From Diphasiastrum complanatum (Eukaryota > Streptophyta > Lycopodiopsida > Lycopodiales > Lycopodiaceae), in the NCBI GenBank assembly GCA_029204225.1, contig CM055096.1, positions 63,579,240 through 63,643,239 on the forward strand: a stretch of 64,000 bases of DNA, given 5' to 3'. The position numbers and the translations under genes are program-made. The notes under the pieces are model-generated. The model did not search any database and was not told the origin of the DNA. It worked only from the letters and a program-made list of their open reading frames with translations. This document shows positions 1 through 64,000 of the stretch, piece after piece; positions within the stretch are counted from its first letter, which is position 1; the number at the start of each line of letters is the position of its first letter.

Positions 1-1231
1 CATACACTGGAGTAATTTCTGGATTTCTGGGCTGATTGGGTGCCGGAGTAGCAATCAATCGGCCAAATTCAGAAATTTCTCCTGAATTGTACAAGGAATT
101 CTCTGTGAATTAAGAGGAATTTTCTGTGAATCAATGCAGTTTTGGAAATTCTACATAGCAGCAACTGAAACTGATGCTGGATCGTGTATGATGGTGCTAT
201 GTTATCGCTCGGTCGCTCAAATCTCATGAGAGGTTCGCTCGCCCTCTCTGTCTTCCTCTCCTTGTTCCTCAAATCCTCCAGAAGGCCGGTGGTGTATTTT
301 GATTTAGTTCTAGGAATTCATATAATGGCTCTGAATTATTGGCTGCACAAAATGTGCAGATTACTAGTGTGGAACCACGGATTGGAGACGATAAGCACAG
401 CCGGTCAAGCTGTCCTCCGAAGAGCGACTACCAGCGTACTAAAGGCTTTTTCTTATACCACCTACAAATCATGCGTGTCTCCTAGAGGATAGGGGTTCTA
501 ATGTTGCAAACTTTCATTTTTATCTGACAGAATAATTAGAGTTGCCTTTTAGATTGATTCCATCTTTCATCTTTTCTTTTAGATCTTATTTTTGTGTTTT
601 GGACAGACGAACTATGAGTAACACTGCCAATAACTTCTAACTAGGGATGTAGATTCTTGAGATAGAATTTCTGGAATGATGGCATGATCATGGGCAGATT
701 CTCTGGCGATGCTTTGCAAAGAGGAAAAATGGCAGACAAGATCTCAGAAGTACGGTATTGCAGCAAAATGCTATTAATCTTAGAGGTGCGAAATAAGTTG
801 ACGCCTTACAAAGATTAAAAGGGGTGGATGGCAAGTGATTTCGTTGTCATTCAAGCGGTATGGAGCTTTATTGTATGGGTGTTAGTATCATCTTATGTTT
901 GTTCTATTATGCGTAATGCCAAAATTGATTTCCAATAACAATCATTGCACATATAATCAGCAATTTCAACTGACATCAAAATTGTGCAGAAAGCTGAGCT
1001 CTTGCAGCACCACAAATAAAAAGAAGAAACAGAAGGTTACCACTACTGAAGCTTGGTGCGTTTCATCGTCTATTGACTGAAACAGAACACTCCTCTGCAT
1101 AGCTTGCCAAGACGGCTGGAAGCCGTGAAGCAAGTAAGCAATTCCTCCATCCCTGTCAATTTTACTGGAATCGTATATCTGATAATTGATTAGACTGAGA
1201 AACGGAGAGAATACAAAGGAGTAAGAATATT

Positions 1232-1290
<59 letters not shown>
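1..1290. repeat. Segmental duplication, copy 1 (partner 18,540-19,905)
   Basis: This stretch matches 18,540-19,905 in the same orientation along most of its length. Shared landmarks include the 'ctggatcgt' region, the 'cggattggaga' exon-like segment near 374, a 'ggcagacaag' block near 730, the 'aaagctgagctct' block near 990, and 'gtgaagcaagtaagcaatt' near 1,125. Both copies end in a GA tract. The block near 363 follows an AG and reads like a short charged exon, and the block near 1,130 is followed by a GTAAGC donor-like site, so a decayed intron-containing gene fragment is possible. No long open frame survives. I do not recognise the parent gene. Confidence 0.6.
1233..1288. repeat. (GA)n microsatellite
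   Basis: An uninterrupted GA dinucleotide run of about 55 bp. It sits at the end of the duplicated block, in the same relative place as the GA run at 19,846. Confidence 0.97.
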
Positions 1291-1292
<2 letters not shown>

Positions 1293-2850
1293 CTAAGCAT
1301 TTTGAATGGAATTGGGCTCCTAATTTCAAATCTCTTATAACCTCCTTTACTTAGTGACCTTTGCACCCTAAAATGGCCTCAAATTTATGGGGAGACACAC
1401 CCACAATTGGATCCAATGGTAGGATCACTACAATGACATTTCCACACATACAAGACCCAAAAGAAATACCTCCTTTTGGGAGTGAAATTGTTTATATCCC
1501 ACAATTTTCACTTGTTATGGGTTGTTAGATGACTTTTCAAACTCATAAATTATTTTTTATAAAAATGGTTTGTGAATGGCTTAGCTTTCTTTCTAAAGAT
1601 GCAGGCATAGCTATCCTCATAGCTATCCTGCACTTGTCCAAGAAGTGTTGTTCCGAGGGCATTATTTCTACACTAATCCAAGGTTTTGTATTATGCTCAT
1701 TTAAGTGTATAGTGAGTTTCAAAGCAAATCGTTTAGATACAAAAGGTAAAGTCAAGATTAAGAAGTTTTACACCTTTGATAGGGTCCCTCGTAATGAATA
1801 ATGATCATTGAGACACATCCTTTAGGCTGGTGGGGGGCTTTACTCCCTTTGAAAGGGTCTTCCTAGGTGTGAAGGCCTCACATTGGGACTTTACCCTATA
1901 CAAAAAACCTCCCTTGCATGAATTCAAGGCCAAGGCTTGAAGGGGCATAAAGCCCCTTGCCAAAGGCATTACCCAATATGCAAAAACCCACATGCAAGAG
2001 TTCAACTACAAAGCTTGGAGGGGGCATAAGACTTTATCCTATATGAAAAACCCCACATGTTGATTGTGGGGCCTCAAGGGACTTTACATTGATTTCTTGC
2101 CTTGGCTCTTTACAAAAGTAATGCCTTACCCATGCAAGTTGCCACTATTATGGGTGTAATGCCCTACCCAAGCTCCTTGACATAACATTTGACTTGTTTT
2201 GTTTTTCCAAACAAATGTTTGATCCATGGAAAAATTTGCAAGTTTTATTGTCCTTCAAAGGTTTCTTCATAGAAAGTCAAATGAATATATTAAATGCCAC
2301 ATTAAGGCTAGTTTTCAAATCTATTCGTCAAACTTAGAAAGTTGAATGATTTTATCAAACTTCATGTGAATAGCCAAAGCTCTAGAAGCCCGTTTTTTAA
2401 TTTGTTTCAAAACATGTTTTTGAAACGTTTAAAAGTCATGGCACCTATTAGAAAGCCAAAATAAGAATTCTCATTTCAAGTTCAATATTATCATAAAATG
2501 ACACCTTTCAAATTTCATCTCAAAGGAAGATATAGGATTCGTGAGAGTTGAACCTCATCTTTTCCTATTGGCCATTATATTTTTGTTTGAATCAAAATCT
2601 CCACCATCAAGATCATTTTGTATTTATTGAGATCAAATTGTGTTCCTTTAACTTAGAACTATGTTAAGTCTAAGTTTAGCAAATTTCTTGAATTATTTGT
2701 ATGGACTTTGGAACCTTGTAAAGTGTAAGTTACAAAGCTTATTTAATTTATTTGTGCCCTTGGCACTTCTTAGCCTAAGGCTTCCAAATATGCACAAAAT
2801 GCGAATTACCCACTCGAGCGTTTTGTCATGTGTGAACAATATTCAATAGC
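1289..2850. other. No gene; imperfect tandem repeats near 1,890-2,060
   Basis: AT-rich sequence without a convincing gene. Between about 1,890 and 2,060 two to three imperfect 70-90-bp units recur. Each has an 'actttaccctatac'-like stretch, a 'aaaaacc(t/c)c' stretch, a 'catgcaag/catgaatt' stretch and a 'gggggcataa' box. The short open frames here show no domain. Confidence 0.5.
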
Positions 2851-3540
2851 AACCCCAGTGTCATGAGCAACATTTCCCCACTGCCAACTGGGTGCTAGTC
2901 TGATGGCACTATCTTTGACTTGTCTGTGTGATTGTGTTGTTAATGGAGATGATGTCAAAAATTGTGAACTCCTACAACTTTGTCACGAAGCGAAGCGAAG
3001 CGAAGCGAAGCGAAGGCCGAAGGGCGAACAATTTGCGAAAGTTAGACATGCCTCAAAAACCCAAGGCACGAAACGAGGCGAAGGTCGAATGACGAACAAT
3101 TCACGAAAGTCAAACATACCTCCAAGACCAAAAGGCACGCCACAAAACGAAACGAAACGAAAAGAAAACAAAGGAAAATTTTTCACGCTGCCAACTGGCA
3201 GCTCAACGGGTGTGATCTCTTGTATTTCATGCTCAGCTGAAAGAGTTAGCAATAATAGAGAATAACTAACTAGTTGATTAGCGTTAACTACTCTTGTAAT
3301 TCTTTGTTTAGCTATCTTGTAAACTCCACACAATGGAGATATAAACGCAATTTTAGATCAACACGAGATAGAGTGAAAGAGCAGAAAAAAATAAAAATAG
3401 AAAAAGATAGAGAAACGAAAATAGTTGTGCATGAAAGTCTGCCAACGAGCAGAACACAGCGATTGAGCTGAGTGTCATGCCGCCAACGAGCGAGACACAG
3501 ATCATCTCGCTCAAAACCCAAAAACTGATAATGCAATCGC
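2851..3540. repeat. LTR-like fragment with CGAAG/CGAAAC tracts
   Basis: Holds a (CGAAG)n run near 2,985-3,015 and a (CGAAA)n run near 3,145-3,165, the same pentamer flavour found in the LTR family at 7,165-8,326 and 57,288-58,540. A 'gccaactgg' box recurs at 2,883 and 3,190, and an 'acgagc(a/g)(a/g)(a/g)acacag' box recurs at 3,444 and 3,485. This resembles an LTR promoter region, but I could not find both ends. Confidence 0.35.
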
Positions 3541-5868
3541 TCTCTTCTCCATCTCCTTGTTTTTTGTTGTCTTGATTGCTTGAATGATTTATGTTCTGTG
3601 ATCTATAGTCACGTGCCTAAGATCTTGAAGGCTTTCGCATAAGAAAACCAAACGAAAACAATTTGTTTGCAAAACAAAAGTTATGTGGCATTCAAAGAAA
3701 AGATACTTTTTCACATTCACATGAAAAACAAAGTGAAATTCACTGTGAGAGACAAACCAAACATGTTGCTCTCGAGTAGAGAGAGAAAATATACTCATAC
3801 TCGAGTAGAAAGAGAATAGACCAAAAATGTATGTGAACCAAAATTGCATTAACTCTTAATTTCATTATTTGTACAAAGAGTGAGCTCCTCTATATAGTGA
3901 TTCAAGATCCAAGAGGAGTATAGAGCAAGGAAAATGATTGGATCTCTTACATAGCTCCTCTAACTTTGATTTGTCTATGACATAAGGACCCTTGATTATG
4001 ATTGGACCAATTTCATGGATCTTTCACTTTTGATTGGTCATATGACTTCATGACAACAGATAGGAAAGTGTCACTAGCCCTCTACTATCATGCCATGTGT
4101 AAGAAGCATAACCTACCTCGAGCTACATCACACACCAAAATTGGCCTAATCACCTACTAACATATGTGCATCAGGTAGAAAATTCAAATGACCCCCCAAA
4201 CTCAAGATTAAGGCCTATTGACTATTCAAACTCTTCATAAATGAACTAAGAAGATTATGGCTATCCTCCATGAGTGAGAACATGCTCCACACATGTGGGA
4301 TTTCACTATGTAGATGATATTGCGACATGTGCTTTGCTCATCACATCCAAAATTGAGTGTAGTTGTTATCCGGACTTGCCACACTTCACATTGGTGATTA
4401 AAGAAAGTCGTTTCATGTACGAACAACTTAAATGTGATCCATGTGTTAACACACTCCTTATTCATCCAAATCATATCAAAATTTACGATCATTCTCATGG
4501 TTATATATGATATCTCATATGAATCCAATTAAATGAATTCCATTAAACCAATTTTACTATGGAATTACTCCAAAACTGGTATTATGCAGATCTTCAAAGA
4601 TTCCAAAGAAAGCTATATTACATAACACAAACTCATTTACTAGCTCAGATGTCCATTTTTCTTCCTCCCTTAGATTTTTCGATCACCCAAAAAATTTTAT
4701 CAACTAAGGTACACAAATTTTCCCTAGACACAGTGTGAATGATAATCTGTTTTTCCTTTTCCTTTTACTAGCTTAAGCATTACTACGTTAAAGTCGACTA
4801 TTTCAAATGCAACCAATGAAAGTATATAAATGGAAAATCCACAAAATTTGGATTTCGGTACTTCTTCTTTTACTATATTCGACAGAAAACCCTTGTGTCG
4901 AATAAAGAATTACTTCCATTTGATAACAACACTTCCTTCATTAGTTCAACTGAAATTCGACCTTAACAAATATCATACTAAAAGCTTTTCCTTGCCAACT
5001 TTAATGACAAAAATAATTTAGAATGCAATAGCAAAACCTTCAATCAAAAAGAAAAAGAAAAATATGAATATATGGATTTGAAAATTCATGAGCACCACTT
5101 AACTCAATTCACCGAGAGAATATTACTCTAGAGTTAAAATATCAAAAGAAAGGTACCTATATGCATGCCTGGGAACCAATCTTTGAAGATTATATAATTT
5201 GCCGTTAATCCCAAATTTATAAACCTAGTTCGTAAATTCTCAATTAGGATTAAATGCAGGGAAGAAATATTCTTTCAACCATTTCTCCGGTTACGACAAG
5301 AGAATTCGGTAATTTTATCAACATAGTTAATTTTGGTAGATTTTTCCAAAAATCATCTCTCTGAAACTAACTCTGGCTTGACTCCATATTTCCAATGTAC
5401 TAAGGCTCCAAAAGCTCTTGCTTATGAGTAACCTTCAGTGTAATACTAATGTAACAACTGTAAGCCACATAACTTCCTTAAGAAGTTACTTTTCCCTAGA
5501 GCCTTAAGCATAGACATGGTGTCAGACTCCAAAATTAAAACTTAATTTAAAACCTAGCTTATCCCGTGCGCAACAATCCGCAATGTCGATCTCCGTGCAT
5601 GTACAAACATCAGAGCACATGAAACATTGGAGATGGCTTCCTTGTCTCCTCCCAACCTTTGCTGCATAGATTATGATGAGGAATGCCTCTTTGTAGGCTC
5701 ACTTATGCACAATCCTCAAGCACCCCTTAACCCTAACCTTTTCTAACGTCAACACATGGCCAATTCCATGCACAATCGACACTTGCCACTTGGTAGTACC
5801 CTGACACATAGGCAAGTGAGTAGGCTGACATGTGTGACTCAGACACTGGACCAAGTGTCCGAAGGAAT
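3541..5868. other. Intergenic, no gene seen
   Basis: About 2.3 kb of AT-rich DNA. Open frames are short, have no recognisable domain and occur on both strands at chance level. I see nothing here beyond simple AT-rich sequence. Confidence 0.6.
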
Positions 5869-6092
5869 GAAGCATGAATCTCACTCCCCAATCTAAGCCA
5901 TTCCACTTTTAGATCCAAAACTAAGCTTGCACACTTAGTTGGCTTAGATCTCCATCTCTACTAAGTAGTATAACCCTCTCCCCATTGGATCGATGCCTGC
6001 TACTACACACGATACTCACCCAGTTGGAGATCCAAACTTGTTCTTGGCCCTATTGATCACATTGATTAGGGAGGCACGAAAAGGGTCCAACA
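5869..6092 (+). repeat. 3' part of an LTR (pair with 11,219-11,443)
   Basis: This 224-bp stretch reappears in direct orientation at 11,219-11,443 with scattered substitutions. It ends in 'tccaaca' directly before a tRNA-Asp-like primer site, which is how a plant Gypsy-type 5' LTR ends. Similarity does not extend upstream, so only the 3' part is shared and the true LTR start is not visible. Confidence 0.65.
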
Positions 6093-6098
6093 TTTTTT

Positions 6099-6116
6099 TG
6101 GCGCTGTTGTCGGGGA
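6099..6116 (+). other. Primer binding site, tRNA-Asp type
   Basis: 'ttggcgctgttgtcgggga' differs at two bases from the plant tRNA-Asp-complementary site TGGCGCCGTTGCCGGGGA. It follows the LTR end within a few bases. Confidence 0.7.
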
Positions 6117-7159
6117 GACGATGCTAAACTCTCCTAAAGATGGGTCTTTAGATTTTATTTCTCTGATTTTTTTCTCTTTTTGAGAGGTTATTTACTCGCT
6201 CGACCTCAAGATTTTTTCACTTTTTTTATGTTGTTTTTACTCGCCACTTTTTGAGAGAGCATAGCAGACCCAAAAGCATCTTCTACTCTTTTACTCATAA
6301 TTAATCACCTAATTACTCGTCAATTTGAATTTCTCGCTCATTTTTGTTTTTTCTGTCTTTTTTCTGTTTATTCGCCAACAGAGATTTCTCTCCATCCACT
6401 CAGTATCTTTACTCGCCATCAGTATAGTAGCAAGCACAATACTTGATCTACCTTGTACCAAACTGGCGAGTAATGATCTGATTCTTCGCCATTATTCGCC
6501 TTTACTTGCCAACTACTCCACTTTACTTGCCAACTTCACAAAAGGTTCAGATCATCATTTATAGCACGTGAATATTTATAGCTCGGGAAGTAACTAGACA
6601 TTACTCGCTATTACTCACCACTGTTATTACTCACCATCAGATAAAGCTGAAAATATTTTCTGAGTATCTAACAATCATAATCCATCTGTATATTTTGATC
6701 TTCCCCGTGCAGTTACACTTTTTTTCGTCCATCCGATTTTGTTTAGATTCCAATCTGAGTTCAATTTATTTCGGTTTAATCCACATCTAGATCCATCCTC
6801 TGATCGCCCTTCTATAGAAAAGATCTACAAAAATATCTGAGGATTGCCTTTATTTGCCAGTAGAATATTTTACTCGCCGACTATAAATTTTCACCCATCT
6901 TCCACCCAGTTTACTCACCACCAGACCAGCAGCCTCATAAACCCATTTTCTATCAATTCTGTTTACTTGCCATTACTCGCCATCAGCCTATTTTACTCGC
7001 CTACAATCTCCTAGTTCTTCCTTTGACTCCGGATCCCAAAATCACCGCCTGATCGCCCGAATGGCACCGAAACGTCGCTTTCGGATGCCTCTGCTCCCCT
7101 TGGCCACAACAAGTCAGAGTCACTAGGAGTGTAGCCCCACCGACCACAATCCTAGCCAT
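6117..7159 (+). other. Retroelement leader with clustered TTACTCGCC motifs
   Basis: No domain-bearing open frame. Variants of 'ttactcgcca' recur about fifteen times between 6,185 and 7,010, for example near 6,238, 6,410, 6,487, 6,600, 6,873 and 6,963-7,000. This is the position of an element's untranslated leader between primer site and gag. Confidence 0.5.
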
Positions 7160-7164
7160 TCATC

Positions 7165-8326
7165 TGATGTTGAATAGATGCAAAAAAATGCACAAATTCT
7201 AGCCAAAATAACTCAAGTGATGAAACTAATAAAAGAAAAATCACGAACGATTCGCGAAACTTTTTTTGCGACACTCGAATTATTTCTAATTGAGTTGGAT
7301 CAATCAGGCTCTATAACGCAACCAAACGAAACGAAACGAAACGAAACAAAATGAAGTGAAGCAAAACTTGCACTGACATTGATTCATGTTGGAAGCACAG
7401 ATCGTGAAAACAAAATGAAGCGAAATAATTCGCGACAAGATTAATGGCTCTCTGTAATGAGATGAAATGAGATGAGACGAAACAGGACGAAACGAAACTT
7501 AGGTGAGCTCTGTAATTGATCTATCCCTATAGCAAAGTGATCGCGAAGTGAAGCACGAAGTGAAAGGATTCGTGAACGAAATTAGTTCGTCAGGAATTTA
7601 GATGTGATCGCTGGTCACTGTCGATTGTATCACTCTTACAATCCTTCAGAGAGAGTAGTCAGACACTTCTGATCTACGTTACCAAATTAATGTAGCATTC
7701 AACAAAGATCAAACCAAAGTGCAGAATTAAATGAACAAGCAAAATTAGATACACGAATAGTAGCAGACAAATTAACATTCCAGATCACACTATCATCTAG
7801 AATAATAATGTGCACAAACAGCTACAAAATTATCTATTGATGTTTTTGATTCTTCAAGCACTGCATGCAGATCCACGTAGTGCGTTGGCATGAGAGAAAT
7901 ACTATTCTCTCACGAATTCGTGTCTCGCTTGCTAGCGGACTTTGGATCTATTGATCCTATTACAAAAAATTGTCTCGCACGCAAGCGGATTGTATTTTGT
8001 ATTTTTGTCTTCTTCTTCTTGTCTTGCTTACTAGCATTAGACTTCAGGCATTCATTATGCATCAAAACAGAAAGTATATAGTTGTGTCATGTAACTTTTA
8101 GATTAGAGCGATTAAGCATCTACAACTAATCACGAATTACAAGAGTGGCAGATTAGCCACGATCTAAAGTGCTTCTGCTGATGTCATGATATCATAACAA
8201 ATATTTGTACCCCATGGTACTTGGCTGATCTTCTTGGCTGTTTGTGTCGTGTCGTGTCGGCTTTTGTCAAAGGTTCAAAATTGAAAGCTAGCAAAGCTTT
8301 GGCATTAAAAACAAAATGTTTCTTCA
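7165..8326 (-). mobile_element. Solo LTR with 5-bp target duplication
   Basis: Read on the minus strand it begins TGAAGAAAC and ends in CA. It is flanked by a perfect direct TCATC at 7,160-7,164 and 8,327-8,331. It matches the LTR at 57,288-58,540 nearly end to end, and that copy abuts a primer site, so the identity as an LTR is supported. No internal region adjoins, consistent with a solo LTR left by LTR-LTR recombination. It contains (GAAAC)n-like patches near 7,325 and 7,470. Short frames inside it are not genes. Confidence 0.8.
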
Positions 8327-8331
8327 TCATC

Positions 8332-9442
8332 CAATCCCACATCATCCTCCTGAACCACCACTTCATCGTCCGCATCTCTCAGCAGACCAGCAGATCCTCC
8401 TCTCCTACTACATCCACTTCCCCCAGCCAAGAAAAGGGAGAAACATCTTTCCGATCTATCCGCCGACTCCCTATCGCCCATGCACCATCCCAATACACCA
8501 TCCTACCCATGCTTATAGAGCAAGATCTCGTAGCCCTCCATTGATGGCTGTCTGACAGTTTTTACTACTGCAGGCTTAGACACCATGGACATACCCTTCA
8601 GCTAGGACCTTTTTGTTGTCCAGAAGACCTTTTCCACTTTCGATACAGATCACTTTCCAGTAACCCATAAAGGACAGGACTATACAGTCTCCCTCAATCC
8701 CTTGCTAATTTCATCGGCGCTTAACCTTCCCCATGCCACCCACCTGCCGATAACCCGAGCCCTTGCCAGATATGACATATCCATTTTTTTCCTCCCAGAT
8801 CAGGGTGAAATCAAGACCAAAACCAACGATTAAGACTTGATTTTTGAAATCAAAAATCCCAATCTCCGAGAGGCGATAGACTTTCTATGAGCCACCATCC
8901 TCGTGAGTTCTCACTGCCCTAACCGCATGTCCATGGTCATGACAACCATGATGGACGGATGAAAAAGAAAAGAAAAAGAAGTCCCACAAAAAGAATCAAA
9001 GGACTCACTTTTCTTTTCTTGTTTTTCACCGTTCATTCTGTGTTCTCTTTCTTATTTTTCTTTTATTTTCTCAATCTATTTGTATATACACTTTATCTGT
9101 CCCCCCCCCCCCCCCCCTTCTCTAGCTAAGTATTGTCACCACAAATGTTTTAATCACTTTTCGCTGCTTCTCACCTTCCCCTCTCATCCATATCCCTTCA
9201 CCTTCTTTCGCAATGATTTCACATTGTCATGCATGCTAACGCTAAGACACACACAGATGCCAAGGGACTGTCACCAAATTCATAGTGAGGGCATGTTAGA
9301 AGGTTCTTCTAACTGATTCTGACTATCAAAAGAGTATAACATATATCAAGCAACGGAGTCGAGCCACCGAACTACAATCAAGAGCATCGACAATCACAGA
9401 TAAAGATGTTCCAGAATGTATATGTATTGGGAACGCCAATGC
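8332..9442. other. Retroelement-internal or intergenic sequence, no gene
   Basis: C-rich pyrimidine-biased sequence near 8,330-8,550 and a 16-17-base poly-C run at 9,102-9,117. Overlapping frames on both strands reflect base bias and contain no recognised domain. It lies between two oppositely oriented LTR relatives. Confidence 0.5.
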
Positions 9443-10440
9443 TGAAGAAACAAAACGTTTCTAATTACAAAACCTTGATAGCTTTTAGCCCTCAGCTTGA
9501 CGAAGACATTCGCGAACTCGAAGATCTGGAGACACGAAACACGAAGAGTTTCGCGAACATGAAAGTCAAAGGAGACGAAGACTAACGATTCACGAACATG
9601 AAAGATTCACGAACGAGAATCTTTTGCGGTCCAGTATGAGAGAAAGGCAGACAAGAAAAACGAAACCAACGACGTGACACAAAAAAATGTCGCGAAACCT
9701 GTTTTGCCCTCACACTCCAAAGAGTACTAGCAAAGATCGTGCAAGTACCCAAAAGTACAGAAATTTGATCTGATGGCATGACGTCGCAGATACTTCCTAG
9801 ATCGTGGCTAATCTGCAACTCTTGTAATTCCTTGATTAGTTGTAGATGCTTAATCACTCTAATCTTAGATTTATATAGAGCGACTACACTTACTGGATGA
9901 TACTTGACATATAGATCAATAGAATACACACATAGTGTAAGCACAGTGGTCTGATGCTAGTAAGCAATCTAGACGAAATACAGACAACAAAAAGTTCGCC
10001 TGCGTGCGAGACGAGCTCTGTGATCAGGATCCATAGAGATCCAAAGTCCGCTAGTAAGCAAGACATACATCCGTGAGAGAAGTGTATCTCTCTCACGCCA
10101 ATGCACTGCGTGGATATGCATGCAGTGCTTGAGGAATCAGAGAAGGAAAATCGATAGATGATATTGTAGCCTTCGCGCAAATGTCATTTTTTGTTTCTGA
10201 TCTTGAATGCAATTGCTTCTACTGTTATTTCGTATGGCTGAGTTTTCTTGTTCATTTGAATTCCGCACCTTGGTTGAAACTATGTTGAATGCCACATCAA
10301 TTTTATAAACGTAGATCAGCAGTGCCTGACTACATTCTGAAGGATTGTAGGAGTGATTCAGCTGGCATCTAAACTCCATCCGAATCTCAAGAGGGAATCG
10401 TGGTTGCTTCGCGAAAGCTTCACGACTGTTGCGACATTCT
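9443..10440 (+). mobile_element. Inverted LTR relative of 7,165-8,326
   Basis: Starts with the same terminus, TGAAGAAAC, at 9,443 and runs on the plus strand through the shared 'gcactgcatgcatatccac'-type block near 10,115 and the 'gtagatcagcagtg' block near 10,310. Similarity to the other two copies fades after about 10,360-10,440. I did not find its 3' CA terminus or a target duplication, so it may be truncated or rearranged. Confidence 0.6.
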
Positions 10441-11218
10441 TATTCTCTTCAGATGCTAGAGACGTCAACAAGTTAGCCAATGAGTAGAAACAAAGTCCAA
10501 CGCCTCACCATCATATTTTATGGCGACAGGAATAAAAACATGGCCGAGTCAGCATAAAGATTTAGATCTACCTGGAATGTAATGTCAGACACTCATAGAA
10601 GGTGCATTGTACTCGTAAGCCTATGGCACGAGATTTAGAGGTTGATCACTGCTCTAATGGGCCTAAAGTGAAAAAAGACCCAACTAGTTAAAATGCAATT
10701 TGGTTTACATCTTTTCTAGTCCTTATGGCACATGGTTTTGAGTGAACTCTAAACCCTAATCCTAGGATTGTCTATAAAGAGGCATGTGACACCATTTTGT
10801 AATCCCTTTTCATTGAGAAGAATAGAAATTGAGAGAGAGAGAATACATCCTCCTTCCATTTTTGCTTGTTTGCAAAGGCCTCCTATTTTCTTTGTGTGTG
10901 ATGCTTATGGATGTTGAATGCATGTTTGTTGTTGTTATTAATCAAGCTATCACAATCAAGAATGATCTTTAGCACTTGCATTCTTCCATAGTTTCAAAAC
11001 TGATCCATAATATCCACACTCAAGCAAAATAGGTGTTAGAAATCCCCTTTGGAGAGATCATTAGATTCGGTAGTTTCCCTTTCCATTGTCCATCTCCCTT
11101 GAGAAGATCAACCTCATGAGGGAAAGATCTAGAGCCAATAATGCCTAGATGAGCCAAGAAACCAAGATCCAAGATAAGGATCAAAACAAAACAAAGAAAA
11201 CCCAAAAAGAGAAAAAAA
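10441..11218. other. No gene seen
   Basis: Non-coding. A 'tctataaagaggc' TATA-like stretch near 10,771 and a 'gagagagagagaat' stretch near 10,832 are compatible with an LTR promoter, but no boundaries can be drawn. Confidence 0.4.
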
Positions 11219-11443
11219 GAAGCACGAATCTCACTCTCCAATCTAAGCCATTTCACTTTTAGATCCAAAACTAAGCTTGAAACCCTTAGTTGGCTTAGAT
11301 CTCCATCTCTACTACGTAGTATAACTCCCTCCCCGTTGGATCGATGCCCATTACTACACACGATATTCACCCGGTTGGAGATCCAAACTCGTTCTTGGCC
11401 CTCTTGATTACACCGATTAGGGAGGCATGGAAAGGATCCAACA
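11219..11443 (+). repeat. Second copy of the 5,869 LTR segment
   Basis: Direct repeat of 5,869-6,092, ending in the same 'tccaaca' at 11,438-11,443. No primer site follows, as expected at the outer end of a 3' LTR. With the first copy it brackets about 5.1 kb that later received other insertions. Confidence 0.6.
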
Positions 11444-12360
11444 CATAAGGACAATGGAGGAGGTGGATTTAACCTTCGTTGAACTCACAAAAAGTACTGG
11501 ACACTGAGATAGAGGTTCATGAAAACTGGTGAAGGTTCTTATCAAGCAAAACATTTAGATTTGGAACTGGCGAGGTTTCAGAAGATCAACTCCTATTGGA
11601 AACTCTCGCAGAGATGGCTAACCTTTGCAAGAATGTTCACTGACTGGATCATGAAATGGAAATGCTCAGAATTTTTGATGGGCAACTTGGCAAAGGTTGC
11701 TATTGACTAGAGATGCAGAATAATGAGACCAATCAATTCCCCTATATTCTCAATACTTGGGAGGGAAGGATACTTCGCAGGGGTCACTGTATTGGATGGA
11801 ACCTTTGCCGAAAGGTCTATTAGCTCAGCCCATTGAGGGCTAGCTGTAGTAGCACTGGTGAGAATTATCTTGTAGAGGCAATGCAGATTTTATTGTCTAT
11901 AGAGGTTTTTTGGACCAAATTAGAAAGTCTTAGGCTCATAACTCATTTTTCGACAATAAAATAACGATGAACCTTCGCCCATTCTTCTGTTAGCTAAAAT
12001 TAGAGAGAGAAAGATCCAGGAGATCTAGCGAGAGTTCCTACGGGGTAGAAGAGATTTGTTTTTGTAGTTTTCAGAGGTTTTTTGCTTGTTTCTAAGAATT
12101 GGCTGGGAACTAACCTTTGCCAATTTTACAGTAGATTGGGAATGTGATTCCAAGTTTGTACCCAAGTCGGCAAGAGTTGTTAGGTTGAGAGACATAGAAA
12201 GTTATTTGCTCTGCTAGTAGTTTTTCGCCTCAAATTGTCCTTTTGCAAAATTTTAGAGTGGTTGTAATCAAATCAAGCCAAAATCGGCCCAAATCAAGCC
12301 TACTAGCCCCCAACATTCAAAACAAAGAGAATGCAAGCAAAAAGAGAGATAAGAAAACTA
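11444..12360. other. No gene seen
   Basis: About 0.9 kb with short open frames only. I see no domain, repeat boundary or splice-supported exon. Confidence 0.5.
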
Positions 12361-12378
12361 TCCTCGGCAATGGCACCA
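12361..12378 (-). other. Inverted tRNA-Asp-type primer binding site
   Basis: 'tcctcggcaatggcacca' is the reverse complement of a degenerate tRNA-Asp primer site. It implies a minus-strand LTR element whose LTR lies to the right, from about 12,380, and whose internal region lay to the left. The far LTR end was not found. Confidence 0.5.
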
Positions 12379-12462
12379 ATGCAGGGGGTTGGATTTCCAC
12401 TTAGTGCTTGTCATGACTTAATACAAGTAGTGTGTGTTCCCATGTGATTGTTGCCATCTATC

Positions 12463-12584
12463 AATTAAGTATGCATTCAAGCTCCAATGCAAGAAAAGTT
12501 CTTAACACTACTCCGACCAGTTCAATTAAGCATGCATTCAAGATCCAATGCAAGAAAAGTTCTTAACACTACTTCGACTAGTTT
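12463..12584. repeat. Tandem duplication, 61-bp unit
   Basis: Two adjacent copies share 'atgcattcaag', 'tccaatgcaagaaaag' and 'ttcttaacactact' with a few substitutions. The motif 'taacact' continues at irregular spacing to about 12,750. It lies within the probable minus-strand LTR. Confidence 0.8.
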
Positions 12585-13572
12585 AACACTAAGCTTATCA
12601 ATTTAACACTAGCATCAACGTAACACTATTTGTAATAGCAATTAACACTACATAAGCATCAAAATCTCATTAATATTGATCATAATCATTGATTAGCAAG
12701 GGAGGTGTCATGCATCTGCACCAAGCTCTCAAGCATGATTTAACACTACCCAAAAAACACAAAACAACAAAAGGAAATTCAATGTAACCAAAAGCATGAG
12801 AGAGAGCAAGGCTAGAAGCATGGATATTCACAATGAAATCACAATAAAATCTCCTCCTCTTGATTGATCATGCAAAATGAGTACGAGAGGTGTCTTTTTA
12901 TGGTTGAGGTAGGCCCTTCATCCTTTCATTCTATTGGTTGCCTATGTGGCACACCTCTTACTTCTATTGGTTGGCCTAGGCAGTGCCCACGTGAAGTCCA
13001 TATGATTCCCATGTGACACTGCCACCTCAGCCTATAGCTTATTAACTAGACTTTGGCCTCTCCTACTCTATTTTAGCTCTATTGGCCCATGCCATCTATT
13101 TTAACTTTAACAAACTAATGTATGTACAATTAGTAGTGCTCATTGGGGTGGGCTTACACTCGCAGGAGGCCATCCTCCCTCTCACTTATTGCATTGATGG
13201 CAGACATTCATCATTGTTGCCCCAACAAAATCATCATTGCTGGAGGCCTAAACCCATGATGGTGGAATTATATGGAACTGGCAATGACTCACTGGAAAGT
13301 GGTTGATGTGGCCCAATTAGGCTACTGATGTGTCCCAATGATGTTTCTCACTCTATTCCTAGTCTAGGGAGGGCCTTGGAGAGTATAAGTATACCCATAG
13401 GCCACCTTTTGGAGAGAGCTTGAAATAGTGGCTACATGCTACCATAGTGTGCTCTCGCTCCTTCTACTATTGAGACATGGCAAGCGTCGCTCCTTCCACT
13501 ATTGAGACATGGCAAGCGTTCCATAGCCTGAGGGCTAGATCCGATTGATCTAGGTTTGATTGGGTTAGATTG

Positions 13573-13702
<130 letters not shown>

Positions 13703-15393
13703 CATCAGCCGCCTGCCATCGGTGGGCACATTTCACTAGTTTGAATATTAAAAAAATGTTCATAAAGTTGTAAAAGCTAGCACACCGGCGTGGTAGCATA
13801 AAAAACAATTCAAAATTTTTCTTTTTCTTAAAAACTAAGTTTTTTTGGTTGGATTTGAATTTTTTTTCATTTTTGTCCTTGACTGTGAAATCCTTTCTTA
13901 AAGTTATTTTGTTTCTCAAAACAAGTTTTTCATGCTAGACAAATTTTGCAATTCTACAATATTTTGTCTAGCACCATAATTACTCAATGTTTGCTAGGAT
14001 TTCTTGTTTCTCTTTAAAAATAACTTCCAAAAATCTCCATCGATTATATTAGCCAATGCTTTGAACCATTTATGGGAGTTGAATCTTCTATAACATGGAC
14101 ATGCAAGATTCATTCAAAATCAAATGATGAGTCATTCACCCATTTCGTAGAGAGTATTGATGCATTGATCCATGATTATTAGTCTTATGGTAATTCTTAA
14201 TGAAGTAGCAACCACATTTATTGAGGAGGCTTGTAGCCATGAAAGTTCAAATTTGGGTCATTGGGTCTTCCCTTGAATGCAAAATATACATGACTCACTA
14301 AAATTCAAAAGAGGGAGCAAGATCTTTCAACAAAGAAAATTGTTGTCAATTGATTCAAGTTTGGCATCCTAATAGAAAAGACTATTGTAAAATTCATCAA
14401 ATGTCTAAATCACATCAATTTCTAAAGTAATTGTAAAGTTACCCTAAGTTCTAGACATTTGGGGTAGATTTTCAAAGCATTGAAAGGTTTTCTTGTTGAT
14501 TTGGATGCCATTATATAGGGAGATTTTTACAAGTGCACGGAAATTTTTTGGCAAAAATTGTTATCTTGTGGGGAAAGTATGTTGTCTACTTTGTTTTGTT
14601 TTTTTTTTTTTTCATTTTGAAGCATCACAATTTGTTTCAATCAAATGACTTTTGTGAGATTTTGAAGGAAAAGGTGAAGGACATAACTATGTTAATTATG
14701 CCAAGACAAAGCTAAGAAATTATTTGAAACTCAATGACCACTACCCAGAAAGGGTACAAGCCACATCGAGAAGATTGTGAACACAAGGAAATGATGGAAC
14801 TACCCAATTAGCCTTGATAAAAGAATGAGATGAACTAAAATTACCAATACTACAAGCAATGAGAACCCTCTACTAGGAGGAGTGATGTAAGAATAATATC
14901 ATCAAGACATACACTTGGAATGTTAATCTTATGATCTATAGGGCTGCCTGCCAATATTCTTAGCGATTATAATTTCAAGCTCACCGGACAATTATATTCA
15001 ATTGTATCTTCTAAATTTAACCCTTAATTACAATTTTTGGATCATCGTCAGTCGAACAAAACTAATCAGACAATGGAGGATATGATGAGGGTGTGTGTCT
15101 CGTATAAGCAATCTATTGGGAAGTGTATCTTCCTTCGATTGAGTAGTCTTATTATTGTGATAAACATTTGGTGATTGTGTGCAGTTCATTTATGCTTATG
15201 AAGGCATTTCAGCCACATTCACCTGTCAATATTGAATCAAGATCTGTTTGTTTTTAGAAAGCAATCAATTTTCTATGTGATGTGTAGGGAATGTTGTAGT
15301 TAGCTTGTCAAAATTTTAATGTTGGACAATGGGTGATGTGTTTGAGATTTTCAAGGATTCTACTGTGTGTGTATGGGCCAAGGAAATCTTATG
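13703..15393. other. Intergenic, no gene seen
   Basis: AT-rich with only short open frames and a poly-T run near 14,600. No supported feature. Confidence 0.6.
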
Positions 15394-15587
15394 GTATCTC
15401 CTTTATGTAAACTAATTTTTAGTCTACTCACATGAAATAGCAAATACACTATAACACCCATAGGAAATCTAACTAGTAAGCTAAAAATCCAATTTTTTTG
15501 AAAATCTTATTAGATTTCCTATGGGTGTTATAGTGTATTTGCTATTTCATGTGAGTAGATTGAAAATTAGTTTACATAAAGGAGATA
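15394..15587. repeat. Near-perfect inverted repeat, 77-bp arms
   Basis: The left arm 15,394-15,470 pairs with the right arm 15,511-15,587 with about three mismatches, around a 40-base spacer. A transcript would fold into one long stem. The arms are AT-rich and carry no TIR signature I know. It may be a recent inverted duplication, a foldback element or a small-RNA precursor; the sequence does not decide. Confidence 0.85.
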
Positions 15588-16990
15588 TTTTCGCATACGA
15601 AGATGATTTCTTCAAAGATATTTGTCAAAGAACTCCTTTAGAATTCAAAAGTTTTCGGATCCACATTAAGAGCCTATTGCCTGGTAACCAAACTTTTGGT
15701 TCAATGGGAAAGATGTTTTTGTGTTGAAGATTCTTGGGAGCGAATTGATTCGTCAATGATGAAATTTTCTCATTTTTCATTCTGAGGTTAATATAAGGGG
15801 AGAAAAATGTTATAGCCATAGATGCATGTAGTTGGCTTTAGGCTTGTTTTAAACTATAAGATAGCCTTAACTAGAAATAGATATTTGTTTCTATTTGGTT
15901 AAGGGTCTGCTTCATGCCAGAGTGGTTGTGCATGATGTCTATATTTGGATATTGTAGCAATGCATGGAAGGGCCCGATGCACCTGAATGAAGAATTTGCA
16001 TGTCATATGGAGGCTAGAGTTTTTGAAAGCATATCAATATCCTCACCCTTGTTGTTCGAGATACTATGAATATGGTTGATTGCTCGAGAATTCTATGCTC
16101 TAAGCTACCATAATATCTAGGATGGGGGGTGTTTGAAATGTTCATTAAATTGTTGGTTGAGTGGTTCGTGCCACAACTTGTATTCTTGTGCGATTGTTTG
16201 TACTCCAAGGATCATGTGTTAAATTGTGATTCCCCATGTCCAAAATATAAACCTTCTTCTTCCATACAAGGCTACATCTCAAAGGAATCATTTACATAGG
16301 AAATGATCCTTCTAGTGACCTTACAATTGGTAAGGGTCATTTGAGAACTTTTGACAAGCCTATAAGGGTGAGATGTAACTTCTAAAATTAACTGAACCAC
16401 TTGTAAAGGTCACTAGAAACAACATTCCCTTGCATAATGGTTGAGTCAAAAAAAGTCTCACTCCAAAATGAACATAAGATGTGTGATCAAAATTTTCTAA
16501 GCATCATCTTATTTGATAAATAGATTCAATGTATTGGTCAAAAAAATTTCAATAATAAAATCTATTTTATAAGGAAAACTTTTTACTTTATGGACGTTTT
16601 GTGATTTATCGAGCACATGAATTTCATAGAAGATACGTTGATTCAATATAGTGGATATACGTTTGTTCAAAAAATTTGAGATAGATCTTTACTTGGACCA
16701 ATGGTAGATAGCCCATTACGAGCTCAAGAGTAAATGGGCACATACCCTAAAGGTGTGGAAGAGGGTTTGGAAATCACGCGCCAAGACCTTCCTCTCAAGG
16801 TGAAGCTCATAAGATGATTTTTGGCTTATTCTTTTTTTTCTAACTTGAATTAAAAAATTCAAACTCCCCCCCTTCAATTGAAATCTTGCAAAGACATGGG
16901 CTTTTCATTGACCCAAAAAACTTCGACTTATTTTTCTTTGTATTTTGAAGAGCTTTATACTTAACAATGTCTTGACGGCAAAGATTGGGC
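15588..16990. other. No gene; weak inverted motif near 16,309-16,420
   Basis: 'ctagtgaccttacaa' near 16,312 has an inverted partner 'ttgtaaaggtcactag' near 16,402. A similar 'ctagtgacctttg' with 'aaaggtcacc' lies at 21,311-21,354. A short MITE family is possible. The rest is featureless. Confidence 0.35.
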
Positions 16991-17288
16991 CATTATCTCC
17001 ATAAGTCACCCAACGGGGTTGGCTCAACTGGTTAGCTTGGCATCCAAAGTTTCTTTGGTCCCAGGTTCGAGCCTCCCCTTGGAAACCAAGAAGCATTATC
17101 TCCATAAGTCACCCAACGGGGTTGGCTCAACTGGTTAGCTTGGCATCCAAAGTTTCTTTGGTTCCAGGTTCGAGCCTCCCCTTGGAAAATTATCTCCATA
17201 AGTCCCAACGGGGTTGGCTCAACTGGTTAGCTTGGCATCCAAAGTTTCTTTGGTCCCAGGTTTGAGCCTCCCCTTGAAACCAAGAAGC
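16991..17288 (+). repeat. Three tandem tRNA-like monomers (SINE-head type)
   Basis: Three units of 95-103 bp start at 16,991, 17,094 and 17,189. Each has a Pol III A-box-like 'tggctcaactgg' (first at 17,020) and a B-box 'ggttcgagcc' about 43 bp later (17,064 and 17,167; degenerate 'ggtttgagcc' at 17,259 in the third). Box spacing fits a tRNA-derived SINE head. A clean acceptor stem and 3' tail are missing, so these are not called as tRNA genes. Confidence 0.75.
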
Positions 17289-17990
17289 ATTATCTCCATA
17301 AAGAGCATCATAAAATTAAAAAAAGTCGCATTTTACTCGACCCTTGAGACTTTTTAGATTTCAACACGCGGGCCCTAGGGCCAAGGCTCTAAAATCTGGA
17401 AAAGCTCTTGGGGCCAAGACTTTGAGGGCTTCCCCTATAATGAATGACTAGTCTTGACTCTAGAGGTGGACACAAGGTCAAGCATTTCTCCTTTGGAGCG
17501 TGTGACCAAGCCACTTGTGGGAAGTTTGAGAACATAATTTGGTGGTAATTCTTATTTGAAGTATTTCGCACACGTTAGTAAACAAGAATCACGTGCTCAA
17601 TAATGACTTGTGCTTATAAAATAATAACCCTAATTCAAAGTCTGACTTAGTAGTAGTAAGTACGTAGACTTAAGGAATGAATGTAGATTATAACCTCGTT
17701 TGAGTTCTTCCAATAGGGAAAAACCACACGTGCTCAAACAACAGGTGCTCCACCAATCTCAGGGCTTGAGCGATAAGATTTTGTGCACGTTTGTAGATAG
17801 GGGAAATGGCATGTGCTCAAATAATGTCGGGACCCTTTTGGATCTTGTGTCTGAAGAGATCATAATTAATGTGTGGAAATGATGCCGTCCGGTCCAGATT
17901 CTAGAATGTTGCAATTTCAGAAGAAGAGGACTGAGGAGTTTCTATCTCATTAATATTGCGAGAGATTTCGCAGGTACAATGCAAGAAAAA
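17289..17990. other. No gene seen
   Basis: Short frames only. The phrase 'cacgtgctcaa' recurs with variation near 17,592, 17,728 and 17,811, the only pattern noticed. Confidence 0.45.
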
Positions 17991-17999
17991 GTAGCGACA

Positions 18000-18560
18000 G
18001 CAACACTGATTAATGAATAATGACAGCATTATAGCTATTTCATAGATCAGCTCCTTTGTTGTGAGATCATAAAGTACCAGTGGCAACAACATGGCTCATT
18101 CATAGTCAGCTCCTTCGGTGAGAAATAATTTCGGTTGAAATAAATTAAAGTAGTAGCAGCGAATGCAGGCAGCATAGCTCATTCATAGATGATCATCTCG
18201 TTGGGTGTGAGTCATGAGATAAGGTAACAGCAAAAAATGGCTGCATAGCTGATCAGCTCCTTTGATGTGAATTAAAGTAGCAGTTGTGAATGGCAGCATA
18301 TCTAATCCGTAGATCAGCTGCTTTGGTATGAGATGAAGCAAGGAATTACGGCATAGCATAGCTGATTCATAGATTCGCTTCTTTTGTGTGAGATTTTCAT
18401 GCACTGGAGTAATACAATCTGGATTGCAACATAGCTTCATAGATCGGCTCCTCTGGTCTGAGATGTTCATGCTCTGGCGGCTGGAGTCATAATCTGGATT
18501 GTAGCGCTAGCATAGCTGCTTCAAAGATCAGTTCCTCAGGTCTGAGATATTCTTGCCCAA
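18000..18560. repeat. Degenerate tandem array, about eight 55-80-bp units
   Basis: Units centred near 18,045, 18,105, 18,190, 18,250, 18,315, 18,370, 18,440 and 18,525 share 'cat(a/g)gat(c)agctcctttggt(g)tgagat' with variable spacers containing 'gcatagct'. The array runs into the second copy of the segmental duplication. A related unit appears at the window's left edge. Confidence 0.7.
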
Positions 18561-19842
18561 GAGTAATTATCTGGATTGCGGGGCTAATTGGGAGTCACAG
18601 CAGCAACTGCAAATCCTCACGATGGATGGGACAGACTTGTATGGCTTCTGTGACTTAAGAGGCCAATATAATGAATGGAATATTGGAGAGACTACACACC
18701 AACAACTGGAAATGTTGCTGGATCGTTTTGGATGGTCCTACGTTGTTACTTGGTCACTCAATTCTCATAACAGGTTCGGTCATTCTGTCGGTCTCTCCTT
18801 GTTGCTGAGATCCAGCTCCTAGTCGCTGGTGCATTAGATAATGTAATGACGCTGATTCTCTGGTTAGACTAAATGTGCGCTTTTTCTTTTGTTTCAGATC
18901 ACTGATATGGAACGACGGATTGGAGATGCTGAACGGTAACGGCCGCCAATTATGCTGCCCTCCGCAGTGCGAAACCCAGCTTAATAAAGACTCTTTCTAC
19001 ACGATCTACAAATCGTGCGTATTTGCTGCAGGATATGGGTTCGTACTTTGCAAACCTTCACTTTTTCTGGCAATAGTAAAATTTAAAGATCCCGGCTTTT
19101 ACATGAAGTACCTCTCGATTTCTGTCTCATATGTCATAATCCAACTCTTATTTATGACTGTTCGATATTCTAACTACGACTGCCATTGCCAAAATTTGAG
19201 ATTGCATTGTGGGATTATTGCATGGTGCTGGGCAGATTCGCTGGCGTTGCTTTCCAAAAAGGACAATATCTGTGGTTAAATGGCAGACAAGCTCTCGAAA
19301 GTAGAGAATCGCAGCAAACGCAGTTCTTAAAGGTGTGAAATAAGTCATGCCTTTCAAAGATCAAATAAGGGATGGCATACGGTTTCGTTATGATCCATGC
19401 AATTTGGAGTTCACTTGTTTGCGTGTTACGATATCATCTTATGTTCTGATTGTTTGCTTTCTGATGCAGGATGCCAACATTGAGGTGAGCAATATCTTCT
19501 CAACAATCATCGTGTCAAATAATCCGCTATTTCACCTGACATATTGATTGAAAAGAATCATGAAAAAGCTGAGCTCTATTAGCACTCTATTAGCACAACA
19601 GCCAAAAAGTAGAAACAGAAGGCTGCCACTACCGTATTATTCTAAAGTTTAATGCGTTTGCTATAAACTATTGATTGAAACAGACACTCCTCTGCATACC
19701 ATGCCAAGATGGTGTATTGGAGCTGGGAACCGTGAAGCAAGTAAGCAATTTCTTTCTCCTTCTCAATTCTGCTGAAATGTGCATGCGTATAATATCAGAC
19801 TGAACAACAGGGAGAATACAAATGAGTTGGCATAATGTGGGG

Positions 19843-19905
<63 letters not shown>
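18540..19905. repeat. Segmental duplication, copy 2
   Basis: Direct partner of 1-1,290. It retains better splice-like signals: 'gtttcag' at 18,891-18,897 precedes an open stretch reading ITDMERRIGDAE, which ends at a GTAACG donor-like site. A small GATGCCAACATTGAG block after 'gatgcag' near 19,470 is followed by GTGAGC. These look like small exons of a charged, perhaps coiled-coil protein that I do not recognise. No continuous coding path could be built. Confidence 0.55.
19846..19902. repeat. (GA)n microsatellite
   Basis: A 57-bp GA run at the end of the second duplication copy, matching the GA run that closes the first copy. Confidence 0.97.
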
Positions 19906-19907
<2 letters not shown>

Positions 19908-20238
19908 AATCACAGAGGGTTAGATTTAGGGCTTACTATGTGTCCCATCAGAGATTATCTACTTAGGGGCGTATATTCAGGAGGAGGGGGGACGAAATGG
20001 AGGGTATTATTTTTTATGGATGGAGAGGAGCATTTCAAGGGTGATAAGGATGGATGGCTAAGTAAATCTATTAAGGAGGCTTAAAATCGAAGAAAAGCCC
20101 CTTGCTATTTGTTGACCAAAAGTCATGGGAATCTCAAAAGAGTGATCTCATTTTTGTAATGGAGTGCTTAAGAACATAATCGCAAAGATGTGGTTGGGGA
20201 CACCCATTGCTCCAATTGGGTAGAGAAAGAGAGGAGAC

Positions 20239-20707
20239 CAGTGTTGGGCAGGTATCAAAATTTTTTATACCAGCCGGGTCAGGGTATTGCAGTTTTTTAG
20301 GAAATGTAATATCAGTAGGGTATCTATCAACATAAGGAGGTATAGTTGTAGACTGGTATAGACTGGGCTGATATCACAAGGGTGATACCAACCGGTTATC
20401 AACCCGGGTATCAACATGTACGAATTGCTATAAATATACTTTTTAAAGTGTAATATTATAATTTAAAATATTAAAAATCTGAGATAACAAAAAAATACTA
20501 AAAATAGTACTACTATTGATACCACGACAAAAATCGACAAAATCTCCCCAATTTGGGTATCAACATGAATAGTAAAATAGTTAATACTGGGTGTCCGGTC
20601 CTAGACCCTGGTAATAGAAATCATATACCAGTCGGGCCGGTTTTTTAATACCATGTTGATACCCATTATTGATACCAACCGTGACCCTATATACCTGCCC
20701 AACACTG
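20239..20707. mobile_element. Non-autonomous hAT-type MITE, complete
   Basis: The 469-bp element has 17-bp perfect terminal inverted repeats, CAGTGTTGGGCAGGTAT and its reverse complement. It is flanked by a perfect 8-bp direct repeat GAGGAGAC at 20,231-20,238 and 20,708-20,715. An 8-bp duplication and CA(G/A)xG-type ends are hallmarks of the hAT superfamily. The interior is non-coding and repeats 'ggtatcaac'-like words in both orientations, so it can fold extensively. It depends on a hAT transposase elsewhere. Confidence 0.92.
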
Positions 20708-20715
20708 GAGGAGAC

Positions 20716-21523
20716 CTTTGTGGAGTAGTAAGTTTTACCATGAAAGAATAGGCACTCTAATATTCGGCCCTAAAATTCAAGGAAATAGTTTTTCTAGAGA
20801 CCTTACTTGATCAATTGCTTGCTTGCTTGTTATAACTTCCCAAATGACCTTGGCTAGAAATATTTATTGGTCATCCAAGTCATTTTCAAAGTCTTTCAAA
20901 GTCATGTTTTGCCCTAATAGGCTTGTCGTAGCTGCTCATGTGAACCTACCACCAATAAAGGGAATATAAAGACCATCCACTTACACATACTAGTTTTTCT
21001 CAAACTCAGTTTCACTTATAATTCAAGTTTGGAACTAAAATAAAAATTTAAGTTTCACTTATAATTCAAGTTTGGAACTAAAATAAAAATTCAACTTATA
21101 ATGGAAAAGTTTCACTCACAAAATATACCTACCAAGTATGTAGTGAAACTCCAAATTGAAAGTATTTGTATAGCTTTTATTGTTCATGGAGTCTTTGCTT
21201 TGCTCATAGAAGTTTTGACAAATTTGGTGCATTAGTTAAAAAATATATAACAATTTTTGGTAATAGTAAATATAATCAAAGCTCAACTTTAACATAACAA
21301 AATGGTCTTTCTAGTGACCTTTGATGTTGATAAGGGGCCTATAAAGGTCACCAAAAGATGTAAGAATTCATATACTAGTTTTTATTATTTCAAATCCTTA
21401 TAGAAATATTTTTTTATAGTAATTCTCATCCTCATAGAAAATTTCCTAAATTTTATAGATTTTTTTGTAAAAAAATGTGGCTTTCTCTAATGTTGTGTTT
21501 GTAATATTTATTTTCATGCTCAG
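20716..21523. other. No gene; short direct duplication near 21,010-21,095
   Basis: A 43-bp phrase containing 'ttcacttataattcaagttt' is repeated head to tail near 21,010 and 21,053. Otherwise AT-rich. I looked here for the missing first exon of the bHLH gene and found none. Confidence 0.5.
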
Positions 21524-23320
21524 ATACAAGAGGACTTTTATCTTGTCCAAAGCATCTGCCTTTTCTTATCAAAAAAAGGAATCACGATTGACGACGACGT
21601 ATATGCTAGCTGGCTTGTGGAGCATTTGCCTGAATCATTTGCAGCAGAAAATCATCCTATACAAAATGAGCTCACTACCATTCCAAAGATAGATGAGAAG
21701 CCAAAGAGACTAGGGTATTCAACTTTGATGAGTCATGATCTTCGAGGTACCAACATTATTCCTATTTGGCAACCTCAAGGAAATTCATTTGAATCACTAT
21801 TGCAAGAGCAAGAACTAGATACAAGTATAGAAAATCACACCTTGAATATATATCAACTAGAGGGTCCACCTAGTTCACTCAATCCAGAGCATCATCTTCT
21901 TGCTACAAAATCTGATAATGTAATAAAGCCAATTTTCACATCATCTAATGAAAAGTCTCCACAAGCTGATTCTAACATTTTCACTAAATGCCAAGAGTTG
22001 CGAATTCCAAACCAAATTCTTGCTCATTGGAATGTAGAAACAACTACAAGGAATCAGTGGATGTTGAAGAAGTGTGTGCATGGTATTTCGAGAGAAGTGG
22101 AAGTTGACAAAGCTAGAGTCGATCCACTTCAAACTTCTTCATCAAGTCATGGTGGCTCAACTAAACGAAGCTCCTCCCTTAGTATAGAAGAAGTACCAAA
22201 TAATCACACAATCGCTGAAAGGAAAAGGAGGAAAAACCAAGGCCAACAATTCAGTACTTTGAGATCTCTCATCCCATTTGCCTCAAAGGTAACTATTTGA
22301 ACATGTGATATTTCAGTTGTTTGAAGTTTAAAAATTATGCAATTGTTGGATTGAGAATGTTAAAAAGTTTCAAATGTTTGTATAGAGTCATGTAAATAAG
22401 ATACATTGAGGATTGGTTATGTTTTTTTTGAAGACTTGATGTACTAGTGACATAGTTTATTATAAAAAGACATTTTTAACAATTTTGTTATTTGCTGGTG
22501 TTATAATAGGGTGATAAACTTTCAATCCTTCAAAATGCCATTGTATATATGAAGCAAGTTAAAGACAAGGTTGGGGTTCTTGAGCAAGAAAATAGAGAGC
22601 TTCAATCAACTATAACAAACAACAACTTGCCCAGATTGCCTCAAGCTCGAGCTGATGCAAAGGCCAAAGAAGTGATGTCTTCACCTATCTCTTCTGTAGA
22701 GGAGGTCTTTCGTGCATTCAAGGAAGACATAGCTAGTTCAAGTTTGACTGCTTCAGGCACAGGTGGAAACGATATGGATCAAATAATTAAGGTTGATCAC
22801 ATACATGAGAGAAGTATCAGTATTGAGGTTTGTTGCCAAAAAAAGACCCCAGATCTTTTAATCCATATTTTTTCTTGTGTGCTACATATGGGATTTGAAG
22901 TGATATCGTCTGTTCAATCCTCAACTTTGGACGAGCTTTACATCTCTATGACAGCATATGATCTGGTTCGCTTTGAAACCCCTTTTCAATATGTAAATAA
23001 TTGCTTATTTTTGTATTTACTACATTTAGCTTTTATCAAGAGACTCCTAAACATGAACTTAATATTGTAAAATATCCATTTGATGTTGTAGACGATTTGC
23101 AGCACTAGTGTTATAAGAAAAAACTTCTTTTAAAATAAATTTGTACTGCATTTAGCAAGTTAGAAAGCAACAAAGACTTATAATGATGCAAATTGTTTTT
23201 GGATCTACTTAGCAGGTGGGCAAGAGAGATTACCAACGATTATGTGTTGAAATCGAAGAGGATATCAAAAGATTATTGTACAGGATAGTTCTATCAAAGT
23301 CAAGATGTGTGACAAAGTGA
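21524..23320 (+). CDS. bHLH transcription factor with ACT-like C-terminus, 5' incomplete
   Basis: A plant basic helix-loop-helix DNA-binding factor. An open exon follows 'ctcag' at 21,519-21,523 and starts IQEDFYLVQS. It runs through an acidic, Ser-rich region into the basic part NHTIAERKRRKNQGQQF (His, Glu and Arg E-box contacts present), with helix 1 ending at ASK before a GTAACT donor at 22,290. The next exon from 22,510 supplies loop and helix 2 (GDKLSILQNAIVYMKQ), a short Leu-rich coil and an ACT-like stretch near SISIEVCC. A last exon, 23,216-23,320, follows 'agcag' and ends VTK then TGA; it joins in phase to a donor near 22,994. I cannot find exon 1 or a start codon in the 800 bp upstream, so the gene is split by a longer intron, truncated, or a pseudogene. 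Helix 2 and the basic region are otherwise intact. Confidence 0.8.
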
Positions 23321-23769
23321 CAAACACTACACATTTGTATCATAGTACATGAAGTTGTAGACTAGCATTTGGATTCCATGAGATGATGAAACAGCTATAA
23401 TACTACTACCTAAGTTTTAGCAGTTTTAGCCCTAGGTGATGCATATCGTAATTTAGTACAACCACATATGATGGAGAATTTTGCTAAGAGATCATATACT
23501 TGATACGAATGGGAGGCTTTTTGAGAATCTCACCCAACAGACTCCAACCACATAAATTTTTTTCAAGTGGAGAATTTGAACTTTTATATTCATGAGAGAT
23601 GTAAATAGACATCAATTTGAATCATATTTTGTCCATGAAAATCATGGAGAGTCTACGACCATTATGTTGTCGAATTGGTAAGTGCTTCCTATCATAATTG
23701 ATTTGCCAACTCCCTAGTGCTCTTGGGCTAGATCAGAAGATATATAGGATTGGTTAGGTTGGTTTAGTC

Positions 23770-23895
23770 TACTGCACTTCCCCTTGGTGTTCTTGGAGCT
23801 CTACCGAGATTATGTGAGGAGATCATCATTGTTGTTGTGTATGTGGAGGACACCCTGATACTATGCAGAAGCGAAGACGTTTTACTACTATGCAT
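23770..23895 (+). pseudogene. Ty1/copia reverse transcriptase remnant
   Basis: The stretch IIIVVVYVEDTLI near 23,826-23,862 corresponds to the copia RT catalytic box (usually YVDDML/I), with the first Asp changed to Glu. No other pol domain is attached, so it is a short decayed fragment downstream of the bHLH gene. Confidence 0.55.
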
Positions 23896-24030
23896 GAATG
23901 ATTGGATCACATTAATAAAAAATGACCAAATGTTAACAACAAAGTATAAAAAGAGAAATAAAACACTGTGGCATGTGTATTGTAAGTCCACGTGTGAGTA
24001 CTTGTTAATAAACTTCTACGGCATGCGTGA

Positions 24031-24744
24031 TGTAAGACCATGGGTAGAAGCTTAAATCAATTTTAAACTTCTAAGTTAGAAAACTTAATCTTAGAAACTT
24101 AAGCTTAGAAATTAAAGATTCCAAGTTATCTTAAGTTCTAAGTTTAGAGACTCAAGCTTTCTAAGTTAGAAGTTGTGAGTCTTAGAATGGCAAGTTTAGA
24201 ACACTAAACCCATAAGTTAGTGGAAACTTATGGAAGGCTCTTCTTGCTATAAGAAGAGAGGCATTTTTCTTGTAAATAACACATTGAGATTATGACAAAT
24301 TGCCATCTTGTTATTTCTTTGTGTTCCCTTTGGAAGGTGAATAGCTTGAGAGAAGGTGCTCGGGCCTCCTCTTGCCTCCTTTTCATAGGAATTATTTGTG
24401 GCATGCTTTTTATGATTTATGCTTAGTTAGCCGCAATTGTTATTTATCATTTTCCTTTGGGTGTTAGTTAGGTGTAGATTAACGAGTTTGCTAGTTGGGA
24501 AGTCTTAGCAAGCTCTAGTTTAGATCAATAACTTGTTAGTTGGGAAGCCTTAACAAGTCTAGATTGTTCCTAGTCTTCAAGCACCAGTTGGCAAGCCTTG
24601 GTGTTCCTCCTTTTGTTTATGCTCTCTCCTTTTATTTGTAAGCTTTATGTAGATCTTAGAAAGTGGATGAATCGGTCTACCGCTACACTACAACCTGAAC
24701 CATAGATAGACCTAGTCACCGCATGAATAGATTAACTTCCAACA
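24031..24744 (+). repeat. Probable LTR ending at a primer site
   Basis: Ends in 'cttccaaca' at 24,744, immediately followed by 'ttagcgtcgttgccgc', a degenerate tRNA-Asp primer site (24,745-24,760). A possible TG start lies at 24,031. A TATA-like 'gctataagaagag' lies near 24,247. No gag or pol follows, because the H3-element copy begins about 110 bp later. The start is a guess. Confidence 0.5.
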
Positions 24745-24869
24745 TTAGCGTCGTTGCCGCTTTTTAAATTTTTCTTACATAGCTTACCTTTTTTTTTTTT
24801 TTTGCTATTGCTATGTGCTTGTGTGTGTGTTCGCATGTTATTCTACTACACACTACAACACTTGTTGTC

Positions 24870-26023
24870 TCTTCAGGTCCTACAAGAGCTGCTATGAGCA
24901 ACCTCTATTGGTTGATGAGACCTGCCCTTCTAGCTCATCACTGCCCGAAGAGACCCAAAAATATTGAAAATGAATATGACAGATGGTTGAGATGAGAAAA
25001 TTGATGTACCATTAATGTATATGCATTGTTAAACCATGGTTAACAGGGTTAACCAGAGTCACCAAATAGATTAGTGTTTCAAATTTTCGCCAAAACTTTT
25101 TCTCAGATTCATGGCTTTTTGTATACGCAAATTTCATATTCATAGTTCATTGTTTCAGATTTTTGCATGCAAATTACGAATGGCGCCATCAAGGAAGTCG
25201 TGCTCCTCAATCGACTATGTGCTTCTATTCAACGAGACAGATGATAATGGATTATGGGTGCCAAGAAAATATTCAAAAAACTCTTGGGTTTTGATGCATC
25301 CATCATCAAGAGGAGCATTTCGAAAACTATCATTTTGATCTTATTGAAATGCCAGAATTTTGGATTTCAGAACATCATCAGGAGGAAAATCTATTTCTGA
25401 AATTCTAGTCCAACATGTATATATGCATTCAGAGATAAATGTGCAAGGATTCAACTGTTAGGATTACAAAAAAAGCAACCGTGAGTATTGATATTTTTGA
25501 TACTTTGATTTTTGTCATTCATAAATATCTAATAGTAAACTTCCAATCTGATCATTTTTCTCTTGTAGATTTATATCCATCTAACATAAATGAATGGGAG
25601 CCGAGTGGATCTTTAGCAAGTGTGTTAGATGTTATTCACACTGATATTGGACAACTACAATATCGAGGTAGAACTGCAAAAGATCTAATTGATAGTGGGA
25701 TCTTTTTTCATGAATCAAAGTACATTCCTGATACAAAAAGAAATTTGTGACAAATAGTACCAATTCCATTACCTAGTCTTGAAAGTGATGAATGGATTGC
25801 AGCAGATGCTACAGTCTCAAAGTCATTTCGTTGCAAGATATATAATGATGTAAAAAATTCATTAAAAATGAGCACGAGATCAAATATAGTTAGATTGAAT
25901 TGGTTTATTTTCTTGAATATATTTGTGGATTTCTTTTCAAGTGTCAATGTACACAACACCCCAACGAGGTTTGTATGCAAAAATTTATTAGATAGTTTAT
26001 TATCTGAACTTATGGATGAAGGC
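24870..26023 (+). pseudogene. Gene C of the H3 element, left copy (unknown function)
   Basis: A putative multi-exon gene of unknown function. An exon after 'ctcttcag' near 24,876 encodes WLMRPALLAHHCPKRPKNIE and stops soon after DRWL. Further same-strand open stretches at 25,174-25,337, 25,569-25,748 and 25,751-26,023 carry IPLPSLESDEWIAADATV, and the last ends SELMDEG then TGA. In the right copy (34,690-34,397) the DRWL exon runs directly into the segment homologous to 25,885-26,020. So about 0.9 kb present here is absent there, either an intron-plus-exons block or an insertion. No Pfam-type domain is recognised. The frame is interrupted several times. Confidence 0.5.
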
Positions 26024-26065
26024 TGAGACAAAAGATCAGAAGGAGAAATAGAATGCAGAATTAAA

Positions 26066-26529
26066 ATGTCTTTCATGTGCTTCCACTATCAAATTGAAAA
26101 ACAAATGTTGAGCTTATGCTTCCATTATCAAAGACGAAAAAAAAATAAAGGTAAATGGGTGTCACTCGATCAAGACTTGGAAGCCAATGGACATTCAAAA
26201 CAAAAAAATATTGAAATTATATACAATGATGTCGTTTTGACATGTGTTGAGGTGGAAGAAGATTGGAGTCTAAACTACATCAGGCGGGAACTATTGCTCG
26301 TACAAGATAATGTACTTTCAGACTTCAAATTCATTTTCAATGGTAAACTCGTAAGTAACTGTAAACACTCGTTCTTTTATAAATAGTTTCAATCAAAACT
26401 CTCTAATACAAACTCTATACTAATTCTAACTGACTTTGTATTAGTTTTATGCAGGTACGTAAAAGACATGAGCTCAAGATCAAATGCAAAGATATTGGCG
26501 AAACAATCCAACTTATGGAAGAACATTGA
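26066..26529 (+). CDS. Gene D of the H3 element, left copy (possible ubiquitin-like fold)
   Basis: Two exons join in phase: 26,066-26,350 (95 codons, donor GTAAGT) and 26,455-26,529 (acceptor TTATGCAG), giving about 119 residues. The N-terminus has two CFHYQ motifs, then a basic patch (RRKKNKGKW) and the segment VEEDWSLNYIRREL. The C-terminal third alternates hydrophobic residues in a beta-rich pattern (DFKFIFNGKLV, then KCKDIGETIQL). That pattern resembles the last strands of ubiquitin-like domains, where a protein-interaction face would lie. This is shape-based inference only. It runs toward the protease gene, whose 3' end is at 26,723, so the two converge. Intact in this copy, broken in the right copy. 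Confidence 0.6.
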
Positions 26530-26722
26530 GATTCACTATCAGCAAATACATGCCAATCATCATGTCTTTTTATCATTATAGAAAAATTGCATTCCAGTAT
26601 TAGACTATGAACACAAGTTGATTGTAAGAATCTATTGTGATATCAATAAAAAAAACCCATAAACGGGTTGTTTACATGTAAAATGATTGTATCTTTTTTT
26701 TTTTTTATGTCTATAAATCTCT

Positions 26723-27571
26723 CTATTCAATCAATTTTTCTATATTTTCTATATCAGTATTATGAACTGATAAGGCAACAGCTCCTTCTATAATCTTGCC
26801 CTCTTCTGTTTTGGAAAGGGCCTCAATGCCTTTTAAGACAAGAGGAATATTTGCTACAAAATTGCCTTCCTCTGTATTAGGAAGGACTTTTATTTTTTAT
26901 TTTATCATATAAAATAAGATCTGCATCCTGAACAACCTGAAAGGCTGTTAAGACAGGAGCAGCTTTCTTTTGAGGGCCCTCGATTGTAGGTGCAACGCTT
27001 ACACCGTACTGGGCATAGGTTCTGATCAACTCTTGCCGAAATCTATATACATCATCAAGAGTATACGGCTCAAGAGTGAACTATCATCACAAAACACATC
27101 ACCAAATTACAAACAATGATAGTAATAAAATATGAATCAGAATGAAATGAACTACAAATGAATAGAATATTACCTTTTCAATATCTACATCCATTTGTGA
27201 ATTATACCATTCAAAAAATAGCCTCGTATTGTACAGGACGAACCATGCACAACTAAAAGCGTCTGTTTGTTGTACACACTGAATATATAAAACGAAAATT
27301 AGTAATATTATGAAAGAAATTTTATCTATGCTATGACGATACATTTGCTATGACGATACATTTCAATCAAAAAAGAAAGTTTTTTGATCTCCCTCAGCCA
27401 GACCTGCTTCATGCCACGCCTACGGCCAGTACCAGGGGGAACACGGGAATGGGATGGCTGTACAGTGGTTATGGCACGGGAAGGGGATGGTTGTACAGTG
27501 GTTATAGCACGGGAAGGGGATGGCTGTACAATGGTTATGGCACGGGCGGTGGATTTGGTCCTGGCCATCAT
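26723..27571 (-). pseudogene. Histone H3-Ulp1-like protease gene, left copy (internal deletion)
   Basis: Start ATG at 27,571 (or 27,568). The protein begins MARTKSTAR, the canonical H3 tail start with R2, T3, K4 and R8 kept but Ala instead of K9. Three 11-residue repeats (ITTVQPSPSRA type) follow, then the H3 alpha-N segment WLREIKKL at about 27,380. There the H3 fold and the protease His exon are lost, and the sequence jumps to the protease end. After an acceptor CAG at 27,281-27,279 comes CVQQTDAFSCAWF, the Gln and catalytic Cys motif of C48/Ulp1 proteases. It continues to a donor at 27,173, and from 27,080 an exon reads FTLEPYTLDDVYRF. A one-base frameshift lies before the closing segment, which ends NIEKLIE at 26,723. 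Non-functional as it stands, but it supplies the tail and the protease C-terminus missing from the right copy. Confidence 0.75.
27442..27540. repeat. Three 33-bp repeats in the H3 tail coding region
   Basis: Units at 27,442, 27,475 and 27,508 each encode 11 residues (ITTVQPSPSRA with one or two changes) and keep the frame. The right copy has a single surviving unit at its truncation point. Confidence 0.9.
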
Positions 27572-28383
27572 TCTCAAAAGAAGAAAATTAACAAAAAAAA
27601 GTTTGAACGAAAGAAAAGTAGAAGAAAACAAAAAAAATTGTGATGAAAGGGCGCTTGAGATCGATACCAGAACTGAATATCGGTTTCGAGTGCAAGATCT
27701 ACACATATTATTTGAAGAAAAGAGATGCGCGCTCGAAAGTGATATTGCACTACTAGCGGTATTGGACTCGAGCGCACTATGGGAGGGTCGAAGCTTGAAC
27801 AGTGAAAGAGCGCGCTTGAGAGCGAAAATTTTGAGAAAAAAAATGAAAATTTCGAGGACTTATATATATGAAATTTTTGCATGTGTGAATACACATGTCA
27901 TTAGATAATTGGGCCGCGTGGAATGTCCGTACTGATGACCCAATTATGAGGCCACGTGGGGTGAGACATGTGCGCGAATATGTTATCGACGCGTGCCATT
28001 CTCGCACGTGAGAGATGTCAGATCAATCATTCTAGGTACGGCGCATTTATTTTGACCAATCACAAGTTGACACGTGTTCCTTCGCCACTCCTCCACACGT
28101 ACAATTTTTTTTTTTATAAATAGGTCTTTTTTAGTTCGAATTTCACGCAAATTTACAATTGCTTTGCCGGATATCGATTTCAAGCGCGCCGCGTGCTCTC
28201 ATTACCTTTCGTTGACTATTTTGCGTTTGGATCCGATATTGCATCGTTCGGTATCGCATTCAAGTGCACTTCGCATCTCTTTTCTTTTCTACTCTGTGTT
28301 CTTGCGCTCGGATCCGATACTCCAACTTCAAATATCTCTCCCGAACGATATTTGAAACTTTAGTTCTATTATTTTTGTTTAAA
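27572..28383. promoter_or_regulatory. Bidirectional intergenic region between H3-protease gene and gene A
   Basis: 812 bp separate two divergent start codons. On the plus side a TATA-like 'tataaatagg' lies at about 28,116, some 270 bp before the gene A ATG. On the minus side 'catatatataag'-type AT boxes lie near 27,860. Several CACGTG/CACGTGG-like G-box words occur (27,953, 28,004, 28,071, 28,094). Layout suggests a shared divergent promoter; use is not demonstrated. Confidence 0.45.
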
Positions 28384-29886
28384 ATGTCTAATTTTGAATC
28401 CAGTTTGCTTTCTTTTTTTAATGAATTTGGTATTACTGATAGGTTGGACTCTTTCCGTTCTCTTTTTTTTCCTTTTCTTTTTATTCTACCTTCTATAACT
28501 GAGGGCCCTGGTGTGGAGGCATTTTTTGAAATATATCTCAGATTTAAGTCCCTACTCAGTACTTAGTTATTCAGATCTCAGAATAAGGACATGATTCATT
28601 ATCAGGACCTGGTGGCACTCGACAAGCATATCTATAAAGCTAAGCTTGACAGAATGTCTACCAAGTTACATAATGATTTCAAGTCTGTAGATGAGTGCCC
28701 AATTCATAATAAAAAATGTAGATTTGTTGATTTTCATTCTGCTTTTGTTTTTTTCCTTTTGTTAAATATTTTTGACAATTCGGAGGCTGTGCCCTCCACT
28801 TCTCAAGCAGTTTCTTCTAGTGGTATAAAGTCTGAAAAGTCAAAGGTTGTAGATATAGATACTTTTTTTATTGATACGAGTGTTAATTTAGATGATTGTA
28901 TTAATTTTGATCCTGCTCGAAATAAGACTACTTTTATAGGCCCTAGAACACCTACTACCCTTTCTGATAAATCTTTGATCACTTTGCCTACTTATAATAT
29001 AGATAATAATTCTTTTTTGACAATATCGGATCTTTTTTACTTCACTGAAGCTGAGACTCTTTGCATTTTGAACAAAGATCTTGATGAATTTTCATATATA
29101 ATTGATTTTGATGCTGATGATCTTCTCTCTGGTGTTGACGATGTACATAATGATAAGTTTTATTCATGGAAAGATTGCTTGAAAATGGTTGTGGAGGAAA
29201 TGCGCAACAAAGAAGATGATCTACCTTCTAAGGAGGAGTTTCTTAGAATCCAAAGTCAACTTGGTTTTCCACAGCCAACTGTCTATTCACTAACAATATT
29301 GACATCGAAAGGTGGACATAATATTGATGGAGAGACAGTAATCAGAGAAGACAAAGCCAAATGCGTAAGTTTTTGTCTCTTATCAAATAATAGTAGATTT
29401 TTTATGTATATAATATTCTAGAGCTTACTTTGTTTTTTATCATTTCAGAAAACAATTTTCCTTGATGATTTCGCAATTCGTCGAGGAGGGCAGAGATCTT
29501 CTGCTAGAGAATTTTTAAGAGATCATGCACTAGGGCACTATCGGAAGTCCTTCAAGAATAATGAGATAAGTGTTGCCCATTCAAAGTTTCATCAACATGG
29601 TGAAACCATGATTATGGAAATCAAGGCACTGTCTCATTTTCTTGGAGGACATAATTTCAATAAGATGCATAAAATAGTTTTTGCAAAGAAAACTATTGCG
29701 GTTAAAATTTTAGGATATGGACCAGTGAATTCCATGCTCAGATCATATTATTTTGCAGTGTATGCTGCTTACGTTGATCTGAGTAAGCATGAAAACTATG
29801 AGCTATTGGATCCATACGAAAGAAGAAAATTGTTGCATAATTCTCAGTTGCAACTTTCATTGGAAAAAATATCGGAAGCATATTAG
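28384..29886 (+). CDS. Gene A of the H3 element (unknown function)
   Basis: A protein of roughly 470 residues with no family I recognise. The frame starts MSNFESSLLSFFNEFG at 28,384, meets one in-frame TAG at 28,564, and continues open from 28,567 to 29,364. A GTAAGT donor and a TTTCAG acceptor (29,365-29,448) join KAKC to KTIFLDDF in phase. The last exon runs to TAG at 29,886. Features are an acidic middle (DLDEFSYIIDFDADDLL), a conserved-looking block TFIGPRTPTTLS, and a His-rich C-terminal region (HALGHYRKSF, HSKFHQHG). The TFIGPRTPTTLS block recurs inverted at 32,015-32,137, so the gene belonged to both element copies. The stop may mean decay or an unseen intron. It ends tail to tail with gene B. 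Confidence 0.65.
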
Positions 29887-31835
29887 ATACTGCTGAATTG
29901 TACTTTGTATATATTTTTATTTAATATACAAAATTTTATTGTGTGTCTATAGCCTACTGGCTTGTATAAATTTGCATGCTTTTTGAAATTTTTTATAATC
30001 CGTCGATTTTGTATTATGACGAATTTGGACTCTTCTGTAAAACCATTGAAAAAGTTGCAGTATATAGTTGTTTTTTGTGCTGGTCCTGTCACGTTGTGTA
30101 CTTTTATAAAATGACGCTCTTGCTTACCAATGAGATTTTTCCATTTCTTGCGATGACCATATGCTAAGACTTCCACTGTTTCTTGCAAAGAATGTCGAAT
30201 TATGTCGTAATATGTGCTGCATGTCATAAAAATATAATCTAAATCAGTACCAAAAGTATCTAATTATATTGCACATATTTGTCTATCGTAGTGTAACATC
30301 GAAATCTTACCATATAACGTGTTATATGATCAACACCCCATGCACTTTGAACTGCATCCACAAATTCACTAGTTGTTGTCTATATCATTTGTACATCGAT
30401 ATTTGAAGTATTTCACCATGTTGTCTAACTTTTTCCAAACTTCTACTTTGTGTATACGAGTAGAACCTTCTTCCTCGAAACCTTGAGTTGCTGCAATAAT
30501 TTCTTTCCAAACCATGTATTGAACCTTAGATTGTTTGCCAGAATAATTTGATAAAAATCTTCGAGCTTTAGATCTTCCAATGCTCGGCTATAGAATATTT
30601 CCTATTTTACCTGATAGCTTGTCATCTTTTTTTATTTTAACTTGGCCTTTATGTAAGTCTGCTTTGGACAACACATCCTCTAATCTGGAAATAGCTTCCT
30701 TTGTAGAGGCCTCTGGCTCGGAATTCCATGCAAACAATATGTGAAGATATATTATTTTTTCTATAATACGCACCTCCACATGCAATGTACATATATGAAC
30801 ATTTTGTAGAGAAATCGATAGTACAGGTTTCCAATTAGGATCTTCACGATCCCTTGATATTCCTGTACTCCTTGTCATGTCTTTTGCAATTTTCATGCAG
30901 TACAAAGAAGGGTGTTTAGGGTTAGCGCCATGAGATACATTGAACATACATTTTAATGTCTTCAGATCTTCTACTAAATGCCATTCAATGTTGAAAGTGC
31001 CAATTCTAGGAATATTGAGCGGAACTCCCTCCATGTGATTTTTTATGGTGGCAAGCTATGATGTTCTATTAAATATTCATGAGAGAAGGTTATAGTCTTC
31101 TTTCAGCACCTATAAGAGAATACAAAAACGTGATTAGCCTCATAATATTAACACAGAGAAGATTTTAGATATGAAATCCATATCCAAATGATTATCTCTA
31201 TTTATTATGCGAAGGAACTGCTATACTTGAAATGCTACCAACCACCAGATATCATTTTCAGATTGAACACTGAAATTGAGGCCTTCTGAGTCTTCTAAAT
31301 TTGAAAGTGCTCCATTCATGATTGTGAGACTGACTCTTTCCATTTTTTGTCCTTTTATAATTTCAGACTCATCTAATTTGAGAACAACTATCAACTTGTT
31401 ATTGACATTCTCATTTTTAATACCGTAAAAATTTATGATGAATGTTAATAATTGATTGATGTCAATAAATAAATTGTTGGAATTGTTATAAGCTAGACTT
31501 TCTCCTTTCGAGCAATACACTTCATTGATATGAGATGGATTACCAACTATTGTCTACATACCATGGTTTAACATGTCTTTTTTTTTTTTAAGATGCAATG
31601 GTCGTGGGATTGGAAACTTTTTTTTATTTACCTGTGCAAATGCCTCCATTGTCATCTTAAACATTGTTGCATATGCTTCCCTATTGATGCTAGAAAAGTC
31701 ACATGCCCCCTGAAGCAATGTAGTGTCTACACCTTCATCCATAATGCTATCAGTAACTGAAGCCTTAATCTTATTCATTTTGTTATCATTTAACATTGAT
31801 TTCATAAATTTAACATTGATTCTCCTACATGGCAT
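29887..31835 (-). pseudogene. Gene B of the H3 element (multi-exon, transposase-like)
   Basis: Recognisable exons on the minus strand: 31,835-31,632 (MPCRRINVKF, donor GTAAAT), 31,553-31,227 (holds IVVLKLDESEII and ends VAFQ, donor GTATAG), 31,109-30,588 (after TTATAG) and open stretches to about 30,320 and from 30,216 to 29,886. The third exon carries the spaced motif GANPKHPSLYC, an SxxxxHPxxYC pattern I associate with zinc-binding regions of several uncharacterised transposon-borne proteins; it ends KIKKDDKLSG. A TGA near 31,078 and a frame change after 30,588 break it. A DNA-transposase role is inference from layout, the His/Cys motif and the neighbouring mobile genes. No DDE triad could be assigned. 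Only one copy exists in the window. Confidence 0.5.
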
Positions 31836-32014
31836 TTCTTATAGGGCCCTCTTTGGGCCCATATTTTCTCTAATGCTTAGCCGGAATTTGGTGGCCAACC
31901 CTCTTCAAAGATACCCACCACTATGTAAAGGCCTATGATGTTTGTCAAAGAATAAAACGCTTTTAAAAAATTGACTTTTTGCCTTTACACCTTGTCATGA
32001 CTGATCAAGCCTTC
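31836..32014. other. Junction spacer between inverted element copies
   Basis: Contains 'gggccctctttgggccc' followed by 'tctctaatg', which resembles the right end of the MITE at 34,022-34,396, so a MITE remnant may mark the junction. No coding sequence. Confidence 0.35.
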
Positions 32015-32137
32015 CAAAAAGGGATTATTATCTATATTATAAGTAGGCAAAGTGATCAAAGATTTATCAGAAGGAGAAAGGGTAGTAGGCGTTCTAGGGC
32101 CTATAAATGTAGCCCTATTTCGAGCAGGATCAAAAGT
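32015..32137 (-). pseudogene. Inverted fragment of gene A
   Basis: On the minus strand it reads FDPARN followed by TFIGPRTPTTLS and TLPTYNIDNN, matching gene A codons at about 28,900-29,020. It stops abruptly at 32,137 where the H3 tail sequence begins. That breakpoint removed the H3 start codon and the divergent promoter of the right copy. Confidence 0.85.
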
Positions 32138-33371
32138 GCCATAACCACTGTACAACCATCTCATTCTCGTGTTCCCTCTGGTACTGGCCATAGGCGTGGC
32201 ATGACACAGGTCTGGCTGAGGGAGATTAGAAAACTCCAGAGATCAACTGAATTGTTGATCCCTAGAGCTCCTTTCGGCCGAGCTGTTCGAAATGTCACTC
32301 TGTCACTTGGGCTGAATGTTCATTTTGCCATAACAGCCATGCAGGTCTTACACGGTGCTGCAGAAGATTTTATGTCCCAATTTTTTAAGGATACTTGTCT
32401 TTTGGCAATGCATGGTAAGCGTGTCACCATCATGCCAAAGGATTTCGTCATTCTCAAAAGGCTTCGGGACAGATATTCTGGTCTGCATGTTGATAATGCC
32501 AGCACCTCCAGAGACCTGCCTCTACATAGAACCAACGTGCCTACTACCTCTAGGAGGAAGAGAAAGCAGCTTGTCCCAAAAAAGGCTGGATCTCAAAGGC
32601 CAACTGCTTCCCTTCCTCCTAGACGTATCCCGGCCAAGAGACCATGTGTCTTCTTGAGCTCTGAGTCAGATGCTGGAGAATCTGACTCAAATCGAGAATC
32701 TTCACCCCTTCCTCCTTTTATTAGTCCTATGGCAAAATTCTATTTGATTCCATATGAAAATAAGTAAGGATTGCTCTTTGTTTTTGTTGCTTTAATCTGG
32801 ATTGTTGCATACTTCATTGCTTTAATAAGAACGGAATTTTTTCATAAATATGGATTTATCGATATTTGTATTTTGGTTATTGCAGTCGGCATTGGAGCCT
32901 GAACATTCTTTTTGTAAAGATAAATAAGGAGGGAGTATTAAATTTTCTATGTTTTAAATTAAACTCAGCTACAAATACACATAGAAAATTTGATCTCCAC
33001 TTCATGATGTTGTTCGGGAAATACCGACAACGACAACTTCAATTGGAGAGATAACCATTAAATCTCTCAAGGTATATTCAATTTGTCTCTGATATGCATG
33101 TATTCTTTTTTTAATTCAAATGTATCGTCATAGCATAGATAAATTTTCTATCATAATATTACTAATTTTCGTTCTATATATGCAATGTGTACAGCAAAAA
33201 GACGCTTTTAGTTGTGCATGGTTCGTCTTCTACAATACAAAGAATATTCCTCTTGTCTTAAAAGGCATTAAGGCCTTTCCCGAAACAGAGAAGGGCGAGA
33301 TTATAGAAGGAGCTGTTGCCTTATCAGTTCCTAATACTGATATGGAAAATATAGAAAAATTGATTGAATAG
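32138..33371 (+). pseudogene. Histone H3-Ulp1-like protease fusion, right copy (5' truncated)
   Basis: Exon 1 (32,138-32,763) lacks the start but keeps one tail repeat, then a full H3 fold at about 32,212-32,484: LREIRKLQRSTELLIPRAPF, MQVLHGAAEDF, and KRVTIMPKDF in helix 3. LLIPxAPF and AAEDF recall centromeric H3 variants. A 90-residue basic, Ser/Pro-rich linker follows, then AKFYLIPYEN. The GTAAGG donor at 32,764 and TTGCAG acceptor ending 32,885 join in phase to give ENN-RHWSLNILFVKI, the catalytic His context of C48/Ulp1 proteases; Asn stands where the family usually has Asp. A stop at 33,054 precedes a likely donor at 33,071. The Cys motif VQQKDAFSCAWF is at 33,190-33,225, but its acceptor reads CAA rather than CAG. 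An internal deletion then joins to the closing segment ending at 33,371. Confidence 0.8.
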
Positions 33372-33573
33372 AGAAATCTATTTGTAAATAGAGAGACATA
33401 AAAAAAAAAGATACAATCATTTTACATGTAAACAACCCGTTTATGGTTTTTTTTTATTGATATCACAATAGATTCTTACAATCAGCTTGTGTCCATAGTC
33501 TAATACTGGAATGCAATTTTTCTATAATGATAAAAAGACATGATGATTGGCATGTATTTGCTGATAGTGAATC

Positions 33574-34015
33574 TCAATGTTCTTCCATAAGTTGGATTGT
33601 TTTGTCAATATCTCTGTATTTGATCTCGAGCTCATGTCTTTTACATACCTGCATAAAACTAATACAAAGTTAGTTAGAATTAGTACAGAGTTTGTATTGA
33701 AATTTTTTTATTGAAACTATTCAAAAAAGATCGAGTGTTTACAGTTACTTATGAGTTTACCATTGAAAATGAATCTGAAGTCTGAAAGTACATCATCTTA
33801 TAGGAGCAATAATTCCCGCCTGATGTAGTTTAGACTCCAATCTTCTTCCACATCAACACATGTCAAAATGGCATCATTGTATATAATTTCAATATTTTTT
33901 GGTTTTGAATGTCCACCAAGTCTTGATCGAGTGGCACCCATTTACTTCTATTTTTTTTCCATCTTTGATAATAAAAGCATAAGCTCAACATTTGGTTTTC
34001 AATTTGATAACGAAA
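33574..34015 (-). pseudogene. Gene D of the H3 element, right copy (broken)
   Basis: Inverted counterpart of 26,080-26,529. It shares QIENQMLSLCFYYQR, KWVPLDQDL and, in shifted frames, the later segments including the second exon near 33,575-33,650. A small deletion after QDL and further indels break the frame. Upstream, homology is interrupted by the MITE at 34,022-34,396 and resumes in gene C. Confidence 0.7.
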
Positions 34016-34021
34016 ACACAC

Positions 34022-34396
34022 ATTAGAGGAGTTTTGAGTTCCAAAAAGACCCTTTAAGAATTCATGCAAGATGCCTTTTTTATTATTAAAATATTATAAC
34101 ACTAAAACATTTGACTTGCCGTAGCTTTTTAATCGTAGCTCAGAAGTATGCATGTAACATATTATTGGAAAGCCCTTGTTGAGCACTTTCTAGTGCACCA
34201 AATTTTGCTAAATTCGGACTTACCACTAAAAAGTTATGCCATTTTTAGTATGGAATCAAAATGTGGACTAAAAAAGTTACATTACGTAGATTTCAAATTT
34301 GAGTGTTTTGATTGGTCCATGTGTAAGAAAAATTTGAGAAAAAATATAAAAAGAATCTTTACAAAGGGTCTTTTTGGGATTTAGAACTCCTCTAAT
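34022..34396. mobile_element. MITE inserted in the right element copy
   Basis: Ends are inverted: GAGGAGTT(t)TGAG(t)TCC at the left and its reverse complement at the right, followed inwards by 'aaaaagacccttt' on both sides (about 30 bp in all). TA flanks both ends, so a TA target duplication is likely. The left element copy lacks this insert at the homologous place, so it arrived after duplication. Interior is AT-rich and non-coding. Family unknown to me. Confidence 0.75.
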
Positions 34397-34690
34397 GTGG
34401 AAGACATTTTAATTCTGCATTCTATTTTTCCATCTGATCTTTTGTCCGAGCCTTCATCCATAAGTTCAGATAATAAACTATCTTATAAATTTTTGCATAC
34501 AAACATCGTTGGGATTTTGTGTACATTGACATTTGAAAAGAAATCCACAAATATATTCAAGGAAATAAACCAACTCAATCTGACTCAACCATCTGTCATA
34601 TTCATTTTCAATATTTTTGGGTCTCTTCGGGCAGTGATGAGCTGGAAGGGCAGGCCTCATCAACCAATAGCATTTCCACATGCTGCCTAA
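34397..34690 (-). pseudogene. Gene C of the H3 element, right copy
   Basis: On the minus strand an exon after 'tttcattag' reads WLMRPALPAHHCPKRPKNIE and then, without the 0.9-kb block present in the left copy, QIELVYFLEYICGFLFKCQC to a stop. Similarity to the left copy is high. The short product ends at MQKFIR. Either this is the older, compact form or an exon-skipping deletion. Confidence 0.6.
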
Positions 34691-34739
34691 TGAAACAGCA
34701 ATATATTAAAAAAAAAAATTATTTTATTTATATTTGAAA

Positions 34740-34866
34740 AATTCTACGTTACGTAGAACCTCGAAGCTAAGGTTTCAATTGGTCCACATGGCAACAAAAA
34801 TAAGAAAAAAAATAAAAAAAGTATCTTTTTCAAAGGCCCTCGTCGGGCTCTGAGTTTCTCTAATGA
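34740..34866. repeat. Remnant end of the same MITE family
   Basis: Shares the order 'ggtccacatgg', an A-rich 'aaaaaaaataaaaaaagtatct' region, 'caaagg(g)c/tc', and 'ctctaatg' with the right end of 34,022-34,396. It stops at 34,866 where copia LTR sequence begins. Confidence 0.5.
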
Positions 34867-35384
34867 TTACACCGTCATTTTTTGTTGTAATTGCTATTTG
34901 TATTGTGCTTCAGTGTAATATAGCAGCAGCACATTTTTATTAGTATACAACGTAGATGAATGCTTGTTGTGATTGAATGCACTTTTATTGCTATTTGATT
35001 GTGCTTGTATACTCATTCTGATCAGAACACGGAGGTCTACAACTCCTCAGTTTCTGATCAGACGATAGTTGTCTTGAGGAATTTGTGATATTATACGACT
35101 CATCCATTTATTTCAGAACTATACTTCACATTGAATCTGATTTCAATAGTACCACACACAAACCATCTCTAATCTCTTCGGTGGACTGTACTCTTGTTTT
35201 AGAGTATGAATTAATTTTAAGATCCTGTTGGGCAATCAAAACACATGAAGCTGTGATTATCTTTAGCATAAGCTGTCTATTAGACTATTTTTGCACCTAG
35301 CAGTCGATTAGAACGAGGGAACTGTTCCGCAATATTCCTGCTCTCTTCTCTGTTCTCGTTCTTCCTTCTACATTGCCCCCATCA
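34867..35384 (+). mobile_element. Ty1/copia element 1, truncated 5' LTR
   Basis: Matches the last 529 bp of the 3' LTR (40,437-40,965) and ends in the same 'ttgcccccatca'. The first two thirds of the LTR are absent, so the element was truncated at its 5' end next to the MITE remnant. Confidence 0.9.
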
Positions 35385-35386
35385 GA

Positions 35387-35400
35387 TTGATATCAGAGCG
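35387..35400 (+). other. Primer binding site, initiator tRNA-Met type
   Basis: 'ttgatatcagagcg' starts two bases after the LTR end and differs by one base from the usual copia site TGGTATCAGAGC. Confidence 0.85.
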
Positions 35401-35427
35401 TAGTCCAAATAAACCGAAAGAATAAGT

Positions 35428-36355
35428 TTGTTTTATTTGTATATTGTTATCATGTCTCATATAGGTAGCTCTTCATCTTCATCACTCAGTGAAGCTAGAG
35501 TCATTGACAAGTTCAATGGTTCTAACTTCTACATTTGGAAGTTGAAACTTAGAATGATGTTGATAGATAAAGATCTTTGGGATGTAGTAGAAGGTGTAGA
35601 CCTGAAACCAAAAGATGGTGATCAAGCAAAGGCCTAGAGGATCACATATCAGAAGACCTTAGCATGTATCACACTCAATCTGGTCGACTCCCAAATATCT
35701 CACGTTACCACGTGCAAAACCTCTAAGGAAGCATTGGACTTGTCATCAAGTCTCTATGAGACTCACAATGTAACCACAAGATTACATCTTAGAAGGAAGT
35801 TCTTTACTCTTAGCATGTCTGATTCTACTGCCATCACTTCCCACATCAACAGCTTCAAGTCCCTATTAGATCATTATCAATTGTAGGATGTTCTATTCAA
35901 GGTGATGATGTCATTATGACCTTGCTTTCTTCTCCAAAGTCCTATGAGCACTTTGTGGTGATGATCTTCACACAACCGGACCTCACCCTTCAAAAGGTGA
36001 TTGGTCATCTTCTTCAAGAAGAAATGCGGAGAAAGACTAGCAGCATGTCCATCAAAGACAAATGCATGGCTCTATACACCAAGAAGAAAGATCATTCCAA
36101 GGGCAAGAATCAGGTGCAGCAGCAACAGTAGAAGCCTCACGCTCAAACTCAGCATGGTGGATTGTGGAAGAAGATCTTCTACAGATATTGCAAAAGAGCT
36201 AATCACGACATCAAGGAGTGTCGCATCAGGATCTACAACGAGGCAAAGAAGCAACAACAACAACAACAGCCAGACTCCTCCAACACAGCGGACTTCAAGG
36301 AGAAAGACACACATTTGTTAATGGCTTGCAACAACAGCAACGAAGATTGTGATAG
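35428..36355 (+). pseudogene. Ty1/copia element 1, gag region
   Basis: Begins with a Ser-rich leader and the copia Gag motif DKFNGSNFYIWKLKLRMML followed by LWDVVEG. A TAG at about 35,636 and frame changes break it. The later part holds a zinc-knuckle remnant, YRYCKRANHDIKEC, in which the first Cys of CX2CX4HX4C is replaced by Tyr. Gag normally forms the virus-like particle that packages the retrotransposon RNA; this copy cannot make an intact one. Confidence 0.85.
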
Positions 36356-39300
36356 TTGGGTTTAGGGTACATGGACAGCGGCGCTATCCAACACATGATC
36401 TATCGCAAGGAATGGTTTACGGAGTACACAGCTTACATCAGAGACCAATTTATCTACCTCGGAGATTCTAGCACCATACGCATGGAAGGCAAAGGAGCAG
36501 TGAAGATCAGCTTCAACAACGATGTGTCCATTTGTGTTCCTAACGTCCTTCATGTTCCTCAGTTATCCTTAGTTGTCAAAAAACATGTTATCAGTCTCGA
36601 AGATAAATGAGGAGGGCTACGTTGTTACCTTCTCATCTGAGGAGTGTACAATATTTGAGGAAGATACTCCTCTGACTACATGCACTAGAGTCGGGAACCT
36701 TTACGTACTCCCTAGTTCAATTGCATCAGCTAGTATCTCTAATGAAAATGTAAACGACAGTGTTGTTCTATGGCATAGTCGATTTGGACACGTGAATACA
36801 AGATCACTTTCTTATATGCTTTGTAATAATTTAGTTGATGGTTTGAATTTCCCGTCTTCATTAGATAGGAAATCTTTCTTTTGTGAATCATGCATCTATG
36901 GGGAGCACTCTAGAAGCAAGTTTTCAAAATCACATTCCATCAAATCAAAGCATGTATTAGATCTTGTACATAGCGATCTCTGTGTTCCAATGCCAACTCC
37001 ATCCTTAGGAGATGCAGCTACTTTCATAGATGATTACTTCAGATGGTCTACAGCCATGTTCATTAAGCACAAATCTGAAGCCTTTGAATGCTTCAAGAGA
37101 TTCAAGGCCATGGCTGAGACACAAACGTCTAGGAAAGTGAAGGCACTCCGAATTGATGGTGGTGGCAAATACATCTCTAATGAGATGTCTGACTACATGG
37201 CTGAAAATGGTATCAGAAGATAGTTCACCACCTTCTATTCACCTCAACAGAACGGGATTGCAGAAAGGAAGAATCAAACTCTTCTCAACTCAGCCATATC
37301 CATGCTACATCAAGCACAACTACCTGCGAAGTTTTGGACAGAAGCTATTGCCACAGCCTGTTACGTGCAGAATAGATCCAGCACCAAAGCCGTCAACAAC
37401 AAGACTCCTTATGAAGTTTGGCATGGGCACAAGCCCAGTGTCAGCCATTTAAAAATCTTTGGTTCTATATGTCTTGTTCACATTTCTAAACAACTTAGGA
37501 AGAAGCTACATCATAGGACAAATATATGTATTTTCATAGGCTATCCTGATGAATATAAAGCTTATAAAGTTTATGATCCATCCACCAATGTAGTATTTGT
37601 CTCTAGGGATGTAATATTGTGTATATTATGATTTCAAACAACCATTGATAGATAATGCTATGTTATTTCATCCTATTCTACGTAGTATTCAACCTTCCAA
37701 CGTTGATGATTCTTCTACAGAACCTGTAGGTACAGCTACAGAAGTCGAGCAGCAGACAATACATGTCACCAGACTAGACCAAGCAAGCTCGAGCAGATCT
37801 GGAGAAGTTCAAGAAGAAGAATTAGGGCATCCTGGTCAACAGAACGTCCATAGATTTTCATGAACTCAGACAGTTCCTGGGAGGTATACACCTCAATCAT
37901 TTTGGATTTCATCTGAAGAACCAGAGAGCCTAGCCAAAGCAATTAACTCCAAGGATGTTGTGAAGTGGCAAGAAGCTATGGAAAGTGAGTACAACTCACT
38001 TTTGATGATCCAGACGTGGACATTGGTCGACTTCCCCACTCACAAGAGAGTTATCGACAACAAGTGGATCTTCAACAAGAAGATCAACTCTGATGGTTCC
38101 ATTGCTAAATGGAAAGCATGACTGGTGGCTAAAGAAATTCACTCAAGTCCAAGGAGTTGATTACCAAGAAATATTCAGTCCTATCGTTAAGATGCAGTCA
38201 ATCAGGACTCTGATCGCATTAGCAGCTGCCAAAGACCTCAAAATGCACCAAATGGATGTCAAGACAACATTTCTGAACGACAATGTTGAAGAGGAGCTAT
38301 ATACCTTCCAACCGGAAGGATTCAAAGTCAAAGTCCAAGAGCTAAAAGTGTGCAAGTTGCACAAAGCAATCTACGGTCTGAAACAGGCCGCAAGAGCATG
38401 GTTCGATAGAATCAACCTCATTCAATTGGGAGTTGCAAACAATTTAGCTGACTGTAATGTTTATTCAAAGCATATAGGCACCAATTCAGTTCACATAGCT
38501 CTTTACGTAGATGATGCATTTATTTTGTCTAACGACACGTCTCTTCTGCACACTACTAAGAGTGATCTGTAAAAGGAATTTGACAGGACTGATTTAGGAG
38601 CTGTTCATTCTTTGCTAGGAATTCAATTACTAGAGATAGACTTCAAAAGAAGACCTATCTTAGTCAATAGACATATCTAAAAGGCGTTTTTGAAATTTTT
38701 CATATGTCTGATTGCAAACCAATTGATACTCCAATGGATCCAAGTATATTATTGACTAAACCTTCTTGTGCTTAGACTGATAGTGAAGTACTCGACTTAG
38801 CGAATTACCCTTATCATTCACTAATCGGATCTCTAATGTATGCAACGTTGTGTACTAGACCAGATTTAGCATACACTGTTAGCACGTTAAGTCAATTCAT
38901 GTCTAATCCTAGGATCTCTCATTGGAAAGCATTGAAGAGAGTGATGAGATATATTCAGGAAAGTTTAGATCACATCTTATGTTATGATGAAAATGCTATT
39001 GACCCACTTGTCCAGCGAGGCTATTCTCTACCAGAAAATCTACCTCCAGGTTCTATTTCTATCTAACAGGGGGACCGATTTCGTGGAATTCAAGACAGCA
39101 TAAATCAGTCGCGCTTTCTTCAATAGAGGCAGAGTACATCGCAACATGTCAAGCTTCAAAAGAAACTATATGGATCAGGTTGTCACTTCACGACTTACAT
39201 CACACTCAGTTTAATGCTACCACCATTCTGTGTGACAGCATGAGCTATATTTCACTGTCACTGAATCCCAGATTTCATGGCAAATCCAAATACATAGAAA

Positions 39301-39455
39301 TCCAGTATCATTTCATCTCAGGGCAAGTGATCCTTCAATACTACTCCACAATAGAAATGGTCGCAGACATCTTCACCAAAGCACTTCCCAGGATCAAGGA
39401 TCAGAAGTTCTTCAGCATGTTGAACTTGACGAAGTTACCAAGGCACCAACCGTGA
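36356..39455 (+). pseudogene. Ty1/copia element 1, pol region (protease-integrase-RT-RNase H)
   Basis: Domain order is the copia order. Protease: MDSGAIQHM near 36,372. GAG-pre-integrase zinc region: WHSRFGHVNTRSL and CESCIYG near 36,770-36,900. Integrase: HSDLCVP near 36,975, RIDGGGKY near 37,150 and NGIAERKNQ near 37,250, giving a recognisable D,D,E arrangement. RT: the MDVKTTFLN segment near 38,255, YGLKQAARAW near 38,370 and YVDDAFIL near 38,508. RNase H: TRPDLAYTVS near 38,856 and SIEAEYIATCQA near 39,120. Several stops and frame changes (about 37,222, 38,120, 38,570, 38,680 and 39,064) inactivate it. These enzymes would process Gag-Pol, copy the RNA and integrate the cDNA. Confidence 0.93.
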
Positions 39456-39459
39456 CCAT

Positions 39460-39468
39460 AAGGGGGAC
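39460..39468 (+). other. Polypurine tract
   Basis: 'aagggggac' directly precedes the TG of the 3' LTR, the usual plus-strand priming position. Confidence 0.8.
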
Positions 39469-40965
39469 TGTTGGAAATTAAGCCCACAGTTGCCTCCTTG
39501 GTGAACAATAACTTAGACAGCCAATTACTTGAAGAACATGTACAACGGACTTTTGGTTGATTGCCAGCAAAGGGTAACCAATCCCATTATAAATTTGAGT
39601 TCACATGTTAAGTTTAATAACTTGAAGTCATTGAAGACTTAGCCATCTTCAAGGACTTCCACAAACTTGCATTTAGAACAAGTCTGCAGATTTACATCAC
39701 TTTTTTTAAACAGTCTGCATAAATACACTAAGTGTCGCACAGTTCACATTTTTCGCACTTTTCCGAAAACTGCAAAACTTGCCTTCAACTTCTTCTATTC
39801 AATTATTTTGAAGAAGTTAACTTGTTCATAGTTCAAAAGTTTAACGATTTTTTCACCTTCGGCTTTTCTGCATTTTTCCGAAAAATGCAAGAAAAGATAA
39901 ATTCCAGAAGGTCCTCTATTTTTACGAGTTAAACTGTTAAAGGCACCTTCGCCAACTTTCTAAGGGCACCTTAAAGTTGTTTTGAAGGTACCTTCGGCTT
40001 CTTCACATTTTTTCAAAGAATGCGAGAAAGCCAAACTGTTACAAAGATCTTCGTCTTTCTGAGGGAACCTTCAACTTTGTAAGGGCGCCTTAAACTTATT
40101 TAGGACACCTTCGACTTTTTCGCAAAAAACCCAAAGAGAGAGAAAAATGCCGAAGGTCGTCTAAAATGAACGAGGTGTGTTCCCACGTTACTTCGCGAAA
40201 TTTTGCAAAGTGATAGAAATTTGCGACGTCCTCATCCGCATCAATGGTCCTAATTTGTTGACCGTATACACTATGTACAGTTGTCACAGAAGCCATATAC
40301 TTCCAAGTACAACGGCTTTCCCAATTAGGTGACAAACATTCAATGTACTTAATACACGGATGAAATCTATAAGTAGATCATCCAAGCACAGATTAGTGGT
40401 TGTTTTGTCCATGAGACGTGTTATTTGAGCCTCCCAGTTACGTCATCAATTTTTGGTTGTAATTGCTATTTGTATTGTGCTTCAGTGTAATAGAGCGGCA
40501 ATATGTTTTTATCTATGTACACCGTAGATGAATGCTTGTTGTGATTGAATGCACTTTCATTGTTGTTTGATTGCTCTTGTATACTCACTCTGATCAGAAC
40601 ACGAATGTCTACGACTCCTCAGTTTCTGATCAGATGATGGCTGTCTTTGACACCTGAGGAACTCGTGATATCATACTGCTCTTCCATTTATTTCAGAACC
40701 ATAATTCACATTGAATCTAATTTCAGTAGTACCACACACAAACCATCTCTAATCTCTTCGGTGGACTGTATTCTTGTTTTAGAGCATAAATTAATTTTTA
40801 AGATCCTGTTGGGAAATCAGAACACATAAAGTTGTGATTATCTTTAGCATAAGCTGTCTATTAGACTGTTTCTGCACCTAGCAGCCAATTAGAACGGGAG
40901 AGCTATTCCACAATATTTTTGCTCTCTTCTTTGTTCTCGTTCTTCCTTCTACCTTGCCCCCATCA
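39469..40965 (+). mobile_element. Ty1/copia element 1, 3' LTR
   Basis: Starts TGTTGGAAATTAAG and ends CCCCCATCA, 1,497 bp. A TATA-like 'tctataagta' lies at 40,366, just upstream of the part retained in the 5' LTR. The U3 part holds several imperfect repeats of 'ggcaccttcg' (about 39,942, 39,965, 39,986 and 40,083). A related LTR lies at 58,560-59,205. Confidence 0.88.
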
Positions 40966-42220
40966 AAGTCACCCTCAAACATTTTATCATGCCAACACAA
41001 TAGCTTATTCATACAACCACTTCAAATGATACATATTGCTTGACACAAGTTTGGTCCAAATGTGACCATAATACTTTTTCTCCATGCCATTCATTTCGCA
41101 AGTGTGGCCAAAAGTAGGTGGAAGTACCAGAAGAACATGTTTCTAACATTAGGAGTGCCATATCGTTTCATTCCCAAATCCCAATTTGGGGGCTCTGGGG
41201 ATAGGTAAGTTGGTTGTCAACCAACTTCACTAGCCATTAAAAGGATAATGAGCTATCAGCCTACTTTCCTGGTTAGGAGATCATACCTTATTTGCCCAAA
41301 CCACCAACCACGGCATGCTTGCACACTTGATTTATAAGAAAGAACACACAATGATGCTAGAAATATATGTCAGTTATAGCCTATAGACTAAGCTATCCAA
41401 GTTGTAGAAGGCAACTACTACAAAGCTATACATGTTTTTTCCCGCTTAACGTAGTGTCAAGTTGATCACAATTGAATATGGTGAACATTTTAGGTATCGT
41501 AAAGCACTATCAAAAGAATTTGAGTGTATTTAGAAGAACTGTTATATGGCATAATTTGACAACTCTACTACGACAAGTATTAATTTGACAATTGTACTAC
41601 CACAAGTATCAAAGGAACAATACATGTGTGTAAGGTCCCTCCTCAGAGACATTTTACCGCAGAGGTAAATTGAGAAAAATTTATCAACTATAAATGGAAA
41701 ATGACAGGTTGACAAACAAAAATGCAAAATGGATCACGTCGTGTGCCCGTGTGCTGCTATAGCAACGCTACTATGCTAGATATGGCGGAAGATGCTTGCA
41801 GGCTACAGCAGCAACATCTCCGCTCTTGAATCTTGAATCTTCACTTGGCAAACTACATGGAATTCTCCAAGCTTTTCATAAACAAGTAAGCTTTTTGCAG
41901 AGTCAAAAGGACTATTGCAAACAAACAGGAGCCAAAACGAAGTTGTAGTTAAGTTTGCATTACTCTTTGCATTCAGATCTTCCTTTTTCGTTTCTAAACT
42001 GGTTGGAAATTCTGTTAAGCTTTAACTTCTTCAATGAACACGGCTGATAAAGCTATAATCAAACTGGGTTTTAAGATATGAATACGTCTTGGCTGTATCA
42101 CAAGCATGTGTGTTCCTACTATGAATGTAATTTGTAGCCTGGAGAGCTTGAAAGACCATCCTAACTTGAAAGACCACCATAGTAAAAACATTCGTTTAAA
42201 ATTTTTGTGATAGTGCCTTT
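40966..42220. other. Intergenic, no gene seen
   Basis: No domain-bearing frame and no repeat boundary noticed apart from a repeated 'aatttgacaactctactac / aatttgacaattgtactac' pair near 41,553-41,602. Confidence 0.55.
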
Positions 42221-42310
42221 ACGACGGGGAAGGCTCCAATCCTCGGGCCTTCCCTTTTACATGATTCACAAATAACATCAACAATTTAGTACCAGTCTTT
42301 CTTTTAGAAA

Positions 42311-42368
42311 GGAAACGCGAGCACTTGGCATTAGGTGAAGGGAGGAGAGGGACATACAAAGAGGTGGG

Positions 42369-42401
<33 letters not shown>

Positions 42402-42495
42402 GGAGGTCCCCTTCCAAGGCCCTTCCGCCCTCGCCCTCGGTGAACGCCCCTTCCTTGGGCGAAAGGGCCGTGGAAGGAGACCTTCCTCCGCATGA
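42311..42495. mobile_element. GC-rich foldback element 1
   Basis: Starts with 'gagcacttggcatta', the phrase that also opens the element at 43,801. It contains a poly-G run (about 42,370-42,400) and inverted 'ccttccaaggcccttccgcc' against 'ggcgaaagggccgtggaagg'. No coding sequence. A smaller related hairpin lies at 42,221-42,262. Confidence 0.65.
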
Positions 42496-42619
42496 AATCA
42501 GGTCCGAGGTTTTAATTAAAAGGACGCCTTATTTTCTTTGTGATACGGGGGATACGATGGCGGGAGTTTCACACAAGATGTCGAGGGATGTCGATGGCGG
42601 TAGAGATTCACCTCTCATC

Positions 42620-43040
42620 CCATCCACGTGGTCACGTGATCATTGTGCTCTGTGAATAGTGGGTGCAGCAAGCCGTGAACAGGGCATTTGAGTGTCTTTT
42701 GTCTGCGCGCAGCAGGTCGTGACCAAGTGTCTCGGTGCAAGCAGAGGAGCCATTTTGTCAGCAGACATCACTTTCTTTCAAGACCCGCTTTGGAAATCTC
42801 TGTTGGCAACGGTAGATTCAATTCCTCTGTAGATCAAGGAAGAGAGGGGTTGAATCTATTGTACTCAAGAGCATACTAGATGTTTCACCAGCACTTGGTA
42901 GGCTTTTGTTTAAAGCAGATGAAGGCCATTCTTCAACTAGCACCATTCGAAGCTTGCTTGAAACTACTGTTGGCTACTCTCTTGTAGGCTACTCTCTTGT
43001 AGGTTACTTTGTTGTCACTTTAGGTAAATGTGTTTTTCTT
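42620..43040. other. No gene seen between foldback elements
   Basis: Short frames only. A 'ggctactctcttgtag' phrase is repeated two to three times near 42,970-43,005. Confidence 0.5.
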
Positions 43041-43059
43041 CATTTTCAAATATTTAGGG

Positions 43060-43185
43060 GGGGGGGAAGGTCCTACTCCTCTGCCCTTCCGCCTCGAAAG
43101 ATTGTGCGCCCAAGGGCGGAGGCCTGAGGGTGCACAGTCTTCCACGGGCAGAAGGGCCGAGGAGATGGCTCTTCCCTTCCGTGAA
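43060..43185. mobile_element. GC-rich foldback element 2
   Basis: Inverted halves: 'ggggaaggtcctactcctctgcccttccgcc' against 'gggcagaagggccgaggagatggctcttccc', with a loop region containing 'gcgcccaagggcggaggc'. The external GGCATTACG boxes are not preserved. Confidence 0.6.
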
Positions 43186-43342
43186 TTCTGGTTTTACTTT
43201 TTTTTTAGGTTTTTCACTTGTTGTGCAGCCTGTAAGAAACACACGACAAGTACAACAAAGCCAAGGTAGAGAGCTCTCTCAACAAAGTCAAGGTAGAGAT
43301 TTCTTCGCCCGTTAGGTGGACGCATGTTGTGAAGCTATTTGT

Positions 43343-43473
43343 GGGGGGGAAGGCCCCGTCTGAGGGCCTTCCTTGCTGGGAGGGTCCTTGCTCGAGGGCA
43401 GGCCCCGACCACGCCTCGGGCAAGGACCCTCCCAGCAAGCCCGAGGGCTTCGGGCCTTCCCCTGCGTAATGCC
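43343..43473. mobile_element. GC-rich foldback element 3
   Basis: A strong stem: 'ttgctgggagggtccttgct' at 43,372 pairs with 'aaggaccctcccagcaag' at 43,421. The outer arms carry 'gggaaggccccg' and 'cgggccttcccctgcgtaatgcc', ending in the family's 'cgtaatgcc' box. Confidence 0.75.
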
Positions 43474-43584
43474 AATGTGCGAAGGTAAAGTTTTTGCTTT
43501 TTGGGCCGTACGGTACGAACGTACGGCCGCACGCATGGACACTTGTTTTTTTTCTCTTTTATATTGCAAATTCTTTTATGGTGG

Positions 43585-43667
43585 AATGTGCATGTGGACA
43601 ACCAATGAGGGGCTGCCACATGCATGTGCTATGTGGCAACCCCTCATTGGTTGTCCACATGCACATT
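43585..43667. repeat. Near-perfect palindrome, 37-bp arms, 9-bp loop
   Basis: Arms 43,585-43,621 and 43,631-43,667 are inverted copies with one mismatch. The arm starts 'aatgtgcatgtggacaacca'. A degenerate third copy of the right arm follows at about 43,680-43,718. It has no sequence in common with the surrounding GGCC foldbacks. Confidence 0.9.
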
Positions 43668-43810
43668 GCACCGGAATGCTCATGTGCTATGTGTCAACAT
43701 TTGATTGGTTGATTATGGAAGAATGATCACCTAAAATTCTGGTTCTAAAATTCACGTGAACATTGTGTTGGGGAGGTGCCTCCAAAATAGAAAGAAACAT
43801 GAGCTCTTGG

Positions 43811-43919
43811 CATTACGGGAGGGAGAAGGCCCTGCCCCAAGGGCCTTCCGTGTTGGTCCCGAGGGCAAGGCCCGACCTGCACAGAAGTCCCGAGGGGCTG
43901 GGCCTTACCCTACGTAATG
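43811..43919. mobile_element. GC-rich foldback element 4
   Basis: Bounded by 'cttggcattacg' on the left and 'cgtaatgacaag' on the right, an inverted pair. Inside, 'aaggccctgcccc' faces 'gggctgggcctt' and 'ggtcccgagggc' faces 'gtcccgagg' in part. Confidence 0.75.
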
Positions 43920-44099
43920 ACAAGTTTGAATTTTTCTCTCTCTCATTGATTCTTGACAGAACGCTGATGATGTTACTGAAGGATGAGAATTCTAGGACAG
44001 AATCGCTGAAGCTTTTATCATGGATCAGAATTCTGGAGGTGCAAGCAAATTTCACCTCTGGAGGTGGATCAAAATTACAAAGAAAAAATTCAGACTTGG

Positions 44100-44222
44100 C
44101 ATTACGTATTATGGAAGGAGCTGGGCAAAGGCCATTCTGCCCGGTAAGGATTTCCAAAAAAAAAAATTGGAAAGCCGAACCGGGTAGAATGGCCTTTGCC
44201 CGGCTCCTTCCATTGCGTAATG
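44100..44222. mobile_element. GC-rich foldback element 5 (best preserved)
   Basis: Left arm 44,100-44,145 and right arm 44,179-44,222 are inverted copies starting 'cattacg' and containing 'ggaaggagc(t/c)gggcaaagg'. The stem continues through 'tttccaa/ttggaaa' around a poly-A loop. It is flanked by 'gacttgg' on the left, as in element 4. Confidence 0.88.
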
Positions 44223-44451
44223 GATACCTGAAATTTTTTCAAAAGCACATTACGAAGCATAATAGGCAGGTTTGACTTTGACTAACCAACACAAATGTGC
44301 CACGTGGGCAGTTGTACAGAATTTGTATGGACGGGCACAGACAGGCAAAAAAAAAAAAGCAAAATTTGCCTTTGAAAAAAATGCATGCATTTTCTGCTTT
44401 TTAATTTATTTGAAAATAGGCATAATATGCTACGGGTATCCATTGCGTGAG

Positions 44452-44454
<3 letters not shown>

Positions 44455-44486
<32 letters not shown>
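44455..44486. repeat. (GA)n microsatellite
   Basis: A 32-bp GA run. Confidence 0.95.
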
Positions 44487-44488
<2 letters not shown>

Positions 44489-44835
44489 TAATAAGATCGA
44501 ATCTCCGTGAGGGCTTACATTAGACTTTTTAGCTTTAAGAAAGAGAGAGAGAGATTAATGTGTTACTTTATGTCATCTTGTGGAGAATGAAATGCTTTCA
44601 ATTATGCAGGAATCTGTGATTTGAATCGCGAATGATTCCTGCAATCTGAGATTTCATTAGAACTGTGACCTGAATAGGGCTGCTATTTTTGGAATTGAAT
44701 AAGAAAACAGCCATAGTGACAAGGAACGTTGGCTGATTTTCAACTTTTTGGGTCTTGTCCGGTGAGACAGGGACAAAGACAACGTTGGCTGTGATTCTCA
44801 AAGGGGCATTTATGAACGATCATGTCACTCTTTGG

Positions 44836-45145
44836 ATTTTGCTTATAAAGATGGTCTCACAAGCATTTTTCTTAAAGTAGATTGATTTTGCTTATAAAGA
44901 TGGTCTCCTGCGCTGGAACACCCTGAGTGTATGTTGCAAATCTGAGCCTGCTGGAGCTCGCGGAGGCAGTCGGACCTACAGTTGGGCATCTGAATCTCTT
45001 CTGAGCTGGCTGTGAACCTGTGCTTGGCTATCTGACCTACACTGAAACACCTTGAGGACGATGCAAATCTAAGCCTGTTGGAGCTCGCTGAACCTCTGAT
45101 AGGTAGTCGAACCTGCAGCTGGGCATTTGAATATCTTCTGAAGCA
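44836..45145 (+). repeat. Direct repeats upstream of the non-LTR element
   Basis: 'gattttgcttataaagatgg' occurs at about 44,836 and 44,884. A roughly 100-bp unit occurs twice (about 44,917-45,006 and 45,043-45,143), sharing 'gcctg(c/t)tggagctcgc' and 'gggcat(c/t)tgaat(c/a)tcttctga'. Tandem 5' repeats of this sort are common at the promoter ends of retroelements; here the link is only positional. Confidence 0.7.
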
Positions 45146-45503
45146 ACACACTCATGACTTGGCGGCTCGGCTCTCGAAGGCAAACCGGTTCACTAGTTGG
45201 AAAGTAAGATTGTGTACATATTATCCGTGTAGAGATACTGCAGCTGCAGCTGATACTGAGTCGAGCTATATGGAGCCCGAGGAGTGGCATAGGATTGTAG
45301 ATGCTGGACTTGAGTAGGGCGACCTATCGCAGCTAGATTTCTTTAGGTTTGGATAAGCAAGCATACAGTTAGAGTTATAAACGGGTCAGGACAGATTGTA
45401 GGGCAGCCAGTCACTGGCGTGAAAACTCATTCTACTGAAAAGCAAAGCCTGCAGGATTCGTAGCAGGGTCTTGTTGGTCAACAAGGAGGCTTCACCGTAA
45501 TTT

Positions 45504-48394
45504 TTGGAATCTTCGGAGGCAGCGGCTGGATCTTTACCTATCAATATGGTTCCTCAAGAATCTTCTCATCCTTTGCAACTCCCGGATTTCAATCCTCTTG
45601 TTCGACATGGAGAAAAGAGACCTGCTTCCCCTTCAGAGCATCCTTCTAGTGCTTCCCCTTCTTGCGCGCGTCGTGAAGCCCACCGTGATGTTGCGGATTC
45701 CTTGCTTGTCTCCTCTGGCCAGGTGGTGCCATATTGTCCGCCTCATCTTCGCCATCAGCTTTCTTCCTCTCTTTCTGTTTCTCAGCTTTCTCCTTCTTCC
45801 TCTTCTCGCCCCCGTGTTCCATGTGTAGGCTGTGGTCGCCCTTATGTGCAAGGTGCCGGTCTTTCTCGCCATCATAACGCTTGCTCTGCTTTTCGTCAAC
45901 AACTCGCATTAACCAATGTCGACCTTGCACCTCATCCTGCTCCCACTTCGCCACTTGACTCGGCTTGGACCTGGATTCGCTCCCTTGATATTTTGACCGC
46001 TTTTCACTTGGGTTTTCCTCGTCCTCGTCTTTATGCACACATTCCCTTTGCCTTGCGCTTAGCCGTCCAGAGAGCTTTGTCCTTACCTTTGTCTCGTCTG
46101 GCTTCCAACCCTTATGATATTGCAGCTTGGCATGCCTTTTTGCTTTTTCCTCTCTGGTGTTTGCCTCTGCCTCCCCGGGGTGGTGATGCTGGTCATAGGG
46201 AAACTCGCAGCAGGATTCGTCGCTTTATGTCAGGAGATTGGGAAAATCTGCAAGAAGAGCATTTCCTTCGCTGTCATGCGCTTGCTGCTCAGCGGGATTC
46301 GACTTCGGATGGTGTTTCTATACCCCTTGTTCGTCGCTGTGTTTTACTTGGGCAAGTGGGTGAGTATTCTCGTGCAGCTCGTGCTCTAGCTCCTACAAGT
46401 CTAGCTACTCCTTCTGCTGCCACTCTTCTCGCTTTGGAGCTTCTTCACCCACCGGCAAATGACTCTCTTCCTTCTTTTGTTGAGGACTTCGAACCTGATT
46501 CCGATTTGCAGCTCTCAGAACCTCATTTTCTTAATGCTTTTTAGCGCAGCCCTCATTTGTCAACCGGGGGTCCTTTTGGTATGGTTTTCGAGCATCTTCG
46601 TGACTGTTTTTCTCCTGATGACTCTGCTAGCGGGTTTGGTTTGCTCTTCCGTAGCATGTGGCCGTATTCCTCTTTCTATTGCTCGTATTCTTGGTGCTGC
46701 TCGTTTGATAGTCTTGGATAAGTCTGGCGGTGGAGTGCGTCCCATTGTTGTTGGAGAGGTTTTATACAGATTGGTTTCTAGGGCTCTTGGTTTTCAGCTT
46801 CGTGACAGTTTTCATGACCACCTATTTCCTCATCAGTTTGGTTGTGCTACTCCTGGCGGTTGCGAGACAGTCATACATGCTTTGCGTGCTACCTTGGATC
46901 TTCATCCAGATTGGGTTGTCTTTCAGGTGGATGTTAAAAATGCTTTCAATTCTGTTTCCCGAGGGGCCATTTTCGAAGAACTTCGTGCGGCTCACGGTCC
47001 TCTCGCTCAGCTCATCCCGTTTGTTCGCTCTTTTTATTCCATGGATGCGCCTCTATATTTTAGTCATGCTTCTCGCTTAGGTGATGTTTCGGTTATCTCG
47101 TCTGCTGATGGTATCAGACAAGGTGATCCCTTGGGTGGTGTTCTTTTTGCTTTGGCGCACTTTCGGGCATTGCGTGCTTCTTCTGCTGCTTTTCCTTCTT
47201 GTTTGTTTCCCTCTATTGCTGATGACACGCTAATGACGTCTTTCCGGCTTTCCTACATTTCTCTCAGCAACTTTCGGCTTTGGGCCTCACTGTCAATCCC
47301 TCTAAGTGCGTTGTCTGGTGTCCTCAGGGCCTCCTTCCTGATCTCCCTGTACCTACAGGTTTCAATACTCCGGTTGATGGGATTAGAGTGCTTGGTATTC
47401 CTATAGGTTTCTTGGATTTTGTGGCTTCCTCTTTGCGGGACACTTTGGACGCACATCTTTGTCACGCTGATCTGCTACCAAAGCTTGGCAATGCTCAAGT
47501 TGCTCTAGGGATTCTCACTCAATGCTTCGCTCAACGACCAAGTTATATTCTACGGTGTGTTCCCCCCTCTCCTGATGTTTTGGCTTTGCTACAAGATTTC
47601 GATAATACTTTATCAGATATTCTGGGTCGCTTGATGGGTTCAAAATCTTTTCGTATTCCCAATGGTCAGTTCGTTAAGCGACAAGTCTCTCTTCTTGCTT
47701 CGTCTGGAGGTGTTGGTCTTTCTTGCACAGCTTCTATTGCTCCAGCTGCTTTTATGGGAAGTTGGGCCCTTGTTGCCTCTGCACTTATCTCTCGGTTTCA
47801 GCAGGACAACAAGCCCATTCTTCTCGATTCAATAGCTCATGTGGAAACAGGCATTCTTCCTTTCCAACAACATCTTCGTGCGGCCAAGGATCTCATTCCT
47901 CCACCTGTGCGAGCTTCTTTGCCTCCCTTTGAATCTTTGCTTAGCCATCAGCGTGCTCATTTTCAGAAGTATCTTTTGGAGCGCTTCCACTCTCATGCTT
48001 TCACTCAGCTTCTCATTGATTCACCTTCCGATGAGACTCGGGCTCGCCTTTGTCTTATGCAGGCCCCGGTGCTGGTGCTTGGCTTGTTGCGCGCCCTGTT
48101 GTTCCACACTTGCGCCTTTCTTCAGAGTTGTTTCTCACTGCTCTTCGGGTTAGGTTGGGTCTCCCTCATCCAGTGCTGGCAGGTTTGACAAAATGTTCCT
48201 GTGGTCACCCTGTTGATCCTATTGGCACTCATCTCATGCGTTGCCCTTCTGGCGGAGAGCGTACTGCGACTCATGATTCCATTCGTGATGTATTGGCATC
48301 TATTGCTCATGAGTGCGGTTTTCATGTTGTTCGGGAGTAGACCCACATCTTGCCTGCGTCTGATTCACAGTCACCTCGGCGTCGAGTTGATCTC
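45504..48394 (+). pseudogene. R2-like non-LTR retrotransposon ORF (zinc finger, RT, restriction-like endonuclease), broken
   Basis: Starts MESSEAAAGSL at 45,504. A Ser/Pro-rich N-terminus leads to a CX2C...HX4C zinc finger (CVGCGRPY ... HHNAC) at about residues 105-127. An in-frame TAG at 46,542 and a frame change near 46,660 follow. RT motifs in the second frame: KSGGGVRPI, FQVDVKNAFNSVSR, DGIRQGDPLGGVLFAL and IADDT (catalytic DD). A second shift near 47,240 leads to LTVNPSKC and the thumb region. A third near 48,050 leads to a C-terminal CXC...HX3C finger (CSCGHPVDPIGTHLMRC), HDSIRD and RRRVDL. The order finger-RT-finger-endonuclease is that of RLE-type elements such as R2, which nick target DNA and prime reverse transcription there. 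Dead copy; clade placement is inference. Confidence 0.8.
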
Positions 48395-48433
48395 GGCAGA
48401 TGGATATTTTGAGATGGAATAGTTTCACACTCT

Positions 48434-48948
48434 ATGTTGATATTGTCATCTGATTACTGTAGTTTAGATAGGGATATTATTGAACATTCTGCAGTACCTG
48501 TGGGAGCAAATACTGAACAAAGACTTGCTGCACTTGAGGTTTCCTTTGAATATCTTTCACATTCTATGCAAGCTATACACGATATTCTCCTGAATTTTGT
48601 CGCCATGAATGAGATTAGGTGCCAGGCGCTAACATTACTTGGGGGCAATGCAGACAAGAGTAGCAAATGGCCGAGAGAATGGGGCGATTAGAGCACGACA
48701 TATCTTTGGCGCTACCCCGCACTATCAATTCGTCTATCAATTCGTCATTGCGCTTCCTTGAATGCCTTGAAGGGATTACCAATTCTCGAGGAGAACTACC
48801 ATCTAATTTCCCTGCAACCATTGTTGCAGTAGATGGCTTGACAGAGCAGGAGGCCATCGAGCTCCTTCAATTCTATGAGCTCCCCTTGTTTGGAGACAGG
48901 AATCAGCTCATCAGAAGGCTTGCTTACCATCTTGGCTTCAGAATTTGA
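48434..48948 (+). pseudogene. SAP-motif gene, left copy
   Basis: First part (to 48,691) reads VPVGANTEQRLAALEVSFEY with heptad-like spacing and then LNFVAMNEIR, a likely coiled coil. The second part (48,667-48,948), in another frame, contains RMGRLEHDISL and near its end LTEQEAIELLQFYELPL followed by GDRNQLIRRL. The latter fits the SAP motif (helix, 'LP..G.(K/R)..L(I/V).RL', helix), a 35-residue module that binds scaffold/matrix-attachment or other AT-rich DNA. The 162-bp deletion removed the start codon seen in the right copy. A G5 run at about 48,641 shifts the frame in both copies. Confidence 0.6.
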
Positions 48949-48959
48949 GGGCGCTCTTC

Positions 48960-51050
48960 AAAGATTGTTCTTGTTTGAAATCTCAGGCTTGAACAGTCTC
49001 AGACTTGCAACCATCATGCCCAGTCTTGTGTTTTGAAAGGCATTTATGTACCCCTTTTTTTAAAAGGTAGAAAGGACTTTGATCACGACGCCTTTGTTGA
49101 GCTTGAAGTTTTGATTTTGCAAAGTAAATCCTTGGAATCTCAAATAAGCAGCAATCTTTGCTTGTCCTTTTGATCTTTTAGATGGGACAACAAAGCGCCT
49201 TGTTAACACTCTTTGAGGTTCTATTCATTAAGTGCTATGGTTTGTTATGAGCTTTTATGTTGAAATATTTCCAGGATCTTTTCCTTTGTAGATCAATGCT
49301 ACTTGTGTGCATGTGAGATTTTACAACATGGTATTAGAGTAATAAGTGTGCTTTTGACTTTGTCTTGTGAGACTCTGGTTCAATTTATTGCTTATTGAGA
49401 GTAAAATTTTCTTCCAAGGGTGTGAAAAAAACCCTAAGACTTTCGTGGTGGAACTTGTCTTTGTTTCTTGTGCACAAATAAAAATTTTCTCAGTATGTGT
49501 GCAAAAACGTTTAGAGGGAAGAAATTATAGGTTTTCTAGAAAATCCTTGTCCTTGGTAATCCATTTTCTTTAGAAAAAGTTGGCAATGATGAGGGCTAAA
49601 CATTTGCAATCCTAAGAAACACTGAGGGTTCATAAATCAGGCACAATAACAGTTTTGTAGCAGCAATTGACATGCCATAACACAGGATTAACACAGGATT
49701 TCAGGTCTCTAAATTAGCAAAAAATGACATGAGTTACAGGTGCATATCAACAACAAGACGGATTGTTAAGACGAATTACTAGCAGCAACTATACTATCCA
49801 AACCTGTAGCAGACCATGCAACTTCGTTGCAAATTTATATAACAATCTAAAGTAAACTATTTGCCAAATCTTGAAAACTTTTCAGCTTTGGGGGTTGTGT
49901 ACATCAGTTTTCACGAAGTAGATTACATACTTGCATCATTAGTAAAGACTTCCCAGCCCTGCAACAAATAGGTGATAAAAAAAATGGCCTTCAATAGTAG
50001 TTTCACAAATAAATATCCTCTCAAGTTAACTTCTTTTGTCCTTATGACGACAAAGCATGGCAAGATCAGATGGCTCTAGCTAAACATTCGGACATTCAGA
50101 ATGCAAAATATTTTAAGACAGATATGTAGAAGACTGTTACCAGAGACAAAAAAAGACACAAGAAAAGAACATGTAACAAGGGTGAAGGACTGTGAAAGAT
50201 CTCAAGAACCAATAGACTGTTGTAGGACAAATAGTAATTCGTGCTGACTTGGTACCCATAGTAATTGTGATCAGTTTGAATAGAGACAGCACCATCATAT
50301 GAAAAACGAAGTAGACCGTTGTTGTAGGAGGGAAGTTGAAACTAAAAGATAGTCTGCTTGTTTGAGAAAGAGACCAAAAGCATGATTTTGCAGCTCAACG
50401 CAGACCAAATAGCAAGCTCAAAGTTGTTTTTCTGAATCTCCACACTGCAACAGCAACAAAAGCGGAACAAAGGACGAGGATGAACTCTAAGTGGCAAACC
50501 TAGGATGGCAAACCTAGGAGGAAAGATTGTTTCTACTATAGTAAGAATAAGGAACTTGAATTAAGACAATCATAAACCTCAACCATCATCAATTTATAAG
50601 GCTATGTAATCACACGAGTAAACTACAAGCTCAATTAAAAAATAAATGATTCAATTTTCCGACAAAACCTTTTTAAAATTAGATTGATTGGTGTTGGTTT
50701 TTGGCTTTGCATTGCAAGGGCAATACTATGTGATGAGATCGGTCAATAGAGTTTGGAAAAAAGTTAACATTATTGGATAAATTTTGTAGGTCGAAACACT
50801 TAAGGTCTGGACATTGATGGAGGGTTGAAATACCGTGTTTGCATGAAAGGTTTGCTTTTGGCCATGCCTTAGAGCATGTGTAAAGTAGAATAGTTAGCAA
50901 ACATGCATAAAGCAGAATATGAATAGTTGGTGTTAGAGAATCTTCTCTGGTGGAACAATAGAAGACCTCAACACAATTTGGCCTTATTGTGGAGATAAAA
51001 AAAATAGAGTCAGCGATGGAAGTATCAAAATGTTGGCTCTGGCAATTTTT
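48960..51050. other. Non-coding part of the inverted duplication, LTR-like end at 49,327
   Basis: 'ttttacaacatggtattagagtaa' at about 49,321 looks like an LTR end plus a degenerate initiator-Met primer site on the plus strand. A 68-codon frame at 49,367-49,573 recurs in the other arm (62,788-62,603), because the whole region is duplicated. No gag or pol domain follows. Confidence 0.45.
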
Positions 51051-51059
51051 GCTATCATT

Positions 51060-51190
51060 TTGTGGCATATGTTAGTTCCAGAGGAGCAGCATCACAAGAT
51101 GCTTTGAACTTGGTTGAAATGTACTCACCACCATTGTCACTCCTCAAGCGCTTGATGTTAAATTGGTTCTCCCTTAAATTCTTGAACTAC
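51060..51190 (-). pseudogene. Copia integrase fragment in the left arm
   Basis: The reverse strand matches copia element 2 near 60,995-61,130, including the segment that encodes LRSDNGGEYIS there. Similarity ends at 51,190, where unrelated sequence begins. Confidence 0.8.
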
Positions 51191-52364
51191 ACTACAAGAC
51201 CAGCGTAGCTGGCTGTGCGCGCTGACCCGCGAGCCTTCCTCACGCCATCTCCAAGCTTCCTTACATAAGCTATGGCTATGGCAGCCTGACTAACTCCATG
51301 CTACCTCTCTTCATAGTCCGCGGCCGCCCACGGCCTCTCCACACGTTCCCAACAGTAGTAGGACGCCCACTCCTGGCTCTTTACAGCTTCAAAAAAGGAT
51401 TTATATTGAGAGAAAAAAGCTTTTTCCCTTCTTGAAACCCTAGTTGTCAAAGAAGAAGATATTTTTGGGCTTTATCTGATCTTCTTGAGAAGTAAACTGA
51501 GCAGCTACCTATCTCTCTGAGGTCGCCCTACAGCAAGCAATATTCTACTCCAAACCGCTCTTCAAACGGTGTTCGATTGGATTCAAACCAATCACAAATG
51601 CCAAGCAACCCTTCAAAAGAATTTCCAGCTTCAATCTTTGTCTGCCCTCTGATTCAGCTGACAATCCCCTGCCTGCCTAGTACATTCAGGGCAAAAAATG
51701 TTCTAGAACTTGTTCATACAGAGCATCCCCTTCTCTCGAATCTTGAACCAAAGACTTGATAACAACATTTAAACTAAGCATTGTATCTTGAGCATGATTT
51801 TGAAAAGCTACAATGCCTCATACATTTTATACTGGTCAATGCTCATTGGATAGACACTGAAAATGCATTCTGCTTTTTGAGTCGAGGGGCTTATCATGTT
51901 ATGATTTTTAAGTCATTCCGGAAGTCTAGAAGAATTTGCAATTGAATTCTGAGCACATGACTTGTCGTTGATGAGATTGGAAGTGATTTTGATGACCAAG
52001 ATTTTTCTATTTTGAATGTGGTAGCCATTTTGACTATGTTGTCAGCATTCTTATTGTTCAATTACGTTGTTGTGCTTAAGACATTGTGATTTTCCGTCTT
52101 GCCGCATCCCCAAAATTATACTTTTTATGTAGTGTTGTTATGTCTAGGCTAAACATGTATTTAGAATGGCATATTTGTTTGAAGCCTTTTAAGAGTTGTC
52201 ATTCAGAGCTACCATCTGCATATTATTGGTTTTTTATACTGATTGGATTTTATTTTCTTATGGTGCAATTTTCTAATATGGTCGCAATTCAAGCTACTCT
52301 CTTAGCTATGCCGTCGGAAACTTTTCCAAATTTTGAAATCAGATCAGCTAACCAGCTCTGAACT
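51191..52364. other. No gene seen
   Basis: A mixed region with a GC-rich start (51,200-51,370) and short frames. No domain recognised. Confidence 0.45.
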
Positions 52365-52493
52365 AGGTAGCAGGCGTGAGCAAGCCCACTACCATGTGTA
52401 ACAAGCAGCCTTCACAAACTGAGCCGCCCTGCGGCAAAGTGCGTTGAAGGCTGCTTTTACATGGTAGCAGGCCTGCTCACGGCCTCCTACCAG
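52365..52493. mobile_element. Foldback MITE
   Basis: 'ggtagcaggcgtgagcaag' at 52,367 through 'aagcagccttcaca' pairs with 'ttgaaggctgctt' at 52,444 through 'caggcctgctcacggcctcc' and 'tacc'. Stem of about 48 bp with a GC-rich 26-base loop. Non-coding. Confidence 0.8.
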
Positions 52494-53830
<1,337 letters not shown>

Positions 53831-54399
53831 GGATGGTTCTTCACTTATTCTTGCCTCTTAAGGATGAATGATATATGGGGACGAGTTCATACGTATGCAA
53901 GAAGTTAGGCTTGGTATGAGACTATCGTAAGTTCAAAACATAGTGTATTTTAATACATTATACCTTGAACTAAGACATATATGTGGTTGATTAGTAGAAA
54001 GCACGAAGAGGCATGGCATCCACACAAGAACAGACGACTACACTTACCCATGTTAGTGATATGTAACCCTCACCTAATGAGTTTACGCCGAAGCTATCGA
54101 GAGGAAAACAAGCATTTGGGAAACACGATGTGTAAATCGCTTTAAAGTCAATAATTTTGCATAACCAATTGTGCTTCTACAATAGAATGATGTGCTTATG
54201 TTTGTAGATTTCTAGATTACCTAAGTTAGGCTATGGGAAATTACCTTAATAACTCAATATACCGTTCCTTTTGTTAACATTTCATGCTATTAGTTATATA
54301 TTGTTTTGTCATATCATTTTTTCTAGACCAAAAAGTGATCGTCTTTTGTAACAAATTACGTATTTTGGCCTAAAACCTTGAAAAACATGGATTTGTGCA

Positions 54400-55136
54400 A
54401 GAGAGTTGATATTCAAACGGATTAGTATGGCATTGATTTGCCCTAATACCAACATGAATATCTCGGCCATACCTAATACTTATAAAATTTCTTGATTTAT
54501 TGTAGCGTTAAGTCTAGCTCATTCACCTAGTAGGTACACTTACTTTGATAATAGGATACGTGTTTGTGAGTACCTGGAAAGCGAAACTGACATTCGCATA
54601 CGATTTGTTGAGTTTACTCAGTGATTGTCAAGCTCAATATGGTATGGATTCTCCCCGAGACCTACCTATATGTTCAAACCATAGCCCTCACTATGCATTT
54701 AATAATTATGGTTAATTTAGAATACTTAGCATTTCTCGATTATGTTCTGATATGGAGTTAGACCCTAGAAACTGATCAGTATGGCATCTGCCCGCTCCGA
54801 TACGATAATAGCAAGGTTAGCCTATCACAATACTTGTTCTTGAATGGGATGATTGGACTAATGTTATGCTATTTATGTCGTTAAGCTGTGATACTTATTT
54901 TGTACATGGATAACAACTGACACTCAGCTTTGAAACCTGTCTTCCTCACTATGCTAACTTTCACGGTTTTGTGTGGTGGGATGGAGACAGGTACCAGCTG
55001 AATGTCCCAAAATAAGTTTTGCTTGACGGTGCTTTTTTAGTCTTGGAAAACTTTTCAACTTTTACCTAGTTGGATTGTGAATAAAGGTTTCAAAGGGTTT
55101 AGTCTTGCTTTGTCAAGAGGAACTATGTGTTGTTTT

Positions 55137-55138
<2 letters not shown>
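54400..55138. repeat. Degenerate direct repeat, copy 1 (partner about 56,140-56,870)
   Basis: Shares with 56,520-56,860 the ordered words 'gatcagtatggca', 'tgggatgg', 'cagctgaatgtcc', 'ttcaaagggttt(a/g)gtcttg' and 'tgtcaagagg(a/g)actatg'. The spacing suggests decayed LTRs or a segmental repeat about 1.75 kb apart. No gene. Confidence 0.5.

Positions 55139-55227
<89 letters not shown>
55139..55227. repeat. Compound (CT)n-(CA)n microsatellite
   Basis: CT to 55,206 then CA to 55,227, the same compound type as 13,576-13,702. Confidence 0.97.
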
Positions 55228-55537
55228 TGGGTTCTACTTGTTGCATATTTCTCTTAATCATACTTCTGTACATGATAAGCAACAAGACCCATATGAAATT
55301 ATGCCGGTTTTTGCCTTACCAATATATCTATGGTCTTAAGTTCTCCTATACCTTATGCATTTAGAGGGGCCTTTCCAAAATTTGTGATGGCTTGCTCAAC
55401 AAGTTTTCTTTGTACGATGGAGATTGATACACCTGTTAGGTCTAAGATTTAACAATGTGCATTACAGTTGGTTTGGTGCACCAAGATGACCCTCAATAAA
55501 CTATAAGAAGAGGAGAGGAACAACATAGTTTCACTCT

Positions 55538-55539
<2 letters not shown>

Positions 55540-55632
<93 letters not shown>
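55540..55632. repeat. (CT)n microsatellite
   Basis: A 93-bp CT run. Confidence 0.97.
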
Positions 55633-55636
<4 letters not shown>

Positions 55637-57270
55637 GTGACTAGATGCGGCTAAGGTTTGGCTCATTGTGACCGTACTAATGCTTGTGGAAGAGTAACAC
55701 AAAGATTTTTGGAGCTATAACAGGTACTTTTATGATTGCTGGACAACAAGCTACTATTTTTTGTTCTTGTATGTCACACCATTATAAAGAATAGAACTCT
55801 CTTTTGCTGTTTTGATTAGTAGGCTAACAAAAGACATGGTGACTTGTGGTAGACAGCCTTGCTGTAGTGCGCTATCTCAGCATCGGGTATGTGCCCAAGT
55901 TCAAGGTATTTTCCATGTTTCAAACGACATTTTTATGGACTGTAGTCAGTCATTGTTGGTCCTTGAGGGAAATCAGACATACTACAAAGATTTTTTAGGC
56001 TAATAATGTTTATATACTTCAGTATGATGGAGCACTACCAAAAGGGTAGTGGGCCACCTTTCTAATTGATGTTTTTTGTGCTATAATGGATGAATCCGTG
56101 AGGAATGTACATAAATTGTCTCAAGAGGTAGTACTTGAAGCAAAGCTATTCTTGAAAAGAAGTTGATCTTTATGTATACAAACGATTAGGGTTTTCTGAA
56201 AAGCATTTCTTAGATGGTTTATGGGATAGTGAAATACTTGTTTTATGAACTAGCCGATGTTATGCTTAAATACATGATACTTGTCAAGAGTAGGTTGCTT
56301 GTGTAGGATTGCCATCATACTATGGAACTAGGGTTCATTATACTTCATGCTAAAAGAATGTTTGCAAACGACAAGCATGCATTTTTAACCCATGATTTTC
56401 GTATTGAATTATTAGTATATAAGGAGGGCGTGCTGCCTACTTGTTGGAGAATGGGTACTTCTCAAAATATGTCTTCACCATGCTTGAATGACATGGAATT
56501 GCCCAAGCTTTGTAGCGTTCTGACTCAAATAAGGTTTCATAGAGTTCGATGGGTCAGTATGGCACGGATCTATCCTAACACCTAATGCTACACCTGAACC
56601 ATACCTTTTTGTACTTGTGGAAGAAAAATGATAGCGTCATACACATGTTAAAGCTATGACACCTATCTTTCCCACTATACTAACTCGTGTAGTTTTGTAT
56701 TGTGGGATGGTGGCCGGTAACAGCTGAGTATCCTAGAACTTTTTGTGGGATGGTACCTCGTACTGTAAGACTTTATACAACTTTGTTTTAAACTATTATG
56801 CTATAAAATAAACGGGTTCAAAGGGTTTGGTCTTGACTTGTCAAGAGGGACTATGTTACATACCCATAAGGGCACGCAACAGGAAACTTGAGGTGACCGC
56901 CTTAGTTATGGAACAAAACGCTGATATGGAGTTATAGGTCTTTTGGGTGCCACATGTCAATGTCTTATTGGTGCACGGTGACTCATTTTTCTCCCTCCAA
57001 TCACGTAGCTCCTTGCTTGTTGTTGTAGGCATCTCCTCTGTGCCCTCTACCCAAGGGAATAATCCTTCACCCTTTAGTATTAACAAGGTCTTAACTTTCC
57101 ATGCTAGAAAGTTAGATCCTGACGAATCCAGAACTATACAGATCTTGGATTACATGCTGTTGATTGAAGCCATTGCTTCTGAATTTGTGTTCACTTGTTG
57201 ATGGTTGATTGTTTAAATACTTTAGCACCTTTGATTTGATAGATTTTCGGCTATGTCAGATTATGACAAG
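55633..57270. other. Second degenerate repeat copy; no gene
   Basis: Includes the partner of 54,400-55,138. The part 56,862-57,270 lies just inside the primer site of the minus-strand LTR at 57,288, so it may be that element's leader. No Gag domain is visible. Confidence 0.4.
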
Positions 57271-57271
57271 A

Positions 57272-57287
57272 TAGGCTTTGATACCAC
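57272..57287 (-). other. Primer binding site, initiator tRNA-Met type, minus strand
   Basis: The reverse complement reads 'gtggtatcaaagcc', one base after the LTR's CA end. It matches the copia site with one change. Confidence 0.75.
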
Positions 57288-58540
57288 TGATTCTAAAAAA
57301 AATGCATTCAAAAAATGCAAATTCTAGCTACAACTTTGGTGACAAACTGATAAAAAAAAAATCTCGAACGATTTGCAAAACTTTTCACGAAACAAAAATT
57401 ATTTCTGTTCGAGTTGGACTAATCAGGCCCGATAACACAACGAAACGAAACGAGATGAAATCTAGACAAAAACGAAACGAAGCAAAGCGAAACGAAGCTT
57501 AAACCAAACGAATCGACACAAAATGAAGCATAGAGGTCACGAAACGAAACGAATCGACACGAATCGAAAGAGTTCGCGACAAGACCAATCAGGCTCTGCA
57601 ACGAGACGAGACGAGACAAAACAAGACGAAACGAAACGATATGAAATGAAACTTAGATGAGATCTGTAATTGATTTACCCTTATGACCAAGTGCTCATGA
57701 AGCGAAGTGAGGCGAAACACGAAGCGAAAGGATTCACGAACAAGATCAGTTCATCAGGAATTCAGATATGATCGTTGGTCATTGTCGGCTATATCATTTC
57801 TACAATCCTTCGGAGAGTAGTCAGACATTGCTGATCTACGTTAACAAATTAATATAGCATTCAACAATATCAAACCAAAGTGCGGAATTAAATGAGCAAG
57901 TGAATCAGACACACGAATTGTAACAGACAAATTTACATTCAAGATCATACAATCATACAGATTAATAATGTGCACAACAGCCGTAATATCATCTATTGAT
58001 TTTTTTTTATTTTTCAAGCACTGCATGACAGATCCACGCAGTGCGTTGGCGTGAGAGAAATACAATTCTCTCACGAATCATGTCTCACACACTTACTAGC
58101 AGACTTTTGGATCTATAGATCCTCTACAGAATTGTCTCGCACGCAGGCCAACTTGTATTTTGTATTTTTCATCTTCTGATTCTTGTCTTGCTTACTAGCA
58201 TACGACTTACTGTATTATGCATCAAAAAATAGAAAGTATATAGTTTGCAAACTTTTTCGTGTCACGTCGTGTAACTTACAGATTAGAAAGATTAAACATC
58301 TATAACTAATCGTGAATTACAAGAGTGGTAGATTAGCCACGATCTAGAATACTTCTGATGATGTCATGATATCAGATCAAATATCTGTACCCCTTGGTAC
58401 TTGGCTAATCTTCTTGATCAATTGAGGAGCACGACTGATTTCGTGTCGTGTCGTGTCGTGTCGTGTCGTGTCGCCTTTTGTCAAAGGTTCAGAATTGAAA
58501 GCTAGCAAAGCTTTGGCATTAGAAACATTATGTTTCTTCA
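57288..58540 (-). mobile_element. Copia-type LTR, minus strand, 1,253 bp
   Basis: On the minus strand it starts TGAAGAAACATAATG and ends AGAATCA, directly before the primer site. It is nearly collinear with the solo LTR at 7,165-8,326 and partly with 9,443-10,440. It contains CGAAA-type pentamer patches (57,438-57,640) and a (GTGTC)n run at about 58,440-58,473, all part of the LTR. Confidence 0.85.
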
Positions 58541-58559
58541 AATACTTACAAAGTACTAT

Positions 58560-59205
58560 GACTTACATAGTTAGATGACAATGATTTATTGTAATTAAAT
58601 ACATGGATGTAGTGTATAAATACATCTTCATCACACACTCTATGTGATGCTCCGCCAACAAAGCGAATGATATCAAGCATTCAAGTTACGTCTTCATTTT
58701 TCCTGTAACACATTCAATGTTGTTCAAGCTTTCATTGTAATATAAAAGCAACATGTTCTATCATCTGTGTTTAACACAGATGTATGATGTTGTGATTTGA
58801 TTATACTCTTACTGCTTGTTTACGTTTGTTCACTCACTTTGATCAGAACACGGACGTCTACAACTCCTCAGTTTATGATTAGACGACGGTTGTCTTTGAC
58901 GCTTGAGGAACTTGCATTATCACACTACACTATCACTCTATTTCTGAACTATACTTCTCAGTAAAACCCATTTGCAGTAATACCACATACCATATCTAAT
59001 CTCTTTGGCAGACTATACTCATTCATTTGTTTGAGTATGAGTTAATTTTTAAGATCCTGTTGGTAAAAACGCTTGAGCTGTGATTATATCTTTGCATTTA
59101 CATTATTTTAGATGGTTCTTGCTTCTAGTAGCCCATAATAATCGGAGAGTTGTTTTGCAACTATTTCCTTGTCTCCTCTCCGTTTGCAACCTACCTCCTA
59201 CATAT
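58560..59205 (+). repeat. LTR related to copia element 1
   Basis: Follows the order of the 40,437-40,965 LTR: 'agaacacggacgtctac', 'aactcctcagttt', 'gacgacggttgtctttgac', 'gttaatttttaagatcctgttgg'. A TATA-like 'tataaatac' lies near 58,615. It diverges after about 59,200, before the shared 'cccccatca' end. Confidence 0.7.
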
Positions 59206-59658
<453 letters not shown>

Positions 59659-59999
59659 CTTTGATCAAATCAAGCAATTTCATGTGTAGAAGGTTGATCT
59701 TTGTGATCTTATGCTCATTTTAGCTCATATTAATTCATTGTAGCCAATTTTTATTTGTAGCGATTGGAGAGAGATGCATTGTAATAGAATCTATATCAAG
59801 TTTGCTAGTTTTGCATATAGATTTATTCTGTCAATAGTAAGTGTTTTTGTGAATTCTCAAAGATTGAATATGATTTCTTGTGGCAAAGGTTTTCAGATCT
59901 TTTCAAGAGTGTTTATCAAGTTCATTTAAATTCAAAGATTCATTCTATTGTGGTGTGATAGGAGGGCAAAGAAAGCTCTTCATGTGATCAAGATGAATG

Positions 60000-61135
60000 T
60001 GACAAATGAACTTTTTAAGGAAGTTGGAATGGCTTGAAGGGCAAGATCAAGACGAGCCAGTTTCTTTTGTTGGTAGAAAGAAAGATAATGTCAAAGCTTC
60101 AATGTTTCTATTGTGGAGTCAAAGGGTACTTTAGCGATTGTTTCAAAAAGAAAAAAATCATGGTGAAAAGCAAACAACCCAACTCTAGATGAGGATGATG
60201 ATGATGATGATGAACAAAATACAAATGATTCTTTTGTGATGTCTTCATGCTTGTTGACCAATGGAAGAGATATTGATCCATGTTGGATTGATAGTGGAGC
60301 AAGCTCACATATGAAATGCCACAAAGAATATTTTTCTTCTTTGATGGCTTTTGAAGGTGAGAATAAAGTCATCTACACGGCCAATGATCGTGAGTGTGCA
60401 ATAAAAGGGATTGGCACAATTTCTATTTACCTCTCTACTAATAGGAATGTGAATATGAAGAATGTTTTGTTCATTCCATCAACATCTAAGATTCTTCTTA
60501 TTGTGATTCAAATGCTTGAAGTTGAGTTTGTTGGAGATGCTTGCTTGATAAAAAGAAAGAAGTTTTGATTGCAAAAGAAAAAAGGCAAGGTAGATTGTTC
60601 AAACTTGATGCTTTGTGTTGTTCCAAGTTGGATGTATGGCAAGCGAGCAATTGTCAAATGCAAGAGGTATGGCATAAGAGGTTAGAACATCTCAACTTCA
60701 AGGCATTGGAGGTGATGGCAAAAAGGCAAGTGGTCTTTGGACTTCCTGAAACTCTTACTAGTATCAATCATGTTTGTGAGCATTGTGCTTTATCAAAGTC
60801 CCATAGGCTACATAATAAAAGATCTACATCTAGATCTAGTAAGCATTCCCAACTTTTCCATTTGGATATTCATCGTGTGAGTACAATTAGAAATGGTGGT
60901 GCTAAGATGTATGTGACATTTATTGATGACTTTAGTAGATTTTGTTGGGTATATCTTCTAAAAAGCAAAAATGAGGTGTTTGATGTCTTTGTCAAGTTCA
61001 AGAATCCAAGGGAGAACCAATTCAACATCAAGTGCTTGAGGAGTGACAATGGTGGTGAGTACATTTCAACCAAGTTCAAAGCATTTTGTGATACTGCTCC
61101 TCTTGAACTAGCATATGCCACAAAATGATAGCAAA
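60000..61135 (+). pseudogene. Ty1/copia element 2, gag end-protease-integrase fragment
   Basis: A zinc-knuckle remnant CFYCGVKGYFSDC (His replaced by Tyr, one residue short) near 60,103. Protease CWIDSGASSHM near 60,278. GAG-pre-integrase WHKRLEHLNFKALEVM and CEHCALSKSHR near 60,670-60,800. Integrase HLDIHRVS, FIDDFSRFCWVY and LRSDNGGEYIS to about 61,070. It breaks off at 61,135 before the catalytic Glu; RT and RNase H are missing. One stop (60,568) is bridged by an overlapping frame. Everything after about 60,995 is also present inverted at 51,190. Confidence 0.9.
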
Positions 61136-63899
61136 AATTGCCAGAGCCAACATCCTTGATACTTCCACCACTGACTTTGTTTTTTTTAATCTCCGCAGTA
61201 AGGCCAAATTGTGCTGAGGTCTTCTATTGTTCCACCAGAGAAGATTCTCTAACACCAACTATTCATATTCTGCTTTATGCATGTTTGCTAACTATTCTAC
61301 TTTACACATGCTCTAAGACATGGCCAAAAAGCAAATTTTTCATGCATGCACGGTATTTCAGCCCTCCATCAATGTCTAGACTTTAAGCATTCCAACCCAC
61401 ACACAATTTGTCCTATAATGTTGACTTTTTTCCAAACTCTATTGACCGACCTCAGCACATAGTATTGCCTTTGCAAGGCAACGCCAAGAACCACCACCAA
61501 TCAATCTAATTTTAAAAAGGTTTTGTCGGAAAATTGAATCATTTATTTTTTAATTGAGCTTGTAGTTTACTCGGGTGATTACAGAGCCTTATAAATTGAT
61601 GATGGTTGAGGTTTATGATTGTCTTAAATCAAGTTCCTTATTCTTACTACAGTAGAAACAATCTTTCCGCCTACGTTTGCCACTTAGAGTTCATCCTCGT
61701 CCTTTGTTCCGTTTTTGTTGCTGCTGCGTGGAGATTCAGAAAAACAACTTTGAGCTTGCTATTTGGTCTGCATTGAGCTGCAAAATCATGCTTTTGGTCT
61801 CTTTCTCAAACAACAGACTATCTTTTAGTTTCAACTTTCCTCCTACAAAAACGGTCTACTTCGTTTTTCATGTGATGGTGCTGTCTCTATTCAAACTGAT
61901 CACCATATGTTAGCGAGCTATGGGTACCAAGTCAGCACGAATTACTATTTGTCCTACAACAGTCTATTGGTTCTTGAGATCTTTCACAGTCCTTCACCCT
62001 TGTTACATGTTCTTTTCTTGTGTCTTTTTTTGTCTCTGGTAACAGTCTTCTACATATCTGTCTTAAAATATTTTGCATTCTGAATGTCCGAATGTTTAGC
62101 TAGAGCCATCTGATTTGCAGGCTTGCCATGCTTTGTCGTCATAAGGACACAAGAAGTTAACTTGAGTGGATATTTATTTGTAAAACTACTATTGAAGGCC
62201 ATTTTTTTTAATCACCTATCTGTTGCAGGGCTGGGAAGTCTTTACTAATGATGCAAGTATGTAATCTACTTCGTGAAAACTGATGTACACAACCCACAAA
62301 GCTGAAAAGTTTTCAAGATTTGGCAAATAGTTTACTTTTGATTGTTGTATAAATTTGCAACGAAGTTGCATGGTCTGGTACAGGTTTGGATAGTATAGTT
62401 GCTGCTAGTAATTTGTCTTAACAATCCGTCTTGTTGTTGATATGCACCTGTAAGTCATGTCATTTTTTGCTACTTTAGAAACCTGTAATCATATGTTATG
62501 GCATGTCAATTGCTGCTACAAAACTGTTATTGTGCCTGATTTATAAACCCTCAGTGTTTCTTAGGATTGCGAATGTTTAGACCTCATCATTGCCAACTTT
62601 TTCTAAAGAAAATGGATTACCAAGAACGTGGATTTTCGAGAAAACCTAAAATTTGTTCCCTCTAAAAGTTTTTGCACACATACTGAGAAAATTTTTATTT
62701 GTGCACAAGAAAGGAAGACAAGTTCCACCACAAAAATCTTAGGGTTTTTTTCACACCCTTGGAAGAAAATTTTACTCTCAATAAGCAATAAATTGAACTA
62801 GAGTCTCATAAGACAAAGTCTTCTAGAAGCACACTTATTACTCTAATACCATGTTGTAAAATCTCACATGCACACAAGTATGATTGATCTACAAAGGAAA
62901 AGATCCTTGAAATAGTTCATAACAAACCATAGCACTTAATGAATAGAACCTCAAAGAGTGTTAACAAGGCGCTAAAAGAACAAGCAAAGATTGCTGCTTA
63001 TTTGAGATTCCAAGGATGTACTTTGCAAAATCAAAACTTCAAGCTCAACAAAAGGCGTCGTGATCAAAGTCCTTTCTACCTTTTAAAAAAGGGGTACATA
63101 CATGCCTTTCAAAACACAAGACTGGGCATGACTTTGAAGGTTGCAAGTCTGAGACTTGTCAAGCCTGAGATTTCAAACAAGAATAATCTTTGAAGACCGC
63201 CCTCAAAAAAATCTGAAGCCAAGATGGTGAGAAAGCCTTGTGATCAGCTGATTCCTGTCTCCAAACAAGGGGAGCTCATAGAATTGAAGGAGCTCGATGG
63301 CCTCCTGCTCTGTCAAGCCATCTACTGCAACCTTGGTTGCAGGGAAATTAGATGGTAGGTCCCCTCGAGAATTGGTAATCCGTTCAAGGTATTCCAAAAA
63401 GCGCAATGACGAATTGATAGCGCAAAGATATGTCGTGCTCTAATCGCCCCATTCTCTCTGCCATTTGCCCAACTCTTGTCTGCATTGCCCCCAAGTAATG
63501 TTAGCGCCTGCAACCTAATCTCATTCATGGCGACAAAATTCAGGAGACTATCGTGTATATCTTGCATAAAATGTGAAAGATATTCAAATGAAACCTCAAG
63601 TGCAGCAAGCCTTTGTTCAGTATTTGCTCCCACAGGTACTGCAAAATGTTCAATCTCTGGAGCGGGAGGTTGTAATGGAAGCTGAGCGTTTCTCAAATTG
63701 TCCCCTCCTGCTCCAGCCATCCTTGCAGTTAAGCCCTGGATTCAGCAAGCAAAGCAAAGACCAGATTGCGTCTCAAAAAAATCCACATGCATACTGTGAA
63801 ACGATCTAATCTCAATAATATCCCTATCTCAACTACAGTAATCATGACAATATCAACATACAGTGTGAAACTATTCCATCTCAAAATATCCATCTGCCA
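60995..63899. repeat. Large inverted duplication, right arm
   Basis: Reverse-complement partner of 48,395-51,190. It keeps about 162 bp (near 63,655-63,816) missing from the other arm, including the SAP gene's start codon. Copia element 2 runs into it without a break, so the copia end of the duplicated block is native here. The outer end stops at 63,899 with the 'ggcagatggatattt' words that in the left arm belong to the end of the R2-like ORF. Confidence 0.88.
63203..63720 (-). pseudogene. SAP-motif gene, right copy
   Basis: Start ATG at 63,720 gives MAGAGGDNLRN, then a Pro-rich stretch and the coiled-coil-like VPVGANTEQRLAALEVSFEY. The frame shifts at the same G-run as in the left copy. The C-terminal part, in the other frame to 63,203, carries LTEQEAIELLQFYELPL and GDRNQLITRL, the SAP-like motif. 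Upstream a 'ttgctgaatccagggcttaa' stretch precedes the ATG. If the shift is corrected by an unseen small intron or by sequencing error, a protein of about 170 residues with N-terminal coil and C-terminal DNA-binding SAP would result. Otherwise both copies descend from an already broken parent. Confidence 0.6.
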
Positions 63900-64000
63900 A
63901 CATATACATATCTAAGCACACAACATAATATAAAACAGATAGATACTCTTAAAAAAAACCTGATATTACAATATATGAAACTGTGTGATCCCCTAGGAAG
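63900..64000. other. Window edge, no feature
   Basis: AT-rich sequence outside the inverted duplication. Nothing recognised. Confidence 0.4.

Follow-up and report, generated by a model that had tools for sequence, protein, structure and literature searches.

The one described precedent found for a histone gene on a transposon is the H3-like gene H3L, carried by a hAT element of Pyrenophora tritici-repentis, which by the excerpted account matches neither H3 nor CenH3 completely (PMC3538342). Ulp1-carrying VANDAL/KIU elements induce hypomethylation of related elements, and what Ulp1 does in KIU elements is given as not known in the excerpted part of the review (PMC13317346). Ginger1 transposons carry Ulp1, OTU and PHD domains, with the PHD finger added in Ginger1-9_HM (excerpts of PMC2836005), and fungal transposons encode TET/JBP dioxygenases that have been proposed to aid escape from silencing (excerpts of PMC12730594). 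The excerpted text of PMC12062965 holds nothing on histones in transposons. Judged from these excerpts, an H3-like gene on a transposon (PMC3538342) and Ulp1 on transposons (PMC2836005) are already known. A preliminary description of the DNA treated here, made from its letters alone, knew of no described H3-protease fusion. Neither such a fusion nor a plant transposon that is RAG1/Transib-like and carries H3 turned up in open-licence PMC papers; a fungal transposon with an H3-like gene had, however, been described, as the excerpts of PMC3538342 attest.

The window, i.e. the whole 64,000-nucleotide stretch of Diphasiastrum complanatum DNA that was analysed (G000:C5:63579240-63643239), was compared with 16 ten-kb copies from the same assembly (1.74 Gb, 5,176 contigs searched) and was found to contain two damaged copies of one transposon in opposite orientation (Table 1). 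The 16 copies were taken from 150 scored genome rows mostly by their open H3 frame, which biases the H3 counts made on them. The plus copy lacks the N-terminal MARTKSTAR part of H3 and sections of exons 3 and 4; its exon 2 is frameshifted and the acceptor of intron 2 is lost. Its H3-protease gene is a remnant of a family gene and was recognised correctly in the preliminary description: the motifs LREIRKL, STELLIPRAPF, KRVTIMPKDF, AKFYLIPYEN, NRHWSLNILF and QQKDAFSCAWF all lie where they had been placed, and the mobile element on which the gene was said to reside is a TIR DNA transposon with many genome copies. The in-frame passage from H3 to protease stands for the native exon 1, which joins both, but the junction seen in the window is a deletion scar, since ∼450 bp present in copy L018 are gone at 32723/32727; the longer native exon arrives at the same protease segment.

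Table 1. Features of the two transposon copies in the window (positions count from the first letter of the window).
Feature	Position	Strand	Basis and remarks
H3-protease transposon, deletion derivative (plus copy)	32015..34865	+	BLAST against 16 genome copies; left end lost, right TIR kept
Right TIR end of plus copy	...CTCTAATG at 34865	+	
Histone H3 domain	32144..32485	+	PF00125 match over 32144-32455 (E 8.3e-23); end prolonged to RYSG by eye
Basic Ser/Pro linker	32486..32727	+	
Deletion joint	32723..32727	.	∼450 bp of L018 (5320-5773) absent
End of exon 1, C48-like segment AKFYLIPYEN	32728..32763	+	
Intron 1 (GT...AG)	32764..32885	+	Coordinates read from sequence
Exon 2, HW motif; frameshifted in window copy	32886..33071	+	Coordinates read from sequence
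Exon 3, truncated: CVQQKDAFSCAWF (Gln-x5-Cys)	33186..33242	+	Preceding acceptor mutated (CAA)
Exon 4 remainder with stop codon	33243..33371	+	
Inverted copy of the same transposon	24905..31875	-	Left TIR kept, at 31875; right end missing; remnants of transposase and gene B
Broken transposase exons, inverted copy	30369..31838	-	ORFs; family homologues; fold of homologue P0122
Gene B, inverted copy	28567..29886	+	ORFs; C-terminal homology to family 2 via copies L022, L037
H3-start and protease-end fragments, inverted copy	26720..27480	-	With an internal deletion

Other repeats also occur in the window. Direct repeats at 34877-35384 and 40449-40965 (518 bp, 88%), which adjoin the right end of the plus copy, flank copia-like ORFs and are probably those of an LTR retrotransposon. 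A translation fragment resembling gypsy integrase (IWWPTLFKDTHHYVK, by eye) lies between the inverted transposon copies at 31880-31990 (+), and a 2.7-kb inverted repeat, 91% identical, is found outside both copies at 48479-51188 and 60995-63654.

A search of the same genome produced 7,708 first-look candidates, the best 150 of which were scored, all with E < 1e-94 and spread over each of contigs C1 to C23; the arrangement in the window is thus not due to chance. The first-look counts of our searches (7,708, 10,416, 20,245, 6,060 and 6,106) are unscored candidates, the best 51-150 being scored per search, and near-identical pairs of places among the resulting rows are not independent. In L009, L010, L018 and L020, exon 1 reads without a stop for 369-376 aa. 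It opens with the start of H3 (MARTKSTAR in L018); then come the histone fold, the basic Ser/Pro linker, a conserved stretch and a protease strand, so that exon 1 by itself links H3 to the N-terminal half of the protease. Exon 2 (∼62 aa, HW), exon 3 (35 aa, QQ-x5-C) and exon 4 (∼117 aa) follow. Intron 1, placed earlier at 32,763/32,886 and read here as 32764-32885, restores the frame into NRHWSLNILF and has GT-AG boundaries in 11 of the 15 copies having both ends (the window and the near-duplicates L009/L010 counted), as does intron 2 in 11 of 14. When the genome was searched with exon 1 (10,416 candidates), 112 rows were obtained from the best 110 scored places, and 91 of these run from the histone fold to at least residue 360 in one frame, stops read through. 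Uninterrupted reading through exon 4 was seen in 0/17 copies (the 16 and the window), each having a stop or frameshift, and present activity of any copy therefore cannot be claimed. Intact genome copies, proposed earlier as a check, were thus recovered as far as exon 1 in the four copies named above, but not through exon 4.

A protein database search with the protease part found a single match among 7,998 candidates scored, the host gene model P0140 (D. complanatum O6H91_Y440400; 79% over 19% of the query). Towards its C-terminus P0140 contains the element's exon 4, and this exon-4 sequence starts exactly at the predicted acceptor, which is consistent with that splice site; P0140 may have captured the exon from the element or be a product of faulty gene prediction. 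On this sequence evidence, we hold it very probable that one TIR-transposon gene fuses H3 to a C48-like protease.

The H3 fold that the preliminary description had called unmistakable proved to be so: the window ORF at 31967-32767 matches PF00125 with E 8.3e-23 (5.3e-23 for one spliced query), and the alignment to canonical H3 is gapless over 87 residues, with 47-48% identity in this family (family 1) and 54% in a second one (family 2, see below). The best PDB match of the element H3 was H3.1/H3.2 of 8kcb, presumably the Arabidopsis histone, at 76.7 bits, differing little from the 74.8 bits of CENP-A, and the 120 protein-database matches listed are all near-canonical H3s. Loop 1 of CENH3 (CENP-A) is longer than that of canonical H3; an identity as CENH3 was rejected, as no loop-1 insertion is present and both families align without gaps to canonical H3. 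Among the residues that we take to be nucleosome contacts, R49 (15/17), R69 (14/17), R72 (16/17), R83 (10/17), H113 (17/17), K115 (17/17), R116 (14/17), T118 (17/17) and D123 (16/17) are kept and R63 is lost, being Pro in 14/17 copies; judged by alignment, the contacts of the element H3 are thus mostly kept, R63 excepted. In the tail, K4 is present in 16/16 copies, K9 is replaced in 15/16 and other lysines are few, changes which could come simply from drift.

For the second half, PF02902 (Peptidase_C48) gave E values of 0.0013, 0.0048, 0.0013 and 0.0095 on four spliced queries (16.2-19.1 bits versus a cutoff of 20.7) and no match in six controls, one reversed and five shuffled. C48 proteases have their His in an HW motif and a Gln six residues before the nucleophile Cys. 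Across copies, the HW His is found in 14/15, Gln(-6) in 14/14 and the Cys in 14/14, and the candidates for the triad acid are the Asp of EFDS (12/13) or the Asn of KLNS (15/15), either of which may be the aligned one. Sequence search detected no PDB relative of the protease half, and an AlphaFold model of exon 1 alone, the part covered by the structure prediction suggested earlier, had a pLDDT of 29, too low to show a fold. We refer to this half as C48-like, all profile matches lying below the curated Pfam cutoff. The Ulp1/C48-like assignment is thus backed by the H/Q/C pattern and the clean controls, but the triad acid is ambiguous and the profile search that had been advised on the spliced product, decisive for the histone, stays sub-threshold for Peptidase_C48 (0.0013).

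Substitutions were counted across 15 copies, with L010 (a near-copy of L009) and the window dropped, and p-values assume independent substitutions. For substitutions common to at least two copies, N/S was 0.37 in H3 (p 2.2e-5), 0.51 in the middle segment, 0.38 in exon 2 and 0.28 in exon 3, and the pooled protease (middle, exon 2 and exon 3) stood at 0.44 (p 3.5e-4), against 1.05 (p 0.6) in the linker. The first 21 codons of exon 4 gave 0.86 from only four shared changes, indicating no constraint, and were omitted from the protease pool. Singletons gave 0.69 (H3), 0.78 (middle), 0.86 (exon 2), 0.38 (exon 3), 0.86 (linker) and 0.51 (exon 4), and the contrast between shared and singleton substitutions is weak (Fisher p 0.041 for H3 and 0.055 for the protease). 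On the shared-substitution ratios of 0.37 and 0.44 versus 1.05, H3 and protease look constrained and the linker does not, as if both domains were held by selection during the spread of the element.

The H3-protease element is a high-copy TIR DNA transposon comprising a transposase, gene B and the H3-protease gene. Transib elements have CACWRTG-like ends and a 5-bp target duplication. Transib-type ends were rejected for this element, whose ends read CATTAGAG... and which shows no visible target duplication in the three copies with both ends. The core of the transposase is a RAG1/Transib-like fold, demonstrated on the homologue P0122. RAG1 is marked by a catalytic Asp-Asp-Glu and a zinc Cys/His pattern; in the transposase alignment D411 and D508 are present in 18/18 sequences, C528 and C531 in 17/18 each and the catalytic Glu in the 2/18 that reach its position, and inspection by eye showed HxxxxH, with Glu 19-20 residues on, in P0122 and in both element families. 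Pfam/NCBIfam profile searches of the gene B pieces and the transposase returned nothing informative. A viral origin was also considered: when viral contigs were scanned with the transposase alignment, the 16 pattern matches that came up included no relative.

Further transposase families emerged from a genome search with P0122, in which the best 51 places were scored. A genome search with canonical H3, for which 150 rows were listed, comprised 13 full-length host genes (97-99%), 9 pieces (79-93%) and 128 divergent places; the co-location test dropped the former two groups (22/150), four further matches not being among those listed. A divergent H3 was found within 10 kb of 16/51 transposase places, where chance would give 0.075. 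With the places of a family-2 H3 search added, at least 21/51 transposase places have an H3; this figure, to which the chance value above does not extend, derives from 23 hand-picked H3 places near transposase places and is a lower bound. In 20 of these the H3 is downstream and convergent, at 2.3-3.1 kb from the transposase in 19 of the 20. Unlike these convergent pairs, a family-2 H3 at G000:C3:933881-934180 lies upstream of, and on the same strand as, the transposase at C3:936980-939109, being either a rearranged copy or a different element.

The H3 of family 2 stands alone. In L035-L037 its frame stops directly after the fold, which matches PF00125 at E 2.1e-28 (L036) and 9.4e-28 (L035); the adjoining gene is a homologue of gene B (31% over 86 aa, E 1e-12, L037), no protease was seen by eye between the two in L035-L037, and in two family-2 loci no Pfam match was obtained with the longest remaining frame of the H3 strand. 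Past the H3 stop in L036, GC-rich near-palindromic repeats (CACGCCAAGGCGCGACCAGGG...GGTCAAACGGGC) occur at ∼2280-2020 on the reverse strand. A genome search with the family-2 H3 left 111 of the best 150 scored rows without a stop, a proportion that favours open frames as the best matches are listed first. Despite an identity of only 43-45% between family-1 and family-2 H3s, those of L009 and L036 share nine non-canonical residues (W47, P63, R64, A65, L80, Q102, V112, G114 and L130), which suggests common descent. The preliminary description had named separate H3 and protease genes as what would speak against it: the two are fused at the DNA level in family 1, and the H3 of family 2 is separate with no fused protease. 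The fusion is therefore not the general state: H3 is a feature of the transposon lineage at large, and its fusion to the protease is a feature of family 1.

These features can be accommodated by an anti-silencing mechanism, which we advance tentatively and at less than even probability, with Ulp1-carrying VANDAL elements (PMC13317346) and TET/JBP transposons (PMC12730594) as analogues. The element H3 would pair with host H4 and enter nucleosomes. In its tail, the surroundings of K4 are preserved, other lysines are scarce and K9 is absent, so that a nucleosome with the element H3 could not receive K9 methylation and would refuse the main silencing mark. The fused protease would strip SUMO- or ubiquitin-like modifiers off nearby silencing proteins, and the net outcome would be anti-silencing of the element copies; family 2, with its stand-alone H3, would perform the first half alone. 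Taken whole, with structural identity and mechanism blended, we judge this explanation somewhat better than evenly balanced. A broader formulation is possible but rather doubtful, namely that a plant transposon lineage with a RAG1/Transib-like transposase has its own H3 as a lasting working part, and that in one branch this histone became an enzyme, a subunit of the nucleosome into which a SUMO/ubiquitin-like protease is built and which writes K9-blind, K4-bearing, de-SUMOylated chromatin on the element's own copies; chromatin owned by the element would in that case belong to the machinery of transposition.

Other readings were weighed against anti-silencing. The gene product might instead serve in targeting or as part of the transpososome, with H3 allowing the transposase complex to dock on nucleosomes, or to take their place, where the element inserts or from where it leaves, and the protease clearing modifiers that block insertion or repair; we think this unlikely, as the 150 listed places fall on each of C1 to C23 and no narrow target is apparent by eye. 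Self-processing, in which the protease cuts the linker to free an H3 variant and the fusion serves for its delivery or regulation, would suit both the stand-alone H3 of family 2 and the unconstrained linker, but the linkers of L009 and L018 are by eye without a Gly-Gly site, and we regard it as improbable. Passive capture, with H3 and protease acquired by chance and amplified with the element as functionless passengers, draws on the commonness of host-gene capture among transposons and on the lack of an intact copy among 17; domain-specific constraint beside a neutral linker, the recurrence of H3 in a strongly diverged second family with 111/150 best rows free of stops, and the nine shared derived residues argue against it and leave it a poor prospect. 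Lastly, that separate H3 and protease genes were joined only by the window deletion would fit the scar at the window junction and the separate H3 of family 2, but is highly implausible and was rejected at the DNA level, since in L009, L010, L018 and L020 native exon 1 is a single frame with no stop between the start of H3 and the protease segment, and 91/112 exon-1 rows agree with the fusion.

If the anti-silencing reading is true, a mobile element brings its own core histone rather than merely editing host chromatin, and it becomes testable whether a genomic parasite escapes silencing by supplying unmarkable nucleosomes. As far as the open-licence PMC literature shows, the fusion would be the first case of a core histone in covalent linkage with a protease that removes tags. 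The results point to a RAG1/Transib-like transposon lineage in a plant, and to a clubmoss genome in which the confirmed histone-bearing repeats number in the hundreds and all such repeats perhaps in the thousands (10,416 exon-1 candidates, unscored); these repeats would confuse the annotation of histones and may have effects on the chromatin of the host.

Compared with known systems, the element resembles RAG1/Transib in its core fold, two Asp, CxxC 20 and 23 residues past the second Asp, and HxxxxH with Glu; it differs in its CATTAGAG ends, a target duplication that was not seen, a core identity of 13-17%, and its gene B and H3 cargo. Like the TET/JBP transposons, it exemplifies chromatin-related cargo on diverse DNA transposons, although theirs, as excerpted, is a DNA-modifying dioxygenase and not a histone-protease (PMC12730594). 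It shares a Ulp1 domain on a DNA transposon with Ginger1, in which, by the excerpted account, an integrase-type transposase itself bears the protease, the hosts are animals and no histone is mentioned (PMC2836005). KIU/VANDAL elements are likewise plant DNA transposons with a Ulp1 domain and a link to anti-silencing, but are described in the excerpted review with a Mutator transposase and a VANC gene and without a histone (PMC13317346). The H3L system, according to the excerpts, is that of a fungus with a hAT transposase, 26 stand-alone H3L genes and known transcripts (PMC3538342), whereas the clubmoss element is found in a plant, has a RAG1/Transib-like fold and far more candidate places, and occurs as two families, in one of which H3 is joined to a C48-like protease.
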